A DNA stretch of 64,000 nt from an uncultured Pelagibacteraceae bacterium (GTDB lineage Bacteria; Pseudomonadota; Alphaproteobacteria; Pelagibacterales; Pelagibacteraceae), in assembly GCA_902564385.1 (NCBI GenBank), contig CACFAT010000001.1:124001-188000 (forward strand), written 5' to 3'. Shown one piece after another: positions 1-64,000 of the stretch. Position 1 is the stretch's first letter; every line of letters starts with the position of its first letter. The notes under the pieces are model-generated. The model was not told the origin of the DNA, ran no database searches, and saw nothing but the letters and a program-made list of their open reading frames with translations. The translations under genes were made by a program, and so were the position numbers.

Positions 1-333
1 GTAAACTCCTTAAAAAATTTTTTTTCAAATAAATTAAATGTTAAAATTGTAGTTGATTTAAATAACCAACTTAAAATTGAAAATAAAATATTAAACAAAA
101 ATGGAATTTTAAAAGATAAAAGTTTTATGTTTACTGGTAAACTTGAAGGAATTAGCAGAGCAGAAGTTAAATCTTTAGTAGAAAAAAACTCAGGTATTAC
201 ACTTAGTTCTGTCAATAAAAACCTAGACTTCTTAGTTGTTGGAGAAAAACCAACAAAAAAAAAAATTGAACAAGCAAATAAACTTGGAATAAAAATTATA
301 TCTTTAAAGGAATTAAAAAAATTAATAAATTAA
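1..333 (+). CDS. ligA: NAD-dependent DNA ligase LigA, C-terminal end (partial)
   Basis: The reading frame is open from base 1, so the 5' part of the gene lies outside the window; the ATG at 127 is internal. The last ~70 residues form a BRCT domain: they start with a SFMFTGKL motif after a short lead, followed by a G-I-S-R-AEV helix, LVVGEKP and a closing ILSLKEL-like IISLKELKKL segment. This is the normal C-terminus of bacterial NAD+-dependent ligase, which seals nicks during replication and repair. The BRCT fold is also found in other repair proteins, but this strand-helix spacing and the closing segment are typical of LigA. Its 3' end overlaps the convergent M24 peptidase gene by 12 bases. 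Confidence 0.85.
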   Translation, partial: VNSLKNFFSNKLNVKIVVDLNNQLKIENKILNKNGILKDKSFMFTGKLEGISRAEVKSLVEKNSGITLSSVNKNLDFLVVGEKPTKKKIEQANKLGIKIISLKELKKLIN

Positions 334-1998
334 ATTAATCAACCATTTCTTTTCAGAATTATTTAAGAATTTTGATATTTTGGCATAAACACTTAAATGA
401 TAATCAAACAAGTATTTTTTTTCTTTGTTATTTAACATTTTAAAATTTATAAGATCAACATCAATAGGTGCAAAAGTTAGATTTTTAAAACTCATTTTTA
501 ATTTTTCCTTATGAACATAAACCAAATTTTCTATTCTTATTCCATATTTGTTCTGCAAATAAAAACCTGGCTCATTACTCAACACCATTCCAGCTTTTAA
601 TTTTACTCTATTATAGTTAGATATTGCTTGAGGACCTTCATGAACATTCAAAAAAAAACCTACTCCATGACCTGTCCCATGAGAATAATTTAAGCCAACA
701 TTTTTTAGGGGTTTCCTTGCTAATTTATCAATTAAGTGACCATTAAAATTTTTATTTAAATCACAAGTGATTACAGAAATATGCCCTTTAAGAACTCTAG
801 TAAAATTATTTTTAAAAGTATTGCTTACTTTTCCTGAGCAAATTGTTCTGGTGATATCAGTGGTGCCCCATTTGTATTGTCCACCAGAGTCAATTAGCAA
901 AATATCGTTTTTTTTAATTTCTCTGTTTGTCAAACTACTTGATTTATAGTGTATGATTGCTCCATTCGGTCCAGATCCGGCTATAGTGTCAAAACTAGGA
1001 TATAAATAATTTTTTGATTTCTCTCTAAATTTTTGTAATTTTATTTCGACTTTTTTTTCAGAAATTTTTTTTTTATTATGTTTAAACCAATATAAAAATT
1101 TTGTTACTGCTACACCATCTTCAATATGTGCTTTAAGTGTATTTTTAATTTCAATATTATTTTTAATTGATTTTAAATCATAAATCGGATCATTTTCATT
1201 TATAATTTTAAATTTACTAGATATTATTTGTTGTTCAAAAATAGAGCAAGTATTTTTATCAATACAAAACGTTCCAACTCTTAAATTAAAAATAGTTTCA
1301 AACAAGCTATTCTCGTCACATAAAATTATATTTTTAAAATATTTTTTTATAGACTTAGTTATTTTATTTGAATTAACAAATAAATATAATTTTCCTCTTT
1401 TAGGTATTATAATTTTACAATTAATTAATGGACTATTGGGTAAATCTTTCCCTCTTATATTTAATAGCCAATTTACATTTTCACTAGCACTTGAATATAA
1501 ATAATTAATTTTATTTTTATTCATGTATTTTCTTACTTTATCAATTTTTGAAATTGCATTTTCACCTGAAACAGAATTATTTAGTTGATATATTTTATTT
1601 ACTTTGACCTCAGTCTTATTTTTAAAATTAAATTTGACAGGTATTAGATTTATATTTTTTCCAAAGTACAGATTAAGAATTTTTTTAGTAAATAACTCGG
1701 GATTAAAACCAATTTTATAATTTTCAATATTTTTTATATTTTTCGGCCAAAAATATGGAATTTGGCATATTTTAAAATTTTTTCCAGACTCTTTATTTGC
1801 TTGCAATGTATATCTTCCATCAACAAATAAATAATTTTTATTTTTCAATATTAAAGCAAATCCTGCCGATCCTTTAAAATTTGTGACTTTAGCTAAATTG
1901 TTTATTTTTGAGTATTCAGTAAAATAATTGTCGTTTTTTGGAATTATATAGCCATCCAAATTTTGATCATAAATAAATTTAATGATCTCTTTTATCAT
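322..1998 (-). CDS. pepP: M24 family aminopeptidase P (Xaa-Pro aminopeptidase)
   Basis: The 558-residue cytoplasmic protein resembles three-domain aminopeptidase P: two creatinase-like N-terminal domains, then the M24 pita-bread catalytic domain and a short C-terminal tail. Metal ligands are visible in the catalytic half: Asp in LLIDSGG, Asp in TTDITRT, His in SHGTGHGVG, Glu in SNEPGFY and Glu in GIRIENL. It should release N-terminal residues preceding proline. Length is slightly under the usual ~600 residues. It follows uvrD with a 4-base overlap (ATGA type), so the two are probably co-transcribed. Substrate preference cannot be read from the sequence. Confidence 0.85.
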   Translation of the reverse strand: MIKEIIKFIYDQNLDGYIIPKNDNYFTEYSKINNLAKVTNFKGSAGFALILKNKNYLFVDGRYTLQANKESGKNFKICQIPYFWPKNIKNIENYKIGFNPELFTKKILNLYFGKNINLIPVKFNFKNKTEVKVNKIYQLNNSVSGENAISKIDKVRKYMNKNKINYLYSSASENVNWLLNIRGKDLPNSPLINCKIIIPKRGKLYLFVNSNKITKSIKKYFKNIILCDENSLFETIFNLRVGTFCIDKNTCSIFEQQIISSKFKIINENDPIYDLKSIKNNIEIKNTLKAHIEDGVAVTKFLYWFKHNKKKISEKKVEIKLQKFREKSKNYLYPSFDTIAGSGPNGAIIHYKSSSLTNREIKKNDILLIDSGGQYKWGTTDITRTICSGKVSNTFKNNFTRVLKGHISVITCDLNKNFNGHLIDKLARKPLKNVGLNYSHGTGHGVGFFLNVHEGPQAISNYNRVKLKAGMVLSNEPGFYLQNKYGIRIENLVYVHKEKLKMSFKNLTFAPIDVDLINFKMLNNKEKKYLFDYHLSVYAKISKFLNNSEKKWLINLIY

Positions 1999-4019
1999 TT
2001 AAGTTTTTTTTGATATCTTAACCATCCAGGACTCCTAATCTCATTTTCAAAATCAATGTCTTGATTAAATTCAAAGTCATCTTTTTGGTCTTCACTAAAA
2101 TTGTTATTTTTTTTTATAAATTCATCTGGTAATTCATCAACAAATCTTGATGCCATACTGTCAATCCAATCACCTTGGTAAAATCTATTCATAGAAAAAG
2201 AAATTTTTGCAATTCTTTTCGCTCTCGTAATACCAACATAAGCAAGCCTTCTTTCTTCCTCAAGTCCATTTTCACCTTTTTCTTCAATACTTTTTTGATG
2301 TGGGAATAAACCTTCCTCCCATCCTGGCAGATAAACAATATTAAATTCTAATCCCTTTGATGCATGCAAGGTCATTAAATTAACTTTTTCACTTTCCCAG
2401 TCCTGGTCCAAAGAGGTTGCTAATGCCACATGTTCAAGAAAACTATCAAGATTGTCAAAATCTTTCATAGCACTTAAAAGTTCTTTTATATTTTCAAGTC
2501 TATTCTCATTTTCCAAGTCTTTCTTATTTTTCAACATTTCGCTGTAACCAGACTCATCCAAAACTGTTTGTAAAAGTTTATTATGATTAATTTTTTTTTT
2601 TAAATCGTATCTCCATTTTTCTAGCAAATTTATCAATGAACTTAAACCAATTTTGGTTTTAGGTTTTATTTTATTAAGTTCCAACAATTTTTTTGCTGAC
2701 ATTTCTAGTGAACAAGCATTTTTTTTTGCAAATTCGGCAATTATTTTAAAAGTTGTATCTCCTATTGATCGTTTGGGAACATTTATAATTCGCTCAAATG
2801 ACAGATCATCTGCTGACTGATTGATGCATTTCAAATAAGCAATACAATCTTTAATTTCTGCCCTTTCATAGAATTTAATTCCTCCAATAATTCTGTAGGG
2901 TATCCCAACTTTTAAAAATCTTTCTTCGAACTCTCTTGTTTGAAAAATTGCTCTTACTAAAATAGCAATTTCATTTAGAGAATTACTTTTTTTAAAATTT
3001 TCTATAGTAGAACTAATTTCAGTAGCCTCATCTTTAACATTTCTAAAACAATCTAATGTTATAAGTTCACCATTTTCCTGATTGGTATATAAAGTCTTAC
3101 CCACTCTATTCTGATTATTTTCAATTAATTTTGATGCAACATTTAAAATATTTTGTGTTGATCTATAATTTTTTTCTAATCTTATAATTTTAGTATTTTT
3201 ATAAATTTTATCAAACTCAAGAAAGTTTTTAATTTCAGCACCCCTCCAACTATAAATTGATTGATCATCATCACCAACGCAACAAAGATTCATATTGGAA
3301 AAAGAAAGATATTTTAGCCATTCACTTTGTATAAAATTAGTATCTTGATATTCATCTACTAAAATATATTTAAATTTTTTTGAATAGATTGTTGATATAT
3401 CTTTATTATTTTTAAAAATTTTTACTGTATGTAAAATTAAGTCACTAAAATCTACAGAGTTTAATTCAATTAGTTTTTGTTGATAAATTTTGTAAATACT
3501 TAAAAATTTTTTTTCAAGGGTCTCTTTTTTTTTTAACAAGACATCTTCTGGATATAAACCTTTATTTTTCCATTTATCTATTATCGCTAAAATATATTTG
3601 GGAGAAATTTTTTTAGCATCTATATTTTCTGATTTACAAATATTTTTAATTAATCTGGATTGATCATCCTGATCAATAATCGTAAAGTTTGATTTTAAAC
3701 CTACGGCTTCCGCATGCTTTCTTAAAATCTTCGCACTAACTGAATGGAAAGTCCCTAGCCATGGCAAGCCTGTTGCTTCTTTTCTCAAAAGTTTTGAGAC
3801 TCGGATTTGCATTTCTTTTGCGGCTTTATTTGTAAAAGTAACTGCAAGTATTTGGCTAGAAAAAGCTTTATGTGATTTAATTATGTGAGCAATTCTAGAG
3901 GTTAAAACTTTTGTTTTTCCCGATCCAGCTCCAGCAACAATAAGAACTGGACCATCGAGATGTAACACTGCTTCTTGTTGCTTTTCATTCAAATTTAACA
4001 AATAATCAGATTTTAACAT
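1995..4019 (-). CDS. uvrD: UvrD/PcrA-type DNA helicase (SF1A)
   Basis: This 674-residue ATP-dependent 3'-5' helicase acts in nucleotide excision and mismatch repair. Walker A GAGSGKT is at residues ~30-36, followed by the AVTFTNKAA motif Ia. Walker B VDEYQDTN lies near residue 220, then DDDQSIYSWRGA (motif III), LEKNYRS (motif IV), VNLMTLHASKGLEF (motif V) and EERRLAYVGITRAK (motif VI). All SF1 motifs are present and the length is a little short of E. coli UvrD (720). The ATG is 30 bases from the divergent AsmA-like gene. UvrD, PcrA and Rep cannot be separated securely by eye; UvrD/PcrA is the usual alphaproteobacterial member. Confidence 0.93.
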   Translation of the reverse strand: MLKSDYLLNLNEKQQEAVLHLDGPVLIVAGAGSGKTKVLTSRIAHIIKSHKAFSSQILAVTFTNKAAKEMQIRVSKLLRKEATGLPWLGTFHSVSAKILRKHAEAVGLKSNFTIIDQDDQSRLIKNICKSENIDAKKISPKYILAIIDKWKNKGLYPEDVLLKKKETLEKKFLSIYKIYQQKLIELNSVDFSDLILHTVKIFKNNKDISTIYSKKFKYILVDEYQDTNFIQSEWLKYLSFSNMNLCCVGDDDQSIYSWRGAEIKNFLEFDKIYKNTKIIRLEKNYRSTQNILNVASKLIENNQNRVGKTLYTNQENGELITLDCFRNVKDEATEISSTIENFKKSNSLNEIAILVRAIFQTREFEERFLKVGIPYRIIGGIKFYERAEIKDCIAYLKCINQSADDLSFERIINVPKRSIGDTTFKIIAEFAKKNACSLEMSAKKLLELNKIKPKTKIGLSSLINLLEKWRYDLKKKINHNKLLQTVLDESGYSEMLKNKKDLENENRLENIKELLSAMKDFDNLDSFLEHVALATSLDQDWESEKVNLMTLHASKGLEFNIVYLPGWEEGLFPHQKSIEEKGENGLEEERRLAYVGITRAKRIAKISFSMNRFYQGDWIDSMASRFVDELPDEFIKKNNNFSEDQKDDFEFNQDIDFENEIRSPGWLRYQKKLK

Positions 4020-4049
4020 ATTTTTTATTGTATAAGCCTTATTATTTTA

Positions 4050-5417
4050 ATGAATAAAATTAAGCAAAATAAAATAACTTTTAGATTAATTTTAGCTGCA
4101 ATTGCTATATTTTTTTCATCAATATCTATTTTATCTTTACCAGTTTTATTTAAATATAAAAGTAAAGTTGTAACAATAGAAAAAAATTTTTATAAAAATT
4201 TTAAAATATATCTTAAATCTTCTGGAAATATTTCATATAAACCATTTCCAAAACCACACTTAGTAGTAGAAAGTGCTTTAATTAATTTGTCTAAAACTAG
4301 TGATAAAAGTAATTTATTTAAAACAACTAACTTAAAAATTTATATTTCACTTAGAGATATATATTTGAGATCTTTTGAAAATTTTCTTTCCGTTGAGATA
4401 TCGGATACAAATCTTGATTTTAAAATTGCTGAGATAAAAGAAATTAGGAAACATTTATATCAAAATATTAATAAACCAATTAAATTCAAGAATTGTAAAG
4501 TTTTTATAAGGAATAAAAATAATGAAGTAATCTTAATTTCTCCAATAAAAAAAATTATATATAAAATCAATAAAAAAAATAAAATTAAAAATTTTTCAAT
4601 TAACGGAGAGATGTTTGGTCTAAAATACAAATCTGATTGGACAAGAAATTATGTTACCCCTAATTTAAGCTTTCATAATATAAATATATTTAATCCAAAT
4701 ATTGAAATCAAAAATTTTCTTGAATTCAAAAATAATAAAAAGTTTAGAGGAAAATCTCAAATATCGTACTCAAAAGATAAATTGGAGCACGAAATTAAAT
4801 TTGATAATGATCAAATTATTGTTTCATCTTCAAATAATGAAAAAACTAATTTTAATATAAATAGTAAAATTCAACTCAAGCCATTTTATTTTGAGGGTGA
4901 GCTATTAATTAAAAACAAAAAAGTTGAAAAAATTATCGATAATATTTTAATGAATTTACTAATAAATGATGAAACTTACTTAGGTAATTTAAATGGCGTA
5001 TTCAAAATTAAATTTGATGATTTAAATAATAAGTTGATAAAAAAAGGTGAAATAGATTTTATAATTAATGAAAAAAAAATCATTTTAAGAGAAGCTAAAT
5101 TTAAATTAGATAAAATTGGGTATATTCATGCTAATATTAATTTTTTTGAGGATAGGGGAGATATTAAATTTAAATCAAAAAATATATTATATATTGAAAA
5201 TCATATAGAATTTGCAAAAAGTTTTCAAATAGGATCGAAGAAAATAAAAAATATAAAACAAATAAATTTTGATTTAATTAAAGAATTTGGAGAAACAGAT
5301 TTTTTAATTACAAAAATAAAGATTAATAATGATGAAAACCAAGATAAAGCTAATAAAATATTTATTGTAAAAAATATACAAAATTTAAGATCACATATAA
5401 GAGAAATTATTGATTAA
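4050..5417 (+). CDS. AsmA-like single-pass envelope protein (uncharacterised)
   Basis: The 455-residue protein has an N-terminal transmembrane anchor (about residues 11-33), then a long Lys/Asn-rich, beta-strand-like region with no enzyme motif. The early segment [22 protein letters not shown] matches the start of AsmA/YhjG-type proteins, where an N-terminal helix precedes a beta-rich periplasmic domain. AsmA-like proteins are linked to lipid transport and outer-membrane homeostasis. I infer a periplasmic lipid-handling role from topology and the motif only. The gene is divergent from uvrD, and its 3' end overlaps fumC tail-to-tail by 4 bases. Confidence 0.55.
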
Positions 5418-6802
5418 TGAGGTTTAATCATTTTTAATGGGTTAATTAATTTTTCGTATTCTTTCTCACTTATTAAGCCTGATTTAATAGCTTCATCTTT
5501 TAGTTTTGTTCCTTTTTTGAGAGCTTTTTTTGCTATCTTTGCTGCATTATCATAACCTATTTTTGGCGCTAAGGCAGTCACTAGCATTAAAGAATTTTCT
5601 AGGTGTTCTTTGATTTTTTTTTTGTTTGCTTTAATTCCTTTTACACAATAAATGCTGAAGTTTTTAATGCTATCAGACATAATATCTATTGATTGAAGTA
5701 TATTGTATGCAATTAAGGGTTTAAAAACATTTAATTCAAAGTGTCCATGACTTCCCGCAATGGTTATGCCTGTATGATTTCCAATTACTTTAGCACAAAC
5801 CATTGTTACAGCTTCACATTGAGTAGGATTCACTTTTCCTGGCATTATTGATGATCCTGGCTCATTTTCTGGCAATTGTAATTCTCCATAACCTGCTCTT
5901 GGTCCGGATCCTAAAAATCTTATATCATTTGAAATTTTCATTAAAGCAACCGCACATGAATTTAGTGAGCCTGAAAAATTTACTATAGCATCATGAGCCG
6001 CTAATTCAGAAAATTTGTTAGGAGCTGGTTTAAAATTTATTTTACAAAATTTTTTAATTTCTCTCACAATTTTTTTATCAAAATTTTTTTTTGAATTTAT
6101 TCCTGTACCTACTGCAGTACCACCTTGAGCTAAATAAAAAATATCTTTTAAACAATATTTTATTCTATCTATACTTTTTTTGACTTGCTCATGATAACCA
6201 GAAAATTCTTGTCCAAGAGTTAAAGGAGTCGCGTCCTGAAGATGTGTTCTACCAATTTTAACAATTTTCTTAAATTCTTTACTTTTTTTTTTCAAAATTA
6301 ATTCTAATAGTTTTAAGCTAGGTAAGAGATTGTTTATAGTCTCTGTGGCAACAGATATATGCATGGCTGTCGGAAAAACATCATTTGTTGATTGAGATTT
6401 ATTAACATGATCATTTGGATGAACAGGTTTCTTTGATCCTTTCTTTCCTTTTAGAATTTCTATAGCTCTATTAGCTATTACTTCATTTACATTCATATTA
6501 GTTTGTGTCCCCGAGCCTGTTTGCCAAACTTTTAAAGGAAAATTATCAATCATTTTTCCTTTAATAACTTCGTCAGAAGCCTTTATAATTGCATTTGCAA
6601 TTTTATTTGTGATTAAGCTATCATTTCGATGAACGATTGCCGCACTTCTTTTTATAATTGCTATAGACTTTATTATTGATGATGGAACCAATATTTTGCC
6701 AATATTAAAAAATTTTTTTGATCTTTGTGTTGAGGCGCCCCAATATTTATCATTTGGCACATTTATGCCACCTATGCTATCGAATTCTTTTCTTGTCTTC
6801 AT
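5414..6802 (-). CDS. fumC: Fumarate hydratase class II
   Basis: The 462-residue, iron-independent fumarase reversibly hydrates fumarate to L-malate in the TCA cycle. The superfamily signature [11 protein letters not shown] is present near residue 320. So are [13 protein letters not shown] (substrate site, ~residue 100), [14 protein letters not shown] and the TAxxHIG-like [13 protein letters not shown] region. Length equals the usual ~460 residues. It stands alone, divergent from the MazG-like gene, with an AT-rich promoter region of about 60 bases between them. Aspartase and argininosuccinate lyase share the fold, but the motif set fits FumC. Confidence 0.95.
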
Positions 6803-6863
6803 TTATTTGAATAAATAACTAAATAATTTATATACTAGTTTTAATTAATCTTACAGGAGTAAA

Positions 6864-7235
6864 ATGACAAATTTTCTAAAAGTAAAAAAATTTATGGAGA
6901 CTTTTGGTCAAGAAGTTAAATCAAGTCCATCTTTTAGCTCTGAAAAAATCAATAAGCTAAGATATAATTTAATTAAAGAAGAATTAGATGAGTTTAAAGA
7001 GGCATTAGATAATAATGATCTTTTAGAAGTAGCTGATGCATTAACAGACATATTGTATGTTACTTATGGTGCAGGACATGCATTTGGAATAGATTTAGAT
7101 GCTTGTTTCCAGGAAGTTCAAAATTCTAATATGAGTAAACTTGGAGAAAATGGAAAGCCTATATTTAACGATCAAGGTAAAGTTATGAAAGGTCCAAATT
7201 ATTTTAAACCAGATTTATCTAAATATATTAAGTAA
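6864..7235 (+). CDS. MazG-like nucleotide pyrophosphohydrolase
   Basis: This 123-residue all-alpha NTP pyrophosphohydrolase-type protein is related to the PRA-PH / MazG fold. The Mg-binding pattern is visible as EELDEFKEAL followed by LLEVADALTDILY, i.e. the E-x-x-E ... E-x-x-D arrangement. Such enzymes hydrolyse nucleoside triphosphates to monophosphates plus pyrophosphate and clean the nucleotide pool, or act in histidine synthesis (HisE). It lacks an adjacent his gene, so a house-cleaning role is more likely. The start is supported by a clear AGGAG seven bases before the ATG. Its 3' end overlaps ygfZ tail-to-tail by 8 bases. The substrate is unknown. Confidence 0.75.
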   Translation: MTNFLKVKKFMETFGQEVKSSPSFSSEKINKLRYNLIKEELDEFKEALDNNDLLEVADALTDILYVTYGAGHAFGIDLDACFQEVQNSNMSKLGENGKPIFNDQGKVMKGPNYFKPDLSKYIK

Positions 7236-8121
7236 TTTGCAGCCAACCAGGTTTCTTAATTTTAACTTTAGCAGAACCACAATTAAAAGTTTTATCAAAA
7301 TCAAATTTTTCATTTTTAATTTTGATAATTGCAAACGGATATTCATCATTTATTAATACTTTTCCTATTTCATCTTTCTCAACTGATATGATATCACTCT
7401 CTAAAGTACCTTCTATTACATCAATCGGTAGAAGACGTTTATTTAATTTATCTTTCAACTTAATTCTGGCAGTATTTTCTTGGCCTACGTAACAACCCTT
7501 TTTAAAATCTATCGCATTTAATTCATCAAAGTTACACTCTATGCCAAAAAGTTTATTTTGAAGTTTCTCAGTATTATTTTGTGGAATACCAATTTCATGA
7601 CTCAATTTGTAATATTCATTTTTATCTACACTTTGAAGCTCAAGTTTTTTTAATGATAAATATAGTTTTTCTAAATTAGTTACAATTCTTGCTCCAAGCT
7701 CTATGTTTCTGGGATCTAAAAAAATACTATCCCCTCTAAATTTTATTGTACTACCCGCATTAGAACTTGAATTTTCCATATCCAAAAATCTTTCTTTACT
7801 AATAACTGCAATTACAAATTCGTTACTTAAATTTAAAATATCTACTTTTGATCTAAGTTTATATAAGTTTAATTGTTTAAATAAATTATCGATATTTTTT
7901 TTCTCACAATCTAAAAAATATCCAGACTTATGTTTTAATATATTGAAGTCATACAAATATTTTCCTTGTGGAGTAAGTAAAGCAGAATAACATGAATTTT
8001 TATCATCAACATTGTTTATATTATTTGTAACTATATTTTGTAGAAATTCTTTACAATCTTCACCTGAAACATATAAAAGTCCCCTGTCCTCTAAAATATA
8101 AACATTATTTTTTTTCATCAT
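7228..8121 (-). CDS. ygfZ: YgfZ/IBA57-like folate-binding protein
   Basis: The 297-residue protein is from the YgfZ/GcvT tetrahydrofolate-binding superfamily, a factor for maintaining certain 4Fe-4S enzymes. The diagnostic motif K-G-C-Y-V-G-Q-E is present near residue 210 (FKKGCYVGQENTARIK), with the essential cysteine intact. The N-terminal part (LYVSGEDCKEFLQNIVTNN) matches the GcvT-like fold. Two start codons are adjacent (ATG ATG at 8121 and 8118), and either could be used. It is divergent from dihydroorotase, about 40 bases away. Confidence 0.9.
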   Translation of the reverse strand: MMKKNNVYILEDRGLLYVSGEDCKEFLQNIVTNNINNVDDKNSCYSALLTPQGKYLYDFNILKHKSGYFLDCEKKNIDNLFKQLNLYKLRSKVDILNLSNEFVIAVISKERFLDMENSSSNAGSTIKFRGDSIFLDPRNIELGARIVTNLEKLYLSLKKLELQSVDKNEYYKLSHEIGIPQNNTEKLQNKLFGIECNFDELNAIDFKKGCYVGQENTARIKLKDKLNKRLLPIDVIEGTLESDIISVEKDEIGKVLINDEYPFAIIKIKNEKFDFDKTFNCGSAKVKIKKPGWLQIT

Positions 8122-8161
8122 TGATAGATATTAGAGAATAATATAATAACATTTTCTCAAA

Positions 8162-9472
8162 ATGTTAGATCTTATAATAAAAAATGGAGAATGTTATATC
8201 GACGGACAACTTACTAAGACTAATATTGGTATTCAGAGTGGAAAAATCTCATTAATTGGGGATTTAAATAATGAACAAAGCAAAGAAACTATTGATGCAA
8301 GCAATTTATTAGTTTTACCTGGTTGTATGGATACTCAAGTTCATTTCCGTGAGCCCGGATCAACTAATGCAGAAGACTTACACACTGGAAGTAAAGCAGC
8401 TATTGCTGGTGGTATTACGAGTGTTTTTGAGATGCCTAATACGAATCCTCCAACAGCAAACATGAAAGAATTTACTAATAAGTTAAATCTTGCGAATAAT
8501 AGGATGTACTCAAATTATGCATTTTATTTCGGAGCAACCCCAGATAATTCATCTGATTTAGCAAAGCTCAAAGGTCTAGATGGATGTTGTGGAGTAAAGC
8601 TTTTTGCAGGTTCCTCAACTGGAAATTTACTAGTTGATAAAGAAGAAGATATTGAAAAAGTATTTCAAAATACTTCAAAAATAGTTGCGGTACATTCTGA
8701 AGATGAAGAAATAATTAACTTGCGAAAAAAATTAATTGAAAAAGGCAATGTTCATACTCATCCAGTGTGGAGAAACGAAGAATGCGCAATGTCATCTACA
8801 AGAAGGATTGTAAGGATTGCAAAAAGATTAAATAAAAAAGCACATATATTGCATGTTACAACAAAAGAAGAAGTAGATTTCCTTTCTCAAAACAAAGGAA
8901 ACATAACTTTTGAAATTACTCCACAACATCTAACAATATATGCACCAGATTGTTATGACAAACTTGGAACATTTGCGCAGATGAATCCTCCTTTGAGAGA
9001 CAAGTCTCATTATGATAGATTGTGGTACGCTATTCGAAATAATTATAACGATACTATTGGTTCAGACCATGCACCACATTTAAAAGAAAATAAATTAAAA
9101 GAATATCCTCAGTCGCCATCTGGCATGCCAGGCGTACAAACATTATTACCCGTTATGCTAAATCATGTGAATGACAAAAAACTTACATTAGATCAGCTAA
9201 TTAAACTTCTTTGTGAAAACCCAGTTTCTGTATTTGGTATTAAAAATAAAGGTTTTATCAAAAAAGATTATGATGCTGATTTTACAATAATAGATATGAA
9301 TAGAACGATTGAAATTAAAAATGAAAATATTCATAGTAAGTGTGGATGGAGCCCATTTGATGGCTATAAATTTAAAGGTTCACCAGTTTATACAATTATT
9401 AATGGGGATATTAAAATGAAAGAAGATGAAATTTTAGGAGATCCAACTGGCAAACCAATTCTTTTTGATTGA
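8162..9472 (+). CDS. pyrC: Dihydroorotase / amidohydrolase, metal-site variant
   Basis: The 436-residue amidohydrolase catalyses carbamoyl-aspartate cyclisation to dihydroorotate if annotated by family. Visible sites: VKLFAGSSTGN with the carboxylated-lysine candidate, VHSEDEE, AHILHVTT and GSDHAPH carrying the catalytic Asp. The first metal motif reads DTQVHFREPG at residues ~57-66, so the usual H-x-H is Q-x-H. I believe this substitution is shared by a subset of alphaproteobacterial dihydroorotases. Allantoinase or hydantoinase are alternatives, but no purine-catabolism gene is nearby. The 3' end lies next to the convergent SMR gene with a 1-base gap. Confidence 0.82.
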   Translation: MLDLIIKNGECYIDGQLTKTNIGIQSGKISLIGDLNNEQSKETIDASNLLVLPGCMDTQVHFREPGSTNAEDLHTGSKAAIAGGITSVFEMPNTNPPTANMKEFTNKLNLANNRMYSNYAFYFGATPDNSSDLAKLKGLDGCCGVKLFAGSSTGNLLVDKEEDIEKVFQNTSKIVAVHSEDEEIINLRKKLIEKGNVHTHPVWRNEECAMSSTRRIVRIAKRLNKKAHILHVTTKEEVDFLSQNKGNITFEITPQHLTIYAPDCYDKLGTFAQMNPPLRDKSHYDRLWYAIRNNYNDTIGSDHAPHLKENKLKEYPQSPSGMPGVQTLLPVMLNHVNDKKLTLDQLIKLLCENPVSVFGIKNKGFIKKDYDADFTIIDMNRTIEIKNENIHSKCGWSPFDGYKFKGSPVYTIINGDIKMKEDEILGDPTGKPILFD

Positions 9473-9473
9473 G

Positions 9474-9806
9474 TTATATACTTTTACTTGAATACATGTT
9501 TACAAGTGTTACTCCAACAACGATTAGAAACATACCCAATATAGCCTGCCAATTTAAAGATTGTTTAAAAAATATATAGCCTAATATTGCAATAGTAAAA
9601 ATACCAAGTCCACTCCATGTTCCATAAACAATTGCAATTGGTAATTTATCAACAACAAACGTAAGTAAATAAAAAGCAGATAAATAAAATACTGCTAAAA
9701 ATACTGTTGGTGTTATTTTTGTAAAGTTTTGTGTAACAGGAAGAAGCATTGTTCCACAAACTTCACAGATAATTGCTCCTACTAAAAAAAGATATGTCTT
9801 AAGCAT
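9474..9806 (-). CDS. SMR-family four-helix transporter (EmrE-like)
   Basis: The 110-residue protein has four hydrophobic helices, the normal small multidrug resistance layout. The essential membrane Glu sits in helix 1 (ICEVCGT, residue ~15), and the conserved helix-3 pattern AIVYGTWSGLG is present. Family members exchange protons for cationic drugs, guanidinium or polyamine-like compounds. The start codon overlaps the stop of propionyl-CoA synthetase by one base, so the pair is one transcript. The substrate cannot be decided; a guanidinium- or cation-export role is as plausible as drug efflux in a free-living oligotroph. Confidence 0.85.
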   Translation of the reverse strand: MLKTYLFLVGAIICEVCGTMLLPVTQNFTKITPTVFLAVFYLSAFYLLTFVVDKLPIAIVYGTWSGLGIFTIAILGYIFFKQSLNWQAILGMFLIVVGVTLVNMYSSKSI

Positions 9807-11701
9807 TATTTTAAAATATTGCTATTTATTAAGTCTTCTTTTATCTCATCAAGGATTGCAGGATCATCAATCGTTGCCGGCATTTTATATTCTTCTTTAT
9901 CAGCAATTTTTCTAATTGTTCCTCTTAGAACTTTTCCAGATCTGGTTTTAGGTAATCTTTTAACAACAATTGCTATTTTAAAAGCTGCAACAGGTCCAAC
10001 TTTATCTCTAACCATTTGCACACACTCTTTTGAAATAGTCTCATTATCCTTAGTAACTCCTGCTTTTAGAGCAATTAAACCAATTGGTAATTGTCCTTTC
10101 AGCTGATCTTTTATTCCTATCACCGCACATTCAGCAACAGATTGATGTTCTGATAAAACCTCTTCTATTGCACCAGTTGAAAGTCTATGACCTGCAACAT
10201 TTATTATGTCATCTGTTCTAGACATAATCCAAATGTAACCATCATCATCAATATGTCCCGCATCATAAGTTTGATAGTACCCATTATAATTTGACATATA
10301 ATTTTCTTTGTATCTTTCTTCGGCATTCCATAAAGTTGGGAACGTACCTGGTGGCAATGGAAGTTTAACAACAATATCACCCATCTCATTTGGTTTTGCT
10401 ATAGTTTGATCTGGTTTAATTATTTTTACATCATAACCTGGAACCGCTTTACAAGCAGATCCATATTTTGTTTCTTGCATTTCAATTCCAGTACAGTTTG
10501 AACTTATCGCCCAACTAGTTTCAGTTTGCCACCAATGATCAATTACAGGAACCTTTAGTAAATTTTCAGCCCATTTAATCGTATCTGGATCCGCTCTTTC
10601 ACCTGCTAAAAATAGTGATTCAAATGAACTTAAATCATATTTAGAAAAAAACTTACCCTCTGGATCTTCTTTTTTTATTGCTCTAAATGCTGTTGGAGCT
10701 GTGAATAAAGATTTGATTTTGTATTCTGATATTATTCTCCAAAATACTCCAGCATCTGGAGTACCCACAGGTTTACCTTCAAATAAAAGAGTTGCGCAAC
10801 CTTTGAATAATGGAGCATAAATAATATAGGAATGTCCAACTATCCATCCAATATCACTTGCTGACCACCATACATCATCTTGATCAATGTTATAAATATT
10901 TTTCATTGTCCATTTAAGAGCAACAATATGACCACCAATATCTCTAACTATTCCTTTCGGAATACCTGTGGTCCCTGAAGTATAAAGGATATAAGCATAA
11001 TCATTAGCACCCATCTCAACACAATCTTTATCATTAGCTCCAGATAGTGCTTCATCCCAACTTATTTCTAATGGCTTATTTAATTTTACCTCATGATCTT
11101 TTCTCTGAAATAGTATTACCTTTTTAACTTCGTGTTTAGCTAATTTTAAAGCTCCATCTACAAGTGGTCTATACTCAACTGTTCTTCCAGGTTCAAAACC
11201 ACATGATGCTGTGATTAAAATTTTAGCTTTACTATCGTCAATTCTGCTAGCTAATTCATTTGAAGCAAAACCACCGAATACAACAGAGTGAATTGCTCCA
11301 ATTCTTCCACATGCTAGCATTGCAACCACCGCTTCTGGTATCATTGGCATATAAATTATTACTCGATCTCCCTTTTTAACTCCTTGTTTATCGAGAGCTC
11401 CTGCAAATTTTGAAACTTTTTCTTTTAATTCTTTGAAAGTAAACTTTGATTTATTACCTGTAATTGGGCTATCATAGATTAAAGCAGTTTTGTCACCTCT
11501 CCCTTGATCAATATGAAGGTCTAAAGCGTTGTAGCATGTATTTGTTACACCATCTTCAAACCATTTATAGAAAGGAGGGTTGTCTTTTTTTAAAATCTTA
11601 GTTGGTTTTTTGAACCAAAACACATCTTCAGAGACTTTCCGCCAAAATTCCTCAGGATTTTTTAGAGAATCGTCGTAAATTTCTTTGTAATTTCTATTCA
11701 T
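9806..11701 (-). CDS. prpE: Propionyl-CoA synthetase (acyl-adenylate-forming)
   Basis: This 631-residue ANL-superfamily ligase activates a short carboxylate with ATP and CoA. The P-loop-like A3 motif is YTSGTTGIPKGIVRD near residue 260; the VRDxGGH extension is typical of PrpE rather than acetate-type Acs. Further motifs are WWQTETSW (A5), RTDDIINVAGHRLS (A7/A8 hinge) and the catalytic lysine in PKTRSGKVLR near the end. It could also use acetate. The gene lies upstream of the SMR transporter and divergent from proteorhodopsin. Confidence 0.88.
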   Translation of the reverse strand: MNRNYKEIYDDSLKNPEEFWRKVSEDVFWFKKPTKILKKDNPPFYKWFEDGVTNTCYNALDLHIDQGRGDKTALIYDSPITGNKSKFTFKELKEKVSKFAGALDKQGVKKGDRVIIYMPMIPEAVVAMLACGRIGAIHSVVFGGFASNELASRIDDSKAKILITASCGFEPGRTVEYRPLVDGALKLAKHEVKKVILFQRKDHEVKLNKPLEISWDEALSGANDKDCVEMGANDYAYILYTSGTTGIPKGIVRDIGGHIVALKWTMKNIYNIDQDDVWWSASDIGWIVGHSYIIYAPLFKGCATLLFEGKPVGTPDAGVFWRIISEYKIKSLFTAPTAFRAIKKEDPEGKFFSKYDLSSFESLFLAGERADPDTIKWAENLLKVPVIDHWWQTETSWAISSNCTGIEMQETKYGSACKAVPGYDVKIIKPDQTIAKPNEMGDIVVKLPLPPGTFPTLWNAEERYKENYMSNYNGYYQTYDAGHIDDDGYIWIMSRTDDIINVAGHRLSTGAIEEVLSEHQSVAECAVIGIKDQLKGQLPIGLIALKAGVTKDNETISKECVQMVRDKVGPVAAFKIAIVVKRLPKTRSGKVLRGTIRKIADKEEYKMPATIDDPAILDEIKEDLINSNILK

Positions 11702-11824
11702 TTTGATTTGCTATTTGGTCTCATTTTTCTATTGAATTTATGCAACAGGTTGTATTTAATTTTAAAAAGTCAGTAAAATCAACACTTATAACGCGGCAAA
11801 AAGTCTTCAACAAACTAATTTAAT

Positions 11825-11853
11825 TTGATATTAAGCCCATAACTTTGGATAAA
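11825..11853 (+). promoter_or_regulatory. Possible proteorhodopsin promoter
   Basis: TTGATA at 11825-11830 is separated by 17 bases from GATAAA at 11848-11853. This resembles a sigma70 -35/-10 pair (5/6 and 4/6 matches) upstream of the proteorhodopsin leader. The -10 candidate overlaps the leader hairpin, so only one of the two readings may be right. Start-site data would decide. Confidence 0.3.
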
Positions 11854-11887
11854 CCTTTGTGGTTTGTCCGTAGTTTAAATTTAAACT
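11847..11887 (+). repeat. Hairpin and 16-base palindrome in proteorhodopsin leader
   Basis: Two adjacent inverted repeats precede the proteorhodopsin gene. The first is a 9-base stem (GGATAAACC / GGTTTGTCC, one G-T wobble) with a 5-base loop at 11847-11869. The second is the perfect palindrome AGTTTAAATTTAAACT at 11872-11887. A strong Shine-Dalgarno (GAGGGAG) follows before the ATG. They could be an operator or a leader RNA structure; the sequence alone does not decide which. Confidence 0.5.
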
Positions 11888-11915
11888 AAAAAAAACTAAC
11901 GAGAGGGAGTTTTTT

Positions 11916-12686
11916 ATGAAAAAACTTAAAATGTTTGCATTAGCAGCAGTGGCTCTATTTGGTCTTACTGGTGCAGCAAACGCAGCAACTGCTATGTTAG
12001 CTTCTGACGACTTTGTTGGGATTTCCTTTTGGGTAATCGCAATGGGTATGGCGGCAGCTACAGTATTCTTCTTCATGGAAAGAAATACTGTTGCAGCAGG
12101 CTGGAAAACTTCAGTAACAGTAGCTGGTCTTGTAACTGGTGTTGCATTCATTCACTACATGTACATGAGAGATGTATGGGTAATGACTGGAGATTCTCCA
12201 ACAGTATATAGATATATTGATTGGTTAATCACTGTACCATTACAGATGATCGAGTTTTACTTAATTCTAGCAGCAGTTAAGAAAATCCCAGGAGCAATCT
12301 TCTGGAGATTATTAATTGGTTCGCTTGTGATGTTAATTGGTGGATACTTAGGAGAAGCAGGTTACATCAATGCTATGCTTGGTTTCATAGTCGGTATGGC
12401 TGGATGGATCTACATCTTATATGAAGTATTCTCTGGAGAAGCTGGAAAAATTGCAGCTAAAACTGGAAACAAGCCATTAGCAACTGCATGGGGTGCTATG
12501 AGAATGATCGTAACAATCGGTTGGGCTATTTACCCATTAGGTTACATTTTTGGTTACCTAGTAGGTGGAGTAGACGCTAACTCATTGAACGTGATTTACA
12601 ACTTAGCAGACTTCATCAACAAAATTGCTTTTGGTCTAGTAATCTGGTCAGCAGCAGTTTCACAAGGTGGAGCACGAGCTAGATAA
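11916..12686 (+). CDS. Proteorhodopsin, Gln-type (predicted blue-absorbing) light-driven proton pump
   Basis: This 256-residue retinal protein has an N-terminal signal peptide (cleavage predicted after ANA, residue ~23) and seven transmembrane helices. Key residues by alignment to the reference proteorhodopsin: His80 (= H75), proton acceptor Asp102 (= D97) in RYIDW, proton donor Glu113 (= E108) in QMIEFY, and the retinal Schiff-base Lys236 (= K231) in DFINKIAFG. The colour-tuning position 105 corresponds to Gln110 (codon 12243-12245), which predicts blue absorption as in open-ocean variants. It pumps protons out of the cell. A strong GAGGGAG ribosome site and a good terminator suggest high, monocistronic expression. 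Retinal-synthesis genes are not in this window. Confidence 0.98.
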   Translation: MKKLKMFALAAVALFGLTGAANAATAMLASDDFVGISFWVIAMGMAAATVFFFMERNTVAAGWKTSVTVAGLVTGVAFIHYMYMRDVWVMTGDSPTVYRYIDWLITVPLQMIEFYLILAAVKKIPGAIFWRLLIGSLVMLIGGYLGEAGYINAMLGFIVGMAGWIYILYEVFSGEAGKIAAKTGNKPLATAWGAMRMIVTIGWAIYPLGYIFGYLVGGVDANSLNVIYNLADFINKIAFGLVIWSAAVSQGGARAR

Positions 12687-12701
12687 TTAGCTTTTAATAT
12701 T

Positions 12702-12743
12702 AAAAAAAGGCGGGTATGCTAAAACATACCTGCCTTTTTTTTT
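12702..12743 (+). terminator. Rho-independent terminator after proteorhodopsin
   Basis: An 11-base stem (AGGCGGGTATG / CATACCTGCCT, one G-U wobble) with a CTAAAA loop is flanked by an A-tract and followed by a run of eight or more T. It starts about 15 bases after the proteorhodopsin stop and separates that gene from the ferredoxin gene. Confidence 0.93.
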
Positions 12744-12774
12744 GGTCCAAAAAATAAAAATGCTAAATTTCAAA

Positions 12775-12795
12775 AATTTGCCGCAGTCGCAAATT
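12775..12795. repeat. Inverted repeat upstream of ferredoxin gene
   Basis: A perfect 7-base inverted repeat, AATTTGC / GCAAATT, is separated by seven bases and ends about 25 bases before the ferredoxin ATG. It could be an operator or a chance pairing in AT-rich DNA. Confidence 0.3.
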
Positions 12796-12820
12796 AGTTT
12801 ATAAGAATTATTTATTAAAT

Positions 12821-13144
12821 ATGGCAAAAATCAAATATATAGAATTTAATGGTACAGAACACGAGGCGGATGTTGCAAACGGTCTTAGTGTAATGGAAGG
12901 GGCTATACAAAATGATATCCCAGGCATAGATGCGGATTGTGGAGGTGGAATGTCGTGTGCAACTTGTCATGTATACATTAAAGATGATGAATGGTTTAAA
13001 AAACTCCCAGAAAAAGAAATGGGCGAAGATGATATGTTAGATCAAGCCTTTGAACCTAAATCTAACAGCAGATTAAGTTGTCAATTAATCGTTTCAGAAG
13101 ATTTAAATGGCTTAACTGTACATATGCCGGAGAAACAAGTTTAA
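12821..13144 (+). CDS. fdx: 2Fe-2S ferredoxin, adrenodoxin-type
   Basis: The 107-residue electron carrier has the vertebrate/Isc-type 2Fe-2S ligand pattern: C-x5-C-x2-C in DCGGGMSCATCHVYI (residues ~46-60) and the fourth Cys in SRLSCQLIVSEDL near residue 87. It ends in the family-typical GLTVHMPEKQ. Partners may be Fe-S assembly or P450/oxygenase systems. The immediately following, overlapping gene encodes a ferredoxin-NADP reductase, which is a likely physiological reductant. It is preceded by its own intergenic region after the proteorhodopsin terminator. Confidence 0.94.
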   Translation: MAKIKYIEFNGTEHEADVANGLSVMEGAIQNDIPGIDADCGGGMSCATCHVYIKDDEWFKKLPEKEMGEDDMLDQAFEPKSNSRLSCQLIVSEDLNGLTVHMPEKQV

Positions 13145-14160
13145 TGATTAAAACCGATGTAGTAATTATTGGAGCAGGACCCACAGGCTTATTCTGTGCA
13201 CACCAATTAGGGATCATCGGATTAAAATGTGAAATTGTAGACAATCTAGATAAAATTGGAGGACAATGTATCGAACTTTACCCTGATAAACCAATTTATG
13301 ATATTCCTGCAGTTCCGAAATGTACAGGAGAAGAACTTACAAATAATTTAATTGAACAAATAAAACCTTTTAATTTTAACTTTCATTTAAGTGATAGAGT
13401 CCAAGAATTAAAAAATGAAAACAATAAATGGTTAGTTAAAACATTAAATGGTAAAGAATTTGAAACACCTAATATTGTCATAGCAGGTGGAGTAGGTTCT
13501 TTTGAACCAAGAAAATTCCCAACTAAAAGTGCTGAAAAATATGACGGAAAATCAGTTTTATATTCAATAAAAGACAAAACTATTTTTAAAGATAAATCAG
13601 TAGTTATTTTTGGAGGTGGAGATAGTGCTCTTGATTGGGCTATAGAATTATCTAATTCATCTAAAGTAACTCTTGTTCATAGAAGAGATGAGTTCAGAGG
13701 TGCACCTGTAAGTGTTCAAAAAATAAAAGAATTAAGTGATAATAAAACTATTGATTTAATTACCAAATATTCAATTAAAGACATCAAAGGAAATGGCTCA
13801 TTAGAGAGTGTAGAAATAAAAAGTGAGACAGGCGAAAGTAAAGTTATAAAAGCTGATTACGTATTAGGTTTTTTTGGCTTAATAATGCAATTAGGACCAA
13901 TTACTGAGTGGGGTTTAAATTTAGATAAAAAAACAATTCCAGTAAATACTGAGAATTTTGAAACAAATAAAAAAGGGATATTTGCAATTGGGGATATCTG
14001 TACTTATCCAGGCAAATTAAAATTAATACTTTCAGGTTTTCATGAAGGAGCTTTAGCTGCAAGAGGCTGCTTTAAATATGCAAGACCTGATGAAAAATAT
14101 AGATTTGAATTTACAACCGCATCCAGCACTATCAAAGATAGATTAGGTGTTAAAGAATGA
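13144..14160 (+). CDS. Ferredoxin-NADP reductase, thioredoxin-reductase-like type
   Basis: The ATG at 13144 overlaps the ferredoxin stop (TAATG); a longer in-frame start at 13078 would lie inside the ferredoxin gene and is rejected. The 338-residue flavoprotein has an FAD-binding GxGxxG (VIIGAGPTG) at the N-terminus, a second dinucleotide motif IFGGGDSALDWA near residue 160, and a C-terminal IFAIGDICTYPGK. The redox CxxC of true thioredoxin reductases is absent, which matches YumC/type-2 ferredoxin-NADP reductases. It should pass electrons between NADPH and the upstream ferredoxin. It is often labelled trxB in automatic annotation. Confidence 0.88.
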   Translation: MIKTDVVIIGAGPTGLFCAHQLGIIGLKCEIVDNLDKIGGQCIELYPDKPIYDIPAVPKCTGEELTNNLIEQIKPFNFNFHLSDRVQELKNENNKWLVKTLNGKEFETPNIVIAGGVGSFEPRKFPTKSAEKYDGKSVLYSIKDKTIFKDKSVVIFGGGDSALDWAIELSNSSKVTLVHRRDEFRGAPVSVQKIKELSDNKTIDLITKYSIKDIKGNGSLESVEIKSETGESKVIKADYVLGFFGLIMQLGPITEWGLNLDKKTIPVNTENFETNKKGIFAIGDICTYPGKLKLILSGFHEGALAARGCFKYARPDEKYRFEFTTASSTIKDRLGVKE

Positions 14161-14780
14161 TTGAACTCTTTACTGCTGATACTCCTAATGGTTGGAAAAT
14201 TAGCATAATGCTCGAGGAAATTGATTTTAAATACAAACTTACAAAGGTAAATTTGAGTGGAGATCAATTTAAACCAGAATTTAAAAAAATAAGTCCCTTT
14301 AATAAAATTCCTGTAATTATAGATCATGAGAATAATAAGACTGTATTCGAGTCTGGAGTTATACTTATGTATTTAGGTGAGAAAAGTAATAAACTCTATC
14401 CTGAAGCAGTTAGGCTAGAGATAAATCAATGGTTGATGGCTCAAATGGCTATTGTTGGTCCAATGATAGGTCAACATCATCAGTTTCATTATTACCACCA
14501 AGGAAAAAGCGAGTGGGGTGAAGAAAGATACTTTAAAATCACGAGAAAGATTTACGAAGATCTTGAGGCTAGATTGGCTCAAAGTAAGTTTTTAGCAAAT
14601 GATAAATACTCTATTGCTGATATTGCTACATGGTCTTGGATTGCAAGACATAAAAGACATGATATAGGATTAAATAATTTTAAAAATCTATCAAGGTGGT
14701 TTGTTGAAATTGCTGAACGTCCAGCTGTAGTAAAAGGGTTTAAAGCACTAAATAAAGATGCTGAAATAGATTTTCCTTAA
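14157..14780 (+). CDS. Glutathione S-transferase (YfcG/YghU-like)
   Basis: This 207-residue GST-fold protein has an N-terminal thioredoxin-like domain (IELFTADTPNGWKISIMLEE, with NKIPVIID carrying the cis-Pro and FESGVILMYLGE for glutathione binding) followed by an all-helical C-terminal domain. The TPNGWK-type active site resembles YfcG/Ure2-like disulfide-bond oxidoreductases. The ATG overlaps the reductase stop by 4 bases, so ferredoxin, reductase and GST form one operon. Its 3' end overlaps the convergent DksA-like gene by 4 bases. Likely role: glutathione-dependent redox or detoxification. Confidence 0.87.
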   Translation: MIELFTADTPNGWKISIMLEEIDFKYKLTKVNLSGDQFKPEFKKISPFNKIPVIIDHENNKTVFESGVILMYLGEKSNKLYPEAVRLEINQWLMAQMAIVGPMIGQHHQFHYYHQGKSEWGEERYFKITRKIYEDLEARLAQSKFLANDKYSIADIATWSWIARHKRHDIGLNNFKNLSRWFVEIAERPAVVKGFKALNKDAEIDFP

Positions 14781-15193
14781 TCGTCAGCGTAAACTTTTTC
14801 GTCTTTTTCGTGTTTTTCTTGAGCTGCAATGCAAAGAGTTGCAACTGGTCTTGCCATTAATCTTTTTAAACCGATAGGCTCACCAGTTTCTTCGCAAAAA
14901 CCGTAAGTTCCATCCTGAATTTTCTTTAATGCACCATCTATTTTAGAAATTAATTTGATTTGTCTATTAATAGCTCTCATCTCTACATTCTTTTCAGTGT
15001 ATGAACTTGCTTGATCAACTATGTCAGCCGATGCACTATTGTCATCCATGGACGCTTGAAAAATTGCCTCGTTATTAGATCTCTTTAAATCTTTTTTCCA
15101 CTCCATTAATTTCATCTTAAAAAACGCTAAATGTTTAGCGCACATATATTTCTCTTTTTCTTTTGGAGTATAAGTTTTTGAAATTCTTACCAT
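14777..15193 (-). CDS. dksA: DksA/TraR-family transcription regulator
   Basis: The 138-residue DksA-like protein has an N-terminal helical/coiled-coil region with the acidic tip residues (ASMDDNSASADIVDQAS) that enter the RNA polymerase secondary channel. Its C-terminal zinc-finger-like region reads YGFCEETGEPIGLKRL ... ATLCIAAQEKHE. Only two of the four classical zinc cysteines are present (C-x2-T and C-x2-A), as in other low-Cys DksA forms. Family proteins act with ppGpp in the stringent response. It is divergent from the glycosyltransferase gene across about 70 bases containing a palindrome. Confidence 0.88.
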   Translation of the reverse strand: MVRISKTYTPKEKEKYMCAKHLAFFKMKLMEWKKDLKRSNNEAIFQASMDDNSASADIVDQASSYTEKNVEMRAINRQIKLISKIDGALKKIQDGTYGFCEETGEPIGLKRLMARPVATLCIAAQEKHEKDEKVYADD

Positions 15194-15213
15194 ACTTAGC
15201 TATTTTGAGTTGG

Positions 15214-15225
15214 TGAATATATTCA
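15214..15225. promoter_or_regulatory. Palindrome between dksA and glycosyltransferase
   Basis: The perfect 12-base palindrome TGAATATATTCA lies 21 bases upstream of the dksA-like start and upstream of the divergent glycosyltransferase. Its position suits a regulator site shared by both promoters. In AT-rich DNA it may be chance. Confidence 0.3.
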
Positions 15226-15266
15226 TGAATAAATGAGTGTCAAGAACGGTTTATTCATATAGATTG

Positions 15267-16592
15267 ATGAAAATGGCTTCAAACAAAAGAAATATAAATA
15301 ATATTTTTTATATTTTTGTAACGACTCACTTAATTCTATGGACAGTTGTTCCGACTATCAGTAACTCAAATTTACCTTTAGATACGATTGAAGCTTTGGC
15401 TTGGGGTAGTAATTTAGATTGGGGATTTAATAAACATCCACCACTAAGCGCATTTTTTCCAGAAGTTTTTTTTCAAATATTTGGACCACAAGATTGGGCT
15501 TATTATTTTTTGAGCCAAATTTTTGTAGTGGTGTCTTTTTTCATTATTTTTAAACTATCGCAGGAAATTCTTAATAATGGTAATTTGAGTTTGTTATCAG
15601 TTTTTCTTATTGAAGGGATATACTTCTACAATTTTACAACTCCAGAATTTAATGTAAATGTTTGCCAATTACCTTTTTGGTGTTTAACGGTTTATTATAC
15701 ATGGAAAATATATAATAGTAAAAAAGTTCAGCTCTATGATTGTATCTTGTTAGGAGCTGCCGCAGCGTTTGGAATTTTATCTAAATATCTTTTTATTTAT
15801 TTGTTAGTCGCAATAGATTTATTGTTTGTATATTTAATATTTTTTAAAAAATCCAAAAAATTTGATTTCAAATATTTAGTTTCCTTAGAAGTATTTTTTG
15901 TAATTTTAATTCCACATATAATTTGGTTATTCAATAATGATTTTATTACTATTAAATATGGTTTTGCTCGTGCGGGTTTAGATGAAGGGCAAATAATAAA
16001 TCATCTTAAATATCCATTGATTTTCATATTAAAACAAATTGGTATTTTAATACCATTTTTAATTTTAGTCTGGTTACTAATGAAAAAAATTCCAAAAAAA
16101 ATAAATTTTAAAGATGAAAAACTTTTATTTTTAATATTTATTAATGCGGTCCCAATTGTCTTAGTATTTATAACAGCACTAATAACTGGATCAAAAATTA
16201 GAACTATGTGGATGACGCCTTTCTACCTATTCTTTGGAACTTTATTCATTTATCTTTTGAAAAATCAAATAAACATTAAGAAACTAAATTCTTTTTTAAT
16301 AGGATTTATATTTTTATTTTTATTATCTCCAATTTTGTATGGTTATGTCTCCATTTCTAAGACTAACAAAAGGACTGATTATCCTGGAAGAGATATAGCT
16401 ATAAAAGTTCAAATGGTATGGCATGAACAACATGAGGAACCTATTAAATATGTGCTTGGTGATGAATGGGTAGCTGGAAATTTATCATATCACATTAATT
16501 CAAGGCCTATTTGGAAAGGTTTTGTTACAAAGGAAAAATTGAATTCATTTGAAAAATATATGTGTATTGATAAGATTTGTGTAGGGACTTAG
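15267..16592 (+). CDS. GT39/ArnT-like membrane glycosyltransferase
   Basis: The ~441-residue integral membrane protein has about 10 hydrophobic helices and a luminal-loop motif near the start: LPLDTIEALAWGSNLDWGFNKHPP, with an acidic residue and the W-G-x-x-x-x-W-G ... KHPP pattern of GT-C enzymes of the PMT/ArnT type. These transfer a sugar from a polyprenyl-phosphate donor in the periplasm. I chose the ATG at 15267; a GTG at 15237 and an ATG at 15273 are alternatives, none with a convincing Shine-Dalgarno. The downstream GT2 gene could make the lipid-linked donor. The acceptor is unknown. Confidence 0.75.
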   Translation: MKMASNKRNINNIFYIFVTTHLILWTVVPTISNSNLPLDTIEALAWGSNLDWGFNKHPPLSAFFPEVFFQIFGPQDWAYYFLSQIFVVVSFFIIFKLSQEILNNGNLSLLSVFLIEGIYFYNFTTPEFNVNVCQLPFWCLTVYYTWKIYNSKKVQLYDCILLGAAAAFGILSKYLFIYLLVAIDLLFVYLIFFKKSKKFDFKYLVSLEVFFVILIPHIIWLFNNDFITIKYGFARAGLDEGQIINHLKYPLIFILKQIGILIPFLILVWLLMKKIPKKINFKDEKLLFLIFINAVPIVLVFITALITGSKIRTMWMTPFYLFFGTLFIYLLKNQINIKKLNSFLIGFIFLFLLSPILYGYVSISKTNKRTDYPGRDIAIKVQMVWHEQHEEPIKYVLGDEWVAGNLSYHINSRPIWKGFVTKEKLNSFEKYMCIDKICVGT

Positions 16593-16594
16593 AT

Positions 16595-16699
16595 ATGAAA
16601 TTCAATAAAAACATACTATTCATCGTTTTTATTGTTGTGATAATTGAGTTGTCTGGACATGGGATTGTAGCTTCCTTATTGAGGTTGCTTGCAAGTTAA
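16595..16699 (+). CDS. 34-codon single-helix membrane peptide
   Basis: A short ORF fits exactly between two glycosyltransferase genes: its ATG starts 2 bases after the upstream stop, and its TAA ends 4 bases before the downstream ATG. The product begins MKFNKNILFIVFIVV, has one hydrophobic helix and a basic N-terminus, and ends LRLLAS. The tight spacing suggests it is translated as part of the operon. I recognise no family. It may be a small accessory subunit of the glycosyltransferases, or a remnant. Confidence 0.55.
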   Translation: MKFNKNILFIVFIVVIIELSGHGIVASLLRLLAS

Positions 16700-16703
16700 A
16701 TAA

Positions 16704-17573
16704 ATGAAAATTACTATTTTAACACCAGTTTACAATGACTGGAAATCAGCTTCAAAATTAATTGAAGAAATAAATAATATTGTAAAAGATTTAGATGCTG
16801 AATTTTCTCTTGTCATAGTTAATGACGCATCAACTGAGGAAAAACCAACTTCTATTTCCAATACAGAAAACCTATTATCTGTTGAAATCTTAAATATTAG
16901 AAATAATCAAGGACATGGAAGATGTATTGCAACAGGACTTAAACATATATTTCAAAATAAGGAATTTGATTATGTAATACCAATGGATTCCGATGGTGAA
17001 GATAGACCTGAAGAAATCAAAAGTTTTCTAGAATACATAAAATATGACAAAGGAAAACCAATTGTTGGAGAAAGAGTAAAAAGATCTGAAAATTTTATTT
17101 TTAAAATTTGTTATTATTTCCATAAAATAATCACTTATGTATTTACTGGTCATTCTATAAAATTTGGTAATTATACTTGTCTTCCAAAATCAACTGTTGA
17201 GAAATTAATTAACGATAAATCTACTTGGTGCAGCTTTTCAGGATCATTAGCTAAATTAGAAAAAGATAGATCTTCGTCTCCATCTATAAGAGGAACAAGA
17301 TATTTTGGTCCTTCTAAAATGAGTTTTAAAAATTTAATTAAGCATTCTTTAGCAATTATAGCTGTTTTTAAATCTACAGTTATTATTCGATCAATTTTAT
17401 TTTATGCCATTTATTTAATCTTAATAGCTGATTACATAAGCATTGTTACAGCTATTCCATTAGCTTTAGTCATCGCTTTTGGATTATCAGTTGTATTGAT
17501 TGGAAGAAGAGAAAATTTAGAAGAATTAAATAATTCTCTTAGCAATATTGAAAGTATTGATACGATAAAATAA
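16704..17573 (+). CDS. GT2 glycosyltransferase with C-terminal membrane helices (polyprenyl-phosphate type)
   Basis: The 289-residue protein has a GT-A family 2 catalytic domain: ITILTPVYNDWKS at the N-terminus, VIVNDAS, a G-H-G-R-C segment and the metal-binding D-x-D in PMDSDGEDRPEE near residue 95. A hydrophobic C-terminal region (about residues 225-265) suggests two membrane helices, as in DPM1/ArnC-like enzymes that charge polyprenyl phosphate with a sugar. Together with the GT39-like gene and the small peptide it probably forms a lipid-linked sugar transfer module for the cell surface. Sugar and acceptor cannot be read from sequence. Confidence 0.82.
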   Translation: MKITILTPVYNDWKSASKLIEEINNIVKDLDAEFSLVIVNDASTEEKPTSISNTENLLSVEILNIRNNQGHGRCIATGLKHIFQNKEFDYVIPMDSDGEDRPEEIKSFLEYIKYDKGKPIVGERVKRSENFIFKICYYFHKIITYVFTGHSIKFGNYTCLPKSTVEKLINDKSTWCSFSGSLAKLEKDRSSSPSIRGTRYFGPSKMSFKNLIKHSLAIIAVFKSTVIIRSILFYAIYLILIADYISIVTAIPLALVIAFGLSVVLIGRRENLEELNNSLSNIESIDTIK

Positions 17574-17578
17574 TTTTT

Positions 17579-18856
17579 TTATGCTCTAATTGTTGGTAAA
17601 CAATAAAAATCAGCTGTATCTATTTTTGAGTTATAATCCCTTTTCATACTCCAGGATTTTCTAACCCCAGCACTTGCAAGACTTAATGTCGATCTTCCAT
17701 ACCTATAGTTTGTATTATCAATTGATCTCATAAGTCTATTAATTCTCTCATCTTTTGCAGATGAAAATAAATTTTCATTATTTTCTGCATCTGTTAACCC
17801 GGTTAGCATCACTCCTGCTTTTTGATAACGATGTCCCTTCCTAAAGATTACTTTTAAGACAGATAAGGCATTTTTTACGATCTCTATACTATTGTTAGTT
17901 GCTATAGGAAAATCAACAGTTCTAGAGTTTGAATAAAAGCCAAATTGTTTTTGAAAAGGACTGGTTCTAACAAATACCATAACTGCTTTTGCAACGAGGT
18001 TTTCAGATCTTATTTTCTCTGATGCATTTAAACAATAACTAGCAACAGCTTCTTCAAGTTCCTGAAACCTCTCTATTCTTTTTCCAAATGATCTTGATAC
18101 TACACAGCTTTTTCTTTTTGATGCAGTTTTTTCTAAGTCAATACAAGGCACACCTCTAAGCTCCATTGCAGTTCTTGAGCTTAAAACATTTGAGGATTTC
18201 TTAATCCAGGTGTTTGATTTATTTTTTAATTGTTTAGCATTATAAATTCCATTTTTTTGATAAAACTTTGTCATTTGTCTTCCAACACCCCAAACATCAT
18301 TGATATTAATTTTTTCAAGAATAGGATCAAGATTTTCTATTCCAATTAAACTTGTAACACCTGATTGTTTTTTCTTAGCTATATGATTTGCAACCTTGCT
18401 TAAAGTTTTAGTTTTAGCTATTCCTATACTTGTTGGAATACCAGTCCACTTTAAAACTGTTTCTCTAATTTCTCTTCCAACTTGCTCTACTTCATTGTCG
18501 GAAAAATTTGATAAATCCATAAATGCTTCATCAATTGAGTAAACTTCAATATCAGAGTTAAATCTTTTTAAAGTTCTCATTACTCTTCTAGATAAATCTC
18601 CATACAAAGAATAATTTGATGAGAATACTTGTACATCATTTTTGATAATAATATCCTTTGCTTTAAAGTAAGGTTCACCCATTTTAATTCCTAAAGCTTT
18701 TGCTTCAGTGGATCTTGAAACTATACAGCCATCATTATTAGATAAAACTACAACAGGTTTTTTCCTTATTTTTGGATTAAATAGTCTTTCACAAGAAACA
18801 TAGAAAGAATTACAGTCAACCAGTGCTAATTTTTTAGTGTACTGAATGTATGACAT
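17579..18856 (-). CDS. umuC: DNA polymerase V catalytic subunit UmuC
   Basis: This 425-residue Y-family translesion polymerase has N-terminal ALVDCNSFYVSCERLF with the first metal Asp, the palm motif YSIDEAFMDLS with the catalytic SIDE near residue 105, and the helix-hairpin-helix region NDVWGVGRQM. The C-terminal little-finger domain is intact, and the length matches E. coli UmuC (422). Its 5' end overlaps umuD by 23 bases, so translation is coupled. Expression should follow the SOS box in front of umuD. It copies past damaged bases at the cost of mutation. Confidence 0.95.
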   Translation of the reverse strand: MSYIQYTKKLALVDCNSFYVSCERLFNPKIRKKPVVVLSNNDGCIVSRSTEAKALGIKMGEPYFKAKDIIIKNDVQVFSSNYSLYGDLSRRVMRTLKRFNSDIEVYSIDEAFMDLSNFSDNEVEQVGREIRETVLKWTGIPTSIGIAKTKTLSKVANHIAKKKQSGVTSLIGIENLDPILEKININDVWGVGRQMTKFYQKNGIYNAKQLKNKSNTWIKKSSNVLSSRTAMELRGVPCIDLEKTASKRKSCVVSRSFGKRIERFQELEEAVASYCLNASEKIRSENLVAKAVMVFVRTSPFQKQFGFYSNSRTVDFPIATNNSIEIVKNALSVLKVIFRKGHRYQKAGVMLTGLTDAENNENLFSSAKDERINRLMRSIDNTNYRYGRSTLSLASAGVRKSWSMKRDYNSKIDTADFYCLPTIRA

Positions 18857-19229
18857 AGGTGACTACTCCCCAAATAAAAATATCTTGTTCTTCATTTATT
18901 AAAATTCGATCAGAAAATTCTTTAGAACCTGATGTTAAAAATTGTTTATCTTTTTCTTTAACTAAAGTTTTAACAACGAGCTCATCATGAACATTTGCTA
19001 TGACAGTTGAAAAATTTTTTGGAGTTAAGCTTTTGTCTACAACTAATAAATCACCATCATTTATTCCAACATCCACCATTGATTTTCCTTGAACTCTTAT
19101 GATGAAAGTTGCTGGAACATTTTTGATTAGATGTACGTTTAAATCTATATCTTCTTCTATGTAGTCAGTTGCAGGGGAAGGAAAACCAGCTCCTGCTTTA
19201 TGTAAATAATAAGGTATTGTTAGCTTCAT
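18834..19229 (-). CDS. umuD: UmuD, self-cleaving S24 peptidase of polymerase V
   Basis: The 131-residue LexA-like protein carries the self-cleavage site A-G-F-P-S-P (cut between residues 14 and 15), the nucleophilic Ser in VQGKSMVDVGI and the Lys in ELVVKTLVKEK. I start it at the ATG at 19229. A longer frame reaching 19280 would run through the SOS box and the promoter, and would not match UmuD proteins. The N-terminal arm is about 10 residues shorter than in E. coli UmuD. It is cleaved with RecA filaments to UmuD', which activates UmuC. Confidence 0.92.
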   Translation of the reverse strand: MKLTIPYYLHKAGAGFPSPATDYIEEDIDLNVHLIKNVPATFIIRVQGKSMVDVGINDGDLLVVDKSLTPKNFSTVIANVHDELVVKTLVKEKDKQFLTSGSKEFSDRILINEEQDIFIWGVVTYVIHSVH

Positions 19230-19233
19230 AAGT

Positions 19234-19248
19234 GTTCTTGTTTTGTTC
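19234..19248 (-). promoter_or_regulatory. SOS box (LexA site, alphaproteobacterial GTTC-N7-GTTC)
   Basis: GTTCTTGTTTTGTTC on the plus strand is a perfect match to the alphaproteobacterial LexA direct repeat GTTC-N7-GTTC. It lies 4 bases upstream of the umuD ATG and just downstream of the predicted -10, a position that would block transcription or early elongation. Known for the alphaproteobacterial SOS regulon; LexA itself is not in the window. Confidence 0.88.
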
Positions 19249-19251
19249 TTA

Positions 19252-19280
19252 TTAGTACATGAGTTATACAATAGTGTCAA
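19252..19280 (-). promoter_or_regulatory. umuDC promoter
   Basis: On the minus strand a perfect TTGACA -35 (19280-19275) is followed after 17 bases by TACTAA (19257-19252) as -10 candidate. The SOS box begins four bases further downstream. The -10 match is only moderate. Confidence 0.5.
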
Positions 19281-19304
19281 TTAGGTTGTATTTTGAGTCT
19301 GTAA

Positions 19305-19333
19305 GTGAATCAAAAGTGAATCAAAACGTGAAC
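19305..19333. repeat. Tandem 11-base direct repeats between umuD and cupin genes
   Basis: GTGAATCAAAA occurs twice head-to-tail (19305-19315 and 19316-19326), followed after one base by GTGAAC (19328-19333). The period of 11 bases places the half-sites on one face of the helix. The repeats sit between divergent promoters for umuDC and the cupin gene, a typical operator position. No regulator is identified. Confidence 0.6.
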
Positions 19334-19418
19334 ATCCAAAACCATATTTTGTGCTATTGTGGATAACTTAAACCATTAGTAGTCTATGATCTAAATTTAA
19401 TTATAAAAGGAGAAGGGT

Positions 19419-19769
19419 ATGAGTTCAATTGAAGTTAAAAGTTTTGATAATCCAGATGAAAGCAATACCAGTTTCAACAATGCTAAAATGGATATCGTAA
19501 AAGTGGGAGATCAAAGAGTAATGAGATTAGTTTTGCAGCCAGGATGGAAATGGTCACAAGATATTAAACCAACTGTAGGCACTGATAGCTGTAAAGCAAA
19601 ACATCTTGGAGTAATAGTTTCAGGAGCAGTTTGCGCCAAACATGATGATGGAACAGAATTAACATATAAAGCAGGCGATGCATATTCAATTGACCCAGGT
19701 CATGATGGCTGGGTAGTTGGTGATAAGCCAGCAGTTGTTTATGAGTTTCATGGAAAATGGGGAGAATAA
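19419..19769 (+). CDS. Cupin-domain protein
   Basis: The 116-residue single cupin domain has a beta-barrel-like pattern: MRLVLQPGWKWSQDIKP, KHLGVIVSGAVCAKHDDG, LTYKAGDAYSIDPGHDGWVVGD. The two cupin motifs are recognisable (AKHLGVIVSG and GDAYSIDPGHDGWV), but the histidine pattern is not that of a well-known enzyme. Start is supported by AGGAGAAGG before the ATG. It is followed after 3 bases by a GFA-fold gene, so the two form an operon. Function unknown; such stand-alone cupins are often small-molecule binders. Confidence 0.78.
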   Translation: MSSIEVKSFDNPDESNTSFNNAKMDIVKVGDQRVMRLVLQPGWKWSQDIKPTVGTDSCKAKHLGVIVSGAVCAKHDDGTELTYKAGDAYSIDPGHDGWVVGDKPAVVYEFHGKWGE

Positions 19770-19772
19770 TTA

Positions 19773-20138
19773 ATGCCGAAACTAACGTGTCATTGTGGAT
19801 GTGTAGAAGCAGAAATTGATGTTCCAATCAATGAATTACCAAAAATTGTGAGATGTAACTGTTCTATATGTAAAAGAAAAAATGCAACAATGGGAATGGT
19901 AAAAAATGAAGATTTTAAAGTCACTAAGGGAGAAGATAAATTAAAGCTTTATCAGTACCATACAAAAGTTGCTAATCATTACTTTTGTATTGAATGTGGA
20001 ATTTACACACATCATAACCCAAGAAGTGCACCTGCCATGACTGGATTTAATTTAGGTTGTGTAGATGAAGTTAAAGTCGACGATTTAAAAGATGTTGTTT
20101 TCTTTGATGGTTTAAACCATCCACTTGACCAAAAATAA
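19773..20138 (+). CDS. GFA/CENP-V-type zinc protein
   Basis: The 121-residue protein is of the glutathione-dependent formaldehyde-activating (GFA) fold. Zinc ligands are visible as CHCGCVEAEID near residue 6-10, VRCNCSICKRK near residue 30 and CIECGIYTHH near residue 72. Family members bind two zinc ions; some react with S-hydroxymethyl-glutathione, many are uncharacterised. It sits between the cupin gene and a kinase gene with gaps of 3 and 6 bases. Formaldehyde handling would suit a C1-oxidising SAR11 cell but is inference. Confidence 0.85.
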   Translation: MPKLTCHCGCVEAEIDVPINELPKIVRCNCSICKRKNATMGMVKNEDFKVTKGEDKLKLYQYHTKVANHYFCIECGIYTHHNPRSAPAMTGFNLGCVDEVKVDDLKDVVFFDGLNHPLDQK

Positions 20139-20144
20139 AATTAA

Positions 20145-21071
20145 ATGAATTTAGTTGAGGATTGTTTAAATAAAGTAAAAAAAGATTGTTATAAGTTTAT
20201 TAAAACACAAGAAACATCTTCTGATAAATTTAAAAACAAAGACAAGATGTTAAAACATTATCTTGTCCCGATGAGTTTCTGGATTGCAAAAAAAACAAAT
20301 TTTAAGAAACCTTATATTGTTGGTTTAACGGGAGGACAAGGAACTGGAAAAACTACTATAAGCTCTATCTTAATGATAATTTTAAAGAAATATTTTAAGT
20401 TAAAAGTTTTCAAAATATCAATTGATGATATTTACAAAACAAAGAACGATAGAATAAAGTTATCAAAGAAAGTTCATCCATTATTATTGACAAGAGGTGT
20501 ACCCGGGACCCATGACATAAGTTATATGTCTAGCTTTATTAAAAAAGCAAACTCTAGAAAATTTAAATCAATTATATTACCCAAGTTCGATAAGGCAATT
20601 GATGACAGATTTACAAAAAAAAATTGGTACAAAGTAAATAGCAGACCAGATGTAATTATTTTCGAAGGTTGGTGTGTTGGAGCAAGACCTGAAAACTTAA
20701 AAACATTAAAAAAAAGTGTAAATATTATGGAAAAAAATGATGATAATAAATTAATCTGGAGAAAACACGTTAATGACCAGCTAAAAAAAGGATATAAAAA
20801 ACTTTATAGTAAGCTCGATTGTTTATTATTTTTAAGGGCAGAAAATTTTAGTTTATTACAAAAGTGGAGAGTTATTCAGGAAAAAAAACTTAAATTAAAA
20901 AATAAGAATAAAAAAACAAAACAAAAAATTATGACAAAAAAAGAAGTTTTAAAATTTATGCAAACTTACCAGAGAATTACTCAGAATATGTTTAAATATG
21001 CGCCAAAATACGCATCTATAGTTATTAAATTAAATTCTAATCATCAAATTAATTCTGTAAAGTACAACTAA
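20145..21071 (+). CDS. P-loop kinase, D-glycerate 3-kinase-like
   Basis: The 308-residue protein has a Walker A motif GLTGGQGTGKTT near residue 60-71, then FKISIDDIYKTKNDR, TRGVPGTHD and IIFEGWCVGARP. The order and motifs match the YggC/plant-type D-glycerate 3-kinase group of phosphoribulokinase-like kinases. That would phosphorylate D-glycerate to 3-phosphoglycerate. Related enzymes include pantothenate and uridine kinases, so substrate is inferred. The stop overlaps the tolC start by one base. Confidence 0.75.
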   Translation: MNLVEDCLNKVKKDCYKFIKTQETSSDKFKNKDKMLKHYLVPMSFWIAKKTNFKKPYIVGLTGGQGTGKTTISSILMIILKKYFKLKVFKISIDDIYKTKNDRIKLSKKVHPLLLTRGVPGTHDISYMSSFIKKANSRKFKSIILPKFDKAIDDRFTKKNWYKVNSRPDVIIFEGWCVGARPENLKTLKKSVNIMEKNDDNKLIWRKHVNDQLKKGYKKLYSKLDCLLFLRAENFSLLQKWRVIQEKKLKLKNKNKKTKQKIMTKKEVLKFMQTYQRITQNMFKYAPKYASIVIKLNSNHQINSVKYN

Positions 21072-22363
21072 TGAAAAAAATAATAATAATAATTTTTAGT
21101 TTTTTTTGGTTAACAGCTCAATCGCTTGCTGTCACATTATATGAAGCATTAAACGAAACTTATAACAATAATAAACAATTAAATGCTGAGAGAGAAAATA
21201 TAAAAGCATCAGAAGAAGATCTAAATATTTCTAAAGCTGATTATATGCCTTCTTTGAGTTTAAGTGGTTCCAAGAGCCTTGAAGAAACAAATAAACTAAC
21301 CAACCAGAGTGGAGGTGATGCAACTATTAGCGACTCTGATCCATTCACCACATCTATTAAATTAGAACAAACCTTATTAGATTTTGGAAGAGACCTTAAT
21401 TATGAAAAGAATTTAATAGGTTTAGAACTTTCAAAAGCAAGATTATTTAAAAAAGAACAAGATGTTCTTTACAGTGCCATAGAAGCCTTTACATCCGTAA
21501 TTTTATCAAGAGAAAAAGTTGCGATTAATAGACAAAATTTAAACTTACTTATTAAACAACTTGAAAATGATAAAGTTAGATTGGATAGAGGACAAATAAA
21601 AACTGCAGATTTATCACAAACTGAATCTTCTCTTGCTGGAGCAAGTGCCCAACTAACTCAGGCAAGAAGTGAATTAATGATTAACAAATTAAATTACGAA
21701 AATATTATTGGCAAACTCTTAAATACAAATGAATTAAAAAAGACAAACAGAGCAATTGTAGGAGTTCCAAGTGAACTTAGTACAGCAATCAATTTAGCAA
21801 GAGAGAACAACCCAGATATAATGATCGCTAAAATAGAATTAAATCAGTCCGAAATGGATATTGCAATTGCTGAAAGTGACTTAAAACCTAGCGCATCTTT
21901 ATCTTTAGAAAGATCATATGCTGAGGATTTTAGTTCAACTTATGACCAAAGAGAAAAGGATACACTTAAAGCAACAATTAGCTGGCCATTTTATTCAGGT
22001 GGAAGTAAACGTGCAAAAATAAACAAGAATACAAATCTTAAAACTAGAAAAATTTTGTTATTTGAGGATGCAGTAAAAACAACTGAAAAAAATGTTGGAA
22101 GCGCTTGGTCGAATCTCGAAGCATCTAAAAGTTTTTTAAATTCGGTAAGATCTCAAGTTAGAGCAGCAAAAATTGCTAACGAAGGAATAGCTGCAGAGTA
22201 TGAAAGAGGTTCAAGAACAACGCTAGATGTTATTCAATCAAACTCTTTGTTGTTGGCTGCAAAAATTTCCCTAGCAGAATCTGAGAGAAATAATCTTATC
22301 GCTCAATATAATGTTCTAAAAGCCATTGGCTTATTGAATAGCGAGTACCTAAAACTTAAGTAA
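21071..22363 (+). CDS. tolC: TolC-family outer-membrane channel
   Basis: The 430-residue protein has a signal peptide (about residues 1-20, ending SLA) and two internally repeated OEP units. Each has long heptad-rich helices (LYEALNETYNNNKQLNAE in the first; STAINLARENNPDIMIAK in the second). TolC trimers form the outer-membrane exit duct for RND/ABC efflux and type I secretion. No inner-membrane pump or adaptor gene is next to it; the upstream gene is a kinase with a one-base overlap. The cargo cannot be told. Confidence 0.88.
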   Translation: MKKIIIIIFSFFWLTAQSLAVTLYEALNETYNNNKQLNAERENIKASEEDLNISKADYMPSLSLSGSKSLEETNKLTNQSGGDATISDSDPFTTSIKLEQTLLDFGRDLNYEKNLIGLELSKARLFKKEQDVLYSAIEAFTSVILSREKVAINRQNLNLLIKQLENDKVRLDRGQIKTADLSQTESSLAGASAQLTQARSELMINKLNYENIIGKLLNTNELKKTNRAIVGVPSELSTAINLARENNPDIMIAKIELNQSEMDIAIAESDLKPSASLSLERSYAEDFSSTYDQREKDTLKATISWPFYSGGSKRAKINKNTNLKTRKILLFEDAVKTTEKNVGSAWSNLEASKSFLNSVRSQVRAAKIANEGIAAEYERGSRTTLDVIQSNSLLLAAKISLAESERNNLIAQYNVLKAIGLLNSEYLKLK

Positions 22364-22405
22364 TTTAACGATTTTAAGCTATTTTAAGAAATATATTGCC
22401 AATGA

Positions 22406-22420
22406 GAACAAAATGTGTAC
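22406..22420 (+). promoter_or_regulatory. Probable SOS box upstream of recA (one mismatch)
   Basis: GAAC-N7-GTAC at 22406-22420 matches seven of eight fixed positions of the alphaproteobacterial LexA site GAAC-N7-GAAC. It lies 50 bases before the recA ATG, where the recA SOS box is expected. The mismatch leaves some doubt. Confidence 0.5.
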
Positions 22421-22470
22421 ATTTAATTTCATGATTCGAGTGTTAAAAAAAGCAAAAAAAGAGGCAAAAA

Positions 22471-23595
22471 ATGACTAAAAATAACCTAAAAGTGGTGAAA
22501 ACCGCAAAAGATAAAGAATTGGAAAACAAAGAGAAAAATAAAGCATTAGACGCAGCAATCAGCCAAATTACAGATAGCTTTGGAAAAGGCTCAGTAATGA
22601 AGCTTGGTGAGCAAAAAGCTATGGATGTTGAGTCTATCTCAACAGGATCTTTAAGCTTAGATCTTGCTTTAGGAATCGGCGGATTACCAAAAGGAAGAAT
22701 TATTGAAATTTATGGACCAGAGTCATCTGGAAAAACTACTTTAGCATTGCAAGTAGTTGCAGAAGCTCAAAAGGCAGGCGGAATTTGTGGTTTCGTTGAT
22801 GCAGAACATGCTTTAGACCCAGTGTATGCAAAGAAATTAGGTGTAAATACTGAAGAGTTACTAATTTCTCAACCAGATACAGGTGAACAAGCTTTAGAAA
22901 TTACTGATACATTAATTAAATCTGGCTCAATGTCAGTTCTTGTAGTGGACTCTGTAGCTGCATTAACGCCGAGAGCTGAAATTGAAGGCGATATGGGTGA
23001 TACTCATGTTGGTTTGCAAGCTAGGTTGATGTCTCAAGCATTGAGAAAATTAACAGGCTCAATTTCACGAACTAATACAATGGTTATTTTCATTAACCAA
23101 ATTAGAATGAAAATTGGTGTTATGTTTGGAAGCCCAGAAACAACATCAGGTGGAAATTCTTTAAAATTCTACTCATCAGTTAGAATGGACATTAGAAGAA
23201 TTGGAGCAATCAAAGATAAAGATAATATCGTTGGTAACACAACAAGAGTTAAAGTTGTGAAAAATAAAGTTGCTCCACCATTTAAAGTTGTAGAGTTTGA
23301 CTTAATGTATGGAAAAGGAATTAGTAAAGTAGGGGAACTAATAGACCTAGGTGCCAAAGCAGATATCGTAGAGAAATCTGGAGCTTGGTACGCTTACAAA
23401 GGTGAAAAAATTGGTCAAGGTAGAGAGAATGCGAAACTTTACCTTGAACAAAATCCTAAAGCCGCTGCTGAAATTGAAATGGCAATCAGAGAAAAGGCTG
23501 GTGTGATCTCAAAGAAAATTGAGGGAAATCCACTAAGCGAGGAAAAAGTAGAGGCACAAAAAACAGAAGAAGAAATTCCTACTAAAAAAAATTAG
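22471..23595 (+). CDS. recA: RecA recombinase
   Basis: This 374-residue ATP-dependent recombinase does strand exchange and activates LexA/UmuD cleavage. Walker [10 protein letters not shown] is at residues 82-90, Walker [10 protein letters not shown] follows, and [23 protein letters not shown] is the DNA-binding L2 region. The N-terminus carries a charged Lys/Glu extension of about 20 residues compared with E. coli, and the C-terminus is acidic as usual. It is followed by a terminator, then alaS, a common alphaproteobacterial order. Confidence 0.98.
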
Positions 23596-23614
23596 CAGAT
23601 AACTTTTAGTTATT

Positions 23615-23643
23615 AAAAAGGCGCTCGAATGGGCGCCTTTTTT
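23615..23643 (+). terminator. Rho-independent terminator after recA
   Basis: A 7-base GC-rich stem AAGGCGC / GCGCCTT with an 8-base loop, preceded by an A-run and followed by a T-run, lies 20 bases after the recA stop and before alaS. Confidence 0.92.
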
Positions 23644-23692
23644 CCCTTCAGAGGTGTAGACATCAATAGAAAAAGCTGTATTTTAACAAAAT

Positions 23693-26356
23693 ATGGCAAA
23701 AACATTAAACGAGATCAGATCAACTTTTCTAGATTATTTTGAAAAAAATGATCACAAGATAGTTGAGTCTAGCAATTTGGTTCCAAATAATGATCCAACA
23801 TTAATGTTTGCAAATTCAGGCATGGTCCAGTTTAAAAATGTCTTTACCGGATTAGAAAAAAGGGATTATCAAAGAGCAACTACTTCTCAAAAATGTGTAA
23901 GAGCAGGAGGTAAACATAACGATCTTGAAAATGTTGGCTACACTCCAAGACATCATACATTTTTTGAAATGCTTGGAAATTTCTCTTTTGGAGATTATTT
24001 CAAGGAAAGGGGAATTGAACTTGCTTGGAATTTAATTACAAAAGATTTTGGATTAAATAAAGATAGATTATATGTAACTGTATTTCATGAGGATGATGAA
24101 GCCTTCAATTTTTGGAAGAAAATAGCGGGTTTTAGCGACGATAGAATTATTAGAATAGCAACTTCAGATAACTTTTGGTCAATGGGCGAGACGGGGCCTT
24201 GCGGACCTTGTTCAGAGATATTTTATGATCATGGAGATCATTTAAAAGGTGGTTTACCCGGAACCAAAGATGAGGATGGAGATAGATATATTGAGATATG
24301 GAATTTAGTCTTCATGCAATTTGAGCAAGTTTCAAAAGATAAAAGAATTAATCTTCCAAAACCTTCTGTAGATACTGGAATGGGTTTAGAAAGAATTGCA
24401 GCATTACTTCAGGGCACACATGATAATTACGAAACAGATCATTTTAAAAAATTAATTAGTTCGATTTCTGAATTTACAAAAGTAAAACAAGATGAAAATA
24501 ATTTATCAAGCTTTAGAGTAATTGCAGATCACTTAAGAGCTAGCTCATTTCTGCTTGCAGAAGGAGTATTACCTTCAAATGAAGGAAGAGGTTATGTTCT
24601 TAGAAGAATAATGAGAAGAGGAATGAGACATTCTCATTTGCTAGGTTCTAAAGAACCAGTCTTCAATAAAATCTTTGATACATTGAAAGATGAAATGAAA
24701 GGAAATTATCCTGAATTAGAAAGATCAGAGACTTTAATTAAAGAAACATTAAAAATGGAAGAAGAAAAATTTTTAGTATTACTTGATAGGGGAATTAAAA
24801 TTTTGAATGATGAAATTTCAAAAATAAAAAAAGTTTTACCAGGTGAAGTAGCGTTTAAATTATATGATACTTATGGTTTCCCGTTAGACTTAACAGAAGA
24901 TATTTTAAAAAATAAATCATTGACCGTTGATCAAAATAAATTCGATGAATTAATGAAAAAGAGTAAAGAACTTGCAAAACAAAATTGGAAAGGTTCTGGA
25001 GATGCCTCTGAAGAAGAAATCTGGTTTGGTATAAAAGATAAAATAGGACCTACAGAGTTTCTTGGGTATGAGTTTAACCAATCAGAAGGAGTGGTTTTAT
25101 CGATAATTAAAAATAATAAAGAAGCACAAAATATTTCAAATGGTGAGGAAGGGATAATTATTACTAATCAAACCCCTTTTTATGGGGAGTCAGGAGGACA
25201 AGTTGGAGATCAAGGAACAATAGTATCTGGTAATTCAGTATTTGAGGTTACAGATACTCAAAAAAAACTTGGAGATCTGTTTATACATCATGGAATTCTA
25301 AAATCTGGTGAGATTAAGATTAAAGATGTTGTAGAAATGAAAATAGATATTGAAAGACGTAACAATCTTAAGGCATATCATTCTGCAACCCATTTATTAC
25401 ATGAGTCGTTGAGAAGAACATTGGGAAAACACGTTATGCAAAAAGGATCTTTAGTTGCGCCTGATAGACTAAGATTTGATTTTAGTCATATGAAACCAAT
25501 TACAGAGGATGAGCTAACAATTATTGATAAATTAGTTAATGAATACGTACAAAACAAAACTGATGTAACTACAAGAATTATGACACCAAAAGCTGCCATT
25601 GAAAAAGGTGCTTTAGCTTTTTTTGGTGAAAAATATGGAGAAGAAGTGAGAGTAGTTTCTATGGGAGCGGAAAATAACTCTTATTTTTCAACAGAATTAT
25701 GTGGTGGAACACATGTAAAAAATACAGGTGATATTGGAAAATTTAAAACTATTAGCCAATCCTCAATAGCTGCTGGAGTTAGAAGGGTTGAGGCTTTAAG
25801 GGACAAACAACTCGAAATATTCTTAAAAAATAAGGAAAAAATGTCAAACCTTTCTGCACAAAAGGATGAAGACAATATTAAGGATGTTTCTGCTCAAATA
25901 ATTAAATTAGGTGGAAAACCAAATTTAGAAAATAAAGATACGAAAGGATTAATTAAAGACCTCAATAAACAACTAGAGCAATTAAATATTCAATCAGTTT
26001 TAGCTGATAAAACAAAAAACATAATTAAAGATGAAAATATAAATGGCACTCAAGTTAGATTACAAAAAGTTCAAGACCTATCTCCAAAAGACCTAAGAAA
26101 ACTAGTTGATGCAGGTAAAAAAGAATTAGGTGATGGAATAGTAGTTGTATTTGCAAATAAAGACGAGAAAGTTGGTCTTGCGGTAGGTGTAACTGAAAAT
26201 TTAATAAATAAGTACGATGCAGTTAAATTTGCTAAATTAGGATCTGAAATTATAGGTGGAAAAGGCGGTGGAGGTCGTAAAGACTTTGCACAAGCTGGGG
26301 GTCAAGATTCAAATAAAATCGATGAAGCTTTAGAAAAAATAAAAACGTTAATTTAA
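23693..26356 (+). CDS. alaS: Alanyl-tRNA synthetase
   Basis: The 887-residue class II synthetase charges tRNA-Ala. The catalytic domain shows [22 protein letters not shown] (motif 2 region) and GMGLERIA (motif 3). The editing domain has H-x3-H in [14 protein letters not shown] and the Cys/His pair in [15 protein letters not shown]. The C-terminal C-Ala domain ends with [13 protein letters not shown]. Length is the usual ~880. The gene follows the recA terminator and overlaps icd tail-to-tail by 9 bases. Confidence 0.98.
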
Positions 26357-27562
26357 TTTTTGTTTTAAACTTCCATCAATTACATCTAAAAACTGGTTAG
26401 TTGTTAAATACTTTGTTGAAGGACCAATAAGTATTGCTAAATCTTTTGTCATTGATCCTGATTCAACCGAATTAACACATACTTCTTCAAGTGTTTTGGC
26501 AAATTTAATTAATTCATCATTGCTATCTAACTTCCCTCTGTGCGCCAAACCTCTTGTCCAAGCAAATATAGATGCAATTGGATTGGTTGATGTTTCTTTA
26601 CCTTGCTGATGCATTCTAAAATGTCGAGTAACAGTTCCATGAGCCGCTTCTGCTTCCATTGTTCTGCCATCAGGTGCTAATAAAACACTTGTCATTAAAC
26701 CTAAAGAACCATAACCTTGAGCAACAGTGTCAGACTGAACATCGCCATCATAATTTTTGCAAGCCCAGATATATTTACCATGCCATTTCATTGCACAAGC
26801 TACCATATCATCGATTAACCTGTGTTCATAAGTTATATTATTTTTTTTAAATTCTAATTTAAAATCTTTTTCAAAAACACTTTGAAATATATCTTTAAAT
26901 CTACCGTCATATTTTTTTAGTATGGTATTCTTTGTTGATAAATATACAGGCCACTTTTTTATTAGGCCGTAATTGAAACATGATCTTGCAAAGTCCTCTA
27001 TTGATTTATCTAAATTATACATTGAAAGAGCAATACCTGGTCCTGGGAAATTAAATACTTCATATTTCTTTTCATCACTTCCATCTTCTGATGTCCATTT
27101 AACTTCTAATTTACCTTTTCCTGGAACTAAAAAATCCGTAGCTCTATATTGATCACCAAAAGCATGCCTTCCAATAATTAATGGATCTGTCCAAGATGGG
27201 ACAAGTTTAGGAATGTTTTTACAAATTATTGGCTCTCTAAATACTGTTCCTCCAATAATATTTCTTATTGTTCCATTTGGTGATCTCCACATTTTCTTTA
27301 ATTTAAATTCTTCAACTCTCGCCTCGTCAGGAGTAATAGTTGCGCATTTGATACCTACTCCATTTTTCTTGATTGCATTGGCACAGTTGATGGTAATTTT
27401 GTCATCCGTATCATCCCTGCTTTTCATTCCTAGATCGTAATACTCAATGCCTAAATCTAAATAAGGTAGGATTAATTTGTTTTTGATGAATTCCCAAATT
27501 ACTCTTGTCATTTCATCGCCGTCTAGCTCGACAATGGGATTTTTTACCTTAATTTTGCTCAT
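26348..27562 (-). CDS. icd: NADP-dependent isocitrate dehydrogenase, eukaryote-like type
   Basis: The ~404-residue protein oxidatively decarboxylates isocitrate to 2-oxoglutarate with NADP+. I start it at the ATG at 27562 ([18 protein letters not shown]), because the 15 extra residues up to 27607 do not belong to the family. Motifs include [28 protein letters not shown] (substrate loop), [28 protein letters not shown] and [11 protein letters not shown]. This is the homodimeric IDH1/2-like class common in alphaproteobacteria. It is convergent with alaS. Confidence 0.95.
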
Positions 27563-27636
27563 TTTTTGATGTATCTTAATAATTGAATTTATACTTTTTA
27601 TATACATATTAATCCAGAATTATCAATTGAACGATT

Positions 27637-28284
27637 ATGATAGACAAAATTTTTCCAAAGATTCATAACGAAGGCTATAAATTTATAGTAATTTTCGTAG
27701 TAGCAACGATCATCCTATATTTCATTCATGGTTTTTTAGGTTTCATAGGTTTGGTTTTAAGTATTTGGTGTTATTATTTTTTTAGAGATCCAGAGAGAAT
27801 TCCAATAAATGATGAGAACTATTTAACAAGTCCTGCTGACGGATTGGTCTTACAAGTTTTAGATACAAACGGACCAAAAGAATTGGGACTTGAAAATAAA
27901 AAATTTAAGAAAGTAAGTATATTTATGAATGTATTTGACTGTCATGTGAATAGATCTCCATGTTCAGGAAAAATTGAAGAAATTTTATACAAACCTGGAA
28001 AATTTATCAATGCATCTCTTGATAAAGCAAGTGAGGATAATGAAAGAAATTATTATAAAATTAAAAATTCTCACGGAGAAGATATAATTGTAGTTCAAAT
28101 AGCAGGACTGGTTGCACGTAGAATAGTAACTGATACCTCAGTTGAAGAAAATGTTGATCAAGGATCTAGAATTGGAATGATTAGATTTGGAAGTAGAGCA
28201 GATTTATATTTTGAAAACTATGAACCACTCGTAAAAGTTAATCAAAGAGCAGTTGCTGGAGAAACATTGATAGCAAAAAGATAA
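27637..28284 (+). CDS. psd: Phosphatidylserine decarboxylase proenzyme
   Basis: This 215-residue short-form Psd decarboxylates phosphatidylserine to phosphatidylethanolamine. There is an N-terminal membrane region (about residues 17-48). Next comes YLTSPADGLVLQV, then NVFDCHVNRSPCSG. Near the end, the self-processing Gly-Ser of IGMIRFGSRADLYF yields the pyruvoyl group. It abuts pssA with no gap, giving the two consecutive steps of PE synthesis in one operon. Confidence 0.94.
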   Translation: MIDKIFPKIHNEGYKFIVIFVVATIILYFIHGFLGFIGLVLSIWCYYFFRDPERIPINDENYLTSPADGLVLQVLDTNGPKELGLENKKFKKVSIFMNVFDCHVNRSPCSGKIEEILYKPGKFINASLDKASEDNERNYYKIKNSHGEDIIVVQIAGLVARRIVTDTSVEENVDQGSRIGMIRFGSRADLYFENYEPLVKVNQRAVAGETLIAKR

Positions 28285-29082
28285 ATGGAAAATCCAAAAA
28301 AGAATATAAGATTAGTATCAAATAAAAATTCAAGAGTTATTTTGCCGAATATTATGACGCTAGTTGGTGTGTGTATTGGTTTGACTTCAATTAAGTTTGC
28401 ATTTGATGGAAGATTTGAATTATCAGTTATTGCAGTTTTAATTGCTGCAATTATAGATGGTTTAGATGGAAGAATTGCAAGATTAATTAAAGCCACATCA
28501 AAAGTTGGAAAAGAATTAGACTCATTAACGGATGTAATTAGTTTTGGAGTAGCGCCAGCATTCATAATGTATTTCTGGGCGCTAGATAATATTGGCAGAT
28601 TTGGTTGGTTAATATCTTTAATATATGTGGTTTGCGTTGCCTTAAGACTTGCAAGATTTAACGTTTCAACAGGAGGGGAACCTTCATGGAGAGACAATTT
28701 TTTTGAAGGTATTCCATCACCAGCAGGTGGAGTATTAGTATTAATGCCATTAATTTATAGTTTTAGTGAAGTTCAGTTTATAACTATTAATAAAAATATA
28801 ATTGTTCCATCTTTATTCATTGTTATTTCTGTACTTTTGATAAGTAAAATTCCTACATATTCTTTTAAAAGAATTGTTGTCCCAAGAAGTACTTCAATAT
28901 TTCTTTTATTTGGAATAATTTTATATTTTGGTTTGTTGCTAATATATACCTTTAATACAATTATAATTTCAGGAATTATTTATTTATTAATGATTCCAGC
29001 AAGTTCAATTCATTACTTATTTTTAAAAAAACAAAATAAAGAAAAAGATGATGGCGTTGATCATCACGAAGATATTTTGTAA
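28285..29082 (+). CDS. pssA: CDP-diacylglycerol--serine O-phosphatidyltransferase
   Basis: The 265-residue integral membrane enzyme makes phosphatidylserine from CDP-diacylglycerol and serine. The CDP-alcohol phosphatidyltransferase motif is clear at ~residues 60-85: DGLDGRIARL ... GKELDSLTD. Around eight hydrophobic helices follow. The ATG directly follows the psd stop, and the TAATG stop overlaps the next gene. The order psd-pssA is typical of alphaproteobacteria. Confidence 0.94.
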   Translation: MENPKKNIRLVSNKNSRVILPNIMTLVGVCIGLTSIKFAFDGRFELSVIAVLIAAIIDGLDGRIARLIKATSKVGKELDSLTDVISFGVAPAFIMYFWALDNIGRFGWLISLIYVVCVALRLARFNVSTGGEPSWRDNFFEGIPSPAGGVLVLMPLIYSFSEVQFITINKNIIVPSLFIVISVLLISKIPTYSFKRIVVPRSTSIFLLFGIILYFGLLLIYTFNTIIISGIIYLLMIPASSIHYLFLKKQNKEKDDGVDHHEDIL

Positions 29083-29996
29083 TGAAAGAGAATGTAATTA
29101 TTTCTCTAGCAGATTCTAATTACTTTGAATTGCTAAATGAATTAATAGACTCTATTAAACAATTCAATTACAGTGAAAAGGTTGCTATTTGTATACTTGA
29201 TGCGGGTTTAACAGAGGAGCAAACCGCTCTTCTAAAAGATAAAGTAGACGAGATCAAAAAAGCTGAATGGGATATTGAGGTTCCACAATCTAAAGTTAAA
29301 GGTAAAGAATGGCTAAAAAGTCAGGTATCAAGAGCGTTTCTTCCAAAATATTTTCCAAATTATAAAAAATACCTGTGGATTGATTGTGATGCTTGGGTTC
29401 AAGATTGGAGCTCAATAGACTTATATTTTAAGGCTTGTGATAATGGTAAACTAGGCATTACCCAGACAATGACACCTGGATATAGAATATTAAGTAACGT
29501 TAATTGGTTGTTTGGAAAATTAGCCATTATAAAATCTCAAAATTTTAAACATGCTATTAAATCTAAAATTGATATTAATAAAGCAAGAAAGTTAGCATTT
29601 GCTCCGCATATTAATATTGGTGTTTTCTCATTAGAAAAAGACTCTAGCTGCTGGAATGTTTGGCAAAAAAATTTAAAAACTACTCTTAGTCATGGACAAA
29701 TATTTGGTTCAGAGCAACTAGCAATAAATATATGTGTATATATTGATAATGTAGATGTTGAATTTCTTCCTCATAATTGCAACTGGTTAGCTAGCAACTT
29801 ACTTCCAAAGTTTGATGAAAAGAATAAAATTTTCGTGGAACCTTTTTTACCAAATCATAAAATTGGAATTATACATTTAGCTAGTGGTATTAAAGTAAAT
29901 GATAAAGATATGAGAAACGAGAAAAATCTAGAGATAGAATTAAATACTTTGGATAATAATAAAATCTCAAAATCTTTAAGGTTCAAAACTAATTGA
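29082..29996 (+). CDS. GT-A fold glycosyltransferase (GT8-like), uncharacterised
   Basis: The 304-residue cytoplasmic protein starts NVIISLADSNYFELLNELIDSIK, like nucleotide-sugar transferases of the GT8 type. It has a D-x-D metal motif in LWIDCDAWVQDWSSID near residue 105, and HINIGVFSLEKDSSCW and GSEQLAINICVY later, which match the acceptor half of such enzymes. It overlaps pssA by one base and rlmE by 4. The link to phospholipid genes suggests a cell-envelope acceptor, but this is inferred from position only. Confidence 0.65.
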   Translation: MKENVIISLADSNYFELLNELIDSIKQFNYSEKVAICILDAGLTEEQTALLKDKVDEIKKAEWDIEVPQSKVKGKEWLKSQVSRAFLPKYFPNYKKYLWIDCDAWVQDWSSIDLYFKACDNGKLGITQTMTPGYRILSNVNWLFGKLAIIKSQNFKHAIKSKIDINKARKLAFAPHINIGVFSLEKDSSCWNVWQKNLKTTLSHGQIFGSEQLAINICVYIDNVDVEFLPHNCNWLASNLLPKFDEKNKIFVEPFLPNHKIGIIHLASGIKVNDKDMRNEKNLEIELNTLDNNKISKSLRFKTN

Positions 29997-30604
29997 AAAA
30001 AAATAAAATCTCAAAAAATTGGATTAATAAGCAGAGAAGAGATATTTATGTTAGACAATCAAAAGTTGAAGGATATAGATCAAGAGCCGTTTATAAATTA
30101 AAGGAAATTAACGAAAAATTTAAATTTTTAAAAAATAATATATCAGTAATAGATCTTGGAGCTGCTCCTGGAAGTTGGTCTCAATATATATCAAGTAATT
30201 TAAAATGTAATAAGCATTTAGCAATAGATTTAAAAGAAATAGAAGAAATAAAGAATGTAAAAATTTTAAAAGGAGATTTTACGGATACTGAGCAACAAAA
30301 TAAAATTAATAATTATTTTGGTGGAAAAATTGACCTAATTATTTCAGATATGGCAGTCAATACTACGGGAAACAAAAACCTAGATTCTATGGTAACTGGA
30401 GAATTAGTTTTAGAAGCTTTGGATTTCGCTACAAAAATGATGAAGCCAAATGGCTATTTTGTCTCAAAATTATTTATGGGAACTTCATTTAATGAGATAA
30501 TTGCATTTTCAAAAAAAAATTTTGTAAAATTTAATGTCTATAAGCCTCCAGCAAGTAGAAAAGACTCTAAAGAAAGTTTCTTAATCTGCAAAAATTTAAG
30601 ATAG
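29993..30604 (+). CDS. rlmE: 23S rRNA (uridine-2'-O) methyltransferase RlmE
   Basis: The 203-residue FtsJ-type SAM methyltransferase modifies U2552 of 23S rRNA. N-terminal SKNWINKQRRDIYVRQSKVEGYRSRAVYKL matches the family. SAM motif I is VIDLGAAPGSWSQ, the DMAVN segment carries the catalytic Asp, and VSKLFMGTS contains the catalytic Lys. The start is a TTG at 29993 overlapping the previous stop; no ATG fits the N-terminus. Length is near the E. coli 209. Confidence 0.92.
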   Translation: MKKNKISKNWINKQRRDIYVRQSKVEGYRSRAVYKLKEINEKFKFLKNNISVIDLGAAPGSWSQYISSNLKCNKHLAIDLKEIEEIKNVKILKGDFTDTEQQNKINNYFGGKIDLIISDMAVNTTGNKNLDSMVTGELVLEALDFATKMMKPNGYFVSKLFMGTSFNEIIAFSKKNFVKFNVYKPPASRKDSKESFLICKNLR

Positions 30605-30641
30605 ATACTTTCATTTTTTTAAGAATCGTTTATATAAGGAC

Positions 30642-31706
30642 ATGGATCCTATCAAAGAAGCGCTCACTTTCGATGATGTAACCTTAGCACCAAATTATTC
30701 TGAAATTTTACCTTCAGAAGTAAAGACAGAAGTTAAATTATCAAAACACTTAAATATTTCTATACCCCTTCTAACTTCAGCAATGGATACTGTAACAGAG
30801 TCTAACATGGCTATTTCAATCGGTAAAAAGGGTGGAATAGGTGTTATACATAGAAATTTATCAATAAATGATCAGATAAAAGAAATAAGAAAAGTAAAAG
30901 CAAAAAAAATATTAGTTGGTGCAGCTGTTGGTGCAAGTTTAAACGAACACATAAGAGCTCAAAAGATTTTAAAAGAAAATATCGATTTAATTGTTGTTGA
31001 TACAGCTCATGGCCACACAAAAAAAGTAGCTGAAATAATAAAAAAAATTAAAAAAATTAAACCAACTAAAACAGCTTTATGTGCAGGTAATATTGCTACA
31101 GCAGAAGCAGCTAAATTTCTGATTAAGCAAGGAGTAGATATTATAAAAGTTGGAATTGGACCAGGATCTATATGCACTACAAGATTAGTTGCGGGGATAG
31201 GAGTTCCACAGTTAAGTGCAATTTTAGATGTAAAAAAAGGTATGGGCAAAAGTAAAACAACATTAATAGCTGATGGAGGTATCAAATTTTCTGGGGATAT
31301 TGCAAAAGCACTTGCAGCAGGAGCAGATGCGGTAATGATTGGATCATTATTTGCAGGAACAGATCAGGCTCCAGGAAGAATTATTAAAAGAGGTGGTAAA
31401 TTATTTAAAAGTTTTAGAGGCATGGGATCTATTGGAGCAATGAATAAAGGATCAGCAGATAGATATTTTCAATCAAAACAAAAAGATACTTCAAAATATG
31501 TAGCAGAAGGTGTTGAAGGTTTTGTTAAATACAAAGGCACAGTTGAAAAAATAATCTACCAACTAGTAGGGGGTTTAAAATCATCAATGGGATACTTAGG
31601 TGCAAAAAGAATTAAAGATCTCAGAAAAAAACCAAAATTTGTCAAAATTACTAAAGCAGGTTTTTATGAAAGTATGGTACATAACATAGACGAAATAAAA
31701 AGATGA
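30642..31706 (+). CDS. guaB: IMP dehydrogenase lacking the CBS (Bateman) domain
   Basis: The 354-residue enzyme oxidises IMP to XMP in GMP synthesis. The catalytic barrel is complete: TFDDVTLAP at the start, the Cys178 loop GPGSICTTR, DGGIKFSGD, the MGS(I/L) phosphate site and SADRYFQ in the flap. The usual two CBS domains (about 120 residues) between barrel strands are missing. After HRNLSINDQIKEIRKVK (to residue ~86) the chain runs directly into KKILVGAAVG. The reading frame is clean, so this is a true domain loss. CBS domains mediate allosteric nucleotide control, so that control is probably absent here. Confidence 0.92.
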   Translation: MDPIKEALTFDDVTLAPNYSEILPSEVKTEVKLSKHLNISIPLLTSAMDTVTESNMAISIGKKGGIGVIHRNLSINDQIKEIRKVKAKKILVGAAVGASLNEHIRAQKILKENIDLIVVDTAHGHTKKVAEIIKKIKKIKPTKTALCAGNIATAEAAKFLIKQGVDIIKVGIGPGSICTTRLVAGIGVPQLSAILDVKKGMGKSKTTLIADGGIKFSGDIAKALAAGADAVMIGSLFAGTDQAPGRIIKRGGKLFKSFRGMGSIGAMNKGSADRYFQSKQKDTSKYVAEGVEGFVKYKGTVEKIIYQLVGGLKSSMGYLGAKRIKDLRKKPKFVKITKAGFYESMVHNIDEIKR

Positions 31707-32137
31707 TAAAAAAAATTACCTTAGCAATAATTTTACTTTTTACTTTAGTTTTTAATGTTTACGCGGAAAAAGTTAATTTTTTTGATGAAGCAAAAAGTCT
31801 TTATGAAAATGAAAAATATGAAGATTCAAAATTTTTATTTCAAAGAAATATTGTATACAATCCCAAAGACTCAAAGTCATATCTATATTTAGCAAAAATA
31901 TTTAAAAATGAAGAAAACAAAATAGAACTGGAAAAAAATATAAATACAGTTTTACTACTTGAGCCAAACAACGAAGAGGCAATGTATCTATTAATAGATA
32001 TTGAGTTAGAAAGATCTAATTTTTCTAAAGCAGAGGAACTTAGAGAAGATTTTAAGAAAATATGCTCGAACCTTTGTGATAAAATCGCATCTATAAACAA
32101 ACGCCTAAAAGAGTTTGAAAAAAAAGATGCGTCTTGA
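31703..32137 (+). CDS. Secreted TPR-repeat protein
   Basis: The 144-residue protein has a signal peptide (about residues 1-21, ending VYA), then TPR-like helix pairs ([51 protein letters not shown]). It overlaps guaB by 4 bases and guaA by 11, so it lies inside the GMP-synthesis operon. TPR modules mediate protein contacts; a periplasmic partner is likely, but nothing links it to guanine metabolism. Function unknown. Confidence 0.75.
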
Positions 32138-33686
32138 AAATAATCTAGATAAAGTTTTAATAATCGATTTTGGGTCTCAGTTCACACAATTAATTGCAAG
32201 AAAAGTAAGAGAATTAAATGTTTTTTGTGAAATTATAAGTCACAACAAACTTAAAAACTACAAAAATGAAAAAAATGTGAAAGGCATCATTTTATCAGGT
32301 GGTCCCTTAAATGTTTATCAAAATAAAAAAGTTAAATTCAATAGAAGTATATTAAGTTTAAATATTCCAATTTTAGGTATTTGTTTTGGCCATCAGATAA
32401 TCTCTAAAGAATTAGGAGGTAAAGTAAAACGAGCAAAATCAAGAGAATTTGGGTTAGCAAAAGTTACAAAATTAAAAAAAAGCGCTTTAACCGAAAATTT
32501 CTTTTCAAAAAAATCCACCAATGTATGGATGAGCCATGGAGATGAGGTAATTAAATTACCTAAAGGTTTTAAAGTTATAGCAAAATCCTCAAATTCGAAA
32601 TTATGTATGATAGAAAATGTAAAAAAAAAAATATATGGCATACAGTTTCATCCAGAAGTTTCCCATACAGTTAAAGGCAAAATAATATTAAAAAACTTTG
32701 TAATTAAAATTTGTAAAATTAAAAAAAATTGGACATCAAAAAATCAAAAATCCAAACTTATGCAACAAATTAAAGAACAAGTTGGAAATTCTAAAGTAAT
32801 TTGTGCATTATCTGGTGGTGTAGATAGCAGTGTAGTAGCAAAATTAATTAGTAATGCGATTGGAAAAAACCTAACTTGTATATTCGTTAATACTGGCCTG
32901 CTCAGAAAAAACGAAGAAAAACAAGTAGTAAATACTTTTAGAAAAAAATTTAAATTGAATTTAATTTATGTAAATGCTGAACAATTATTTATAAGCAAAT
33001 TAAAAAACGTAACAGATCCAGAAAAAAAAAGAAAAATTATTGGAAATTTATTTATCAAACTTTTTGAAAAATACGCAAAAAAAATAAAAAATGTAAAATT
33101 TTTAGCTCAAGGAACTCTATACCCTGATTTAATTGAAAGTAAATCTGTAACAGGAAGTCAAACGTCAAAAATTAAGTCTCATCATAATGTAGGTGGTCTG
33201 CCGAAAAGGATGAAATTAAAATTGGTTGAGCCATTGAAGTATTTATTTAAAGATGAAGTTAGAATGTTAGGTCTAGAATTAAATTTAAGTAAAGAAATTA
33301 TTTCTAGACATCCTTTTCCTGGTCCTGGTTTAGCAATTAGAATGCCAGGCATAATTACTAAAGAAAAAATAAAAATTTTAAAAGAAGCAGATAATTACTT
33401 TGTAAATGCATTAAGAGAAAACAATCTATATCATAAGATATGGCAGGCTTATGCTGCATTACTGCCTGTTAAAACTGTTGGTGTCATGGGAGACAATAGA
33501 ACCTATGAATATTTATGTTTGCTTAGAGCAATAACATCTGAAGATGGGATGACAGCGGATTATTTTCAATTTAATAAATCATTTATGCAAATGGTATCGA
33601 ATAAAATAGTTAATAATATTCGAGGTATAAATAGAGTAGTTTATGATGTGACTTCTAAACCACCAAGTACTATTGAACTAGAATAG
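32127..33686 (+). CDS. guaA: GMP synthase (glutamine-hydrolysing)
   Basis: The ~519-residue bifunctional enzyme converts XMP to GMP. The class I amidotransferase half has the catalytic Cys in ILGICFGHQ and His/Glu in [10 protein letters not shown]. The ATP-pyrophosphatase half has [12 protein letters not shown] (PP-loop). The C-terminal dimer domain ends [10 protein letters not shown], matching the family. I prefer the ATG at 32127 over the TTG at 32115. Together with guaB this forms the IMP-to-GMP route; the gene overlaps the TPR gene. Confidence 0.97.
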
Positions 33687-33706
33687 AAATAAATTATAAT
33701 TTTACT

Positions 33707-34126
33707 ATGAAATATTTACACACAATGATCAGAATTTCTAATATTCAGGAGTCGTTAAAATTTTTTTGTGATGGACTGGGTTTAAAAGAGACAAAAAGAA
33801 TGGAAAATGAAAAAGGCAGATATACATTAATTTTTTTAGCTGCACCAAACGACAATAATGCAGAAATTGAACTAACTTATAATTGGGACGGTGACAATTT
33901 AGGAGAGGGATCTAGAAATTTTGGTCACTTAGCTTATAGAGTTAAAAATATATACGAAATATGTCAAAGACTAATGGATATGGGTTATACAATTAATAGA
34001 CCACCTAGAGATGGTCATATGGCATTTGTGAAATCACCAGATAAAATATCAATAGAAATACTTCAGGAAGGAAATCTTCCTCCTAAAGAGCCCTGGTCAT
34101 CAATGGAAAATACTGGAACTTGGTAA
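33707..34126 (+). CDS. gloA: Lactoylglutathione lyase (glyoxalase I)
   Basis: This 139-residue vicinal-oxygen-chelate enzyme isomerises the methylglyoxal-glutathione adduct. Metal ligands: His5 (KYLHTMIRI), Glu in EIELTYNWD, His in FGHLAYRVK and Glu in KISIEILQ. It ends shortly after, as in bacterial GloA. It lies 20 bases after guaA and is convergent with the TerC gene. The ligand set supports the call well. Confidence 0.93.
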   Translation: MKYLHTMIRISNIQESLKFFCDGLGLKETKRMENEKGRYTLIFLAAPNDNNAEIELTYNWDGDNLGEGSRNFGHLAYRVKNIYEICQRLMDMGYTINRPPRDGHMAFVKSPDKISIEILQEGNLPPKEPWSSMENTGTW

Positions 34127-34128
34127 TA

Positions 34129-34740
34129 TTAGAAATACTTTATATATTTTTCATTAATATTTAAAATTTCTAAATCGACTAGCCCACCTATTACTAATTG
34201 AATAGCAACCAATAATATAAAGCCTAAACCTATATAAGCTATCCATAAATGTTTTTGTATATAATTTGCTAAATAAGTAGCTAAGGCTCCAGTAAGAACT
34301 ACTGATAATACTAAGCCAAAAATCATAAAACCAAAATTACCTTTAGCTGCACCCACAACGCCAATAACGTTATCAAAACTAATCGTAATATCTGCAAATA
34401 ATACTTTGTAAATACTTTTGATAAATGAAGGTTCCATAGATTTCTTTTTAGGTGACTTAATTTTTTGAATTTCAAATAAATCTTTTCTTAAGTCATTAAC
34501 AATCCAAATTAAAAGTAATCCACCAAGAATTTTAATGAAGTAAAACTTAAATAAATATGTTGCAAATATTGCAAATATGACTTTGAAAACTAACGCACCA
34601 ACTACTCCCCAAAATATTATCTTTTTTCTATTTTTTGGAACGAAGTTAGCAGCAATCAATCCTATTATTATTGCATTATCTGCAGCTAGAATAATATCTA
34701 TAAATATAATTTGCAGTAAAATGAGTGATTGTTCTATCAA
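34129..34740 (-). CDS. TerC-family integral membrane protein (YjbE-like)
   Basis: The 203-residue protein has about six hydrophobic helices. Two TerC signature segments carry membrane Asp residues: IDIILAADNAIIIG at the start and ADITISFDNVIGVVGA in the second half. A charged Lys-rich loop (KKKSMEPS) lies between the halves. Family members are linked to tellurite resistance, manganese export or metal loading of exported proteins. The conserved Asp/Asn residues fit metal handling, but the ion is not determinable. It is divergent from the TRAP operon. Confidence 0.82.
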   Translation of the reverse strand: MIEQSLILLQIIFIDIILAADNAIIIGLIAANFVPKNRKKIIFWGVVGALVFKVIFAIFATYLFKFYFIKILGGLLLIWIVNDLRKDLFEIQKIKSPKKKSMEPSFIKSIYKVLFADITISFDNVIGVVGAAKGNFGFMIFGLVLSVVLTGALATYLANYIQKHLWIAYIGLGFILLVAIQLVIGGLVDLEILNINEKYIKYF

Positions 34741-34852
34741 GATGCTATTATAATAGTAATTATTTATTATATTTCAATAAAACATCAAAAATTTTTATTG
34801 ATTTAAGTTTTAATACATAATGAGATATGTTTTTTAAAAATATGGAGGATTT

Positions 34853-35824
34853 ATGAAACTTTTCAAAATTTTGCTCTCTGTTTTATTTTCTGTTCTTTTA
34901 ACTGCTAATGCTTTTGCTGCAGAAAAATGGGATATGGCACTAGCATATGGTGCAAGCAACTTCCATTCTGCTAATGCAGCTGAATTTGCTAAAAATGTTT
35001 CAGAAAAAAGTGGGGGAAAATTAACAATAGTAACTCACCCAGGTGGATCTCTATTTAAAGGTGGAGAAATATTTAGAGCTGTTAGAACTGGACAAGCTCA
35101 AATTGGTGAGAGATTTATGTCGGCTCTAGGTAAAGAGGATCCGTTGTTAGAGATTGACTCACAACCATTTCTTGCGACATCATATGATGATGCTATGAAA
35201 TTGTATCAAGCATCTAAGCCTGCAATAATTAAAGGTTTAGATCAAAAAGGTCTTGTATTTTTATATGCTGTTCCATGGCCTGCGCAAGGTCTTTATAGTA
35301 AAAAAGAGATTAACAGTGTTGCTGATTTAAAAGGTTTAAAATTTAGAGCATATAATTCTGCAACTATTAGAATGGCTGAGTTGACAGGTATGGCTCCTAC
35401 AAAAATTGAAGCAGCTGAAATAAGTCAAGCATTCTCAACCGGCGCGGTTGAAAGTATGATTACTTCACCAACTACTGGTAAGAACAGTAAAATTTGGGAA
35501 AATGGAGTAAAGTATTTTTATGATATTGCGGCTTGGTTTCCAAAAAATATGATTGTAGCTCACAGAGGTTCTTGGAATAAGTTAGATAAAGCTACACAAA
35601 AAATGATAATGGAAGAGGCGGCAGTTGCCGAGAAAAAAGGTTGGGCACTTTCAAAAAAAGGAAATGTTGCTGATAAAAAAGCTTTAGCTGATGCTGGAAT
35701 GAAAGTAGGCAAAGTAAATGCAGCCCTTGAAAGTCATTTCAAAAAAGTTGGTGCTACAATGGCAGAAGAATGGAAGAAAAAAGCTGGCGATAGAGGTGCT
35801 AGTGTTCTTGCTGCCTATAATTAA
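34853..35824 (+). CDS. dctP: TRAP transporter substrate-binding protein (DctP family)
   Basis: This 323-residue periplasmic protein has a signal peptide (residues ~1-22, ending AFA). The DctP fold shows GGKLTIVTHPGGSLFKGGEIFRAVRTG, the carboxylate-clamp region VPWPAQGLYSKK and LKGLKFRAYNSA, with a conserved Arg, and AAEISQAFSTGAVESMITSPTTG. It captures a carboxylate for the DctQM channel encoded downstream. A clear GGAGG ribosome site is present. A hairpin after the stop probably lets this gene be expressed more than the permeases. The ligand is unknown. Confidence 0.93.
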   Translation: MKLFKILLSVLFSVLLTANAFAAEKWDMALAYGASNFHSANAAEFAKNVSEKSGGKLTIVTHPGGSLFKGGEIFRAVRTGQAQIGERFMSALGKEDPLLEIDSQPFLATSYDDAMKLYQASKPAIIKGLDQKGLVFLYAVPWPAQGLYSKKEINSVADLKGLKFRAYNSATIRMAELTGMAPTKIEAAEISQAFSTGAVESMITSPTTGKNSKIWENGVKYFYDIAAWFPKNMIVAHRGSWNKLDKATQKMIMEEAAVAEKKGWALSKKGNVADKKALADAGMKVGKVNAALESHFKKVGATMAEEWKKKAGDRGASVLAAYN

Positions 35825-35836
35825 ATCATTATAATT

Positions 35837-35863
35837 AAAAAGGCCGTATTAAACGGCCTTTTT
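35837..35863 (+). terminator. Intra-operon hairpin between dctP and dctQ
   Basis: AAAAAGGCCGT / ACGGCCTTTTT forms an 11-base stem with an ATTAA loop. It is an intrinsic-terminator shape only two bases before the dctQ ATG. It probably causes partial termination or 3'-end protection of the dctP message, raising binding protein over permease. Confidence 0.85.
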
Positions 35864-35865
35864 AT

Positions 35866-36357
35866 ATGTTTACTAAAGTCAATAAATTTTTAAATAATCT
35901 TTATAGTTATTCAGGCTATATAGCTGCATTCTTTCTTATTTTGGTTGCAGTTTTTATTTTAATTGGAATTTCATCAAGAATATTTGGTTTTTATATAAGA
36001 GGCCTAGCTGAATATTCTGGATATTGTATGGCTGCCTCATCTTTTTTTGCTTTATCTTATACTTTCGTAGAAGGTGGTCACATTAGAATTACTTTATTTT
36101 TAGAAAAAGCTACTGGGATTAAAAAGAGATTTTTGGAATTATGGAGTTTGATAGTTGCGACTATATTTTCTGGTTATCTAGCTTTTTATTTTTTGAAAAT
36201 GCTAAAAATATCTTATGAATTTCAAGAGAGAAGTGAAGGAGCTGACGAAATTTTAATTTGGATACCACAAACTAGTGTTGCTTTAGGATCACTAATTTTT
36301 TTCATATGTGTATCTCATCAATTAGTTTTGAAAATACAAACAAAAAAAAATGACTGA
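35866..36357 (+). CDS. dctQ: TRAP transporter small permease (DctQ family)
   Basis: The 163-residue protein has four hydrophobic helices and the family-typical segments GISSRIFGF, AEYSGYCMAASSFFALSYTFVEGGHIRI and SWLIPQ-like ILIWIPQTSVALGS. It is the small subunit that scaffolds the large DctM transporter. The ATG lies immediately after a terminator-like hairpin, and its 3' end overlaps dctM by 8 bases. Confidence 0.9.
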   Translation: MFTKVNKFLNNLYSYSGYIAAFFLILVAVFILIGISSRIFGFYIRGLAEYSGYCMAASSFFALSYTFVEGGHIRITLFLEKATGIKKRFLELWSLIVATIFSGYLAFYFLKMLKISYEFQERSEGADEILIWIPQTSVALGSLIFFICVSHQLVLKIQTKKND

Positions 36358-37660
36358 AATTTTACTTACTATATTTTTCATAAGTGTTCTCTTGATATTT
36401 TTAGGATCGGGAATTTGGGTTGCTATAAGCATGGTTGGAGTTTCATCAATAGGAATGATGCTGTTCACTACAAGGCCAGTTGGTGATGCGATGGCAACAA
36501 CAATTTGGGGAGCCTCATCTTCATGGACTTTAACTGCACTTCCTTTATTTGTTTGGATGGGTGAAATTTTATTTCGGACGAAGTTATCTGAAAATTTATT
36601 TGAAGGATTATCTCCATGGATGCAGAAACTACCTGGTGGCTTAGTGCATGTTAATGTAGTTGGATGTGCTTTATTTGCAGCTATTTCAGGATCTTCTGCA
36701 GCGACTGTAGCCACAGTAGGAAAAATGTCTATTCCAGAACTAAGAAAAAGAAAATATCCAGAAAGTATTCTGCTTGGAAGTTTAGCTGGTTCTGGAACGC
36801 TGGGTCTTCTAATTCCACCTTCAATTATTTTAATTATTTATGGTGTGACTGTCCAAGAGTCGATAGCAAAACTATTTATTGCAGGAATTTTACCAGGAAT
36901 AATGATTGCGTTGATCTTTATGACATATGTAATGATTTGGTCGTCAATAAATAAAAAATCCATGCCCACTTTTAAACAAGACTTCACACTTATGGAAAAG
37001 GTAAGGAAATCAGGAAAACTGATACCTGTAATATTATTAATAGTTTCAGTTATTGGCTCAATTTATACTGGTATAGCAACCGCAACCGAAGCAGCTTCTT
37101 TGGGCGTAGTAGGTGCATTAATTTTATCATACTTTCAAAAGAGTTTGTCTTTAAGAACATTTAAAGAGTCTCTCTTGGGTGCTACTAAAACTTCTTGCAT
37201 GATAGCTTTTATATTAGCTGGAGCCACTTTTTTATCTTTGGCAATGGGTTTTACAGGATTGCCAAGAAATCTTGCTCTATGGATTGAAGGAATGGAACTT
37301 TCTCCTTATGTTTTAATTTTTGTTTTAATGATCTTTTATATAATTCTTGGAATGTTTCTTGATGGTATCTCTGCTGTAGTTTTAACAATGGCTATAATTG
37401 AACCAATGATTAGACAAGCAGGTTTTGATATGATTTGGTTTGGTGTTTTTCTAGTTATTGTTGTCGAAATGGCTCAGATCACGCCGCCGGTTGGTTTTAA
37501 TCTTTTTGTTCTTCAGGGTATGGCTAATAAAGATATGGGTTATATAGCAAGAAGCGCGTTTCCACTCTTCTTGCTAATGATTTTTGCTGTTATCTTGGTT
37601 GTGATATTTCCAGAAATTGCTCTTTGGATGCCTGAGCAAATGATAAAAAATATAAACTAG
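36350..37660 (+). CDS. dctM: TRAP transporter large permease (DctM family)
   Basis: The 436-residue, ~12-helix protein carries sodium-coupled solute import. Characteristic parts: ALPLFVWMGEILFRT, AISGSSAATVATVGKMSIPEL, GSLAGSGTLGLLIPPSIILIIYG and the C-terminal QITPPVGFNLFVLQG. Length is standard (~430). It completes the dctPQM operon. Its 3' end overlaps a convergent TPR gene by 4 bases. Confidence 0.95.
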   Translation: MTEILLTIFFISVLLIFLGSGIWVAISMVGVSSIGMMLFTTRPVGDAMATTIWGASSSWTLTALPLFVWMGEILFRTKLSENLFEGLSPWMQKLPGGLVHVNVVGCALFAAISGSSAATVATVGKMSIPELRKRKYPESILLGSLAGSGTLGLLIPPSIILIIYGVTVQESIAKLFIAGILPGIMIALIFMTYVMIWSSINKKSMPTFKQDFTLMEKVRKSGKLIPVILLIVSVIGSIYTGIATATEAASLGVVGALILSYFQKSLSLRTFKESLLGATKTSCMIAFILAGATFLSLAMGFTGLPRNLALWIEGMELSPYVLIFVLMIFYIILGMFLDGISAVVLTMAIIEPMIRQAGFDMIWFGVFLVIVVEMAQITPPVGFNLFVLQGMANKDMGYIARSAFPLFLLMIFAVILVVIFPEIALWMPEQMIKNIN

Positions 37661-38142
37661 TATTTTGATTTTTTAGATCCGTCTATAACACCTTTTAGCT
37701 GATTGTATTCTTCACAATTACATCCCTCTAGAACATTCAATCTTTCTTTTGCTAAATTCATTCTATTGGTTGCAACATATAATTCACCTAAATATTCGTT
37801 AATTCCTATGTGATTTGGCTCAATCGCTAAACCTTGAAGATAATATTTCTCACCATTTTCAAAATCACCAATTTTTCTTGTTGCAAATCCAAGATAGTTT
37901 AAAGTATCTGCTTTATTTGGTTTCATCTTATTTGACTTTACCAAAAATTTAATTGCTCTTTCGTATCTTTTAATCGCTTTCTCGGTTTTACCTTTTTTTT
38001 CTAATTTTTTTGCCATTTTTATTTGTTGTACAGCTTTATCATATAACGTTTCCTTTGAGCTCGAGTCACTTGAACCAGCAGCAAAAGATGTTCCTGCTAA
38101 AAAAATTAAAAAGAACATTGAAAAAAATATTTTTTTTATCAT
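37657..38142 (-). CDS. Secreted TPR-repeat protein
   Basis: The 161-residue protein has a signal peptide (~residues 1-21, ending SFA), a Ser-rich linker and TPR units (KRYERAIKFLVKSNKMKPNKADTLNYLGFATRKIGDFENGEKYYLQGLAIEPNHIGINEYLGELY). The PNHIGINEYLGELY segment is common in proteobacterial periplasmic TPR proteins. It contains a C-terminal Cys pair (GCNCEEYNQLKG). Its start overlaps the pxpA stop by one base. Function unknown. Confidence 0.8.
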   Translation of the reverse strand: MIKKIFFSMFFLIFLAGTSFAAGSSDSSSKETLYDKAVQQIKMAKKLEKKGKTEKAIKRYERAIKFLVKSNKMKPNKADTLNYLGFATRKIGDFENGEKYYLQGLAIEPNHIGINEYLGELYVATNRMNLAKERLNVLEGCNCEEYNQLKGVIDGSKKSKY

Positions 38143-38915
38143 TATTTAAATTTCCTTAAGTTAGTTAGTGTTTTTAGCTCTAAGCCATTATCTATTAAAT
38201 TATTTTTTATAGATATAGCTGTAGATAGTGAACTTTCATTATCCCCATGTATGCACACAGAGTCTATTTCACAAGGTATTTGCTTTCCGCTGTGACAATT
38301 AATGGCCTGGTTCTGAACCATGCTTAAAACGTGACTTTTTGCTTTATCTGGATCTGTAATAAGTGCATGAGGCTCTTTTCTAGACACTAAATTTCCATTA
38401 TCTTCATAATTTCTATCGGCAAAAATTTCACATGCTATCCTCATATCAAATTTCTTTGCAGCCTCTTCCATTTTTGAACCTGTCGGTACCAAGTAGATTA
38501 AATCTTTATTAAAATTGCAGATTGATTTTGCAATGATAGTTGCAAGCTCAATATCCTCGCAAGCCATATTATTTAATGCACCATGTGGTTTAATATGTGT
38601 AACGATTTCACCATGTTTTTCAGCTATATCTTGTAAAATTTCATACTGATCAATTAACAATTTATTTATTTCATCTGACGATAAATTTAGTCTTTTACGT
38701 CCAAAGTTTTCTGGATCATTAAATGATGGATGCGCACCTATGCTCACACCGTTTTTCTTACAAATTTTTACAACTTGGTTCATGCTATCTTCATCACCAG
38801 CATGATAACCACAAGCAACATTAGCTGAATTGACAATTTCCAGTAATTTTGGATCATTTTCATCTGAATGATGCTTTGATTTTTCACCCAAATCACAATT
38901 GATATTAATTTCCAT
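38142..38915 (-). CDS. pxpA: 5-oxoprolinase subunit A (LamB/YcsF family)
   Basis: The 257-residue protein opens with ININCDLGEKSKHHSDEN, the LamB/YcsF signature, followed by VNSANVACGYHAGDEDSM, GAHPSFNDPENFGRK and HIKPHGALNN, all diagnostic. PxpABC hydrolyses 5-oxoproline (pyroglutamate) to glutamate with ATP. Here pxpA is on the minus strand, about 27 bases from the divergent pxpB-pxpC genes, so one short region controls all three. Length matches the ~250 norm. Confidence 0.94.
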   Translation of the reverse strand: MEININCDLGEKSKHHSDENDPKLLEIVNSANVACGYHAGDEDSMNQVVKICKKNGVSIGAHPSFNDPENFGRKRLNLSSDEINKLLIDQYEILQDIAEKHGEIVTHIKPHGALNNMACEDIELATIIAKSICNFNKDLIYLVPTGSKMEEAAKKFDMRIACEIFADRNYEDNGNLVSRKEPHALITDPDKAKSHVLSMVQNQAINCHSGKQIPCEIDSVCIHGDNESSLSTAISIKNNLIDNGLELKTLTNLRKFK

Positions 38916-38942
38916 ACTAATAAATCATAAGTATAACATGGT

Positions 38943-39617
38943 ATGATAAAAAATATATTAAATCTTGGTGACGCAGCTTTGTATTGCGATTTTGGAAGTG
39001 ATGTAAATCAAGAAATTAATTCAAATGTTATCAAATATTTTTACCATATAAAAAAATTAAATTTAAAAGGTATTACAAACTTAACTCCATCTTATAATAA
39101 ATTAATAATTTCATATGATTTAAATATACATTCTTTTTTATCTTTAAAAAAAAAAATTGAAAATATAGAGATTAAAGAAAACAATAAATTAGAAAAAAAC
39201 TTAATCGAAATTCCTGTGTGTTGTGATAATAATTTTGCATTAGATATTAAAAGAGTTGAAAATAAATTAAAATTAAAATCAGAAATAATCCTAGAAAAAT
39301 TTTTTAGCAAAAATTACTTTTGTTATATGACAGGTTTTGTGGCTGGCATGCCTTTTCTCGGTGATCTTGAAAAGGATATGAGATTAAAAAGATTAGAAAC
39401 ACCAAGAGTTAAAGTTCCAAAAGGTTCAGTTGGAATAACGGAACAATTTTGCAATATATATACTTTTGAAACACCTGGGGGATGGAATATTTTGGGAAAT
39501 ACACCACAAAATATTTTCGACACATCTAATCAATTAAACCCCAATCTTGTTAATCCAGGAGATACAATAAAATTTTATAGAATAACTTTAGATCAATATA
39601 ATGAAATCAAAAGATAG
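38943..39617 (+). CDS. pxpB: 5-oxoprolinase subunit B (KipI-like)
   Basis: The 224-residue protein has the KipI/AHS1 domain: GDAALYCDFG at the start, LEIPVCCDN-like LIEIPVCCDN, and the conserved core GFVAGMPFLGDL followed by PRVKVPKGSVGITEQF and the GGWNILGNTP segment. It pairs with PxpC and PxpA as an ATP-dependent 5-oxoprolinase. It overlaps pxpC by 17 bases, indicating translational coupling. Confidence 0.92.
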   Translation: MIKNILNLGDAALYCDFGSDVNQEINSNVIKYFYHIKKLNLKGITNLTPSYNKLIISYDLNIHSFLSLKKKIENIEIKENNKLEKNLIEIPVCCDNNFALDIKRVENKLKLKSEIILEKFFSKNYFCYMTGFVAGMPFLGDLEKDMRLKRLETPRVKVPKGSVGITEQFCNIYTFETPGGWNILGNTPQNIFDTSNQLNPNLVNPGDTIKFYRITLDQYNEIKR

Positions 39618-40557
39618 AAACTACTTTAAAATTTTAAGAGCTGGTATCAACACCACATATCAAGACTTAGGAAGAAATAATTTATACCATATTGGTATTC
39701 CTTTTAGTGGAGCGATGGATAAAAGAAATTTTCAATTGTTAAACTCACTTCTACAAAATGATTACAATTCACCGGTAATAGAATTTGCTTATCAAGGCCC
39801 GCATTTGAAGTATTTCGGAAAAGATATTTTTTTTTGTATTTCTGGAAATGTATCATTTAAAATTATAACAAAAGAAGGTGTTATTGATGGTAATTCCTAC
39901 CAATGTTATTTGTTAAAAAATGGTGATGAAGTCGATATTCATTCAACCAACAAGTCTGTTTATGGATATTTTTCGATTAATGGAACTTTTGGTGTTGATT
40001 ATTATTGGGGAAGCTGTTCAATAAATACACAAGCTCAAATTGGACCAAATAACGGGAATAAATTTTCTAAAGATTTAGAAATTGAAATAATTGATATTAA
40101 TAATTCTTTTAACAAAAGAAAACTTGATTACTTAGGTAGCACCATTGAAAATATAAGGGTCATTAAAGGCACAAACTATGATTATTTTTCTGAGTCTTCA
40201 CAAAATAAATTCTTTAAAGAAAGTTTTAAAATTACAAAACTTTCAGACAGGATGGGTATGAGATTAGAAGGTCCAAAAATTGAAAATATCGTTGATCCTA
40301 ATATAAAATCTGAAGGTTTGGTAAAAGGTGTAATTCAAATAACATCTGCTGGAGATCCAATAATTATGTTATCAGATCATGGGACTATTGGTGGATATCC
40401 GAAGATTGCAACTGTCATATCTGCTGACTATGATCGACTGGTACAATTAACACCAGGATCTAATATTAAATTTAAAGATGTAAGTTTAGAGGATGCTGAA
40501 ACATTATATAAACTTTATCAGATGGAGACTAATAATATTATTTCTCAAATTAAATGA
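39601..40557 (+). CDS. pxpC: 5-oxoprolinase subunit C (KipA/AHS2)
   Basis: The 318-residue biotin-dependent carboxylase-like domain protein has ILRAGINTTYQDLGRNNLYHIGIPFSGAMD at its N-terminus. It continues with LKYFGKDIFFCISG and LSDRMGMRLEGPKI, and ends with GVIQITSAGDPIIMLSDHGTIGGYPKIATV. Together with PxpB it forms the amidolyase core. It overlaps both pxpB and the following EamA gene (4 bases), so these three genes are one transcript. Confidence 0.93.
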   Translation: MKSKDRNYFKILRAGINTTYQDLGRNNLYHIGIPFSGAMDKRNFQLLNSLLQNDYNSPVIEFAYQGPHLKYFGKDIFFCISGNVSFKIITKEGVIDGNSYQCYLLKNGDEVDIHSTNKSVYGYFSINGTFGVDYYWGSCSINTQAQIGPNNGNKFSKDLEIEIIDINNSFNKRKLDYLGSTIENIRVIKGTNYDYFSESSQNKFFKESFKITKLSDRMGMRLEGPKIENIVDPNIKSEGLVKGVIQITSAGDPIIMLSDHGTIGGYPKIATVISADYDRLVQLTPGSNIKFKDVSLEDAETLYKLYQMETNNIISQIK

Positions 40558-41426
40558 ATTTAATTACAAAATTACCAGGACCGCTTTTGATTTTTTTTGG
40601 TGCTTTCAGTTTAAGTTTTGGAGGGTTGATAGTCAAATCTTTCGAAGGCTCCACTCTATGGCAGATACTATTTTGGAGATCAGTTTTTTTTATAATTGTA
40701 GTTCTGATCTTTCTAATTATTAGTTATAAGCAAAATTTTATTTCGGCATTTTATAAATCTGGAATCCCTGGTCTTATTGGAGGCATTATACTTGCCTGTG
40801 GCTTTAGTGGTTATGTTTTTGCGATGTATAATACTACTGTAGCAAATACTAATTTTATAATTCAAACCCAAACATTATTTTTAGCAATCTTTGGATATAT
40901 ATTTTTAAAAGAAAAAATAAACTTAATAACATTAACTTCTATAGTTTTAGCAATTTCAGGAATAATTTTGATGGTTGGAAGCTCATTAACAATTGGACAA
41001 ATGAGTGGAAATATTGCTGCTTTTATTATGCCAATATCATTCGCAACATTAATTTTAATAGTTAGAAAATTTCCAAGTATAGATATGGTTCCATTACAAT
41101 TTATTGCAGGTGTTATTGCTTTGATCATTGGATATTTTATGTCTAAAACGATCTTTATATCTTTAAATGACATTTTTTTGGGATTTTTAGCTGGTTTTTT
41201 CCAACTTGGTTTTGGTTTTATTTTTATTACAATCGGTGCAAGATCTACACCTTCAGCATTAGTTGGAATCATAATGTTATCAGAGGCAGTTTTAGGACCT
41301 TTTTGGGCCTGGATGTTTATAAATGAAAATCCTCCAACCAGCGTTTTAATTGGTGGTTTAATAGTGATATTTGCAGTTTTAATACAATTTCTTTCACTTA
41401 TGAAAAAAAAAAGTGCAATAAATTAG
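40554..41426 (+). CDS. EamA/DMT-family transporter
   Basis: The 290-residue protein has ten hydrophobic helices arranged as two EamA repeats, each ending with the loop-helix pattern typical of the family (LKEKINLITLTSIVLAISGIIL in the first, INENPPTSVLIGGLIVIFAVLIQF in the second). DMT proteins export or import small metabolites, often amino acids. Its overlap with pxpC suggests a link with 5-oxoproline or glutamate, which is inference. The glycine riboswitch follows downstream. Confidence 0.88.
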   Translation: MNLITKLPGPLLIFFGAFSLSFGGLIVKSFEGSTLWQILFWRSVFFIIVVLIFLIISYKQNFISAFYKSGIPGLIGGIILACGFSGYVFAMYNTTVANTNFIIQTQTLFLAIFGYIFLKEKINLITLTSIVLAISGIILMVGSSLTIGQMSGNIAAFIMPISFATLILIVRKFPSIDMVPLQFIAGVIALIIGYFMSKTIFISLNDIFLGFLAGFFQLGFGFIFITIGARSTPSALVGIIMLSEAVLGPFWAWMFINENPPTSVLIGGLIVIFAVLIQFLSLMKKKSAIN

Positions 41427-41463
41427 AGCTATAAATTTATATTAGTTATGTTATAAGGATTTA

Positions 41464-41603
41464 TACGGGAGAGACTACTTTTGTAGCGCCGAAGGAGCAA
41501 CCACCCCGGAAACTCTCAGGCAAATGGACCGTACATATTAACTCTGGAAAGAGAATAATTCTCGCCGAAGGAGCAAATCTCTCAGGCAAAAAGACAGAGG
41601 GGG
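41464..41603 (+). ncRNA. Tandem glycine riboswitch in the gcvT leader
   Basis: Two successive glycine aptamers lie before gcvT. Each carries the conserved GCCGAAGGAGCAA core (41488-41500 and 41563-41575) and a CTCAGGCAAA segment (near 41515-41524 and 41581-41590). A shared linker joins them at about 41533-41540. The second aptamer's P1 stem pairs CTCTG (41542-41546) with CAGAG (41595-41599). Glycine riboswitches turn on glycine cleavage genes. A 12-base sequence in the linker/P1 strand (41534-41545) is perfectly complementary to 41609-41620, which includes the gcvT ATG, suggesting translational control. Confidence 0.95.
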
Positions 41604-41617
41604 CATATAGAGTTAAT

Positions 41618-42724
41618 ATGAATATAAAAAAAACATCTTTAAATAATCTCCACATTAAGTACGGCGCAAAGCTTGTAGAATTTGCCGGATATCAAATGCC
41701 CATCCAATATAAAGATGGAATTATACAAGAGCATAAATACACACGTTCACACTCTGGTATTTTTGATGTTTCTCATATGGGTCAATTATTTATATCGGGT
41801 GGTGATGATCTTACAAATGATCTTGAAAAGATTTTTCCTGCGGATTTGAAAAAATTGAAAACTAATCAAAGTAAGTATTCATTTTTAATGAATAACAAAG
41901 GAGGAATTCAGGACGATCTGATAATTACCAAAACATCTGATGGATTTTTAATTATCTTAAATGCTGCATGCAAGTATAATGATTATGAAGTAATAAAATC
42001 TAAACTTGATAATCAATATAAATTAAATCTTGACGAGTCATTGTCATTAATTGCATTGCAGGGCCCCGAAGCAAAAAATGTTTTAAATAAAGTTATACCT
42101 GGTTGTGACAGTCTAAAATTTATGAACGGAAACAACCATGTCTATAAAAATGAAAAAGTATACATAACTAGATCAGGATATACTGGTGAGGATGGATTTG
42201 AAATTTCTATAAAAAATAGTGATGCTGAAACTTTTGTAGAAAGTTTGATAGAAAATGGATCTAAATTGATTGGTTTAGGAGCAAGAGATACATTAAGAAT
42301 GGAAGCTGGACTCTGCTTGTATGGAAATGATTTAGACAACGATACAAGTCCTATCGAAGCTAATCTAAAATGGGCAATACCTAAGAGCAGAATTGAGACT
42401 GAATTTCTTGGATCAGAAGTTTTAAAAAACCAATTTCAAAGCGGAGTAAAAAAATTGAGAGTTGGCATAAAACCAGACAGCAAAGTAATTGCTAGAGGAA
42501 ATACCAAAATTTACAATGATAAAAATCAAGAAATTGGGAAAGTAACAAGTGGCACATTTGGACCAAGCGTTGAACATCCAATAGCAATGGGATATGTCGA
42601 TAATAGTTATTCAACTGTAAATACAAAAATATTTCTTGAAGTTAGAGGAAAAAAAATTCCCGCAAATATTTGTAACTTACCGTTTTATAAAAAAAATTAC
42701 GTAAAAGGGGAAATTAATGTCTGA
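41618..42724 (+). CDS. gcvT: Aminomethyltransferase, T protein of glycine cleavage
   Basis: The 368-residue T protein transfers the aminomethyl carbon to tetrahydrofolate. Characteristic parts: [55 protein letters not shown] and [20 protein letters not shown] with the catalytic Asp. The ATG directly follows the tandem glycine riboswitch and lies inside a possible sequestering helix. It overlaps gcvH by 8 bases. Confidence 0.97.
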
Positions 42725-43097
42725 AGTTAAATATTCAAAAGAACATGAGTGGATTAAAATAGATGGAGAAGAAGCTACAATTGGAATAACCAAGCATGCA
42801 ACAGAAATGCTTGGGGATATAGTATTTGCTGAACTCCCAGAGAAAGGTTCAAATGTCGATAAAGATGGAACTGCTGGAGTGGTTGAGTCAACGAAAGCTG
42901 CTAGTGATGTTTACACTCCTGTTAGTGGAGAAGTTATAGATACAAATCAAATGATAGTTGATGATCCATCAAAAATAAATGAAGACCCAGAAGAGTCTGC
43001 ATGGTTTTTTAAACTTAAAATAAAAGACAAATCTGAAATGGATAGTCTTATGAGTAAAGATGAATATGAAAAATTTGCAAAGGAGACATCAGCATAA
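42717..43097 (+). CDS. gcvH: Glycine cleavage system H protein
   Basis: The 126-residue lipoyl carrier shuttles the aminomethyl group among P, T and L proteins. The lipoylated Lys60 lies in [33 protein letters not shown] is the conserved N-terminal region, and [14 protein letters not shown] the C-terminal part. The ATG and stop overlap its gcv neighbours (8 and 1 bases). Confidence 0.97.
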
Positions 43098-45967
43098 TGT
43101 TACCAAATTCAGAAAAAGATTTTATAAAAAGACACATTGGACCTTCTAAAGAAGACCAATCAAAAATGTTAAAAGAATTAAATTATCAATCAATAGATGA
43201 TTTAATGAATAACACTGTTCCAGAAAAAATAATGTTTAAAGGTGAGCTTAATATCGGAGAATCTAATTCGGAATATGAGGCGTTAAGAAAATTAAGAGCA
43301 ATTTCAAAAAAAAATCATGTTTACTCAAATTTTATTGGAATGGGTTATTATGGAACTTATACGCCATATGTTATTTTAAGAAATATTTTAGAAAATCCAG
43401 GTTGGTATACATCATATACACCTTATCAGCCTGAAGTAGCTCAAGGAAGACTTGAGATGTTATTAAACTTTCAACAAATGATTGTTGATTTTACTGGAAT
43501 GGATATCGCTAATGCTTCTTTATTGGATGAAGGTACAGCAGCAGCAGAAGCCATGGGTCTTAGTCATAGATTAAATAAAAAAGATAGTAATTTAGTTTTT
43601 GTGTCTGAGGATTGCCATCCTCAAACAATAAATGTAATTCAAACTAGAGCCGAACCAATGGGTTTAAAAGTTTTAGTTGGAAAAGAAGATGAAGTTTTAG
43701 ATCAATTAAAAGAGGATTTAGTTTGTGGAATTTTACAATATCCTGGAACTTTAGGAGATATTAAAGATCCTAGTGAAGCAATTAGCAAAATTCATAAAAA
43801 AAACGGTAAGGCTGTATTAGCTTGTGATTTATTAGCATTAGCAAAATTAAAAACACCAAGAGAACTTGGTGCTGATATAGCTGTTGGGAGCTCTCAGCGA
43901 TTTGGAATACCAATGGGGTATGGAGGTCCACATGCAGCATTTTTTGCAACTAAAGACGAGTATAAAAGATCGATGCCTGGTAGAATTGTTGGTGTGTCGG
44001 TTGATAGACATGGTAACAAGGCATATAGATTATCTTTACAGACTAGAGAGCAACACATCAGAAGAGATAAGGCGACAAGCAATATTTGTACTGCACAAGC
44101 TTTATTAGCAATTGTTTCAGCAGCATATGCTATTTATCATGGCCCAGATGGAATTAAAAATATTTCTGAAAGAGTTTCTCAATTAGCAAAAAGTTTTGCT
44201 GATAAAATAAAACAGTCAGGTTATGAAATTTATTCTGATTATTTTTTTGATACTGTTACAATTATTACCAAAGAAAAGACTGATCAAATTTATAAAAATG
44301 CTCTAAATCAGAAAGTTAATATACGAAAAGTAAATTCTGAAATGCTTGCTGTCTCTTTCGATGAAAGAAAAAACGTTTATAGAGTAAATCAATTATTAAA
44401 AATTTTTAATGCTGCAGAATCAATAAAAAAAGAGGATCCTTCAGTTAAATTACCTAATTTACCAAAAAATTTATTAAGAACTTCAAAATATTTAGAGCAT
44501 CCAATTTTTAACTTATATCATTCAGAAACTGAAATGCTTAGATATCTTAAAAAGCTAGAGGATAAGGATATAGCATTGAATAGAACTATGATAGCACTTG
44601 GTTCGTGCACAATGAAGTTAAATGCTGCCGCTGAAATGATCCCGATTTCTTGGAAAGAATTTGCAGAACCTCATCCTTTTGTTCCAGTTGAACAAATGGA
44701 AGGTTTTAGAGATTTGTTTACTGATTTAAAAAATTGGTTAAGATCTATAACAGGTTTTTCCGGTGTTTCTCTACAACCTAATGCAGGCGCTCAAGGAGAA
44801 TATGCAGGTCTAATGGTTATAAGAAAGTACCACTTAAATAGAGATGATGCTCATCGTAATATATGTTTAATCCCAAGTTCGGCACATGGTACAAATCCAG
44901 CAAGCGCACAAATGGTTGGAATGAAAGTCGTTGTTGTTAATTGTGATAAAGAGGGAAATGTAGATTTCGATGATTTAAAGAAAAAAGTAGAGCAACATTC
45001 AGAAAATCTCGCAGCTTTAATGGTAACTTACCCATCTACCCATGGAGTATTTGAGGAAAAAATAACTGATATTTGTGAGTTAGTTCATAAACATGGTGGA
45101 CAGGTCTATATGGATGGAGCAAATTTAAATGCCCTTGTTGGAGTTGCAAAGCCTGGAAATTTTGGTCCAGATGTTTGTCATATTAATCTGCATAAAACAT
45201 TTTGTATTCCTCACGGTGGTGGCGGACCTGGAATGGGACCTATAGCTTGTAAAAAACATTTACAAGTTTATCTGCCTAATCATCCAGTAATAAAAGATTG
45301 CGGACCAACAAGTGGAATTGGAGCAGTATCAGCAGCTCCTTGGGGTAGTTCAAGTATTCTATCAATCTCTTGGATGTATATTAAAATGATGGGATCAGAA
45401 GGATTAAAGCTTGCTACTCAAGTTGCAATTTTAAACGCAAATTATATTGCTCATAGACTTAAAGATCACTTTCCTATTTTGTACAAAGGTGCAAATGGCA
45501 ATGTTGCACACGAGTGCATAATTGATATTAGAAATATTAAATCTGAAACAGGGGTAACAGAAGAAGATATTGCTAAAAGAATGATAGATTTTGGATTTCA
45601 CGCACCAACTATGTCATGGCCTGTAGCTGGCACTATGATGATAGAGCCAACTGAAAGTGAAGGTTTATCAGAAATAGACAGATTTTGTGACACTTTAATT
45701 AAGATTAAACAAGAAATTGAAAAAATTAAATCAGGTGAATTTGATAAAATTGATAATCCAATTAAAAACGCTCCTCACACTGATACTGAATTATCATCAG
45801 ATGTATGGGAACATAAATATTCAAGACAAGATGCAGCATATCCTGCAAGTTTTCTAAAACAAAATAAATTTTGGCCTCCAGTTGCCCGGGTAGACAATGT
45901 TTATGGAGATAAAAATATATTCTGCACATGCCCAAGCATGGATGAGTTTAAAGAAGACGCAGCATAG
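43097..45967 (+). CDS. gcvP: Glycine dehydrogenase (decarboxylating), P protein, fused P1-P2 form
   Basis: The 956-residue homodimer-type P protein decarboxylates glycine with PLP. The N-terminal half has FIKRHIGPSKEDQ, GMGYYGTYTP and YTPYQPEVAQGRLE. The C-terminal half has LGSCTMKLNAAAEMIP, FMQ-like PNAGAQGEYAGL, MDGANLNALVG and the PLP lysine in HINLHKTFCIPHGGGGPGMGP. It is the last gene of the riboswitch-controlled operon; the L protein is not in this window. Downstream, an unrelated FAD gene starts 5 bases later. Confidence 0.97.
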   Translation: MLPNSEKDFIKRHIGPSKEDQSKMLKELNYQSIDDLMNNTVPEKIMFKGELNIGESNSEYEALRKLRAISKKNHVYSNFIGMGYYGTYTPYVILRNILENPGWYTSYTPYQPEVAQGRLEMLLNFQQMIVDFTGMDIANASLLDEGTAAAEAMGLSHRLNKKDSNLVFVSEDCHPQTINVIQTRAEPMGLKVLVGKEDEVLDQLKEDLVCGILQYPGTLGDIKDPSEAISKIHKKNGKAVLACDLLALAKLKTPRELGADIAVGSSQRFGIPMGYGGPHAAFFATKDEYKRSMPGRIVGVSVDRHGNKAYRLSLQTREQHIRRDKATSNICTAQALLAIVSAAYAIYHGPDGIKNISERVSQLAKSFADKIKQSGYEIYSDYFFDTVTIITKEKTDQIYKNALNQKVNIRKVNSEMLAVSFDERKNVYRVNQLLKIFNAAESIKKEDPSVKLPNLPKNLLRTSKYLEHPIFNLYHSETEMLRYLKKLEDKDIALNRTMIALGSCTMKLNAAAEMIPISWKEFAEPHPFVPVEQMEGFRDLFTDLKNWLRSITGFSGVSLQPNAGAQGEYAGLMVIRKYHLNRDDAHRNICLIPSSAHGTNPASAQMVGMKVVVVNCDKEGNVDFDDLKKKVEQHSENLAALMVTYPSTHGVFEEKITDICELVHKHGGQVYMDGANLNALVGVAKPGNFGPDVCHINLHKTFCIPHGGGGPGMGPIACKKHLQVYLPNHPVIKDCGPTSGIGAVSAAPWGSSSILSISWMYIKMMGSEGLKLATQVAILNANYIAHRLKDHFPILYKGANGNVAHECIIDIRNIKSETGVTEEDIAKRMIDFGFHAPTMSWPVAGTMMIEPTESEGLSEIDRFCDTLIKIKQEIEKIKSGEFDKIDNPIKNAPHTDTELSSDVWEHKYSRQDAAYPASFLKQNKFWPPVARVDNVYGDKNIFCTCPSMDEFKEDAA

Positions 45968-45972
45968 CCTTA

Positions 45973-47211
45973 ATGCGAATTGCAGTAATTGGATCAGGAA
46001 TCTCTGGTTTATCAGCAGCACAAAAGCTTTCCAAAAAACACCATGTTGATTTATTTGAAAGTGAAGATCATTTTGGTGGTCATTCATATACCTTAGATAC
46101 TTTAATCAATGGTAAAAAAGTTCCTGTAGATATTGGTTTTATTGTTTTTAATCATGAAACTTATCCAAATCTCATAAATTTTTTTAACGAATTAAAAATT
46201 GAAATTGAAAAAAGCGATATGTCATTTTCTGTTTCTGTAAAAGATACAAATTATGAATATTGTGGTAGAGGTTTAAACGGAATTTTTGCAAATAAAGTTA
46301 ATCTTTTTAATTTAAAATTTTTAAAAATGTTTTTTGATATTATAAATTTCTACAAAAAGTGTGATCAAATTAAAAGTTTAAATGAAGAGATTACTCTTGG
46401 TGAATTTCTTGAAAAAAATAAATGGTCAAAAAATTTTATTAATTTTCATCTAATCCCAATGGTTTCTGCTATCTGGTCTATGCCTCCAGTAGAAGCAAAT
46501 CAAATGCCAATTAAATTTTTTTTAAAATTTTTTCAAAATCACGGACTTTTTAAATTAAAAAATAGACCACAATGGTACACAGTCACCAACAGAAGTAGAA
46601 CTTATGTAGAGAAAGTATTAACTCAAATAAGTGGAGAATATTTTAAAAATTATAAGATTAGTTCGATAAAAAGAAATAAAATTGGTGTTCAAGTATATTA
46701 CGGTGCTAGTAACGAATTTTTTGACTATGATAAAGTTGTCATCGCTACTCATGCAGACGATGCATTGAAAATTTTGAGTGAGCCGACTGAGGATGAAAAA
46801 AAAATACTTTCAAATTTTAAATATAAATCCAATCTAGCAGTAATACATACTGACGATGTATGTATGCCAAAAAATAAAAAAGTTTGGTCTTCATGGAATT
46901 CCTCAATAGATAAATCAGATATTAGTAAGACATCATTAACTTATTGGTTGAACTTATTACAAAATCTGAAGACAGAAAAAAATATTTTCTTAACCTTAAA
47001 TCCTTTTTTTGAAATAGATCAAAAAAAAATCCTACAAAAAGTTACTTTTACCCACCCTTATTTTGATCAAGATGCTTTGAATAATCAAAAATTATTAAAA
47101 GAAATACAAAATAAAAGAAATGTATTGTTTTGTGGAAGTTATTTTGGTTACGGTTTTCATGAGGATGGAATAAAATCATCCATTAATATGATTGAAAACC
47201 TAAATGATTAA
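45973..47211 (+). CDS. FAD-dependent amine-oxidase-like oxidoreductase
   Basis: The 412-residue flavoprotein starts with a Rossmann GSGISGLSAAQKLS at residues 7-20 and an acidic strand end (FESEDHFGGHSY), as in the amine oxidase/protoporphyrinogen/phytoene desaturase-like group. VPVDIGFIVFNHETYPN is the second FAD contact, and the C-terminus CGSYFGYGFHEDGIKSS closes the FAD site. It is the first gene of a tight cluster with DUF1365, a Cfa-like methyltransferase, DUF3833 and further genes. In several proteobacteria the same set is linked to fatty acyl modification under singlet oxygen. The substrate is unproven. Confidence 0.85.
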   Translation: MRIAVIGSGISGLSAAQKLSKKHHVDLFESEDHFGGHSYTLDTLINGKKVPVDIGFIVFNHETYPNLINFFNELKIEIEKSDMSFSVSVKDTNYEYCGRGLNGIFANKVNLFNLKFLKMFFDIINFYKKCDQIKSLNEEITLGEFLEKNKWSKNFINFHLIPMVSAIWSMPPVEANQMPIKFFLKFFQNHGLFKLKNRPQWYTVTNRSRTYVEKVLTQISGEYFKNYKISSIKRNKIGVQVYYGASNEFFDYDKVVIATHADDALKILSEPTEDEKKILSNFKYKSNLAVIHTDDVCMPKNKKVWSSWNSSIDKSDISKTSLTYWLNLLQNLKTEKNIFLTLNPFFEIDQKKILQKVTFTHPYFDQDALNNQKLLKEIQNKRNVLFCGSYFGYGFHEDGIKSSINMIENLND

Positions 47212-47971
47212 AAATTCCAATATTTACGAAGGTAAAGTAATTCATAAAAGATTTAAGCCAAAATATCACTTTTTTAAATACAACGTTTTCTCACTCTTTT
47301 TAGATCTTGATGAAATTAATTTGATACAAAAAAAAATTAAAATTTTTTCTAACAATAGTTTTAATATTTTAAGTTTTTATGACAAAGATCACGGACCTAG
47401 AGATGGTAGTGATTTAAAAGCCTGGGTAATAGAAAATTTAAAATCAAACAACATTCAATTTGAAAACATAAAGGTAAAATTGCTTTGTTATCCTAGAATA
47501 TTTGGTTACGTATTTAATCCATTAAGTATTTTTTTCGTTTATGATAATCATTCAAAAATTATAGCTATATTGTATGAAGTAAAAAATACATTTGGTGAGC
47601 AACATACTTATATATTTAAAGTCAACGACGAAAAAATAATTACAAATAGTTGTGAGAAGAAGTTTTTTGTTTCGCCATTTATTGAAATGAAAAGTAAATA
47701 CAATTTTAGAATCCTCAAACCTGAAAAAATGTTATCCGTAATAATTGATCAAAGTGATAAGGAGGGAAAATTGTTATATGCTTCACAAGATGGGGTTGCA
47801 AAAGAAATTAACAATAAAAATATGCTTATATCTTATATTTCTCACCCTTTAATGACCTTTAAAGTTATTGCCGCAATTCATTTTGAAGCATTAAAATTAT
47901 GGTTAAAGGGAGTTAAGTTAGTTAAAAAAAACATAAAAATAAAAAATAATATTACGTTTGAAAAAAAATGA
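47204..47971 (+). CDS. DUF1365 family protein
   Basis: The 255-residue protein matches the DUF1365 pattern: YEGKVIHKRFKPKYHFFKYNVFSLFLDLDE, FYDKDHGPRDGSDLKAW, LLCYPRIFGYVFNPLSIFFVYD, EVKNTFGEQHTY and KFFVSPFIEMKSKYNF. The family has no fixed biochemical function but nearly always lies next to a cyclopropane synthase-like gene and an FAD oxidoreductase. It overlaps both neighbours (8 and 4 bases). I infer a step in membrane fatty-acid modification from this context. Confidence 0.92.
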   Translation: MIKNSNIYEGKVIHKRFKPKYHFFKYNVFSLFLDLDEINLIQKKIKIFSNNSFNILSFYDKDHGPRDGSDLKAWVIENLKSNNIQFENIKVKLLCYPRIFGYVFNPLSIFFVYDNHSKIIAILYEVKNTFGEQHTYIFKVNDEKIITNSCEKKFFVSPFIEMKSKYNFRILKPEKMLSVIIDQSDKEGKLLYASQDGVAKEINNKNMLISYISHPLMTFKVIAAIHFEALKLWLKGVKLVKKNIKIKNNITFEKK

Positions 47972-49047
47972 ATTTTAATCTTTTGTCAGATAAAATCGTA
48001 TTTAATTCTCTAAAACTAATAAAGCATGGATTTCTTGAAATTCAAAATCATGACAGCAAAATATATAAGTTTGGTAACGAGAGTGAACAATTAAGAGCAA
48101 AGATTAAAATTAACAAACCTGGTTTAACACTTCAAATAATAAAATCGGGAAGTGTAGGACTTGCAGAAGCGTACATGCGAAATGAATTTGAAACAGATAA
48201 TCTAACTAATCTAATAGAAATAACAGCTAAAAATATTTCAAAACATTATGATTTAGGAAATGATTTCTTTTCATTATGGTTGGATCCTTCACTTACTTAT
48301 TCAAGTGCAATTTTTGAAAAACAAAAAGACGATTTATTTTCTGCTCAACTAAATAAATATAAAAAGCTTACAGAATTAATAAAGCCAAACGTAGGAAATA
48401 AAATTTTAGAAATTGGCTGTGGCTGGGGTGGCTTTGCTGAATATGTGGGTAAAAATTATGATGTAAAATTAGATTGTATAACAATTTCTAAAGAGCAATT
48501 TGAATTTTCAAAAAAAAGAATATTTGAAAATGGATTGAATGAAAAAGTGAATATTTTTTTGAAAGATTATAGAGATGTAAAAGACAAATATGACTCTATC
48601 GCATCTATAGAAATGATAGAAGCGGTTGGGCAAAATTATTTAGTCAATTATTTTAAAAGTATTAAAAAAAATCTATCTGAGAACGGAAGTGCCGCGATAC
48701 AAGCGATAACAATCGATGATAGTTTATTTGACAGATATAAAACCAAAGAAGACTTTATACAAAAATACATATTTCCTGGAGGTTTTTTGCCATCAAAAAG
48801 AAAATTATATGATTTATCTAGTAGCAACGGTTTAGAAATTAAAAAATATGAGTCATATGGCTCTCACTATTCCAATACCTTAAAAATATGGAGAGATGAA
48901 TTCCTAAAAAAATGGGAAGAGATTTCAAAATATGGATTTGATAATAAATTTAAACGTATGTGGCATTTTTATTTGTCATATTGTGAAGCTGGGTTTAAAT
49001 CAAAGAATATAGATTTAATTCAATTTTCCATGCAAAATAAAATTTAA
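47968..49047 (+). CDS. cfa: Cyclopropane-fatty-acyl-phospholipid synthase-like methyltransferase
   Basis: The 359-residue SAM-dependent enzyme adds a methylene/methyl to acyl-chain double bonds of phospholipids. The Cfa hallmark is HYDLGNDFFSLWLDPSLTYSSAIF (residues ~90-113), then SAM motif KILEIGCGWGGFAEY and IEMIEAVGQNYLVNYF with the active-site Glu. The N-terminus is 20-40 residues shorter than E. coli Cfa. In this gene order the product may be a branched or furan-type precursor rather than a cyclopropane; sequence alone does not say. Confidence 0.88.
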   Translation: MNFNLLSDKIVFNSLKLIKHGFLEIQNHDSKIYKFGNESEQLRAKIKINKPGLTLQIIKSGSVGLAEAYMRNEFETDNLTNLIEITAKNISKHYDLGNDFFSLWLDPSLTYSSAIFEKQKDDLFSAQLNKYKKLTELIKPNVGNKILEIGCGWGGFAEYVGKNYDVKLDCITISKEQFEFSKKRIFENGLNEKVNIFLKDYRDVKDKYDSIASIEMIEAVGQNYLVNYFKSIKKNLSENGSAAIQAITIDDSLFDRYKTKEDFIQKYIFPGGFLPSKRKLYDLSSSNGLEIKKYESYGSHYSNTLKIWRDEFLKKWEEISKYGFDNKFKRMWHFYLSYCEAGFKSKNIDLIQFSMQNKI

Positions 49048-49048
49048 T

Positions 49049-49597
49049 ATGATTAACAAAAAATTTTTTAAAGTATTTTTATTGATAATTTTTACAGGAT
49101 TAATTACAAGCTGTATAAATAATCAATCTATGAAACCAGAAGATTTTAAAGATCAAAAACCAAGACTAATAATTGAAGAATATTTAAGCGGAAACGTCAA
49201 AGCTTGGGGTATACTACAAAATAGATCAGGTAAAGTTACAAGACAATTTTCAGCAGACCTAGACGGTAAGTGGGATGGCAAACAACTTATATTAGACGAA
49301 AAATTTATTTGGAATGATGGTGAAATACAAAATAGGCAATGGGTAATAGATAAAATTGATGAACATAATTACGAGGGAACTGCAGGCGATGTAGTTGGAA
49401 AGGCTAGGGGGTATTCATATGGCCCAGCATTTAAATTTGAGTATGTTTTGTTAGTTCCTGTGAAAGGAAAAAATATCAAAATTACTTTTGATGATTGGAT
49501 ATTTATGCAAGACGAAAGAGTAGCTATCAACAGAGCTAAGATGACAAAATTTGGAATTAAAGTTGCAGAGTTGACTGTGATGTTTGTTAAAGATTAA
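49049..49597 (+). CDS. DUF3833 lipoprotein
   Basis: The 182-residue protein has a lipoprotein signal: a hydrophobic helix then the lipobox L-I-T-S-C (residues ~20-24), so Cys24 is probably lipidated. The body matches DUF3833: PRLIIEEYLSGNVKAWGILQNRSGKVTRQFSADLDGKWDG, LILDEKFIWNDGEIQNRQWVI and GPAFKFEYVLLVPV. The family occurs with DUF1365/Cfa-like genes; the gene is 1 base after cfa. It could bind or present the lipid substrate in the envelope. Confidence 0.88.
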   Translation: MINKKFFKVFLLIIFTGLITSCINNQSMKPEDFKDQKPRLIIEEYLSGNVKAWGILQNRSGKVTRQFSADLDGKWDGKQLILDEKFIWNDGEIQNRQWVIDKIDEHNYEGTAGDVVGKARGYSYGPAFKFEYVLLVPVKGKNIKITFDDWIFMQDERVAINRAKMTKFGIKVAELTVMFVKD

Positions 49598-49599
49598 TT

Positions 49600-50358
49600 T
49601 TATTTTTTTTGTAATTTAGTTAATTTCCGTATTAAATAAAAATATAATCGATCAGGTATTATTTTTAAAAATTTAAGGATCAAAGTTAATTCTTTTGGGT
49701 AGTGTATTTCAAAATTAGAACCATTAATAAGCCCATCATAAATTTTGTCTGCCGAGAATTCTGGAGTTTTTAGAAAAGGCATCTTAAAATCATTCTTATC
49801 AGTCATTGGTGTTTTGATAAAACCTGGAGAAACTAAACAAACCCTCACGCCATATCTTCCAAAATCAAAATGTAAACTTTCAGCAAGATTACTTAAAGCA
49901 GCTTTGGATGGTCCATAGCCACTTGAGTTAGGTAAGCCTTTGTATCCTGCAATCGAAGATACAATGGTAATAATACCTTTTCCTCTTTCTCGAAAATGAG
50001 TTTCAACTGCTTTTATACAATTTAATGTTCCAAAAAAATTTACTTTAAATACATTTTCAATTTGCTCTACATCAATTTCTTTTTCTTTTTTTGGATCCCA
50101 AGTACCCGTAGAAAAAAAACAAATTTGGATGTCACCAAGTTCCTTTTTTATATTTTTAAAAACAGACTTACACTTTTCCTTATCATTTACATCAAGTGGA
50201 AACGATTTAATATTTTGATGCTTATCTTCGATTTCTTTTAATAAATTTTCTCTTCTTGCAGAAATAGCAACTGTCCATCCATTATTAGCAAATTTTAACG
50301 CAAGTGCTTTGCCAATTCCTGTACTTCCGCCGGTGATCCAAATTACTTTTTTATTCAT
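49600..50358 (-). CDS. Short-chain dehydrogenase/reductase
   Basis: The 252-residue SDR has the NAD(P) motif TGGSTGIGKALA (residues 7-18), an NNAG-like FFSTGTW segment, the catalytic Ser in IVSSIAGYKG, and the Tyr-x3-Lys in SSGYGPSKAALS (~residue 155). LVSPGFIKTPM closes the site. It is convergent with the DUF3833 gene but often accompanies this lipid cluster. The NAG motif is degenerate (FSTGTW). The substrate is unknown. Confidence 0.88.
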   Translation of the reverse strand: MNKKVIWITGGSTGIGKALALKFANNGWTVAISARRENLLKEIEDKHQNIKSFPLDVNDKEKCKSVFKNIKKELGDIQICFFSTGTWDPKKEKEIDVEQIENVFKVNFFGTLNCIKAVETHFRERGKGIITIVSSIAGYKGLPNSSGYGPSKAALSNLAESLHFDFGRYGVRVCLVSPGFIKTPMTDKNDFKMPFLKTPEFSADKIYDGLINGSNFEIHYPKELTLILKFLKIIPDRLYFYLIRKLTKLQKK

Positions 50359-50382
50359 ATTTAACTGCTGTATAGTACTTAA

Positions 50383-50850
50383 ATGCTAAAAAATAAAATT
50401 TTATCTTTTATTCTTTTTGCAATTACTACGTTTTCAGCTTCATTTATTGGAGGTTTGGTTACTATAAATTTTAAAGAACCTTGGTATTCAAATTTATCTA
50501 AACCTCAATACAATCCACCAGATTGGATATTTGGGCCAGTATGGACATTACTTTATTTATTTATGACAATAGCCATATGGAATGCGTGGCATAAAAACAC
50601 AAAAAATTTAAATATTGTATTTTTATATTTCATTCATCTTTTTTTTAATACAACTTGGAGTGTTGTTTTCTTTGGTTTCCATAATATTTCTTTAGCAATT
50701 TTAAATCTTGTTGTGTTAATTATATTTATTGTTTTATTGGTATTTAAATATAAGAATATAAGTCAATTAAGCATGTACTTGATGATTCCATATTTGCTAT
50801 GGTGTTGTTTTGCATTGCTTTTAAATATAAACATTTTTTTGATAAACTAA
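50383..50850 (+). CDS. tspO: TspO/MBR-family tryptophan-rich membrane protein
   Basis: The 155-residue protein has five hydrophobic helices and the TspO signature: PWYSNLSKPQYNPPDWIFGPVWTLLYLFM (residues ~33-61), NTTWSVVFFGFHN and PYLLWCCFALLLN. TspO binds tetrapyrroles and has been linked to light and oxygen signalling in Rhodobacter. It is divergent from the SDR gene and one base upstream of the FAD oxidase gene. This placement beside the lipid photoprotection cluster hints at stress signalling. Confidence 0.92.
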   Translation: MLKNKILSFILFAITTFSASFIGGLVTINFKEPWYSNLSKPQYNPPDWIFGPVWTLLYLFMTIAIWNAWHKNTKNLNIVFLYFIHLFFNTTWSVVFFGFHNISLAILNLVVLIIFIVLLVFKYKNISQLSMYLMIPYLLWCCFALLLNINIFLIN

Positions 50851-50851
50851 T

Positions 50852-51955
50852 ATGGATGATGTTGTAATAGTAGGTGGTGGTATAATTGGAGCTGCAACTG
50901 CATACTTTATGTCCAAAGAAGGCAGAAAAGTAAAAGTCATTGAAAGGGATCCAACTTATAAAACTGCATCATTCCCATTATCACTTGGTGGATTTAGGCG
51001 ACAGTTTTTTCAAAAAGAAAATATTCTTTTAGGAAAATTTGCAAGGGAATTTATATTTCAAATACCAGAATTATTGAAAACTGAAAAAAATCCAAATCCA
51101 ACAGCTAGCATGGTGCCCAATGGATATCTTCTAATGTTTGGACCAGATCATGCAGAAGAGCAATACAGAGCTTTAGAAAATCATAAAGAATGTGAAGCGG
51201 GTACAAAAAATATTAAAGGTTCTGAATTAAAAAACTATTTTCCTTACATTAATGAGGAAGGAATTGAAACTGCAACATTTACTGATAACAAGAGCGAGGG
51301 ATGGATTGATCCATTTTTATTTCATAGCGCTTTAAAGCATAAAGCAATTGATCTTGGGGCAGAATTTATTAAGGGAGAGGTTAAGAGCCTATCTGAAATT
51401 AATGCAAAGACAATTATTTCCGCAGCTGGGTGTTGGACTAAGGAACTACTTGAAGATATTCCTGTAGTACCTCAAAAACATACAGTCTTTAGAGTTAAAT
51501 GTCCTAAACATATTCCAGAGATGCCATTATCCGGAGATCTAACAACAGGAGTATATTGGAGACCAGAAGGAAAAGAATATTTAGCAGGTTCTCCAATTTC
51601 AGTTTTTGATGCAGAAGATCTCGAACCTGCATGGAATGATTTTGAAGAATTAGTTTGGCCTGCTCTTGCAAAAAGAATACCAGCATTTGAAGAACTCAAA
51701 TTAACAGGTGGATGGGCTGGATATTATGATTGTAACAAATTAGATAATAATGCTGTAGTTGGAAAACATCCAAAATATGAAAATGTTTACATGGCCTCAG
51801 GATTTACTGGCAGAGGTTTAATGCAAGCACCAGGAATTGGTAGAGCTCTAACTGAATTAATAACTACAGGCAGTTATCAAACTATAGATATTAGTGTTTT
51901 CGCAGTCGAAAGAGTATTAAATAGCTCTGCAAGACCCGAGCCCTACGTCTTATAA
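50852..51955 (+). CDS. DAO-family FAD-dependent oxidase/dehydrogenase
   Basis: The 367-residue flavoprotein starts with VVIVGGGIIGAATAYFMSKEG (GxGxxG) and continues with the FAD-contact strand KVIERDPTYKTAS. Further DAO-type segments are SLGGFRRQF, IISAAGCWT and the C-terminal MASGFTGRGLMQAPGIGRALTELI. Relatives oxidise N-methyl glycines, D-amino acids or glycine. It is cotranscribed with tspO (gap 1 base). A role in dimethylglycine/sarcosine metabolism would suit SAR11, but the substrate is not determined. Confidence 0.85.
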   Translation: MDDVVIVGGGIIGAATAYFMSKEGRKVKVIERDPTYKTASFPLSLGGFRRQFFQKENILLGKFAREFIFQIPELLKTEKNPNPTASMVPNGYLLMFGPDHAEEQYRALENHKECEAGTKNIKGSELKNYFPYINEEGIETATFTDNKSEGWIDPFLFHSALKHKAIDLGAEFIKGEVKSLSEINAKTIISAAGCWTKELLEDIPVVPQKHTVFRVKCPKHIPEMPLSGDLTTGVYWRPEGKEYLAGSPISVFDAEDLEPAWNDFEELVWPALAKRIPAFEELKLTGGWAGYYDCNKLDNNAVVGKHPKYENVYMASGFTGRGLMQAPGIGRALTELITTGSYQTIDISVFAVERVLNSSARPEPYVL

Positions 51956-52120
51956 TTTTTTTACGTAAACTCCCATCAAACCATTAAAAAAAGATACAGC
52001 AATTATAAGAATTTGGCCTTTTAGTGAGTAAAAATCAAATGATGGATAAAAACTGATAGCTATACTCAAAAAAATATAGGTTAATAAAAAGGGTCTATAA
52101 AATTTCTTTAAAAATTTCAT
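51950..52120 (-). CDS. 56-residue two-helix membrane protein
   Basis: The sole ORF in the 176-base gap before the MDR gene runs on the minus strand from the ATG at 52120 to a TAA at 51950, overlapping the DAO gene end by 6 bases. The product starts MKFLKKFYRPFLLTYIF, has two hydrophobic segments (about residues 9-22 and 36-52) and ends VYVKKL. It lies 11 bases downstream of the MDR gene, so it could be the last gene of that operon. No family recognised. Confidence 0.5.
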   Translation of the reverse strand: MKFLKKFYRPFLLTYIFLSIAISFYPSFDFYSLKGQILIIAVSFFNGLMGVYVKKL

Positions 52121-52131
52121 AAAAATTCTAA

Positions 52132-53139
52132 TTAAATTTTTACAAGCATTTTTCCTATGTTTTTGCCTTCTAATAAATCAATGAATGATTTTGGCGTATT
52201 TTCTATACCCTCGTAAACAGTTTCTTTAAATTTAATTTTATCTTCTAATAGCCATTTAGCCATATCAGTTTCAAACTGTTCTCGATCATTTTCATGATCA
52301 AAAATTATAAAACCTTTAATAGTTAGTCTTTTTACAAGAACATGAGCCATATTTTTTAAACCAGAGCCAGGATTAGTTGCATTCATTTGGGATATCCTTC
52401 CACAAATTACAATTCTTCCAAAGTTCTTCATTTGAAAAATAGCTGACTCTAAGAAATCGCCACCTACATTATCAAAATATAAATCAAATCCTTCAGGACA
52501 AACTTCTTTAAGATGCAAAACAAGATTTTCAATTTTTTTATAGTTAAACGCATGATCAATTTTTAAATCATTTTTCAGCCATTTAACTTTTTCATCTGAT
52601 CCTGTACTTGCAATTACTTTACAACCCATATTTTTTGCAATTTGACAAACAGTAGATCCAACACTACCTCCAGCTGAAGAAACAAGGATTGTTTGACCTG
52701 GTTTTAATTTACCATGTTTAAAAAGTCCTATATAAGCTGTATGACCTGTCATTCCAAGTGGACCCAGATATGTTTGTATCGGAATATTCATTGGCTCAAT
52801 TTTTTTTAGATCATTGGAATTACAAACAAAGTAATCTCTCATTCCGAAATTACTAAAAACAATATCTCCTTCTTTAAAATTTTTGTCTTTAGACTCTTTA
52901 ACTATACCTAAAGCATAACCTTCCATCTCTTCACCAATATTAAAAGGCGGTTTATAGTTTTTTCTTTCAGTCATCCTTGCCCTCATATAAGGATCAACTG
53001 AAATCCATAAATTTAAAACCAATATATTGTTCTTAGTATCTAAAGATATCTCCTTAGTTTTTATTTCAAAGTCAGTTTCTTTTGGTAAACCTGTCGGGAT
53101 ATAGTTTTTTAAAGCTACAAATTTGCTTGTTACAGGCAT
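52132..53139 (-). CDS. NADP-dependent MDR oxidoreductase (CurA/YncB-like)
   Basis: The 335-residue medium-chain reductase has the leukotriene B4 dehydrogenase-like pattern: VSVDPYMRARM near residue 52, then LGPLGMTGHTAYIGLFKHG, SSAGGSVGSTVCQIAKNMGCKVIAS (NADP motif AxxGxxG) and YFDNVGGDFLESAI. It lacks the zinc ligands of alcohol dehydrogenases. Family enzymes reduce activated double bonds of enones. It is preceded by msrA with a 3-base gap, which suggests shared stress function. Confidence 0.92.
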   Translation of the reverse strand: MPVTSKFVALKNYIPTGLPKETDFEIKTKEISLDTKNNILVLNLWISVDPYMRARMTERKNYKPPFNIGEEMEGYALGIVKESKDKNFKEGDIVFSNFGMRDYFVCNSNDLKKIEPMNIPIQTYLGPLGMTGHTAYIGLFKHGKLKPGQTILVSSAGGSVGSTVCQIAKNMGCKVIASTGSDEKVKWLKNDLKIDHAFNYKKIENLVLHLKEVCPEGFDLYFDNVGGDFLESAIFQMKNFGRIVICGRISQMNATNPGSGLKNMAHVLVKRLTIKGFIIFDHENDREQFETDMAKWLLEDKIKFKETVYEGIENTPKSFIDLLEGKNIGKMLVKI

Positions 53140-53142
53140 TAA

Positions 53143-53721
53143 TTATGATCCCCAAATAATATCAAGTATTCTCTCTCTTTTGCATGCTTTCTTATATTTT
53201 AAATAATTTTCTAAATATACTTGATAGTAATCTTGATGTTTATCCTCTGCTTTGTAAAAAATCTCAAATTCTTTAACATATGTTACTACCTTCTTTTTAA
53301 ATTTCTTTTCTAATCTTTTTATATCTTTATCAATTAAATCTTTCTGATAATCGTTTTCATAAAATGCTACAGATCTGTAGCTGTATCCTTTATCGCAAAA
53401 CTGGCCATAGGCATCAAATGGATCAATATTAAGCCAGAAGTTTTTTAAGAGTTCTTTATAGGATATTTTCTCTTTGTCATAAATTATTTCAACAACCTCA
53501 AAATGACCAGTATCTCCATAAGTGACTTCCCTATATGTTGGATTTGCAGTGATCCCTCCTGAGTAACCAGATATAACTTCTTCTACACCTTCCAACATTT
53601 CAAAAGATTCTTCCATGCACCAGAAGCAACCTCCTGCAAAATACGCTTTATCTTTTGAATGAGAGAATGATGTCGAGATAAGAAATAACAAAAAAAAGTA
53701 ATAAAATAACCTCATATACAA
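53143..53721 (-). CDS. msrA: Peptide-methionine (S)-S-oxide reductase, exported
   Basis: The 192-residue MsrA reduces S-sulfoxides of methionine. Residues ~1-20 are a signal-like hydrophobic helix, indicating periplasmic export. The catalytic motif GGCFWCMEESF puts Cys32 at the active site with Cys35 in CxxC. Other parts are GVEEVISGYSGGITANPTY, HFEVVEIIYD and SYRSVAFYEND, plus KHQDYYQVYLENY. MsrB, also exported, lies near 62.6 kb, which suggests a periplasmic methionine repair pair. Confidence 0.95.
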   Translation of the reverse strand: MYMRLFYYFFLLFLISTSFSHSKDKAYFAGGCFWCMEESFEMLEGVEEVISGYSGGITANPTYREVTYGDTGHFEVVEIIYDKEKISYKELLKNFWLNIDPFDAYGQFCDKGYSYRSVAFYENDYQKDLIDKDIKRLEKKFKKKVVTYVKEFEIFYKAEDKHQDYYQVYLENYLKYKKACKRERILDIIWGS

Positions 53722-53753
53722 AATATATAATAATGCGGGTTTAAATCTATGGT

Positions 53754-53792
53754 ATTAAAGGTAGCTACTTATTTAAGTAGCATACCTTTAAT
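53754..53792 (-). terminator. Hairpin after formate dehydrogenase gene
   Basis: A 17-pair stem with one bulged base and an ATTT loop (ATTAAAGGTAGCTACTT and its near-complement) lies 10 bases after the formate dehydrogenase stop and upstream of msrA. It lacks a strong T-tract on the minus strand, so it may act as a 3'-end stabiliser as much as a terminator. Confidence 0.65.
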
Positions 53793-53801
53793 AAATCTAT
53801 T

Positions 53802-55001
53802 TTATTTTTTTTGATATTTAGCAGCTTCTTCTGATCCACTAGTTGCAGACCCTTTACTGTAAGAATGCGCACCCATTCCTGCTAATTGGCCATCTTTTAC
53901 AATCAAATATTGATTTCTAATTTCTTTTCCTTCAAAGAAACATTCTAATATTTCTCTAACACCATCTGCATATCTTGCTTGAGCAGATAAAGATGTACCA
54001 GAAGTGTGTGGTGTCATTCCATGATTTGGCATTGTTCTCCACACATGATCATTTGGAGCGGGCTGAGGAAACCATACATCACCTGCGTAACCACTTAGTT
54101 GTCCACTTTTTAGGGCTTTAGCTATTGCATCTCGATTACAAATTTTACCTCTTGCAGTGTTAACTATGTATGCTCCTTTTTTCATTTTACTTATCATTTC
54201 ATCATCAAACAAATTTTCAGTTTCAGGATGAAGGGGGCAATTAATTGTAACAACATCACAAACTTTTACCATAGACTCCACTGATTCATGAAAAGTTAAG
54301 TTTAGTTCTTTTTCAACACTGTCAGGTAATTTATGTCTGTCAAAATAGTGCAAATGAACATCAAATGGTTTCATTTTTCTAAGTGCATCTAATCCGATTC
54401 TTCCAGCAGCAACGGTTCCTATATGCATTCCTTCAACGTCATAACTTCTCTGAACAGCATCTGCAATATTCCATCCGCCTTCATTAACTATTCTGTGTTG
54501 ATTGTGATAATCTCTAACCATTGAAACAATCATCATTACTATGTGTTCAGCAACTGATCTAGAATTACAGAAAGTTACTTCAACAACATCAATTTTATTA
54601 TCCATTGCTGCTTGCAAATCAACATGATCAGAACCTATTCCTGCTGTAATTGCCATCTTAAGGTTTTTAGCTTTAGCGATTCTCTCTTTAGTTAAATAAT
54701 AAGGGAAAAATGGTTGTGAGATAACAATATCAGCATCAACAATATGTTTATCCGCTTCGCATCCATCTCCATCTTTACTGTTAGTAACAACCAACTCGTG
54801 TCCATTACTCTCTAAAAACTTTCTCAAACCAAGTTCACCTGAAACACAACCAAGTAATTGGCCTGGTGTAAAATCTCTTCCTTTAGGCGATGGTAATGTC
54901 ATTCCATCTGGATATTTCTCTAATTTTGGTAAATCCGACAGAGGATAAGATTTAGGCATTCCTCCTTTTGGATCATCATACAATACACAAAGTACTTTCA
55001 T
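53802..55001 (-). CDS. fdh: NAD-dependent formate dehydrogenase
   Basis: The 399-residue cofactor-free enzyme oxidises formate to CO2 with NAD+. Its sequence matches the Pseudomonas sp. 101 type: MKVLCVLYDDPKGGMP, TAGIGSDHVDLQAA, EVTFCNSRSVAEHIVMM, NAD motif GTVAAGRIGLDALR, NTARGKICNRDA with catalytic Arg, YAGDVWFPQPAP and TPHTSGTSL with the catalytic His. Length equals the family norm. It would complete C1 oxidation from glycine or methyl compounds and yield NADH. AGGAG precedes the ATG; three ACTAGC repeats lie upstream. Confidence 0.97.
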   Translation of the reverse strand: MKVLCVLYDDPKGGMPKSYPLSDLPKLEKYPDGMTLPSPKGRDFTPGQLLGCVSGELGLRKFLESNGHELVVTNSKDGDGCEADKHIVDADIVISQPFFPYYLTKERIAKAKNLKMAITAGIGSDHVDLQAAMDNKIDVVEVTFCNSRSVAEHIVMMIVSMVRDYHNQHRIVNEGGWNIADAVQRSYDVEGMHIGTVAAGRIGLDALRKMKPFDVHLHYFDRHKLPDSVEKELNLTFHESVESMVKVCDVVTINCPLHPETENLFDDEMISKMKKGAYIVNTARGKICNRDAIAKALKSGQLSGYAGDVWFPQPAPNDHVWRTMPNHGMTPHTSGTSLSAQARYADGVREILECFFEGKEIRNQYLIVKDGQLAGMGAHSYSKGSATSGSEEAAKYQKK

Positions 55002-55014
55002 TTCTACTCCTATT

Positions 55015-55082
55015 ACTAGCTTCTTTAAGCTGAATTATTAATTATTATTTGAAAAGACTAGCACAAGTTAAATAGGACTAGC
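55015..55082 (-). promoter_or_regulatory. Triplicate ACTAGC elements upstream of formate dehydrogenase
   Basis: ACTAGC occurs at 55015-55020, 55057-55062 and 55077-55082, with the last two inside the 8-base repeat GACTAGCA. The start-to-start distances are 42 and 20 bases, i.e. near whole helical turns (4 and 2). The repeats span the promoter/leader of the formate dehydrogenase gene. A regulator operator is possible; none is identified. Confidence 0.4.
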
Positions 55083-55095
55083 AAACAAATTGTGT

Positions 55096-55560
55096 TTATT
55101 TTGGGTAATTCCTTTTAGCAATAAATTTGTTCAAGATTATGCCAAAAACTATCACAATAATTGATCCGCTTATAACTGGGGATATTAAATATTCAAAAGA
55201 AACCGATCCCATGATCACAATTATAGGATTTCCTCCTGCAGGAGGGTGGGTTACATTAAGAATAATCATTAATCCGACACCTATTCCAACAGCAACAGGT
55301 ATAATAATATATATCGGAAGTGGAACGAAATTCACAAATATCACACCAACAAGTGAAGTTAAAAAATGACCAAAAAATATATTTTTAGGTTTTGCAAAAG
55401 GACTTTCTGGATACCCATAAAGTAAAACCATTGTAGAACCAAAGGAAGCAATCAAAAATAATCCATAAGGTGTTTTATAAGTAAGCAATGACAAAACTCC
55501 AATTGTCAAAGTAGAAAATATTGCAGCGATAGCAGGTTTTTTAATATCTAAATTATTCAT
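55096..55560 (-). CDS. HPP-family integral membrane protein
   Basis: I start it at the ATG at 55560 (154 residues), not at 55584, since the longer N-terminus overlaps the previous gene body. Four to five hydrophobic helices carry the HPP family pattern: LIASFGSTMVLLYGYPESPFAKPKNIFFGHFLTSLVGV and LNVTHPPAGGNPIIVIMGS (HPP motif). HPP proteins are thought to move anions such as nitrite in plastids and cyanobacteria. It overlaps a SufU-like gene by 8 bases. The substrate is unknown. Confidence 0.88.
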   Translation of the reverse strand: MNNLDIKKPAIAAIFSTLTIGVLSLLTYKTPYGLFLIASFGSTMVLLYGYPESPFAKPKNIFFGHFLTSLVGVIFVNFVPLPIYIIIPVAVGIGVGLMIILNVTHPPAGGNPIIVIMGSVSFEYLISPVISGSIIVIVFGIILNKFIAKRNYPK

Positions 55561-55954
55561 CAATGCTGAGTTTCTTAATTGCAATTAATGGCATTAATAC
55601 ACAGTTTTTTCTAGATATATTTTTTTTATTAAACAATTTATTAAATTTATTTAGATTTTTTGGCAAAGGTTTAATTTCATTTTCAAAATAATCGATAAGA
55701 TTTTTTAATAAATAATTAATTTTATTTTTACTTTTTTTGATAAGTTTATGAGAAATTAAGCTTGCAGAAGCTTGACAGTAAACACAGGATTTTGTCTGAT
55801 ACCCAATATCTTGTATTATATTTTTCTTAATATTAACTCTCATTTCAATTATATCGCCACAAGTTTTATTTTTATATTTCGATCTATGAGTGTAATCTTT
55901 CAATATTTTATTATTAGTCGTGTCGGATGCAATTTTTATTATATCTAAATCCAT
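55553..55954 (-). CDS. SufU/IscU-like Fe-S scaffold protein
   Basis: The 133-residue protein has the NifU N-terminal domain pattern. CGD (NKTCGDIIEM, residue ~32) provides one ligand, SCVYCQASASLISH (about residues 56-69) another, and the final Cys is in SRKNCVLMPL near residue 118. These three cysteines and the Asp match a Zn/Fe-S scaffold site. It overlaps the HPP gene and is apart from any suf operon. A role in cluster delivery to an unknown target is possible; it could also be a sulfur-transfer protein. Confidence 0.82.
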   Translation of the reverse strand: MDLDIIKIASDTTNNKILKDYTHRSKYKNKTCGDIIEMRVNIKKNIIQDIGYQTKSCVYCQASASLISHKLIKKSKNKINYLLKNLIDYFENEIKPLPKNLNKFNKLFNKKNISRKNCVLMPLIAIKKLSIDE

Positions 55955-56001
55955 ATTTATTTAATAATATCATTAAAAATTTATAAAAAATAAATTAATT
56001 T

Positions 56002-56907
56002 ATGCCTGATTTAAAAAATCCTAAAGTAGCTATTCCAATTGTTTTATTTGCAGGCATACTTTGGTCATTTGGACCATATGTTGTAAGACATATAGATCAA
56101 CCCGAAACTGTCCCTTGGCAATACTTGTTTGCGAGAGGCATTGTTATTTTTTTATTGCTGAATGTTTACTTATTTCTGGAAGAAGGAATTTCATTTTATA
56201 AAAATTATTTAAAAATTGGGATATCTGGAATTATAGGTGGTGTCGGTTTAGGAACAGCAATGATAACTTTTATTTGGTCAATTACTAACACGACAGCAGC
56301 AGTAACTCTATTATGTTTAGCTGCTATGCCTTTTATAACCGCGCTACTTGGCTTCCTTTTCTTGAAAGAAAAAATATCAATTACAGTTTGGATATCAATT
56401 TTAGTTGCTGCATTTGGTATAATAGTAATGGCATATGGTAATAGTGAAGAAAATTCTTTAATGGGTCTAATATTTGGATTAGTATCAGCACTAGGTTTTT
56501 CAATTTTTTCAGTAAGTCTGAGATGGAGAAAACAAACTCCCAAGTTTACAACTGTTGCTATAGCTGGATTATTTTGTTTTTTATTTTCAACAGTTATGCT
56601 TTTAAATAACGATGCAAATTTCTTATCTTCAAATAAAAATGAAGCATTATTTGCCACTCATGGAACACTTGTGTGTATGGGCTTAATTCTTTATTCAATT
56701 GGATCTAAACATATTCCTGCAGCTGATTTGACTCTATTGTCTTTGACTGAAGTAATAGGAGGAATATTTTGGGTTTGGCTTCCATGGCTTGGAATAAATG
56801 AAATTCCTTCAACTAACACAATTATTGGTGGCTTCTTTATTTTTTTAGCTATATTTTATTATAGTATGATAATGCAATCTAATAGAAGATTTATTGGATT
56901 AAATTAA
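56002..56907 (+). CDS. EamA/DMT-family transporter
   Basis: The 301-residue protein has ten hydrophobic helices in two EamA repeats. Segments such as PWQYLFARGIVIFLLLNVYL, LKEKISITVWISILVAAFGIIVMAYGNSEEN and AADLTLLSLTEVIGGIFWVWLPWLGINEIPSTNTIIGG are family-typical. It precedes the amidinotransferase gene with a 6-base gap, so it may import or export a substrate of that pathway. Specificity is unknown. Confidence 0.88.
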   Translation: MPDLKNPKVAIPIVLFAGILWSFGPYVVRHIDQPETVPWQYLFARGIVIFLLLNVYLFLEEGISFYKNYLKIGISGIIGGVGLGTAMITFIWSITNTTAAVTLLCLAAMPFITALLGFLFLKEKISITVWISILVAAFGIIVMAYGNSEENSLMGLIFGLVSALGFSIFSVSLRWRKQTPKFTTVAIAGLFCFLFSTVMLLNNDANFLSSNKNEALFATHGTLVCMGLILYSIGSKHIPAADLTLLSLTEVIGGIFWVWLPWLGINEIPSTNTIIGGFFIFLAIFYYSMIMQSNRRFIGLN

Positions 56908-56913
56908 TTTTAC

Positions 56914-58029
56914 ATGGTTCAAAATAATAAGATTGTTAATAGTTGGAATGAATGGGATCCATTAAAACATGTAATTGTTGGAAGAGCAGATGGTACATGT
57001 ATTCCAGCACCTGAACCTGCTTTAGATGCTAAAGTTCCAGAAGACTCTGATATGCGAGGAACTTATGGTCCAAGAACTAAGGACACTGTCGATAAAGCTA
57101 ATGAACTGTTAGATAATTTTTCAAATTTGCTTGAAAAAAAGGGTATAAAAGTTGATAGACCAACACCTTTAGATTTTAATCAACCAACATCAACTCCTGA
57201 CTGGAAAGCCGAAACTATGTTTGGATGCATGCCACCTAGAGATGTTTTATTAACCGTGGGAAATGAAATATTAGAAGCTACAATGAGCTACAGGTGCAGA
57301 TGGTTTGAGTACCTATGTTACAGACCATTATTAAAAGACTATTATAATAAAGATCCAAATATGAGACATGAGTCAGCGCCAAAGCCTAGATTAACAGATG
57401 CAGATTATAGAAAAGACTATTTATCAGATAAAATTGGTGTAACTAAAAGACTTGAATGGACAGAAAATAAATACTTTGTCACAACAGAGGAAGAGCCATT
57501 ATTTGATGCCGCAGATATTCTAAGATTTGGAAAGGATTTAGTTGTACAACATGGATTTACAACTAACTTAAAAGGAATTGATTGGATAAAAAGACATTTT
57601 AAGGATCATAGAGTTCATGCTGTAAATTTTCCTGGCGATCCTTATCCAATTCATATTGATGCAACTTTTACACCAATTAAAGAGGGCTTAATTATTAACA
57701 ATCCACAAAGGAGACTTCCAAAAAATCAAAGAAAATTATTTGAGGATAATGGATGGAAAATTATTGATGCTGCACAACCCGCACACAATACTCCACCACC
57801 GCTTTGCTATTCTTCAGTATGGCTATCGATGAATGTTTTAGTTCTTGATCCTAAAACTGTATGCGTTGAAAAAAGTGAAAAATATCAAGCCGAACAGTTA
57901 GATAAATTAGGAATGGAAGTTATCCCTGTAGAATTAAGAGATGCATATGCGTTCGGTGGAGGCCTACACTGTTGTACAGCTGATGTTTATAGAGAAGGAA
58001 CTCTAAAAGATTACTTTCCAAAACAATAA
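56914..58029 (+). CDS. Glycine amidinotransferase-like enzyme
   Basis: The 371-residue protein of the arginine:glycine amidinotransferase family would transfer an amidino group from arginine to an amine. N-terminal NSWNEWDPLKHVIVGRADG is typical. Catalytic triad candidates are Asp in PLFDAADILRFG, His in PIHIDATFTPI and Cys353 in GGGLHCCTADVYREG. All three match AGAT positions. Acceptor could be glycine (guanidinoacetate) or another amine such as inosamine phosphate; the next gene, threonine aldolase, supplies glycine. It lies 1 base before that gene. Confidence 0.88.
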   Translation: MVQNNKIVNSWNEWDPLKHVIVGRADGTCIPAPEPALDAKVPEDSDMRGTYGPRTKDTVDKANELLDNFSNLLEKKGIKVDRPTPLDFNQPTSTPDWKAETMFGCMPPRDVLLTVGNEILEATMSYRCRWFEYLCYRPLLKDYYNKDPNMRHESAPKPRLTDADYRKDYLSDKIGVTKRLEWTENKYFVTTEEEPLFDAADILRFGKDLVVQHGFTTNLKGIDWIKRHFKDHRVHAVNFPGDPYPIHIDATFTPIKEGLIINNPQRRLPKNQRKLFEDNGWKIIDAAQPAHNTPPPLCYSSVWLSMNVLVLDPKTVCVEKSEKYQAEQLDKLGMEVIPVELRDAYAFGGGLHCCTADVYREGTLKDYFPKQ

Positions 58030-58030
58030 T

Positions 58031-59083
58031 ATGAATGCAAAAATTATTACTAAACGAAAAAGAGTAAAATTTGCATCAGACAATATTGCAGGAGCCTGTC
58101 CAGAGGTTTTAGATGCAATTATTAAAGCAAACGATGGTATTGCTCCTCCATACGGCAACGATGAAATATCAGATGTGTTACAGGAAAAATTTTCTAAAAT
58201 TTTTGAAAAAGATGTAATTGTTTATCCAACAGCATCAGGAACTGCATCAAATGCTTTGGCACTTTCTGCTATATCCCCATCGTTTGGAAATATATATTGT
58301 CATAAATTTTCTCACATCAATGTTGATGAATGTGGAGCTCCTGAATTTTATACAGGTGGTGCAAAACTTATTCCTTTGAATGGCAAAGATGGCAAAATAT
58401 CAGTTGATGAACTTGAAGCTAATATTGGAGGATTTGGAATTGTACATCATACACAACCATCTGTAGTAAGCATAACTCAAGCCACCGAAACCGGCGAAGT
58501 ATATACTTTAGATCAAATTAAAAGCATTTCTAAAGTTGCGCATAAAAAAAAATTAAAAGTACATATGGATGGTGCTAGATTTGCTAATGCTTTAGTCTCA
58601 CTAGATGTAACCCCAGCTGAGATGACATGGAAGTCAGGTGTTGATATATTATCTTTTGGAGCAACGAAAAATGGATGTATTGCTGCTGAAGCAATTATTA
58701 TATTTAACAAAGAATTAGTCGGCAATTTACCTTTCCTGTTAAAAAGATCTGGGCACCTTTTATCCAAAATGCGTTTTGTATCAGCCCAGCTAGATGGATA
58801 TATTTCAAATGATGTTTGGATAAAAAACGCAAAACACGCAAATCTAATGGCAAAAAAATTAAGCGAGGGCTTAGTTTCAAGTAATCAAGTTAAGCTTGAA
58901 TATCCAACAGAGGTGAATGAAGTATTCGTTAAACTTCCAAAAAGAATGGTTGAACATCTAAATTCAGAAGAATATATGATGAGTGATGATGAACTAGACG
59001 GCAAAACTATTAGATTAGTTACTTCATGGAATACAAACAAAAATGAAGTGGAAGAATTTTTAAAAACTATACTTAATAATTAA
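58031..59083 (+). CDS. ltaE: Low-specificity threonine aldolase
   Basis: The 350-residue PLP enzyme (fold type I) cleaves threonine/allo-threonine to glycine and acetaldehyde. Seen: FASDNIAGACPEVLDAI, VYPTASGTASNALAL, HKFSHINVDECGAPEF, HMDGARFANAL (~residue 180) and the PLP lysine in LSFGATKNGCIAAEAI. Length fits the ~340 norm. It follows the amidinotransferase gene directly, so both probably act in one glycine-linked route. Confidence 0.92.
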   Translation: MNAKIITKRKRVKFASDNIAGACPEVLDAIIKANDGIAPPYGNDEISDVLQEKFSKIFEKDVIVYPTASGTASNALALSAISPSFGNIYCHKFSHINVDECGAPEFYTGGAKLIPLNGKDGKISVDELEANIGGFGIVHHTQPSVVSITQATETGEVYTLDQIKSISKVAHKKKLKVHMDGARFANALVSLDVTPAEMTWKSGVDILSFGATKNGCIAAEAIIIFNKELVGNLPFLLKRSGHLLSKMRFVSAQLDGYISNDVWIKNAKHANLMAKKLSEGLVSSNQVKLEYPTEVNEVFVKLPKRMVEHLNSEEYMMSDDELDGKTIRLVTSWNTNKNEVEEFLKTILNN

Positions 59084-59118
59084 ATATATTATAGTAAATA
59101 TGTCATGAAGGGAGAAAA

Positions 59119-59178
59119 ATGGAAGGCTTAGCAATTGTAATAGTGTTGGTAGTGGCTTATTTAGGAGCTTTTAATTAA
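59119..59178 (+). CDS. 19-codon hydrophobic peptide
   Basis: A tiny ORF encodes MEGLAIVIVLVVAYLGAFN, a single short membrane-spanning segment with an acidic second residue. It has an excellent ribosome site, AAGGGAG, ending five bases before the ATG, better than most starts in this window. It sits 35 bases after threonine aldolase and before the GT-C-like gene. No family recognised; a regulatory or membrane micropeptide is possible, so is chance. Confidence 0.5.
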   Translation: MEGLAIVIVLVVAYLGAFN

Positions 59179-59235
59179 TAGACTTATAAATTAATTTTTA
59201 TGAATTGTTTTTTATAAAAATAAAATTTTTTTAAT

Positions 59236-60873
59236 TTGAAATTAAATTTTAACATTAAAATTTTAGTAGGCATCTTTTTTTTATCGTATTTAATTATTGG
59301 CCTCAATATATTTAAAAATTATGGTGTATCATTTGATGAGGAAACTTCTAGACTTTATGGATTAACCAATGGAAATTATATATTAAAGAAATTCTTGAAT
59401 GAGGAAAGATATAATAATTTATTTAACTCAATCACAACAAATAAATTCAAAGATAAAATTTCTAATAAACAACCAACAGAATTAAATAAGTTTCCGGATA
59501 GAGCTTATGGCGCAGTGTTCGAACTTCCTTTGGCAGCTCTAGAGGTTTTATTTAATATAAAAGATGAAAAAAATGTATTTTTATTCAGGCACTTAATAAA
59601 TTTTTTGTTTTTTTTTACATCATGTATTTACTTTTATTTCTTATTAAAAAAAATATTTAAAAAAGATTCCATAGCTTTTTTTGGGGTATTATTACTAATT
59701 ACTAATCCAAGAATTTTTGCGAACAGTTTTTATAACTCTAAAGATATAATATTTTTAAGTTTATTTATTATCTCAAATTTTTATGGTTATAATTTATTAT
59801 CAAGTAAAAATAAATCCGATTTAATATTTTTTTGTTTTTTTTCAGCCTGTTTAATTAATATAAGGCTAATAGGAATTTTAGCCCCCTTATTGATATGTTT
59901 CATGATTTTTTTAGATAATTGTAAAAGAAAGAAATTACTTAATTTCAAAATAATTCAAATCATTTTTTTTACATCAATATTTTTGTATTTAATTTGGCCA
60001 TTTTTATGGGAAGATCCAATAAATAAATTAATATTTATTTATAATCATTTCAGAAATTTAGTTCCACTAGATGTTCTGTATTTTGGAGAGTTTGTTAGAG
60101 GAGATAGTCTACCTTGGCATTATCTTCCAGTTTGGATTTTAATTACGTCACCATATGTTATAATTATTTTATTTACCGTTAGCTTAATTTTTTTTATAAC
60201 AAACTTAAGTAAAAAATTTAATTTTGATAAGAACTATCTTTTATGGAGTTCTATTTTCTTTTTAGGATTACCGATTTTTTATGTAATTTCATCAAATCTC
60301 TCACTTTATGATGGCTGGAGACATTTTTATTTTTTTTACCCCATTATTATAAAAATATCTTTAATCTCATTTTATTCTCTTCTTAAATTAAAAAATAGTT
60401 TAATAAAAAAAATCTTTTTAACTCTTTTGATGGTTATATTTTTTCATTCAATTTATACAATTTATAAATTACATCCTCATCAATACTTATATTTTAATAA
60501 TATATTTGTAAAAAATGGACTTAAAAAATTTGAAAAAGATTATTGGGGTCTTTCTAATAAAGTTGTTTTAGAAGAATTTTTAAAAAAAAATAAAAAGGGT
60601 AAAATAATTTACTCATTTTCTGGATCTATGCTACCTTCAAGTCTTTTGCTAATAGATAAAACACAAAAAAAAAGATTTATTAAATTTAGTGATGTAAGCA
60701 CTTCATATAATGGGCCTGTCTATTTCTTTTTAAATAATAGAGATAAAATAAAATATGATAAAATTCGAAAATATAGTGATACAATTTATGAGTTTGTTTT
60801 AAATGACGTCTTAATTAATGGTGTTTATAAGTTTAATAATGTTGAGAATTTAAATAAAGCTTTTGATGAATAA
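59236..60873 (+). CDS. Multi-pass membrane glycosyltransferase-like protein (GT-C fold)
   Basis: The 545-residue protein has 10-12 hydrophobic helices. After the first helix lies KNYGVSFDEETSRLYG, an acidic first-loop motif (D-E-E) like that of GT-C/PMT-type glycosyltransferases. Later FANSFYNSKDIIF and SLYDGWRHFYFFYP are also found in this group. It starts at TTG 59236; no nearby ATG extends it. It is Phe/Ile/Lys-rich, more AT-biased than neighbours. Sugar donor and acceptor are unknown. Confidence 0.65.
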   Translation: MKLNFNIKILVGIFFLSYLIIGLNIFKNYGVSFDEETSRLYGLTNGNYILKKFLNEERYNNLFNSITTNKFKDKISNKQPTELNKFPDRAYGAVFELPLAALEVLFNIKDEKNVFLFRHLINFLFFFTSCIYFYFLLKKIFKKDSIAFFGVLLLITNPRIFANSFYNSKDIIFLSLFIISNFYGYNLLSSKNKSDLIFFCFFSACLINIRLIGILAPLLICFMIFLDNCKRKKLLNFKIIQIIFFTSIFLYLIWPFLWEDPINKLIFIYNHFRNLVPLDVLYFGEFVRGDSLPWHYLPVWILITSPYVIIILFTVSLIFFITNLSKKFNFDKNYLLWSSIFFLGLPIFYVISSNLSLYDGWRHFYFFYPIIIKISLISFYSLLKLKNSLIKKIFLTLLMVIFFHSIYTIYKLHPHQYLYFNNIFVKNGLKKFEKDYWGLSNKVVLEEFLKKNKKGKIIYSFSGSMLPSSLLLIDKTQKKRFIKFSDVSTSYNGPVYFFLNNRDKIKYDKIRKYSDTIYEFVLNDVLINGVYKFNNVENLNKAFDE

Positions 60874-60884
60874 TAACTTACACA

Positions 60885-61112
60885 TTATTTCGGGTTATTT
60901 TTTAAATATTTAATGTAACTTAAAACTTCATTTATTTTTTCATCAGGTATATCTTTATAAGAGCTTTTAAATTTATTTTTTATACAAATCGCTACATGAG
61001 CATATGCATTCCTTCCTTTAGGATGATTTGGATGATCAGGAAGTTGACCATGTAAATAATCGCCAGCTTCCTGTATCATTTTCCACAGTTTACTTGCGTT
61101 TTTTTTGTTCAC
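60885..61112 (-). CDS. Small hypothetical protein, 75 residues
   Basis: A soluble, basic 75-residue protein. The middle part, LPDHPNHPKGRNAYAHVAICIK, carries the conserved-looking HPNHPKGRNAYAH segment, and the tail is helical. No known domain is recognised by eye. It lies convergent to the GT-C-like gene (11 bases) and upstream of a 64-base gap to the DUF1330 gene. Confidence 0.6.
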   Translation of the reverse strand: MNKKNASKLWKMIQEAGDYLHGQLPDHPNHPKGRNAYAHVAICIKNKFKSSYKDIPDEKINEVLSYIKYLKNNPK

Positions 61113-61176
61113 AAAAATCTAATCTTTGATTTATCTCTTTATTATCGAGTTATTATCAAGTTTTATTAGTTGAGTT

Positions 61177-61464
61177 TTAATTCCCCTCAACCAAAACTAG
61201 ATGAGCTTTAGCCGCTAATTCTCTTACCGCTTTAGCCGCTTGGTATTTTTCTGATTCATAGAACTTACGAGCAGCATCAATACTTTCAAATTCAATTAAT
61301 ACAACAGTACCTAGATTCTCACCCTCTCTTACATCAGGACTGGGTTCACGAACTAGAACTTTTCCACCGTGCTCCCCAATAGTTGGTCCAGACATTTGTT
61401 TAAACTTGTCCATACCTTCTTGATCGTGTTCTTTAAGATGTGCTATCAAATATCCTTTGCTCAT
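61177..61464 (-). CDS. DUF1330 domain protein
   Basis: The 95-residue protein has the dimeric ferredoxin-like fold of DUF1330: KGYLIAHLKEHDQEGMDKFKQM, HGGKVLVREPSPDV, GTVVLIEFESIDAARKFYESEKYQAAKAVR. The ATG is preceded by a strong AAGGAG. Family members are small monooxygenase-like proteins of unknown function. It is adjacent to sodB but in a separate transcript unit (about 100 bases). Confidence 0.88.
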   Translation of the reverse strand: MSKGYLIAHLKEHDQEGMDKFKQMSGPTIGEHGGKVLVREPSPDVREGENLGTVVLIEFESIDAARKFYESEKYQAAKAVRELAAKAHLVLVEGN

Positions 61465-61563
61465 AATTTTCTCCTTTATGTTTTAATGTAACAAATCATG
61501 AACCATGAGTCTATTTACTTTAAAAATAGCTATTTGATTTATCTCAAAAAGTTCTAGGATCAA

Positions 61564-62157
61564 TTAGATTAATAGAGATTCAACAAATTCCCAATCTATA
61601 AGATTATTAACAAATTTATCTAAATATTCAGGTCTTCTATTTCTATAATCAATGTAATAAGAATGTTCCCATACATCACAACCAAGTATTGGTTTTAAGT
61701 TATCAATTAAAGGATTAGCAGCATTAGCGGTTTTTGTAACAACTAATTTATCATTATTTAAAGATAACCAACACCAACCTGATCCAAACTGAGTTATACC
61801 TGCTTGTTTGAATTCATCTTTGAATTTTTCGACACTTCCAAAATCTTCAATAATTTTTTTCTCAAGTTTTGAAGGAATATTTCCACCACCTTTTGGCTTC
61901 ATGCACTTCCAAAAAAGATTATGGTTCCAATGCTGGCTTGCATTATTAAATATTCCAGCTTTTGAGTTATCTTTAGAGCTTTTAACAATTATATCTTCCA
62001 ATGACATTTCAGCCATGTTCGTATCTTTTATAAAATTGTTAAGATTTGTTATGTAGGTTTGATGATGTTTTCCATGATGTAATTCTAATGTTTCTTGTGA
62101 CATTATTGGAGACAAAGCCTCATTAGAATAATCTAGTTTTGGTAATTCAAATGTCAT
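61564..62157 (-). CDS. sodB: Superoxide dismutase, Fe type
   Basis: The 197-residue enzyme converts superoxide to peroxide and O2. Metal ligands: His in LELHHGKHHQTYI, His in SQHWNHNLFW, and Asp/His in LGCDVWEHSYYIDY. The Gln in FNNASQHWNH and GITQFGSGWCWL region points to the iron-dependent group. Length is the normal ~193-200. Likely single cytosolic SOD in this streamlined genome (not verified). Confidence 0.94.
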   Translation of the reverse strand: MTFELPKLDYSNEALSPIMSQETLELHHGKHHQTYITNLNNFIKDTNMAEMSLEDIIVKSSKDNSKAGIFNNASQHWNHNLFWKCMKPKGGGNIPSKLEKKIIEDFGSVEKFKDEFKQAGITQFGSGWCWLSLNNDKLVVTKTANAANPLIDNLKPILGCDVWEHSYYIDYRNRRPEYLDKFVNNLIDWEFVESLLI

Positions 62158-62221
62158 AGTTATTTTTTATAATATTTTCTTGTAAATAAACTTAATTAAG
62201 TTGACGCAATTAAATACAAAA

Positions 62222-62407
62222 TTAGTTTTCTAAAGCGTTTTCTTCTCTCATGAGAATAGGTCGACCATCTTGAGCAGTGTTTAAAGGTATAATCTTACCA
62301 TTGTATCTTGCGCATAACGTAGGTGCACTTCTCACCTGTTCTCCCAAATTTACTTCTAAATCTGCTATAACTAATTCAACCCCTTTCAATATACTCAATA
62401 TCTTCAT
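62222..62407 (-). CDS. Small hypothetical protein, 61 residues
   Basis: The 61-residue protein contains LKGVELVIADLEVNLGEQVRSAPTLCARYNGKIIPLNTAQDGRPILMRE, a possible beta-rich small domain. The start has a reasonable AGGAG, and it follows msrB by 12 bases, so it may share that transcript. I do not recognise the family. Confidence 0.6.
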   Translation of the reverse strand: MKILSILKGVELVIADLEVNLGEQVRSAPTLCARYNGKIIPLNTAQDGRPILMREENALEN

Positions 62408-62419
62408 TATTCCTCCGTT

Positions 62420-62878
62420 TTATGATGATGGCTTAAATATTAAACACAAGCCGTTATTACAATATCTTTTTCCTGTCGATCCAGGACCGTCTTCAAAGAC
62501 ATGTCCGTGATGAGCACCACATTTTGCACAATGGTATTCAATTCTTTTCATGCCAAAGCTGTAATCAACCTTAGTTTTAAAAGCTCCAGGAAGCGCCTCT
62601 GTAAATGATGGCCAACCAGTTCCACTATCAAATTTCGAGCTAGACTTAAATAGTTTAGCTCCACAATTTGCACAGTGATAAAAACCTTCTCTTTTCTCGT
62701 AATTAAGAGGGCTTGAGAATGGTCGCTCAGTTGCTTCCTCAAACATTATTTTTTTTTGGGCTTCTGTTAAATTTTGATTAATTATTTTTTTGGTTTCAGC
62801 TAATGAAATTTTGTAAGGAAAAATACTATATAGTAACGATCCAAAGATAGATAATTTTATAAATTTTCTCTTGTTCAT
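62420..62878 (-). CDS. msrB: Peptide-methionine (R)-S-oxide reductase, exported
   Basis: The 152-residue MsrB has an N-terminal signal helix (~residues 5-27, ending SLA), indicating a periplasmic enzyme. Zinc ligands are in HCANCGAKL and HCAKCGAHHGH. GTGWPSFTEAL is the substrate site, HVFEDGP the conserved turn, and the catalytic Cys is in KRYCNNGLCL (usual RYCxNS, here RYCNNG). Together with the exported MsrA at 53.1 kb, this gives stereospecific repair of both methionine sulfoxides in the envelope. Confidence 0.94.
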   Translation of the reverse strand: MNKRKFIKLSIFGSLLYSIFPYKISLAETKKIINQNLTEAQKKIMFEEATERPFSSPLNYEKREGFYHCANCGAKLFKSSSKFDSGTGWPSFTEALPGAFKTKVDYSFGMKRIEYHCAKCGAHHGHVFEDGPGSTGKRYCNNGLCLIFKPSS

Positions 62879-62943
62879 AACTTTCTTAATAAATCAATAT
62901 TATTTTATTTGTATGAGATATTTTGACAGCTTCGATTTTAAAT

Positions 62944-62972
62944 TGGTAGCTTCATAATTAATGAAGCTACCA
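62944..62972 (-). terminator. Hairpin terminator-like between GYD and msrB genes
   Basis: A perfect 12-base stem TGGTAGCTTCAT / ATGAAGCTACCA with an AATTA loop lies 7 bases after the GYD gene stop and before msrB. There is only a weak T-run, as for the hairpin at 53754, so terminator strength is uncertain. Confidence 0.7.
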
Positions 62973-62978
62973 TTAAGA

Positions 62979-63302
62979 TTATTGTCCAGGTACTTTATAG
63001 CCACTTGATACTTTTGTTGCGTGATTTGCAATTTCATTCATTGGTGTTTCCTCACAAATAGCGATATTTTTAAGTGCACCACTACCCTCAGTGGCCATTT
63101 TTATAGCAGCCATTTGCTCAAATGTACCATGGGTTTCAACTATAAAGTCATAGGGTCCTCTCAAATATGTGTAAGATTTCATTTCAGCTCCAACACTTTC
63201 AGAACACTTTCTAGCAACCTCAGATCTATCTGATCCAGGATCTTTTAAAAAGCCTGCGAATGCTTTCTCTGTAAAATTTCCCATTAAAAAAAATTTAGCC
63301 AT
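62979..63302 (-). CDS. GYD domain protein
   Basis: The 107-residue protein matches the GYD family of small ferredoxin-like-fold proteins: KFFLMGNFTEKAFAGFLKDP, SVGAEMKSYTYLRGPYDFIVETHG and MAAIKMATEGSGALKN. The Gly-Tyr/Pro-Tyr-Asp core (GPYDFIV) is the signature. Function is unknown. It is an isolated unit with a clear AGGAGG ribosome site (minus strand) before the ATG and a hairpin after it. Confidence 0.88.
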   Translation of the reverse strand: MAKFFLMGNFTEKAFAGFLKDPGSDRSEVARKCSESVGAEMKSYTYLRGPYDFIVETHGTFEQMAAIKMATEGSGALKNIAICEETPMNEIANHATKVSSGYKVPGQ

Positions 63303-63373
63303 AGATACCTCCTTTAAATGTATTATAGCACTTAAAATAATTTTTTTTAATATTTTATTGATTTATAAAAAGT

Positions 63374-64000
63374 TTATTCTCTTCCAATTTGTAATAATTG
63401 TGGTGGTTCAAATACTCCACTTTGTATTTCACTGTTTGATATATTTATCATGGATTTGGCAACTATTTCTGCATTTATCGATTTATATTTTTTTAAATCT
63501 CCAACTAAAATTGGTGATATACATTTCATGGCAAAAATACCTATTTTTTCTCCCAATCTTTCCTCTATTCTTTTTCCAATTAAAAATGAAGGTCTAATTA
63601 CAATAAATTTTTTAAAGTTTAGTTTTCTTAATTCTTCTTCAGCCATACCTTTATTTTTTAAATACAAATTTGTTTTTTTTGAACTGGCACCCAATGAAGA
63701 AATATAAGTAAAATTTTGTACATTATTATCGCTACAAATTTTTCCAATTGTTACAGGCAAATTATACTCGGTGTTTATATAATCTTGTTTGTTAGGTGTT
63801 TTTTTTCTTGTAGTTCCAATACAAAAAAAACAATCATCGCCTTTTATTTCTGACTTAATATTTTCTAATTTTGTAAAATCTGTTTCAACAACTTCTATTT
63901 TAGGATCAATTTTTGAAGTAGAAGATCTTACAAAAACCTTAATTTTTTTATATTTTTGATCATTAGCTAACAGTTTAAGTAATATTCCACCAATTAATCC
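63374..64000 (-). CDS. NAD(P)-binding Rossmann protein, YbjT/HTATIP2-like (5' end cut off)
   Basis: The frame is open to base 64000, so the start lies beyond the window; the TTG at 63760 is internal. The visible N-terminal part GLIGGILLKLLAN is the end of a Rossmann GxxGxxG motif. It is followed by VFVRSSTSK, then DDCFFCIGTTRKKTPN, YISSLGASSKKTNLYLKNKGMAEEEL (active-site Ser with a Y/K pair region) and RPSFLIGKR. This matches atypical SDRs of the NmrA/HTATIP2 type. Substrate unknown. Confidence 0.85.
   Translation of the reverse strand, partial: GLIGGILLKLLANDQKYKKIKVFVRSSTSKIDPKIEVVETDFTKLENIKSEIKGDDCFFCIGTTRKKTPNKQDYINTEYNLPVTIGKICSDNNVQNFTYISSLGASSKKTNLYLKNKGMAEEELRKLNFKKFIVIRPSFLIGKRIEERLGEKIGIFAMKCISPILVGDLKKYKSINAEIVAKSMINISNSEIQSGVFEPPQLLQIGRE

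Follow-up and report, generated by a model that had tools for sequence, protein, structure and literature searches.

Ligand binding is established as stabilising the P1 helix of the glycine riboswitch class. For SAR11, the switch is reportedly tied to glycine-serine auxotrophy in the title of a 2009 paper by Tripp et al. Glycine riboswitches of this group precede gcvT and glcB, and their presence, gene context and tandem aptamers are described in the portions of PMC2704228 and PMC2211319 available to us, in line with the statement of the original prediction made for this DNA that a tandem gcvT glycine riboswitch is known in SAR11. A translational tandem glycine ON riboswitch is also described for Neisseria gonorrhoeae gcvT, in the accessible text of PMC13104608. 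The same text credits to Torgerson et al. 2020 a C-tract/G-tract pseudoknot present in 66% of aminomethyltransferase riboswitches, and describes it as frequent among ON versions and lacking from OFF ones; the kink-turn, in turn, is given as more conserved in OFF versions.

The locus considered here has the same element and the same genes as the SAR11 switches of PMC2704228 and PMC2211319, the difference being an expression platform that the available parts of those two papers leave undescribed. Nor did we find a statement of it in the portions to hand of PMC5069720, PMC6944388, PMC12060979, PMC13104608, PMC12452182 and PMC13198564, or in the reference lists of PMC3160333 and PMC10030771; a survey that does not establish its absence from print.

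The gcvT leader and its linker/start complementarity

The window, i.e. the whole stretch of 64,000 nucleotides that was analysed, belongs to a SAR11 genome with Pelagibacteraceae as its closest named relatives, and carries the riboswitch between an ORF ending at 41426 (for which no NCBIfam family was found) and gcvT (Table 1). Aptamer 1 alone exceeds the cut-off of RF00504, with 69 bits against the 32 required; the tandem model RF03166 spans both aptamers (41452-41601; 80.6 bits, E 1.9e-17), at a score below its own cut-off of 110. A second homologous aptamer directly downstream of the first makes the switch a tandem one and, as the matches end at or before 41601, the platform lies outside both Rfam models. 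Read as a -10 element, TATAAG would have the RNA begin at about 41463-41465, with the base that opens aptamer 1 P1, in agreement with the SAR11 glycine-riboswitch RNAs in the accessible part of PMC5069720, whose 5' ends were located at P1 or no more than 15 nt before it and whose reads continue into gcvT; a consensus scan gave no promoter. Elsewhere in the window, a SAR11_0636 sRNA (RF01827) is matched with 99 bits at 19284-19374 on the + strand.

Table 1. Features of the gcvT riboswitch locus (window coordinates)
Feature	Position	Strand	Basis or remark
Candidate -10 element TATAAG	41452..41457	+	Reading of sequence by eye
Glycine aptamer 1	41464..41533	+	RF00504, 69 bits; RF03166
Aptamer 1 P1	41464-41468 / 41529-41533	+	Paired in MFE of 41463-41640, 37 C
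Aptamer 1 P3b loop ACCCC, C-tract arm of known P5-type pseudoknot	41503..41507	+	
CATATTAACTCT as putative anti-start strand (linker between the aptamers, running 4 nt into aptamer 2 P1)	41534..41545	+	
Glycine aptamer 2	41542..41599	+	RF03166; under RF00504 cut-off by itself
Aptamer 2 P1	41542-41546 (CTCTG) / 41595-41599 (CAGAG)	+	CUCU common with anti-start strand
G-tract 3' of aptamer 2, second pseudoknot arm (with 41504-41507)	41599..41603	+	Feature named in PMC13104608 (available part)
Putatively sequestered initiation region AGAGTTAATATG	41609..41620	+	Complementarity and covariation
Weak Shine-Dalgarno-like GAG inside initiation region	41610-41612	+	Reading by eye
gcvT start codon ATG	41618-41620	+	
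gcvT, aminomethyltransferase, glycine cleavage system	41618..42724	+	ORF; NCBIfam
gcvH	42717..43097	+	8-base overlap with gcvT; NCBIfam
gcvP	43097..45967	+	1-base overlap with gcvH; NCBIfam

The sequence bears out two elements of the original prediction: CATATTAACTCT is the exact reverse complement of AGAGTTAATATG, which ends in the gcvT ATG, and the two strands assigned to aptamer 2 P1 are both in place. This linker/start 12-mer is the longest perfect helix in 41456-41630; 12 bp was reached in none of 300 dinucleotide shuffles of the 175-base leader, where the maximum was 9. Among 66 ORFs in the window (ATG-started, at least 100 aa), gcvT is the only one whose start region finds a 12-nt complement in the preceding 160 nt; the next-best value is 9, and 54 of the 66 have 4-6. 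The complementarity of linker and start, from here on the ‘clamp’, is thus confirmed as more than chance.

Covariation and distribution of the clamp

We parsed 137 SAR11 gcvT leaders, which represent eight genus-level groups and contain 77 distinct linker/start pairs: the window leader (L001), the closest 80 of 228 GcvT relatives (L002-L081), the 30 top-scoring RF00504 matches among 397 genomes, with 26 of these matches preceding gcvT (L082-L111), and 30 genomes hand-picked for diversity among the 277 with an RF00504 match (L112-L141), some of which repeat those of the preceding set. Contig ends clip L033 and L018, with the sequence before or in aptamer 1 partly or wholly gone. As the leaders are related, shuffle tests are inflated, and most weight therefore rests on controls with slid or swapped partners and on the tree.

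Nearly all of the 77 distinct leaders keep the helix whilst its sequence varies: Watson-Crick-only runs of at least 9 occur in 68, the remaining 9 having runs of 5-8, and a Watson-Crick-only run of 9 was found in 6 of 1540 shuffled start regions. The window-type pair is CATATTAACTCT with AGAGTTAATATG; covarying pairs include CCATAATAACTCT with AGAGTTATTATGG (L105), AAATATTAACTCT with AGAGTTAATATTT (L100), TTGTAATAACTCT with AGGGTTATTACAA (L082), ATTATATAACTCT with GGAGTTATATAAT (L136) and ATTAAAACTCT with AGAGTTTTAAT (L134). The spacer that separates aptamer 2 from the helix differs among leaders in both length and sequence, and the strands still match.

Alignment A1 was built with MAFFT, blind to structure, from 38 leaders hand-picked from the 77 to span linker types; it takes in the weak cases L121, L132 and L141, leaves out L123, and has L136 off by one base, which counts against the helix there. 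In A1, 92.8% of 456 cells are paired; sliding the partner by 1-3 lowers this to 38.8-45.1%. The covariation score is 0.274, against 0.036-0.082 for the slides and 0.115 for shuffles. Two-sided changes that keep pairing fall in 6 of the 12 pairs and in 34 cells. Slides give 3-15 such cells and none of 500 shuffles reached 34; 6 pairs with two-sided changes were also reached, with fewer cells, by 23 of the 500 shuffles and by the +3 slide. The pairs in columns 9, 10 and 13 are nearly invariant and so test nothing, and with the CUCUGG side as a whole nearly invariant the covariation bears on the outer 6 pairs. RNAalifold, on its own, selects 10 of the 12 helix pairs.

Over the tree of the 77 GcvT proteins, 90.6% of positions in 13 columns are paired versus 35-45% when slid, and parsimony counts two-sided changes about 11 times among the 12 pairs; here the register of each row was set to maximise pairing, which favours the helix, as was not the case in A1. 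The mean linker/start duplex energy is -14.0 kcal/mol for cognate and -11.2 kcal/mol for swapped partners (22 linker types, permutation p 5e-5), the cognate start region being the best partner for just 6 of the 22 types, and many linkers pairing equally well with the start region of another leader. L141 is the sole clear break among the 77 (duplex -4.3 kcal/mol), and its sister L134 retains 11 of the 12 pairs; the helix of L132 is weak (-8.4 kcal/mol), and L121 and L123 have lost the two pairs nearest P1. A lack of covariation in related leaders had been named in advance as a result that would count against the idea; instead, covariation is present, both in 6 of the 12 pairs and on the tree. 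The predicted 12-bp helix, as judged from these alignments, covaries across SAR11.

The helix takes in all three bases of the start codon in 58 of the 77 distinct leaders, and one or two of them in a further 10. It takes in none in 9, drawn from four groups (L100; L082, L087, L091, L099; L136, L137; L138, L139), in which the ATG begins 0-4 nt past the helix and the linker still matches its target. That the start codon is hidden by the helix, as originally proposed, consequently holds for most leaders but not as the conserved feature: since in those 9 the helix stops just short of the AUG, the conserved target is the predicted initiation region, made up of a weak Shine-Dalgarno-like GAG, a spacer and usually the AUG. 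The anti-Shine-Dalgarno pattern of 16S rRNA was not found in the window's own genome, which is incomplete. In L113, one of the 58, the paired ATG is directly followed by TAA, so that the working start must be elsewhere, perhaps 6 bases downstream.

RF00504 is matched in 277 of 397 Pelagibacterales genomes, and gcvT is present in all 30 chosen genomes that have the match. In the 20 listed genomes of the 120 without RF00504, all of the window's genus, no gcvT match was found at E 1e-60, in a search with no positive control of its own, although the same query matched the 30 switch-bearing genomes. These 20 SAR11 genomes, G028 and G044 among them, are 89-98% complete. The glycine riboswitch and gcvT seem to have been lost together.

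No sign of the platform was seen in other Alphaproteobacteria: in 29 of their gcvT leaders (28 valid, as L166 was mis-parsed and the wrong stretch taken as linker) linker/start runs are of 3-8, as in shuffles, with none above 8 in the 28. In L145, from an alphaproteobacterium with a small AT-rich genome, the linker pairs over the gcvT ATG with 8 bp, 7 of them Watson-Crick; this is at shuffle level, and L145 is possibly a parallel case. A further ten stretches from outside SAR11 (L172-L181), most of them belonging to small genomes, were inspected by eye and stand outside all counts.

A recognisable linker was found at 26 of 32 glcB loci. The window's genus supplies 20 rows from 18 genomes, two of which are present twice. 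In 19 of these rows, or 17 of the genomes, the ATG is covered by a duplex of 9-11 pairs or slightly more, at -9.4 to -12.5 kcal/mol; L201, without it, is the single exception. These rows (L094, L098, L183-L184, L186-L200) mostly pair (G)CATAACACT with AGTGCTATG(C); the duplex of every row contains a single internal mismatch, whose position is constant but whose base varies. In the other genus the clamp is absent from all 6 rows (-3.2 to -7.8 kcal/mol). The platform is thus partially shared by glcB leaders. L185, the glcB leader of G024, appears to hold one fused aptamer, its 5' half like aptamer 1 and its 3' half like aptamer 2. The window's own glcB (L202) shows no glycine aptamer ahead of it, unlike in most sampled relatives of the genus, in line with the single RF00504 match in that genome.

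Competition with aptamer 2 P1 and the type of switch

P1 and clamp have 4 of the 12 clamp pairs in common (CUCU), and the mutual exclusion originally claimed for the two helices is accordingly right for those 4 pairs and does not extend to the other 8. Energies were computed with ViennaRNA on 41463-41640, a calculation that excludes ligand binding, aptamer docking and the pseudoknot. At 37 C the 12-bp clamp forms in the best fold alongside aptamer 1 and the inner aptamer 2 helices, and the ensemble energies are -43.8 kcal/mol for the clamp, -37.3 for P1 with the clamp barred and -37.6 for P1 plus the 8-bp remainder of the clamp; at 15 C the values are -68.1, -61.7 and -60.4 kcal/mol. Folding with and without a P1 constraint, as had been suggested, hence puts the clamp lowest, 6.5 kcal/mol under P1, but leaves P1 plus the remainder about as stable as P1 alone. 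Across the 77 leaders, the mean gap from the clamp up to P1 is 6.7 (sd 3.1) kcal/mol, the clamp is dominant in 72, and P1 plus remainder averages 1.4 kcal/mol above P1 alone; in L082 and L105 it lies 5-6 kcal/mol below. The P1 strands are conserved in the 38 chosen leaders, with the outer pair lost in 26 and no covariation within aptamer 2 P1. A local hairpin of CATAT with ATATG (41604-41608 with 41616-41620) could, by modelling, keep the AUG covered in the ON fold as well; CATAT is found in 11 of the 137 leaders, the window among them.

The gap of 6-7 kcal/mol could plausibly be paid by ligand, docking and pseudoknot together. The C-tract and G-tract are complementary in each of the 77 distinct leaders, whose 54 distinct loop/tract pairs all form a duplex of 3 bp or more; cognate pairs are better than swapped ones (20 loop types, p 0.001), and the pairing covaries in SAR11 (e.g. 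UACCCA with UGGGUA, UGCUCA with UGAGCA). Novelty for this pseudoknot was dropped, as it is described by Torgerson et al. 2020, cited in the accessible text of PMC13104608: the arms of the P5 pseudoknot are the same P3b C-tract and G-tract in SAR11, and no difference was seen on that account.

A P0 helix with kink-turn is a frequent, though not universal, mark of tandem glycine riboswitches. Between leader and linker the longest Watson-Crick run is 3-7 nt (4-5 in 59 of the 77 leaders); with no run above 7, and with RNA 5' ends near P1 in the part of PMC5069720 available, P0 and kink-turn are probably missing and the linker free. An intrinsic terminator was not found on the + strand in 41350-41750, so the switch does not class as the terminator type; a helix able to cover the initiation region, as expected of a translational riboswitch, is present and covaries. 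The translational ON direction originally proposed fits the class hallmarks, as far as the available extract of PMC13104608 gives them, and the catabolic operon. Complete release of the AUG is something we infer, because P1 has only 4 of the 12 pairs in common with the clamp and P1 with the 8 bp is about equal to P1 alone; opening of this remainder is the weakest point of the mechanism.

Mechanism, alternatives and known systems

The helix can form, is conserved, covaries, and has CUCU in common with P1. On this basis the gcvT leader is, very probably, a tandem glycine ON riboswitch with a linker clamp over the gcvT initiation region that is opened via P1. Such a switch would control translation of gcvT, and probably that of gcvH and gcvP through their overlapping frames. 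With no glycine, 41534-41545 would pair with 41609-41620, covering GAG, spacer and AUG, and aptamer 1 would still be able to fold. Once glycine is bound, aptamer docking and the C-tract/G-tract pseudoknot would keep aptamer 2 P1 closed; P1 would capture CUCU(G), leaving an AU-rich clamp remainder weak enough for ribosome loading. Glycine would then shift the balance and free the AUG, changing translation rather than RNA decay.

Were the complementarity a by-product, with the linker kept for aptamer folding, the start region for ribosome binding and their match accidental or inherited, one would not look for 34 two-sided, pairing-preserving cells in 6 of the 12 pairs, for about 11 such changes on the GcvT tree, for swapped pairs that are worse on average, or for other alphaproteobacterial leaders examined that have the same aptamers and no helix. 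The near-invariance of the CUCUGG-side pairs, the kinship of SAR11 leaders and the many linkers that pair as well with other start regions do fit such a reading, which we nevertheless hold to be very improbable; accident or inheritance as the source of the match is rejected on the swapped-partner, slid-partner and tree counts. Less remote, and still improbable, is a real helix that acts mainly as a static or graded attenuator, gcvT translation being low at all glycine levels: P1 formation would alter little if the 8-bp remainder stays closed, and the near-equal ensemble energies of P1 with and without it in the window, as well as the retention in most leaders of pairs outside the P1 overlap, agree with this. 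Against that stand the joint conservation of pseudoknot, common CUCU and helix, the average over the 77 leaders, where P1 alone is the lower by 1.4 kcal/mol, and the expectation that 8 AU-rich pairs over a 13-nt bulge should melt easily under ribosomes.

Decay of the mRNA and Rho-dependent termination are common consequences of translational riboswitches, and an effect by way of either after blocked translation, and not by translation alone, is the most probable of the alternatives, if unlikely. Red Sea riboswitch transcripts that mainly extend into gcvT (in the accessible part of PMC5069720) are in keeping with it, whereas the missing intrinsic terminator on the + strand speaks against it. 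An OFF switch, with the clamp favoured by glycine binding, is the least probable of all. The P1 that ligand stabilises has CUCU in common with the clamp, and the downstream genes break glycine down. OFF versions are known for sodium-alanine symporters, according to the available text of PMC13104608, but the same text makes the presence of the pseudoknot and the absence of a P0-like helix marks of ON versions.

Returning to the clamp opened via P1, its history may be read as follows, and we think this rather likely: SAR11 dropped P0, and the linker became an anti-start strand that tracked moved starts, at gcvT in all eight genera where the riboswitch was found and, in a shorter form with a mismatch, at glcB in the window's genus. 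If true, a ligand-gated start-codon clamp covarying across SAR11 would be a distinct expression platform. The model names the 12 bases that would switch the glycine cleavage operon on and off, and offers a view of expression-platform evolution in which blocking strand and target change together while the start codon moves.

The likely new part of the mechanism, going by sequence comparison, is the use of the inter-aptamer linker as the anti-start strand of a translational ON tandem switch, as is best seen beside N. gonorrhoeae, to the extent that the latter is covered by the accessible text of PMC13104608. Both have a tandem before gcvT that is ON, with kink-turn and P0 apparently absent and the pseudoknot possible, and in N. 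gonorrhoeae too, without glycine, the stretch immediately before the start codon is blocked by bases of aptamer 2. There, however, the blocker consists of P3a, P3 and P1 of aptamer 2, whereas in SAR11 it would be the linker plus the 5' P1 strand; the N. gonorrhoeae platform pairs just upstream of the start codon, whereas the SAR11 helix usually includes the AUG; and the sequence of the former is poorly conserved within its genus, whilst the SAR11 helix covaries across SAR11.
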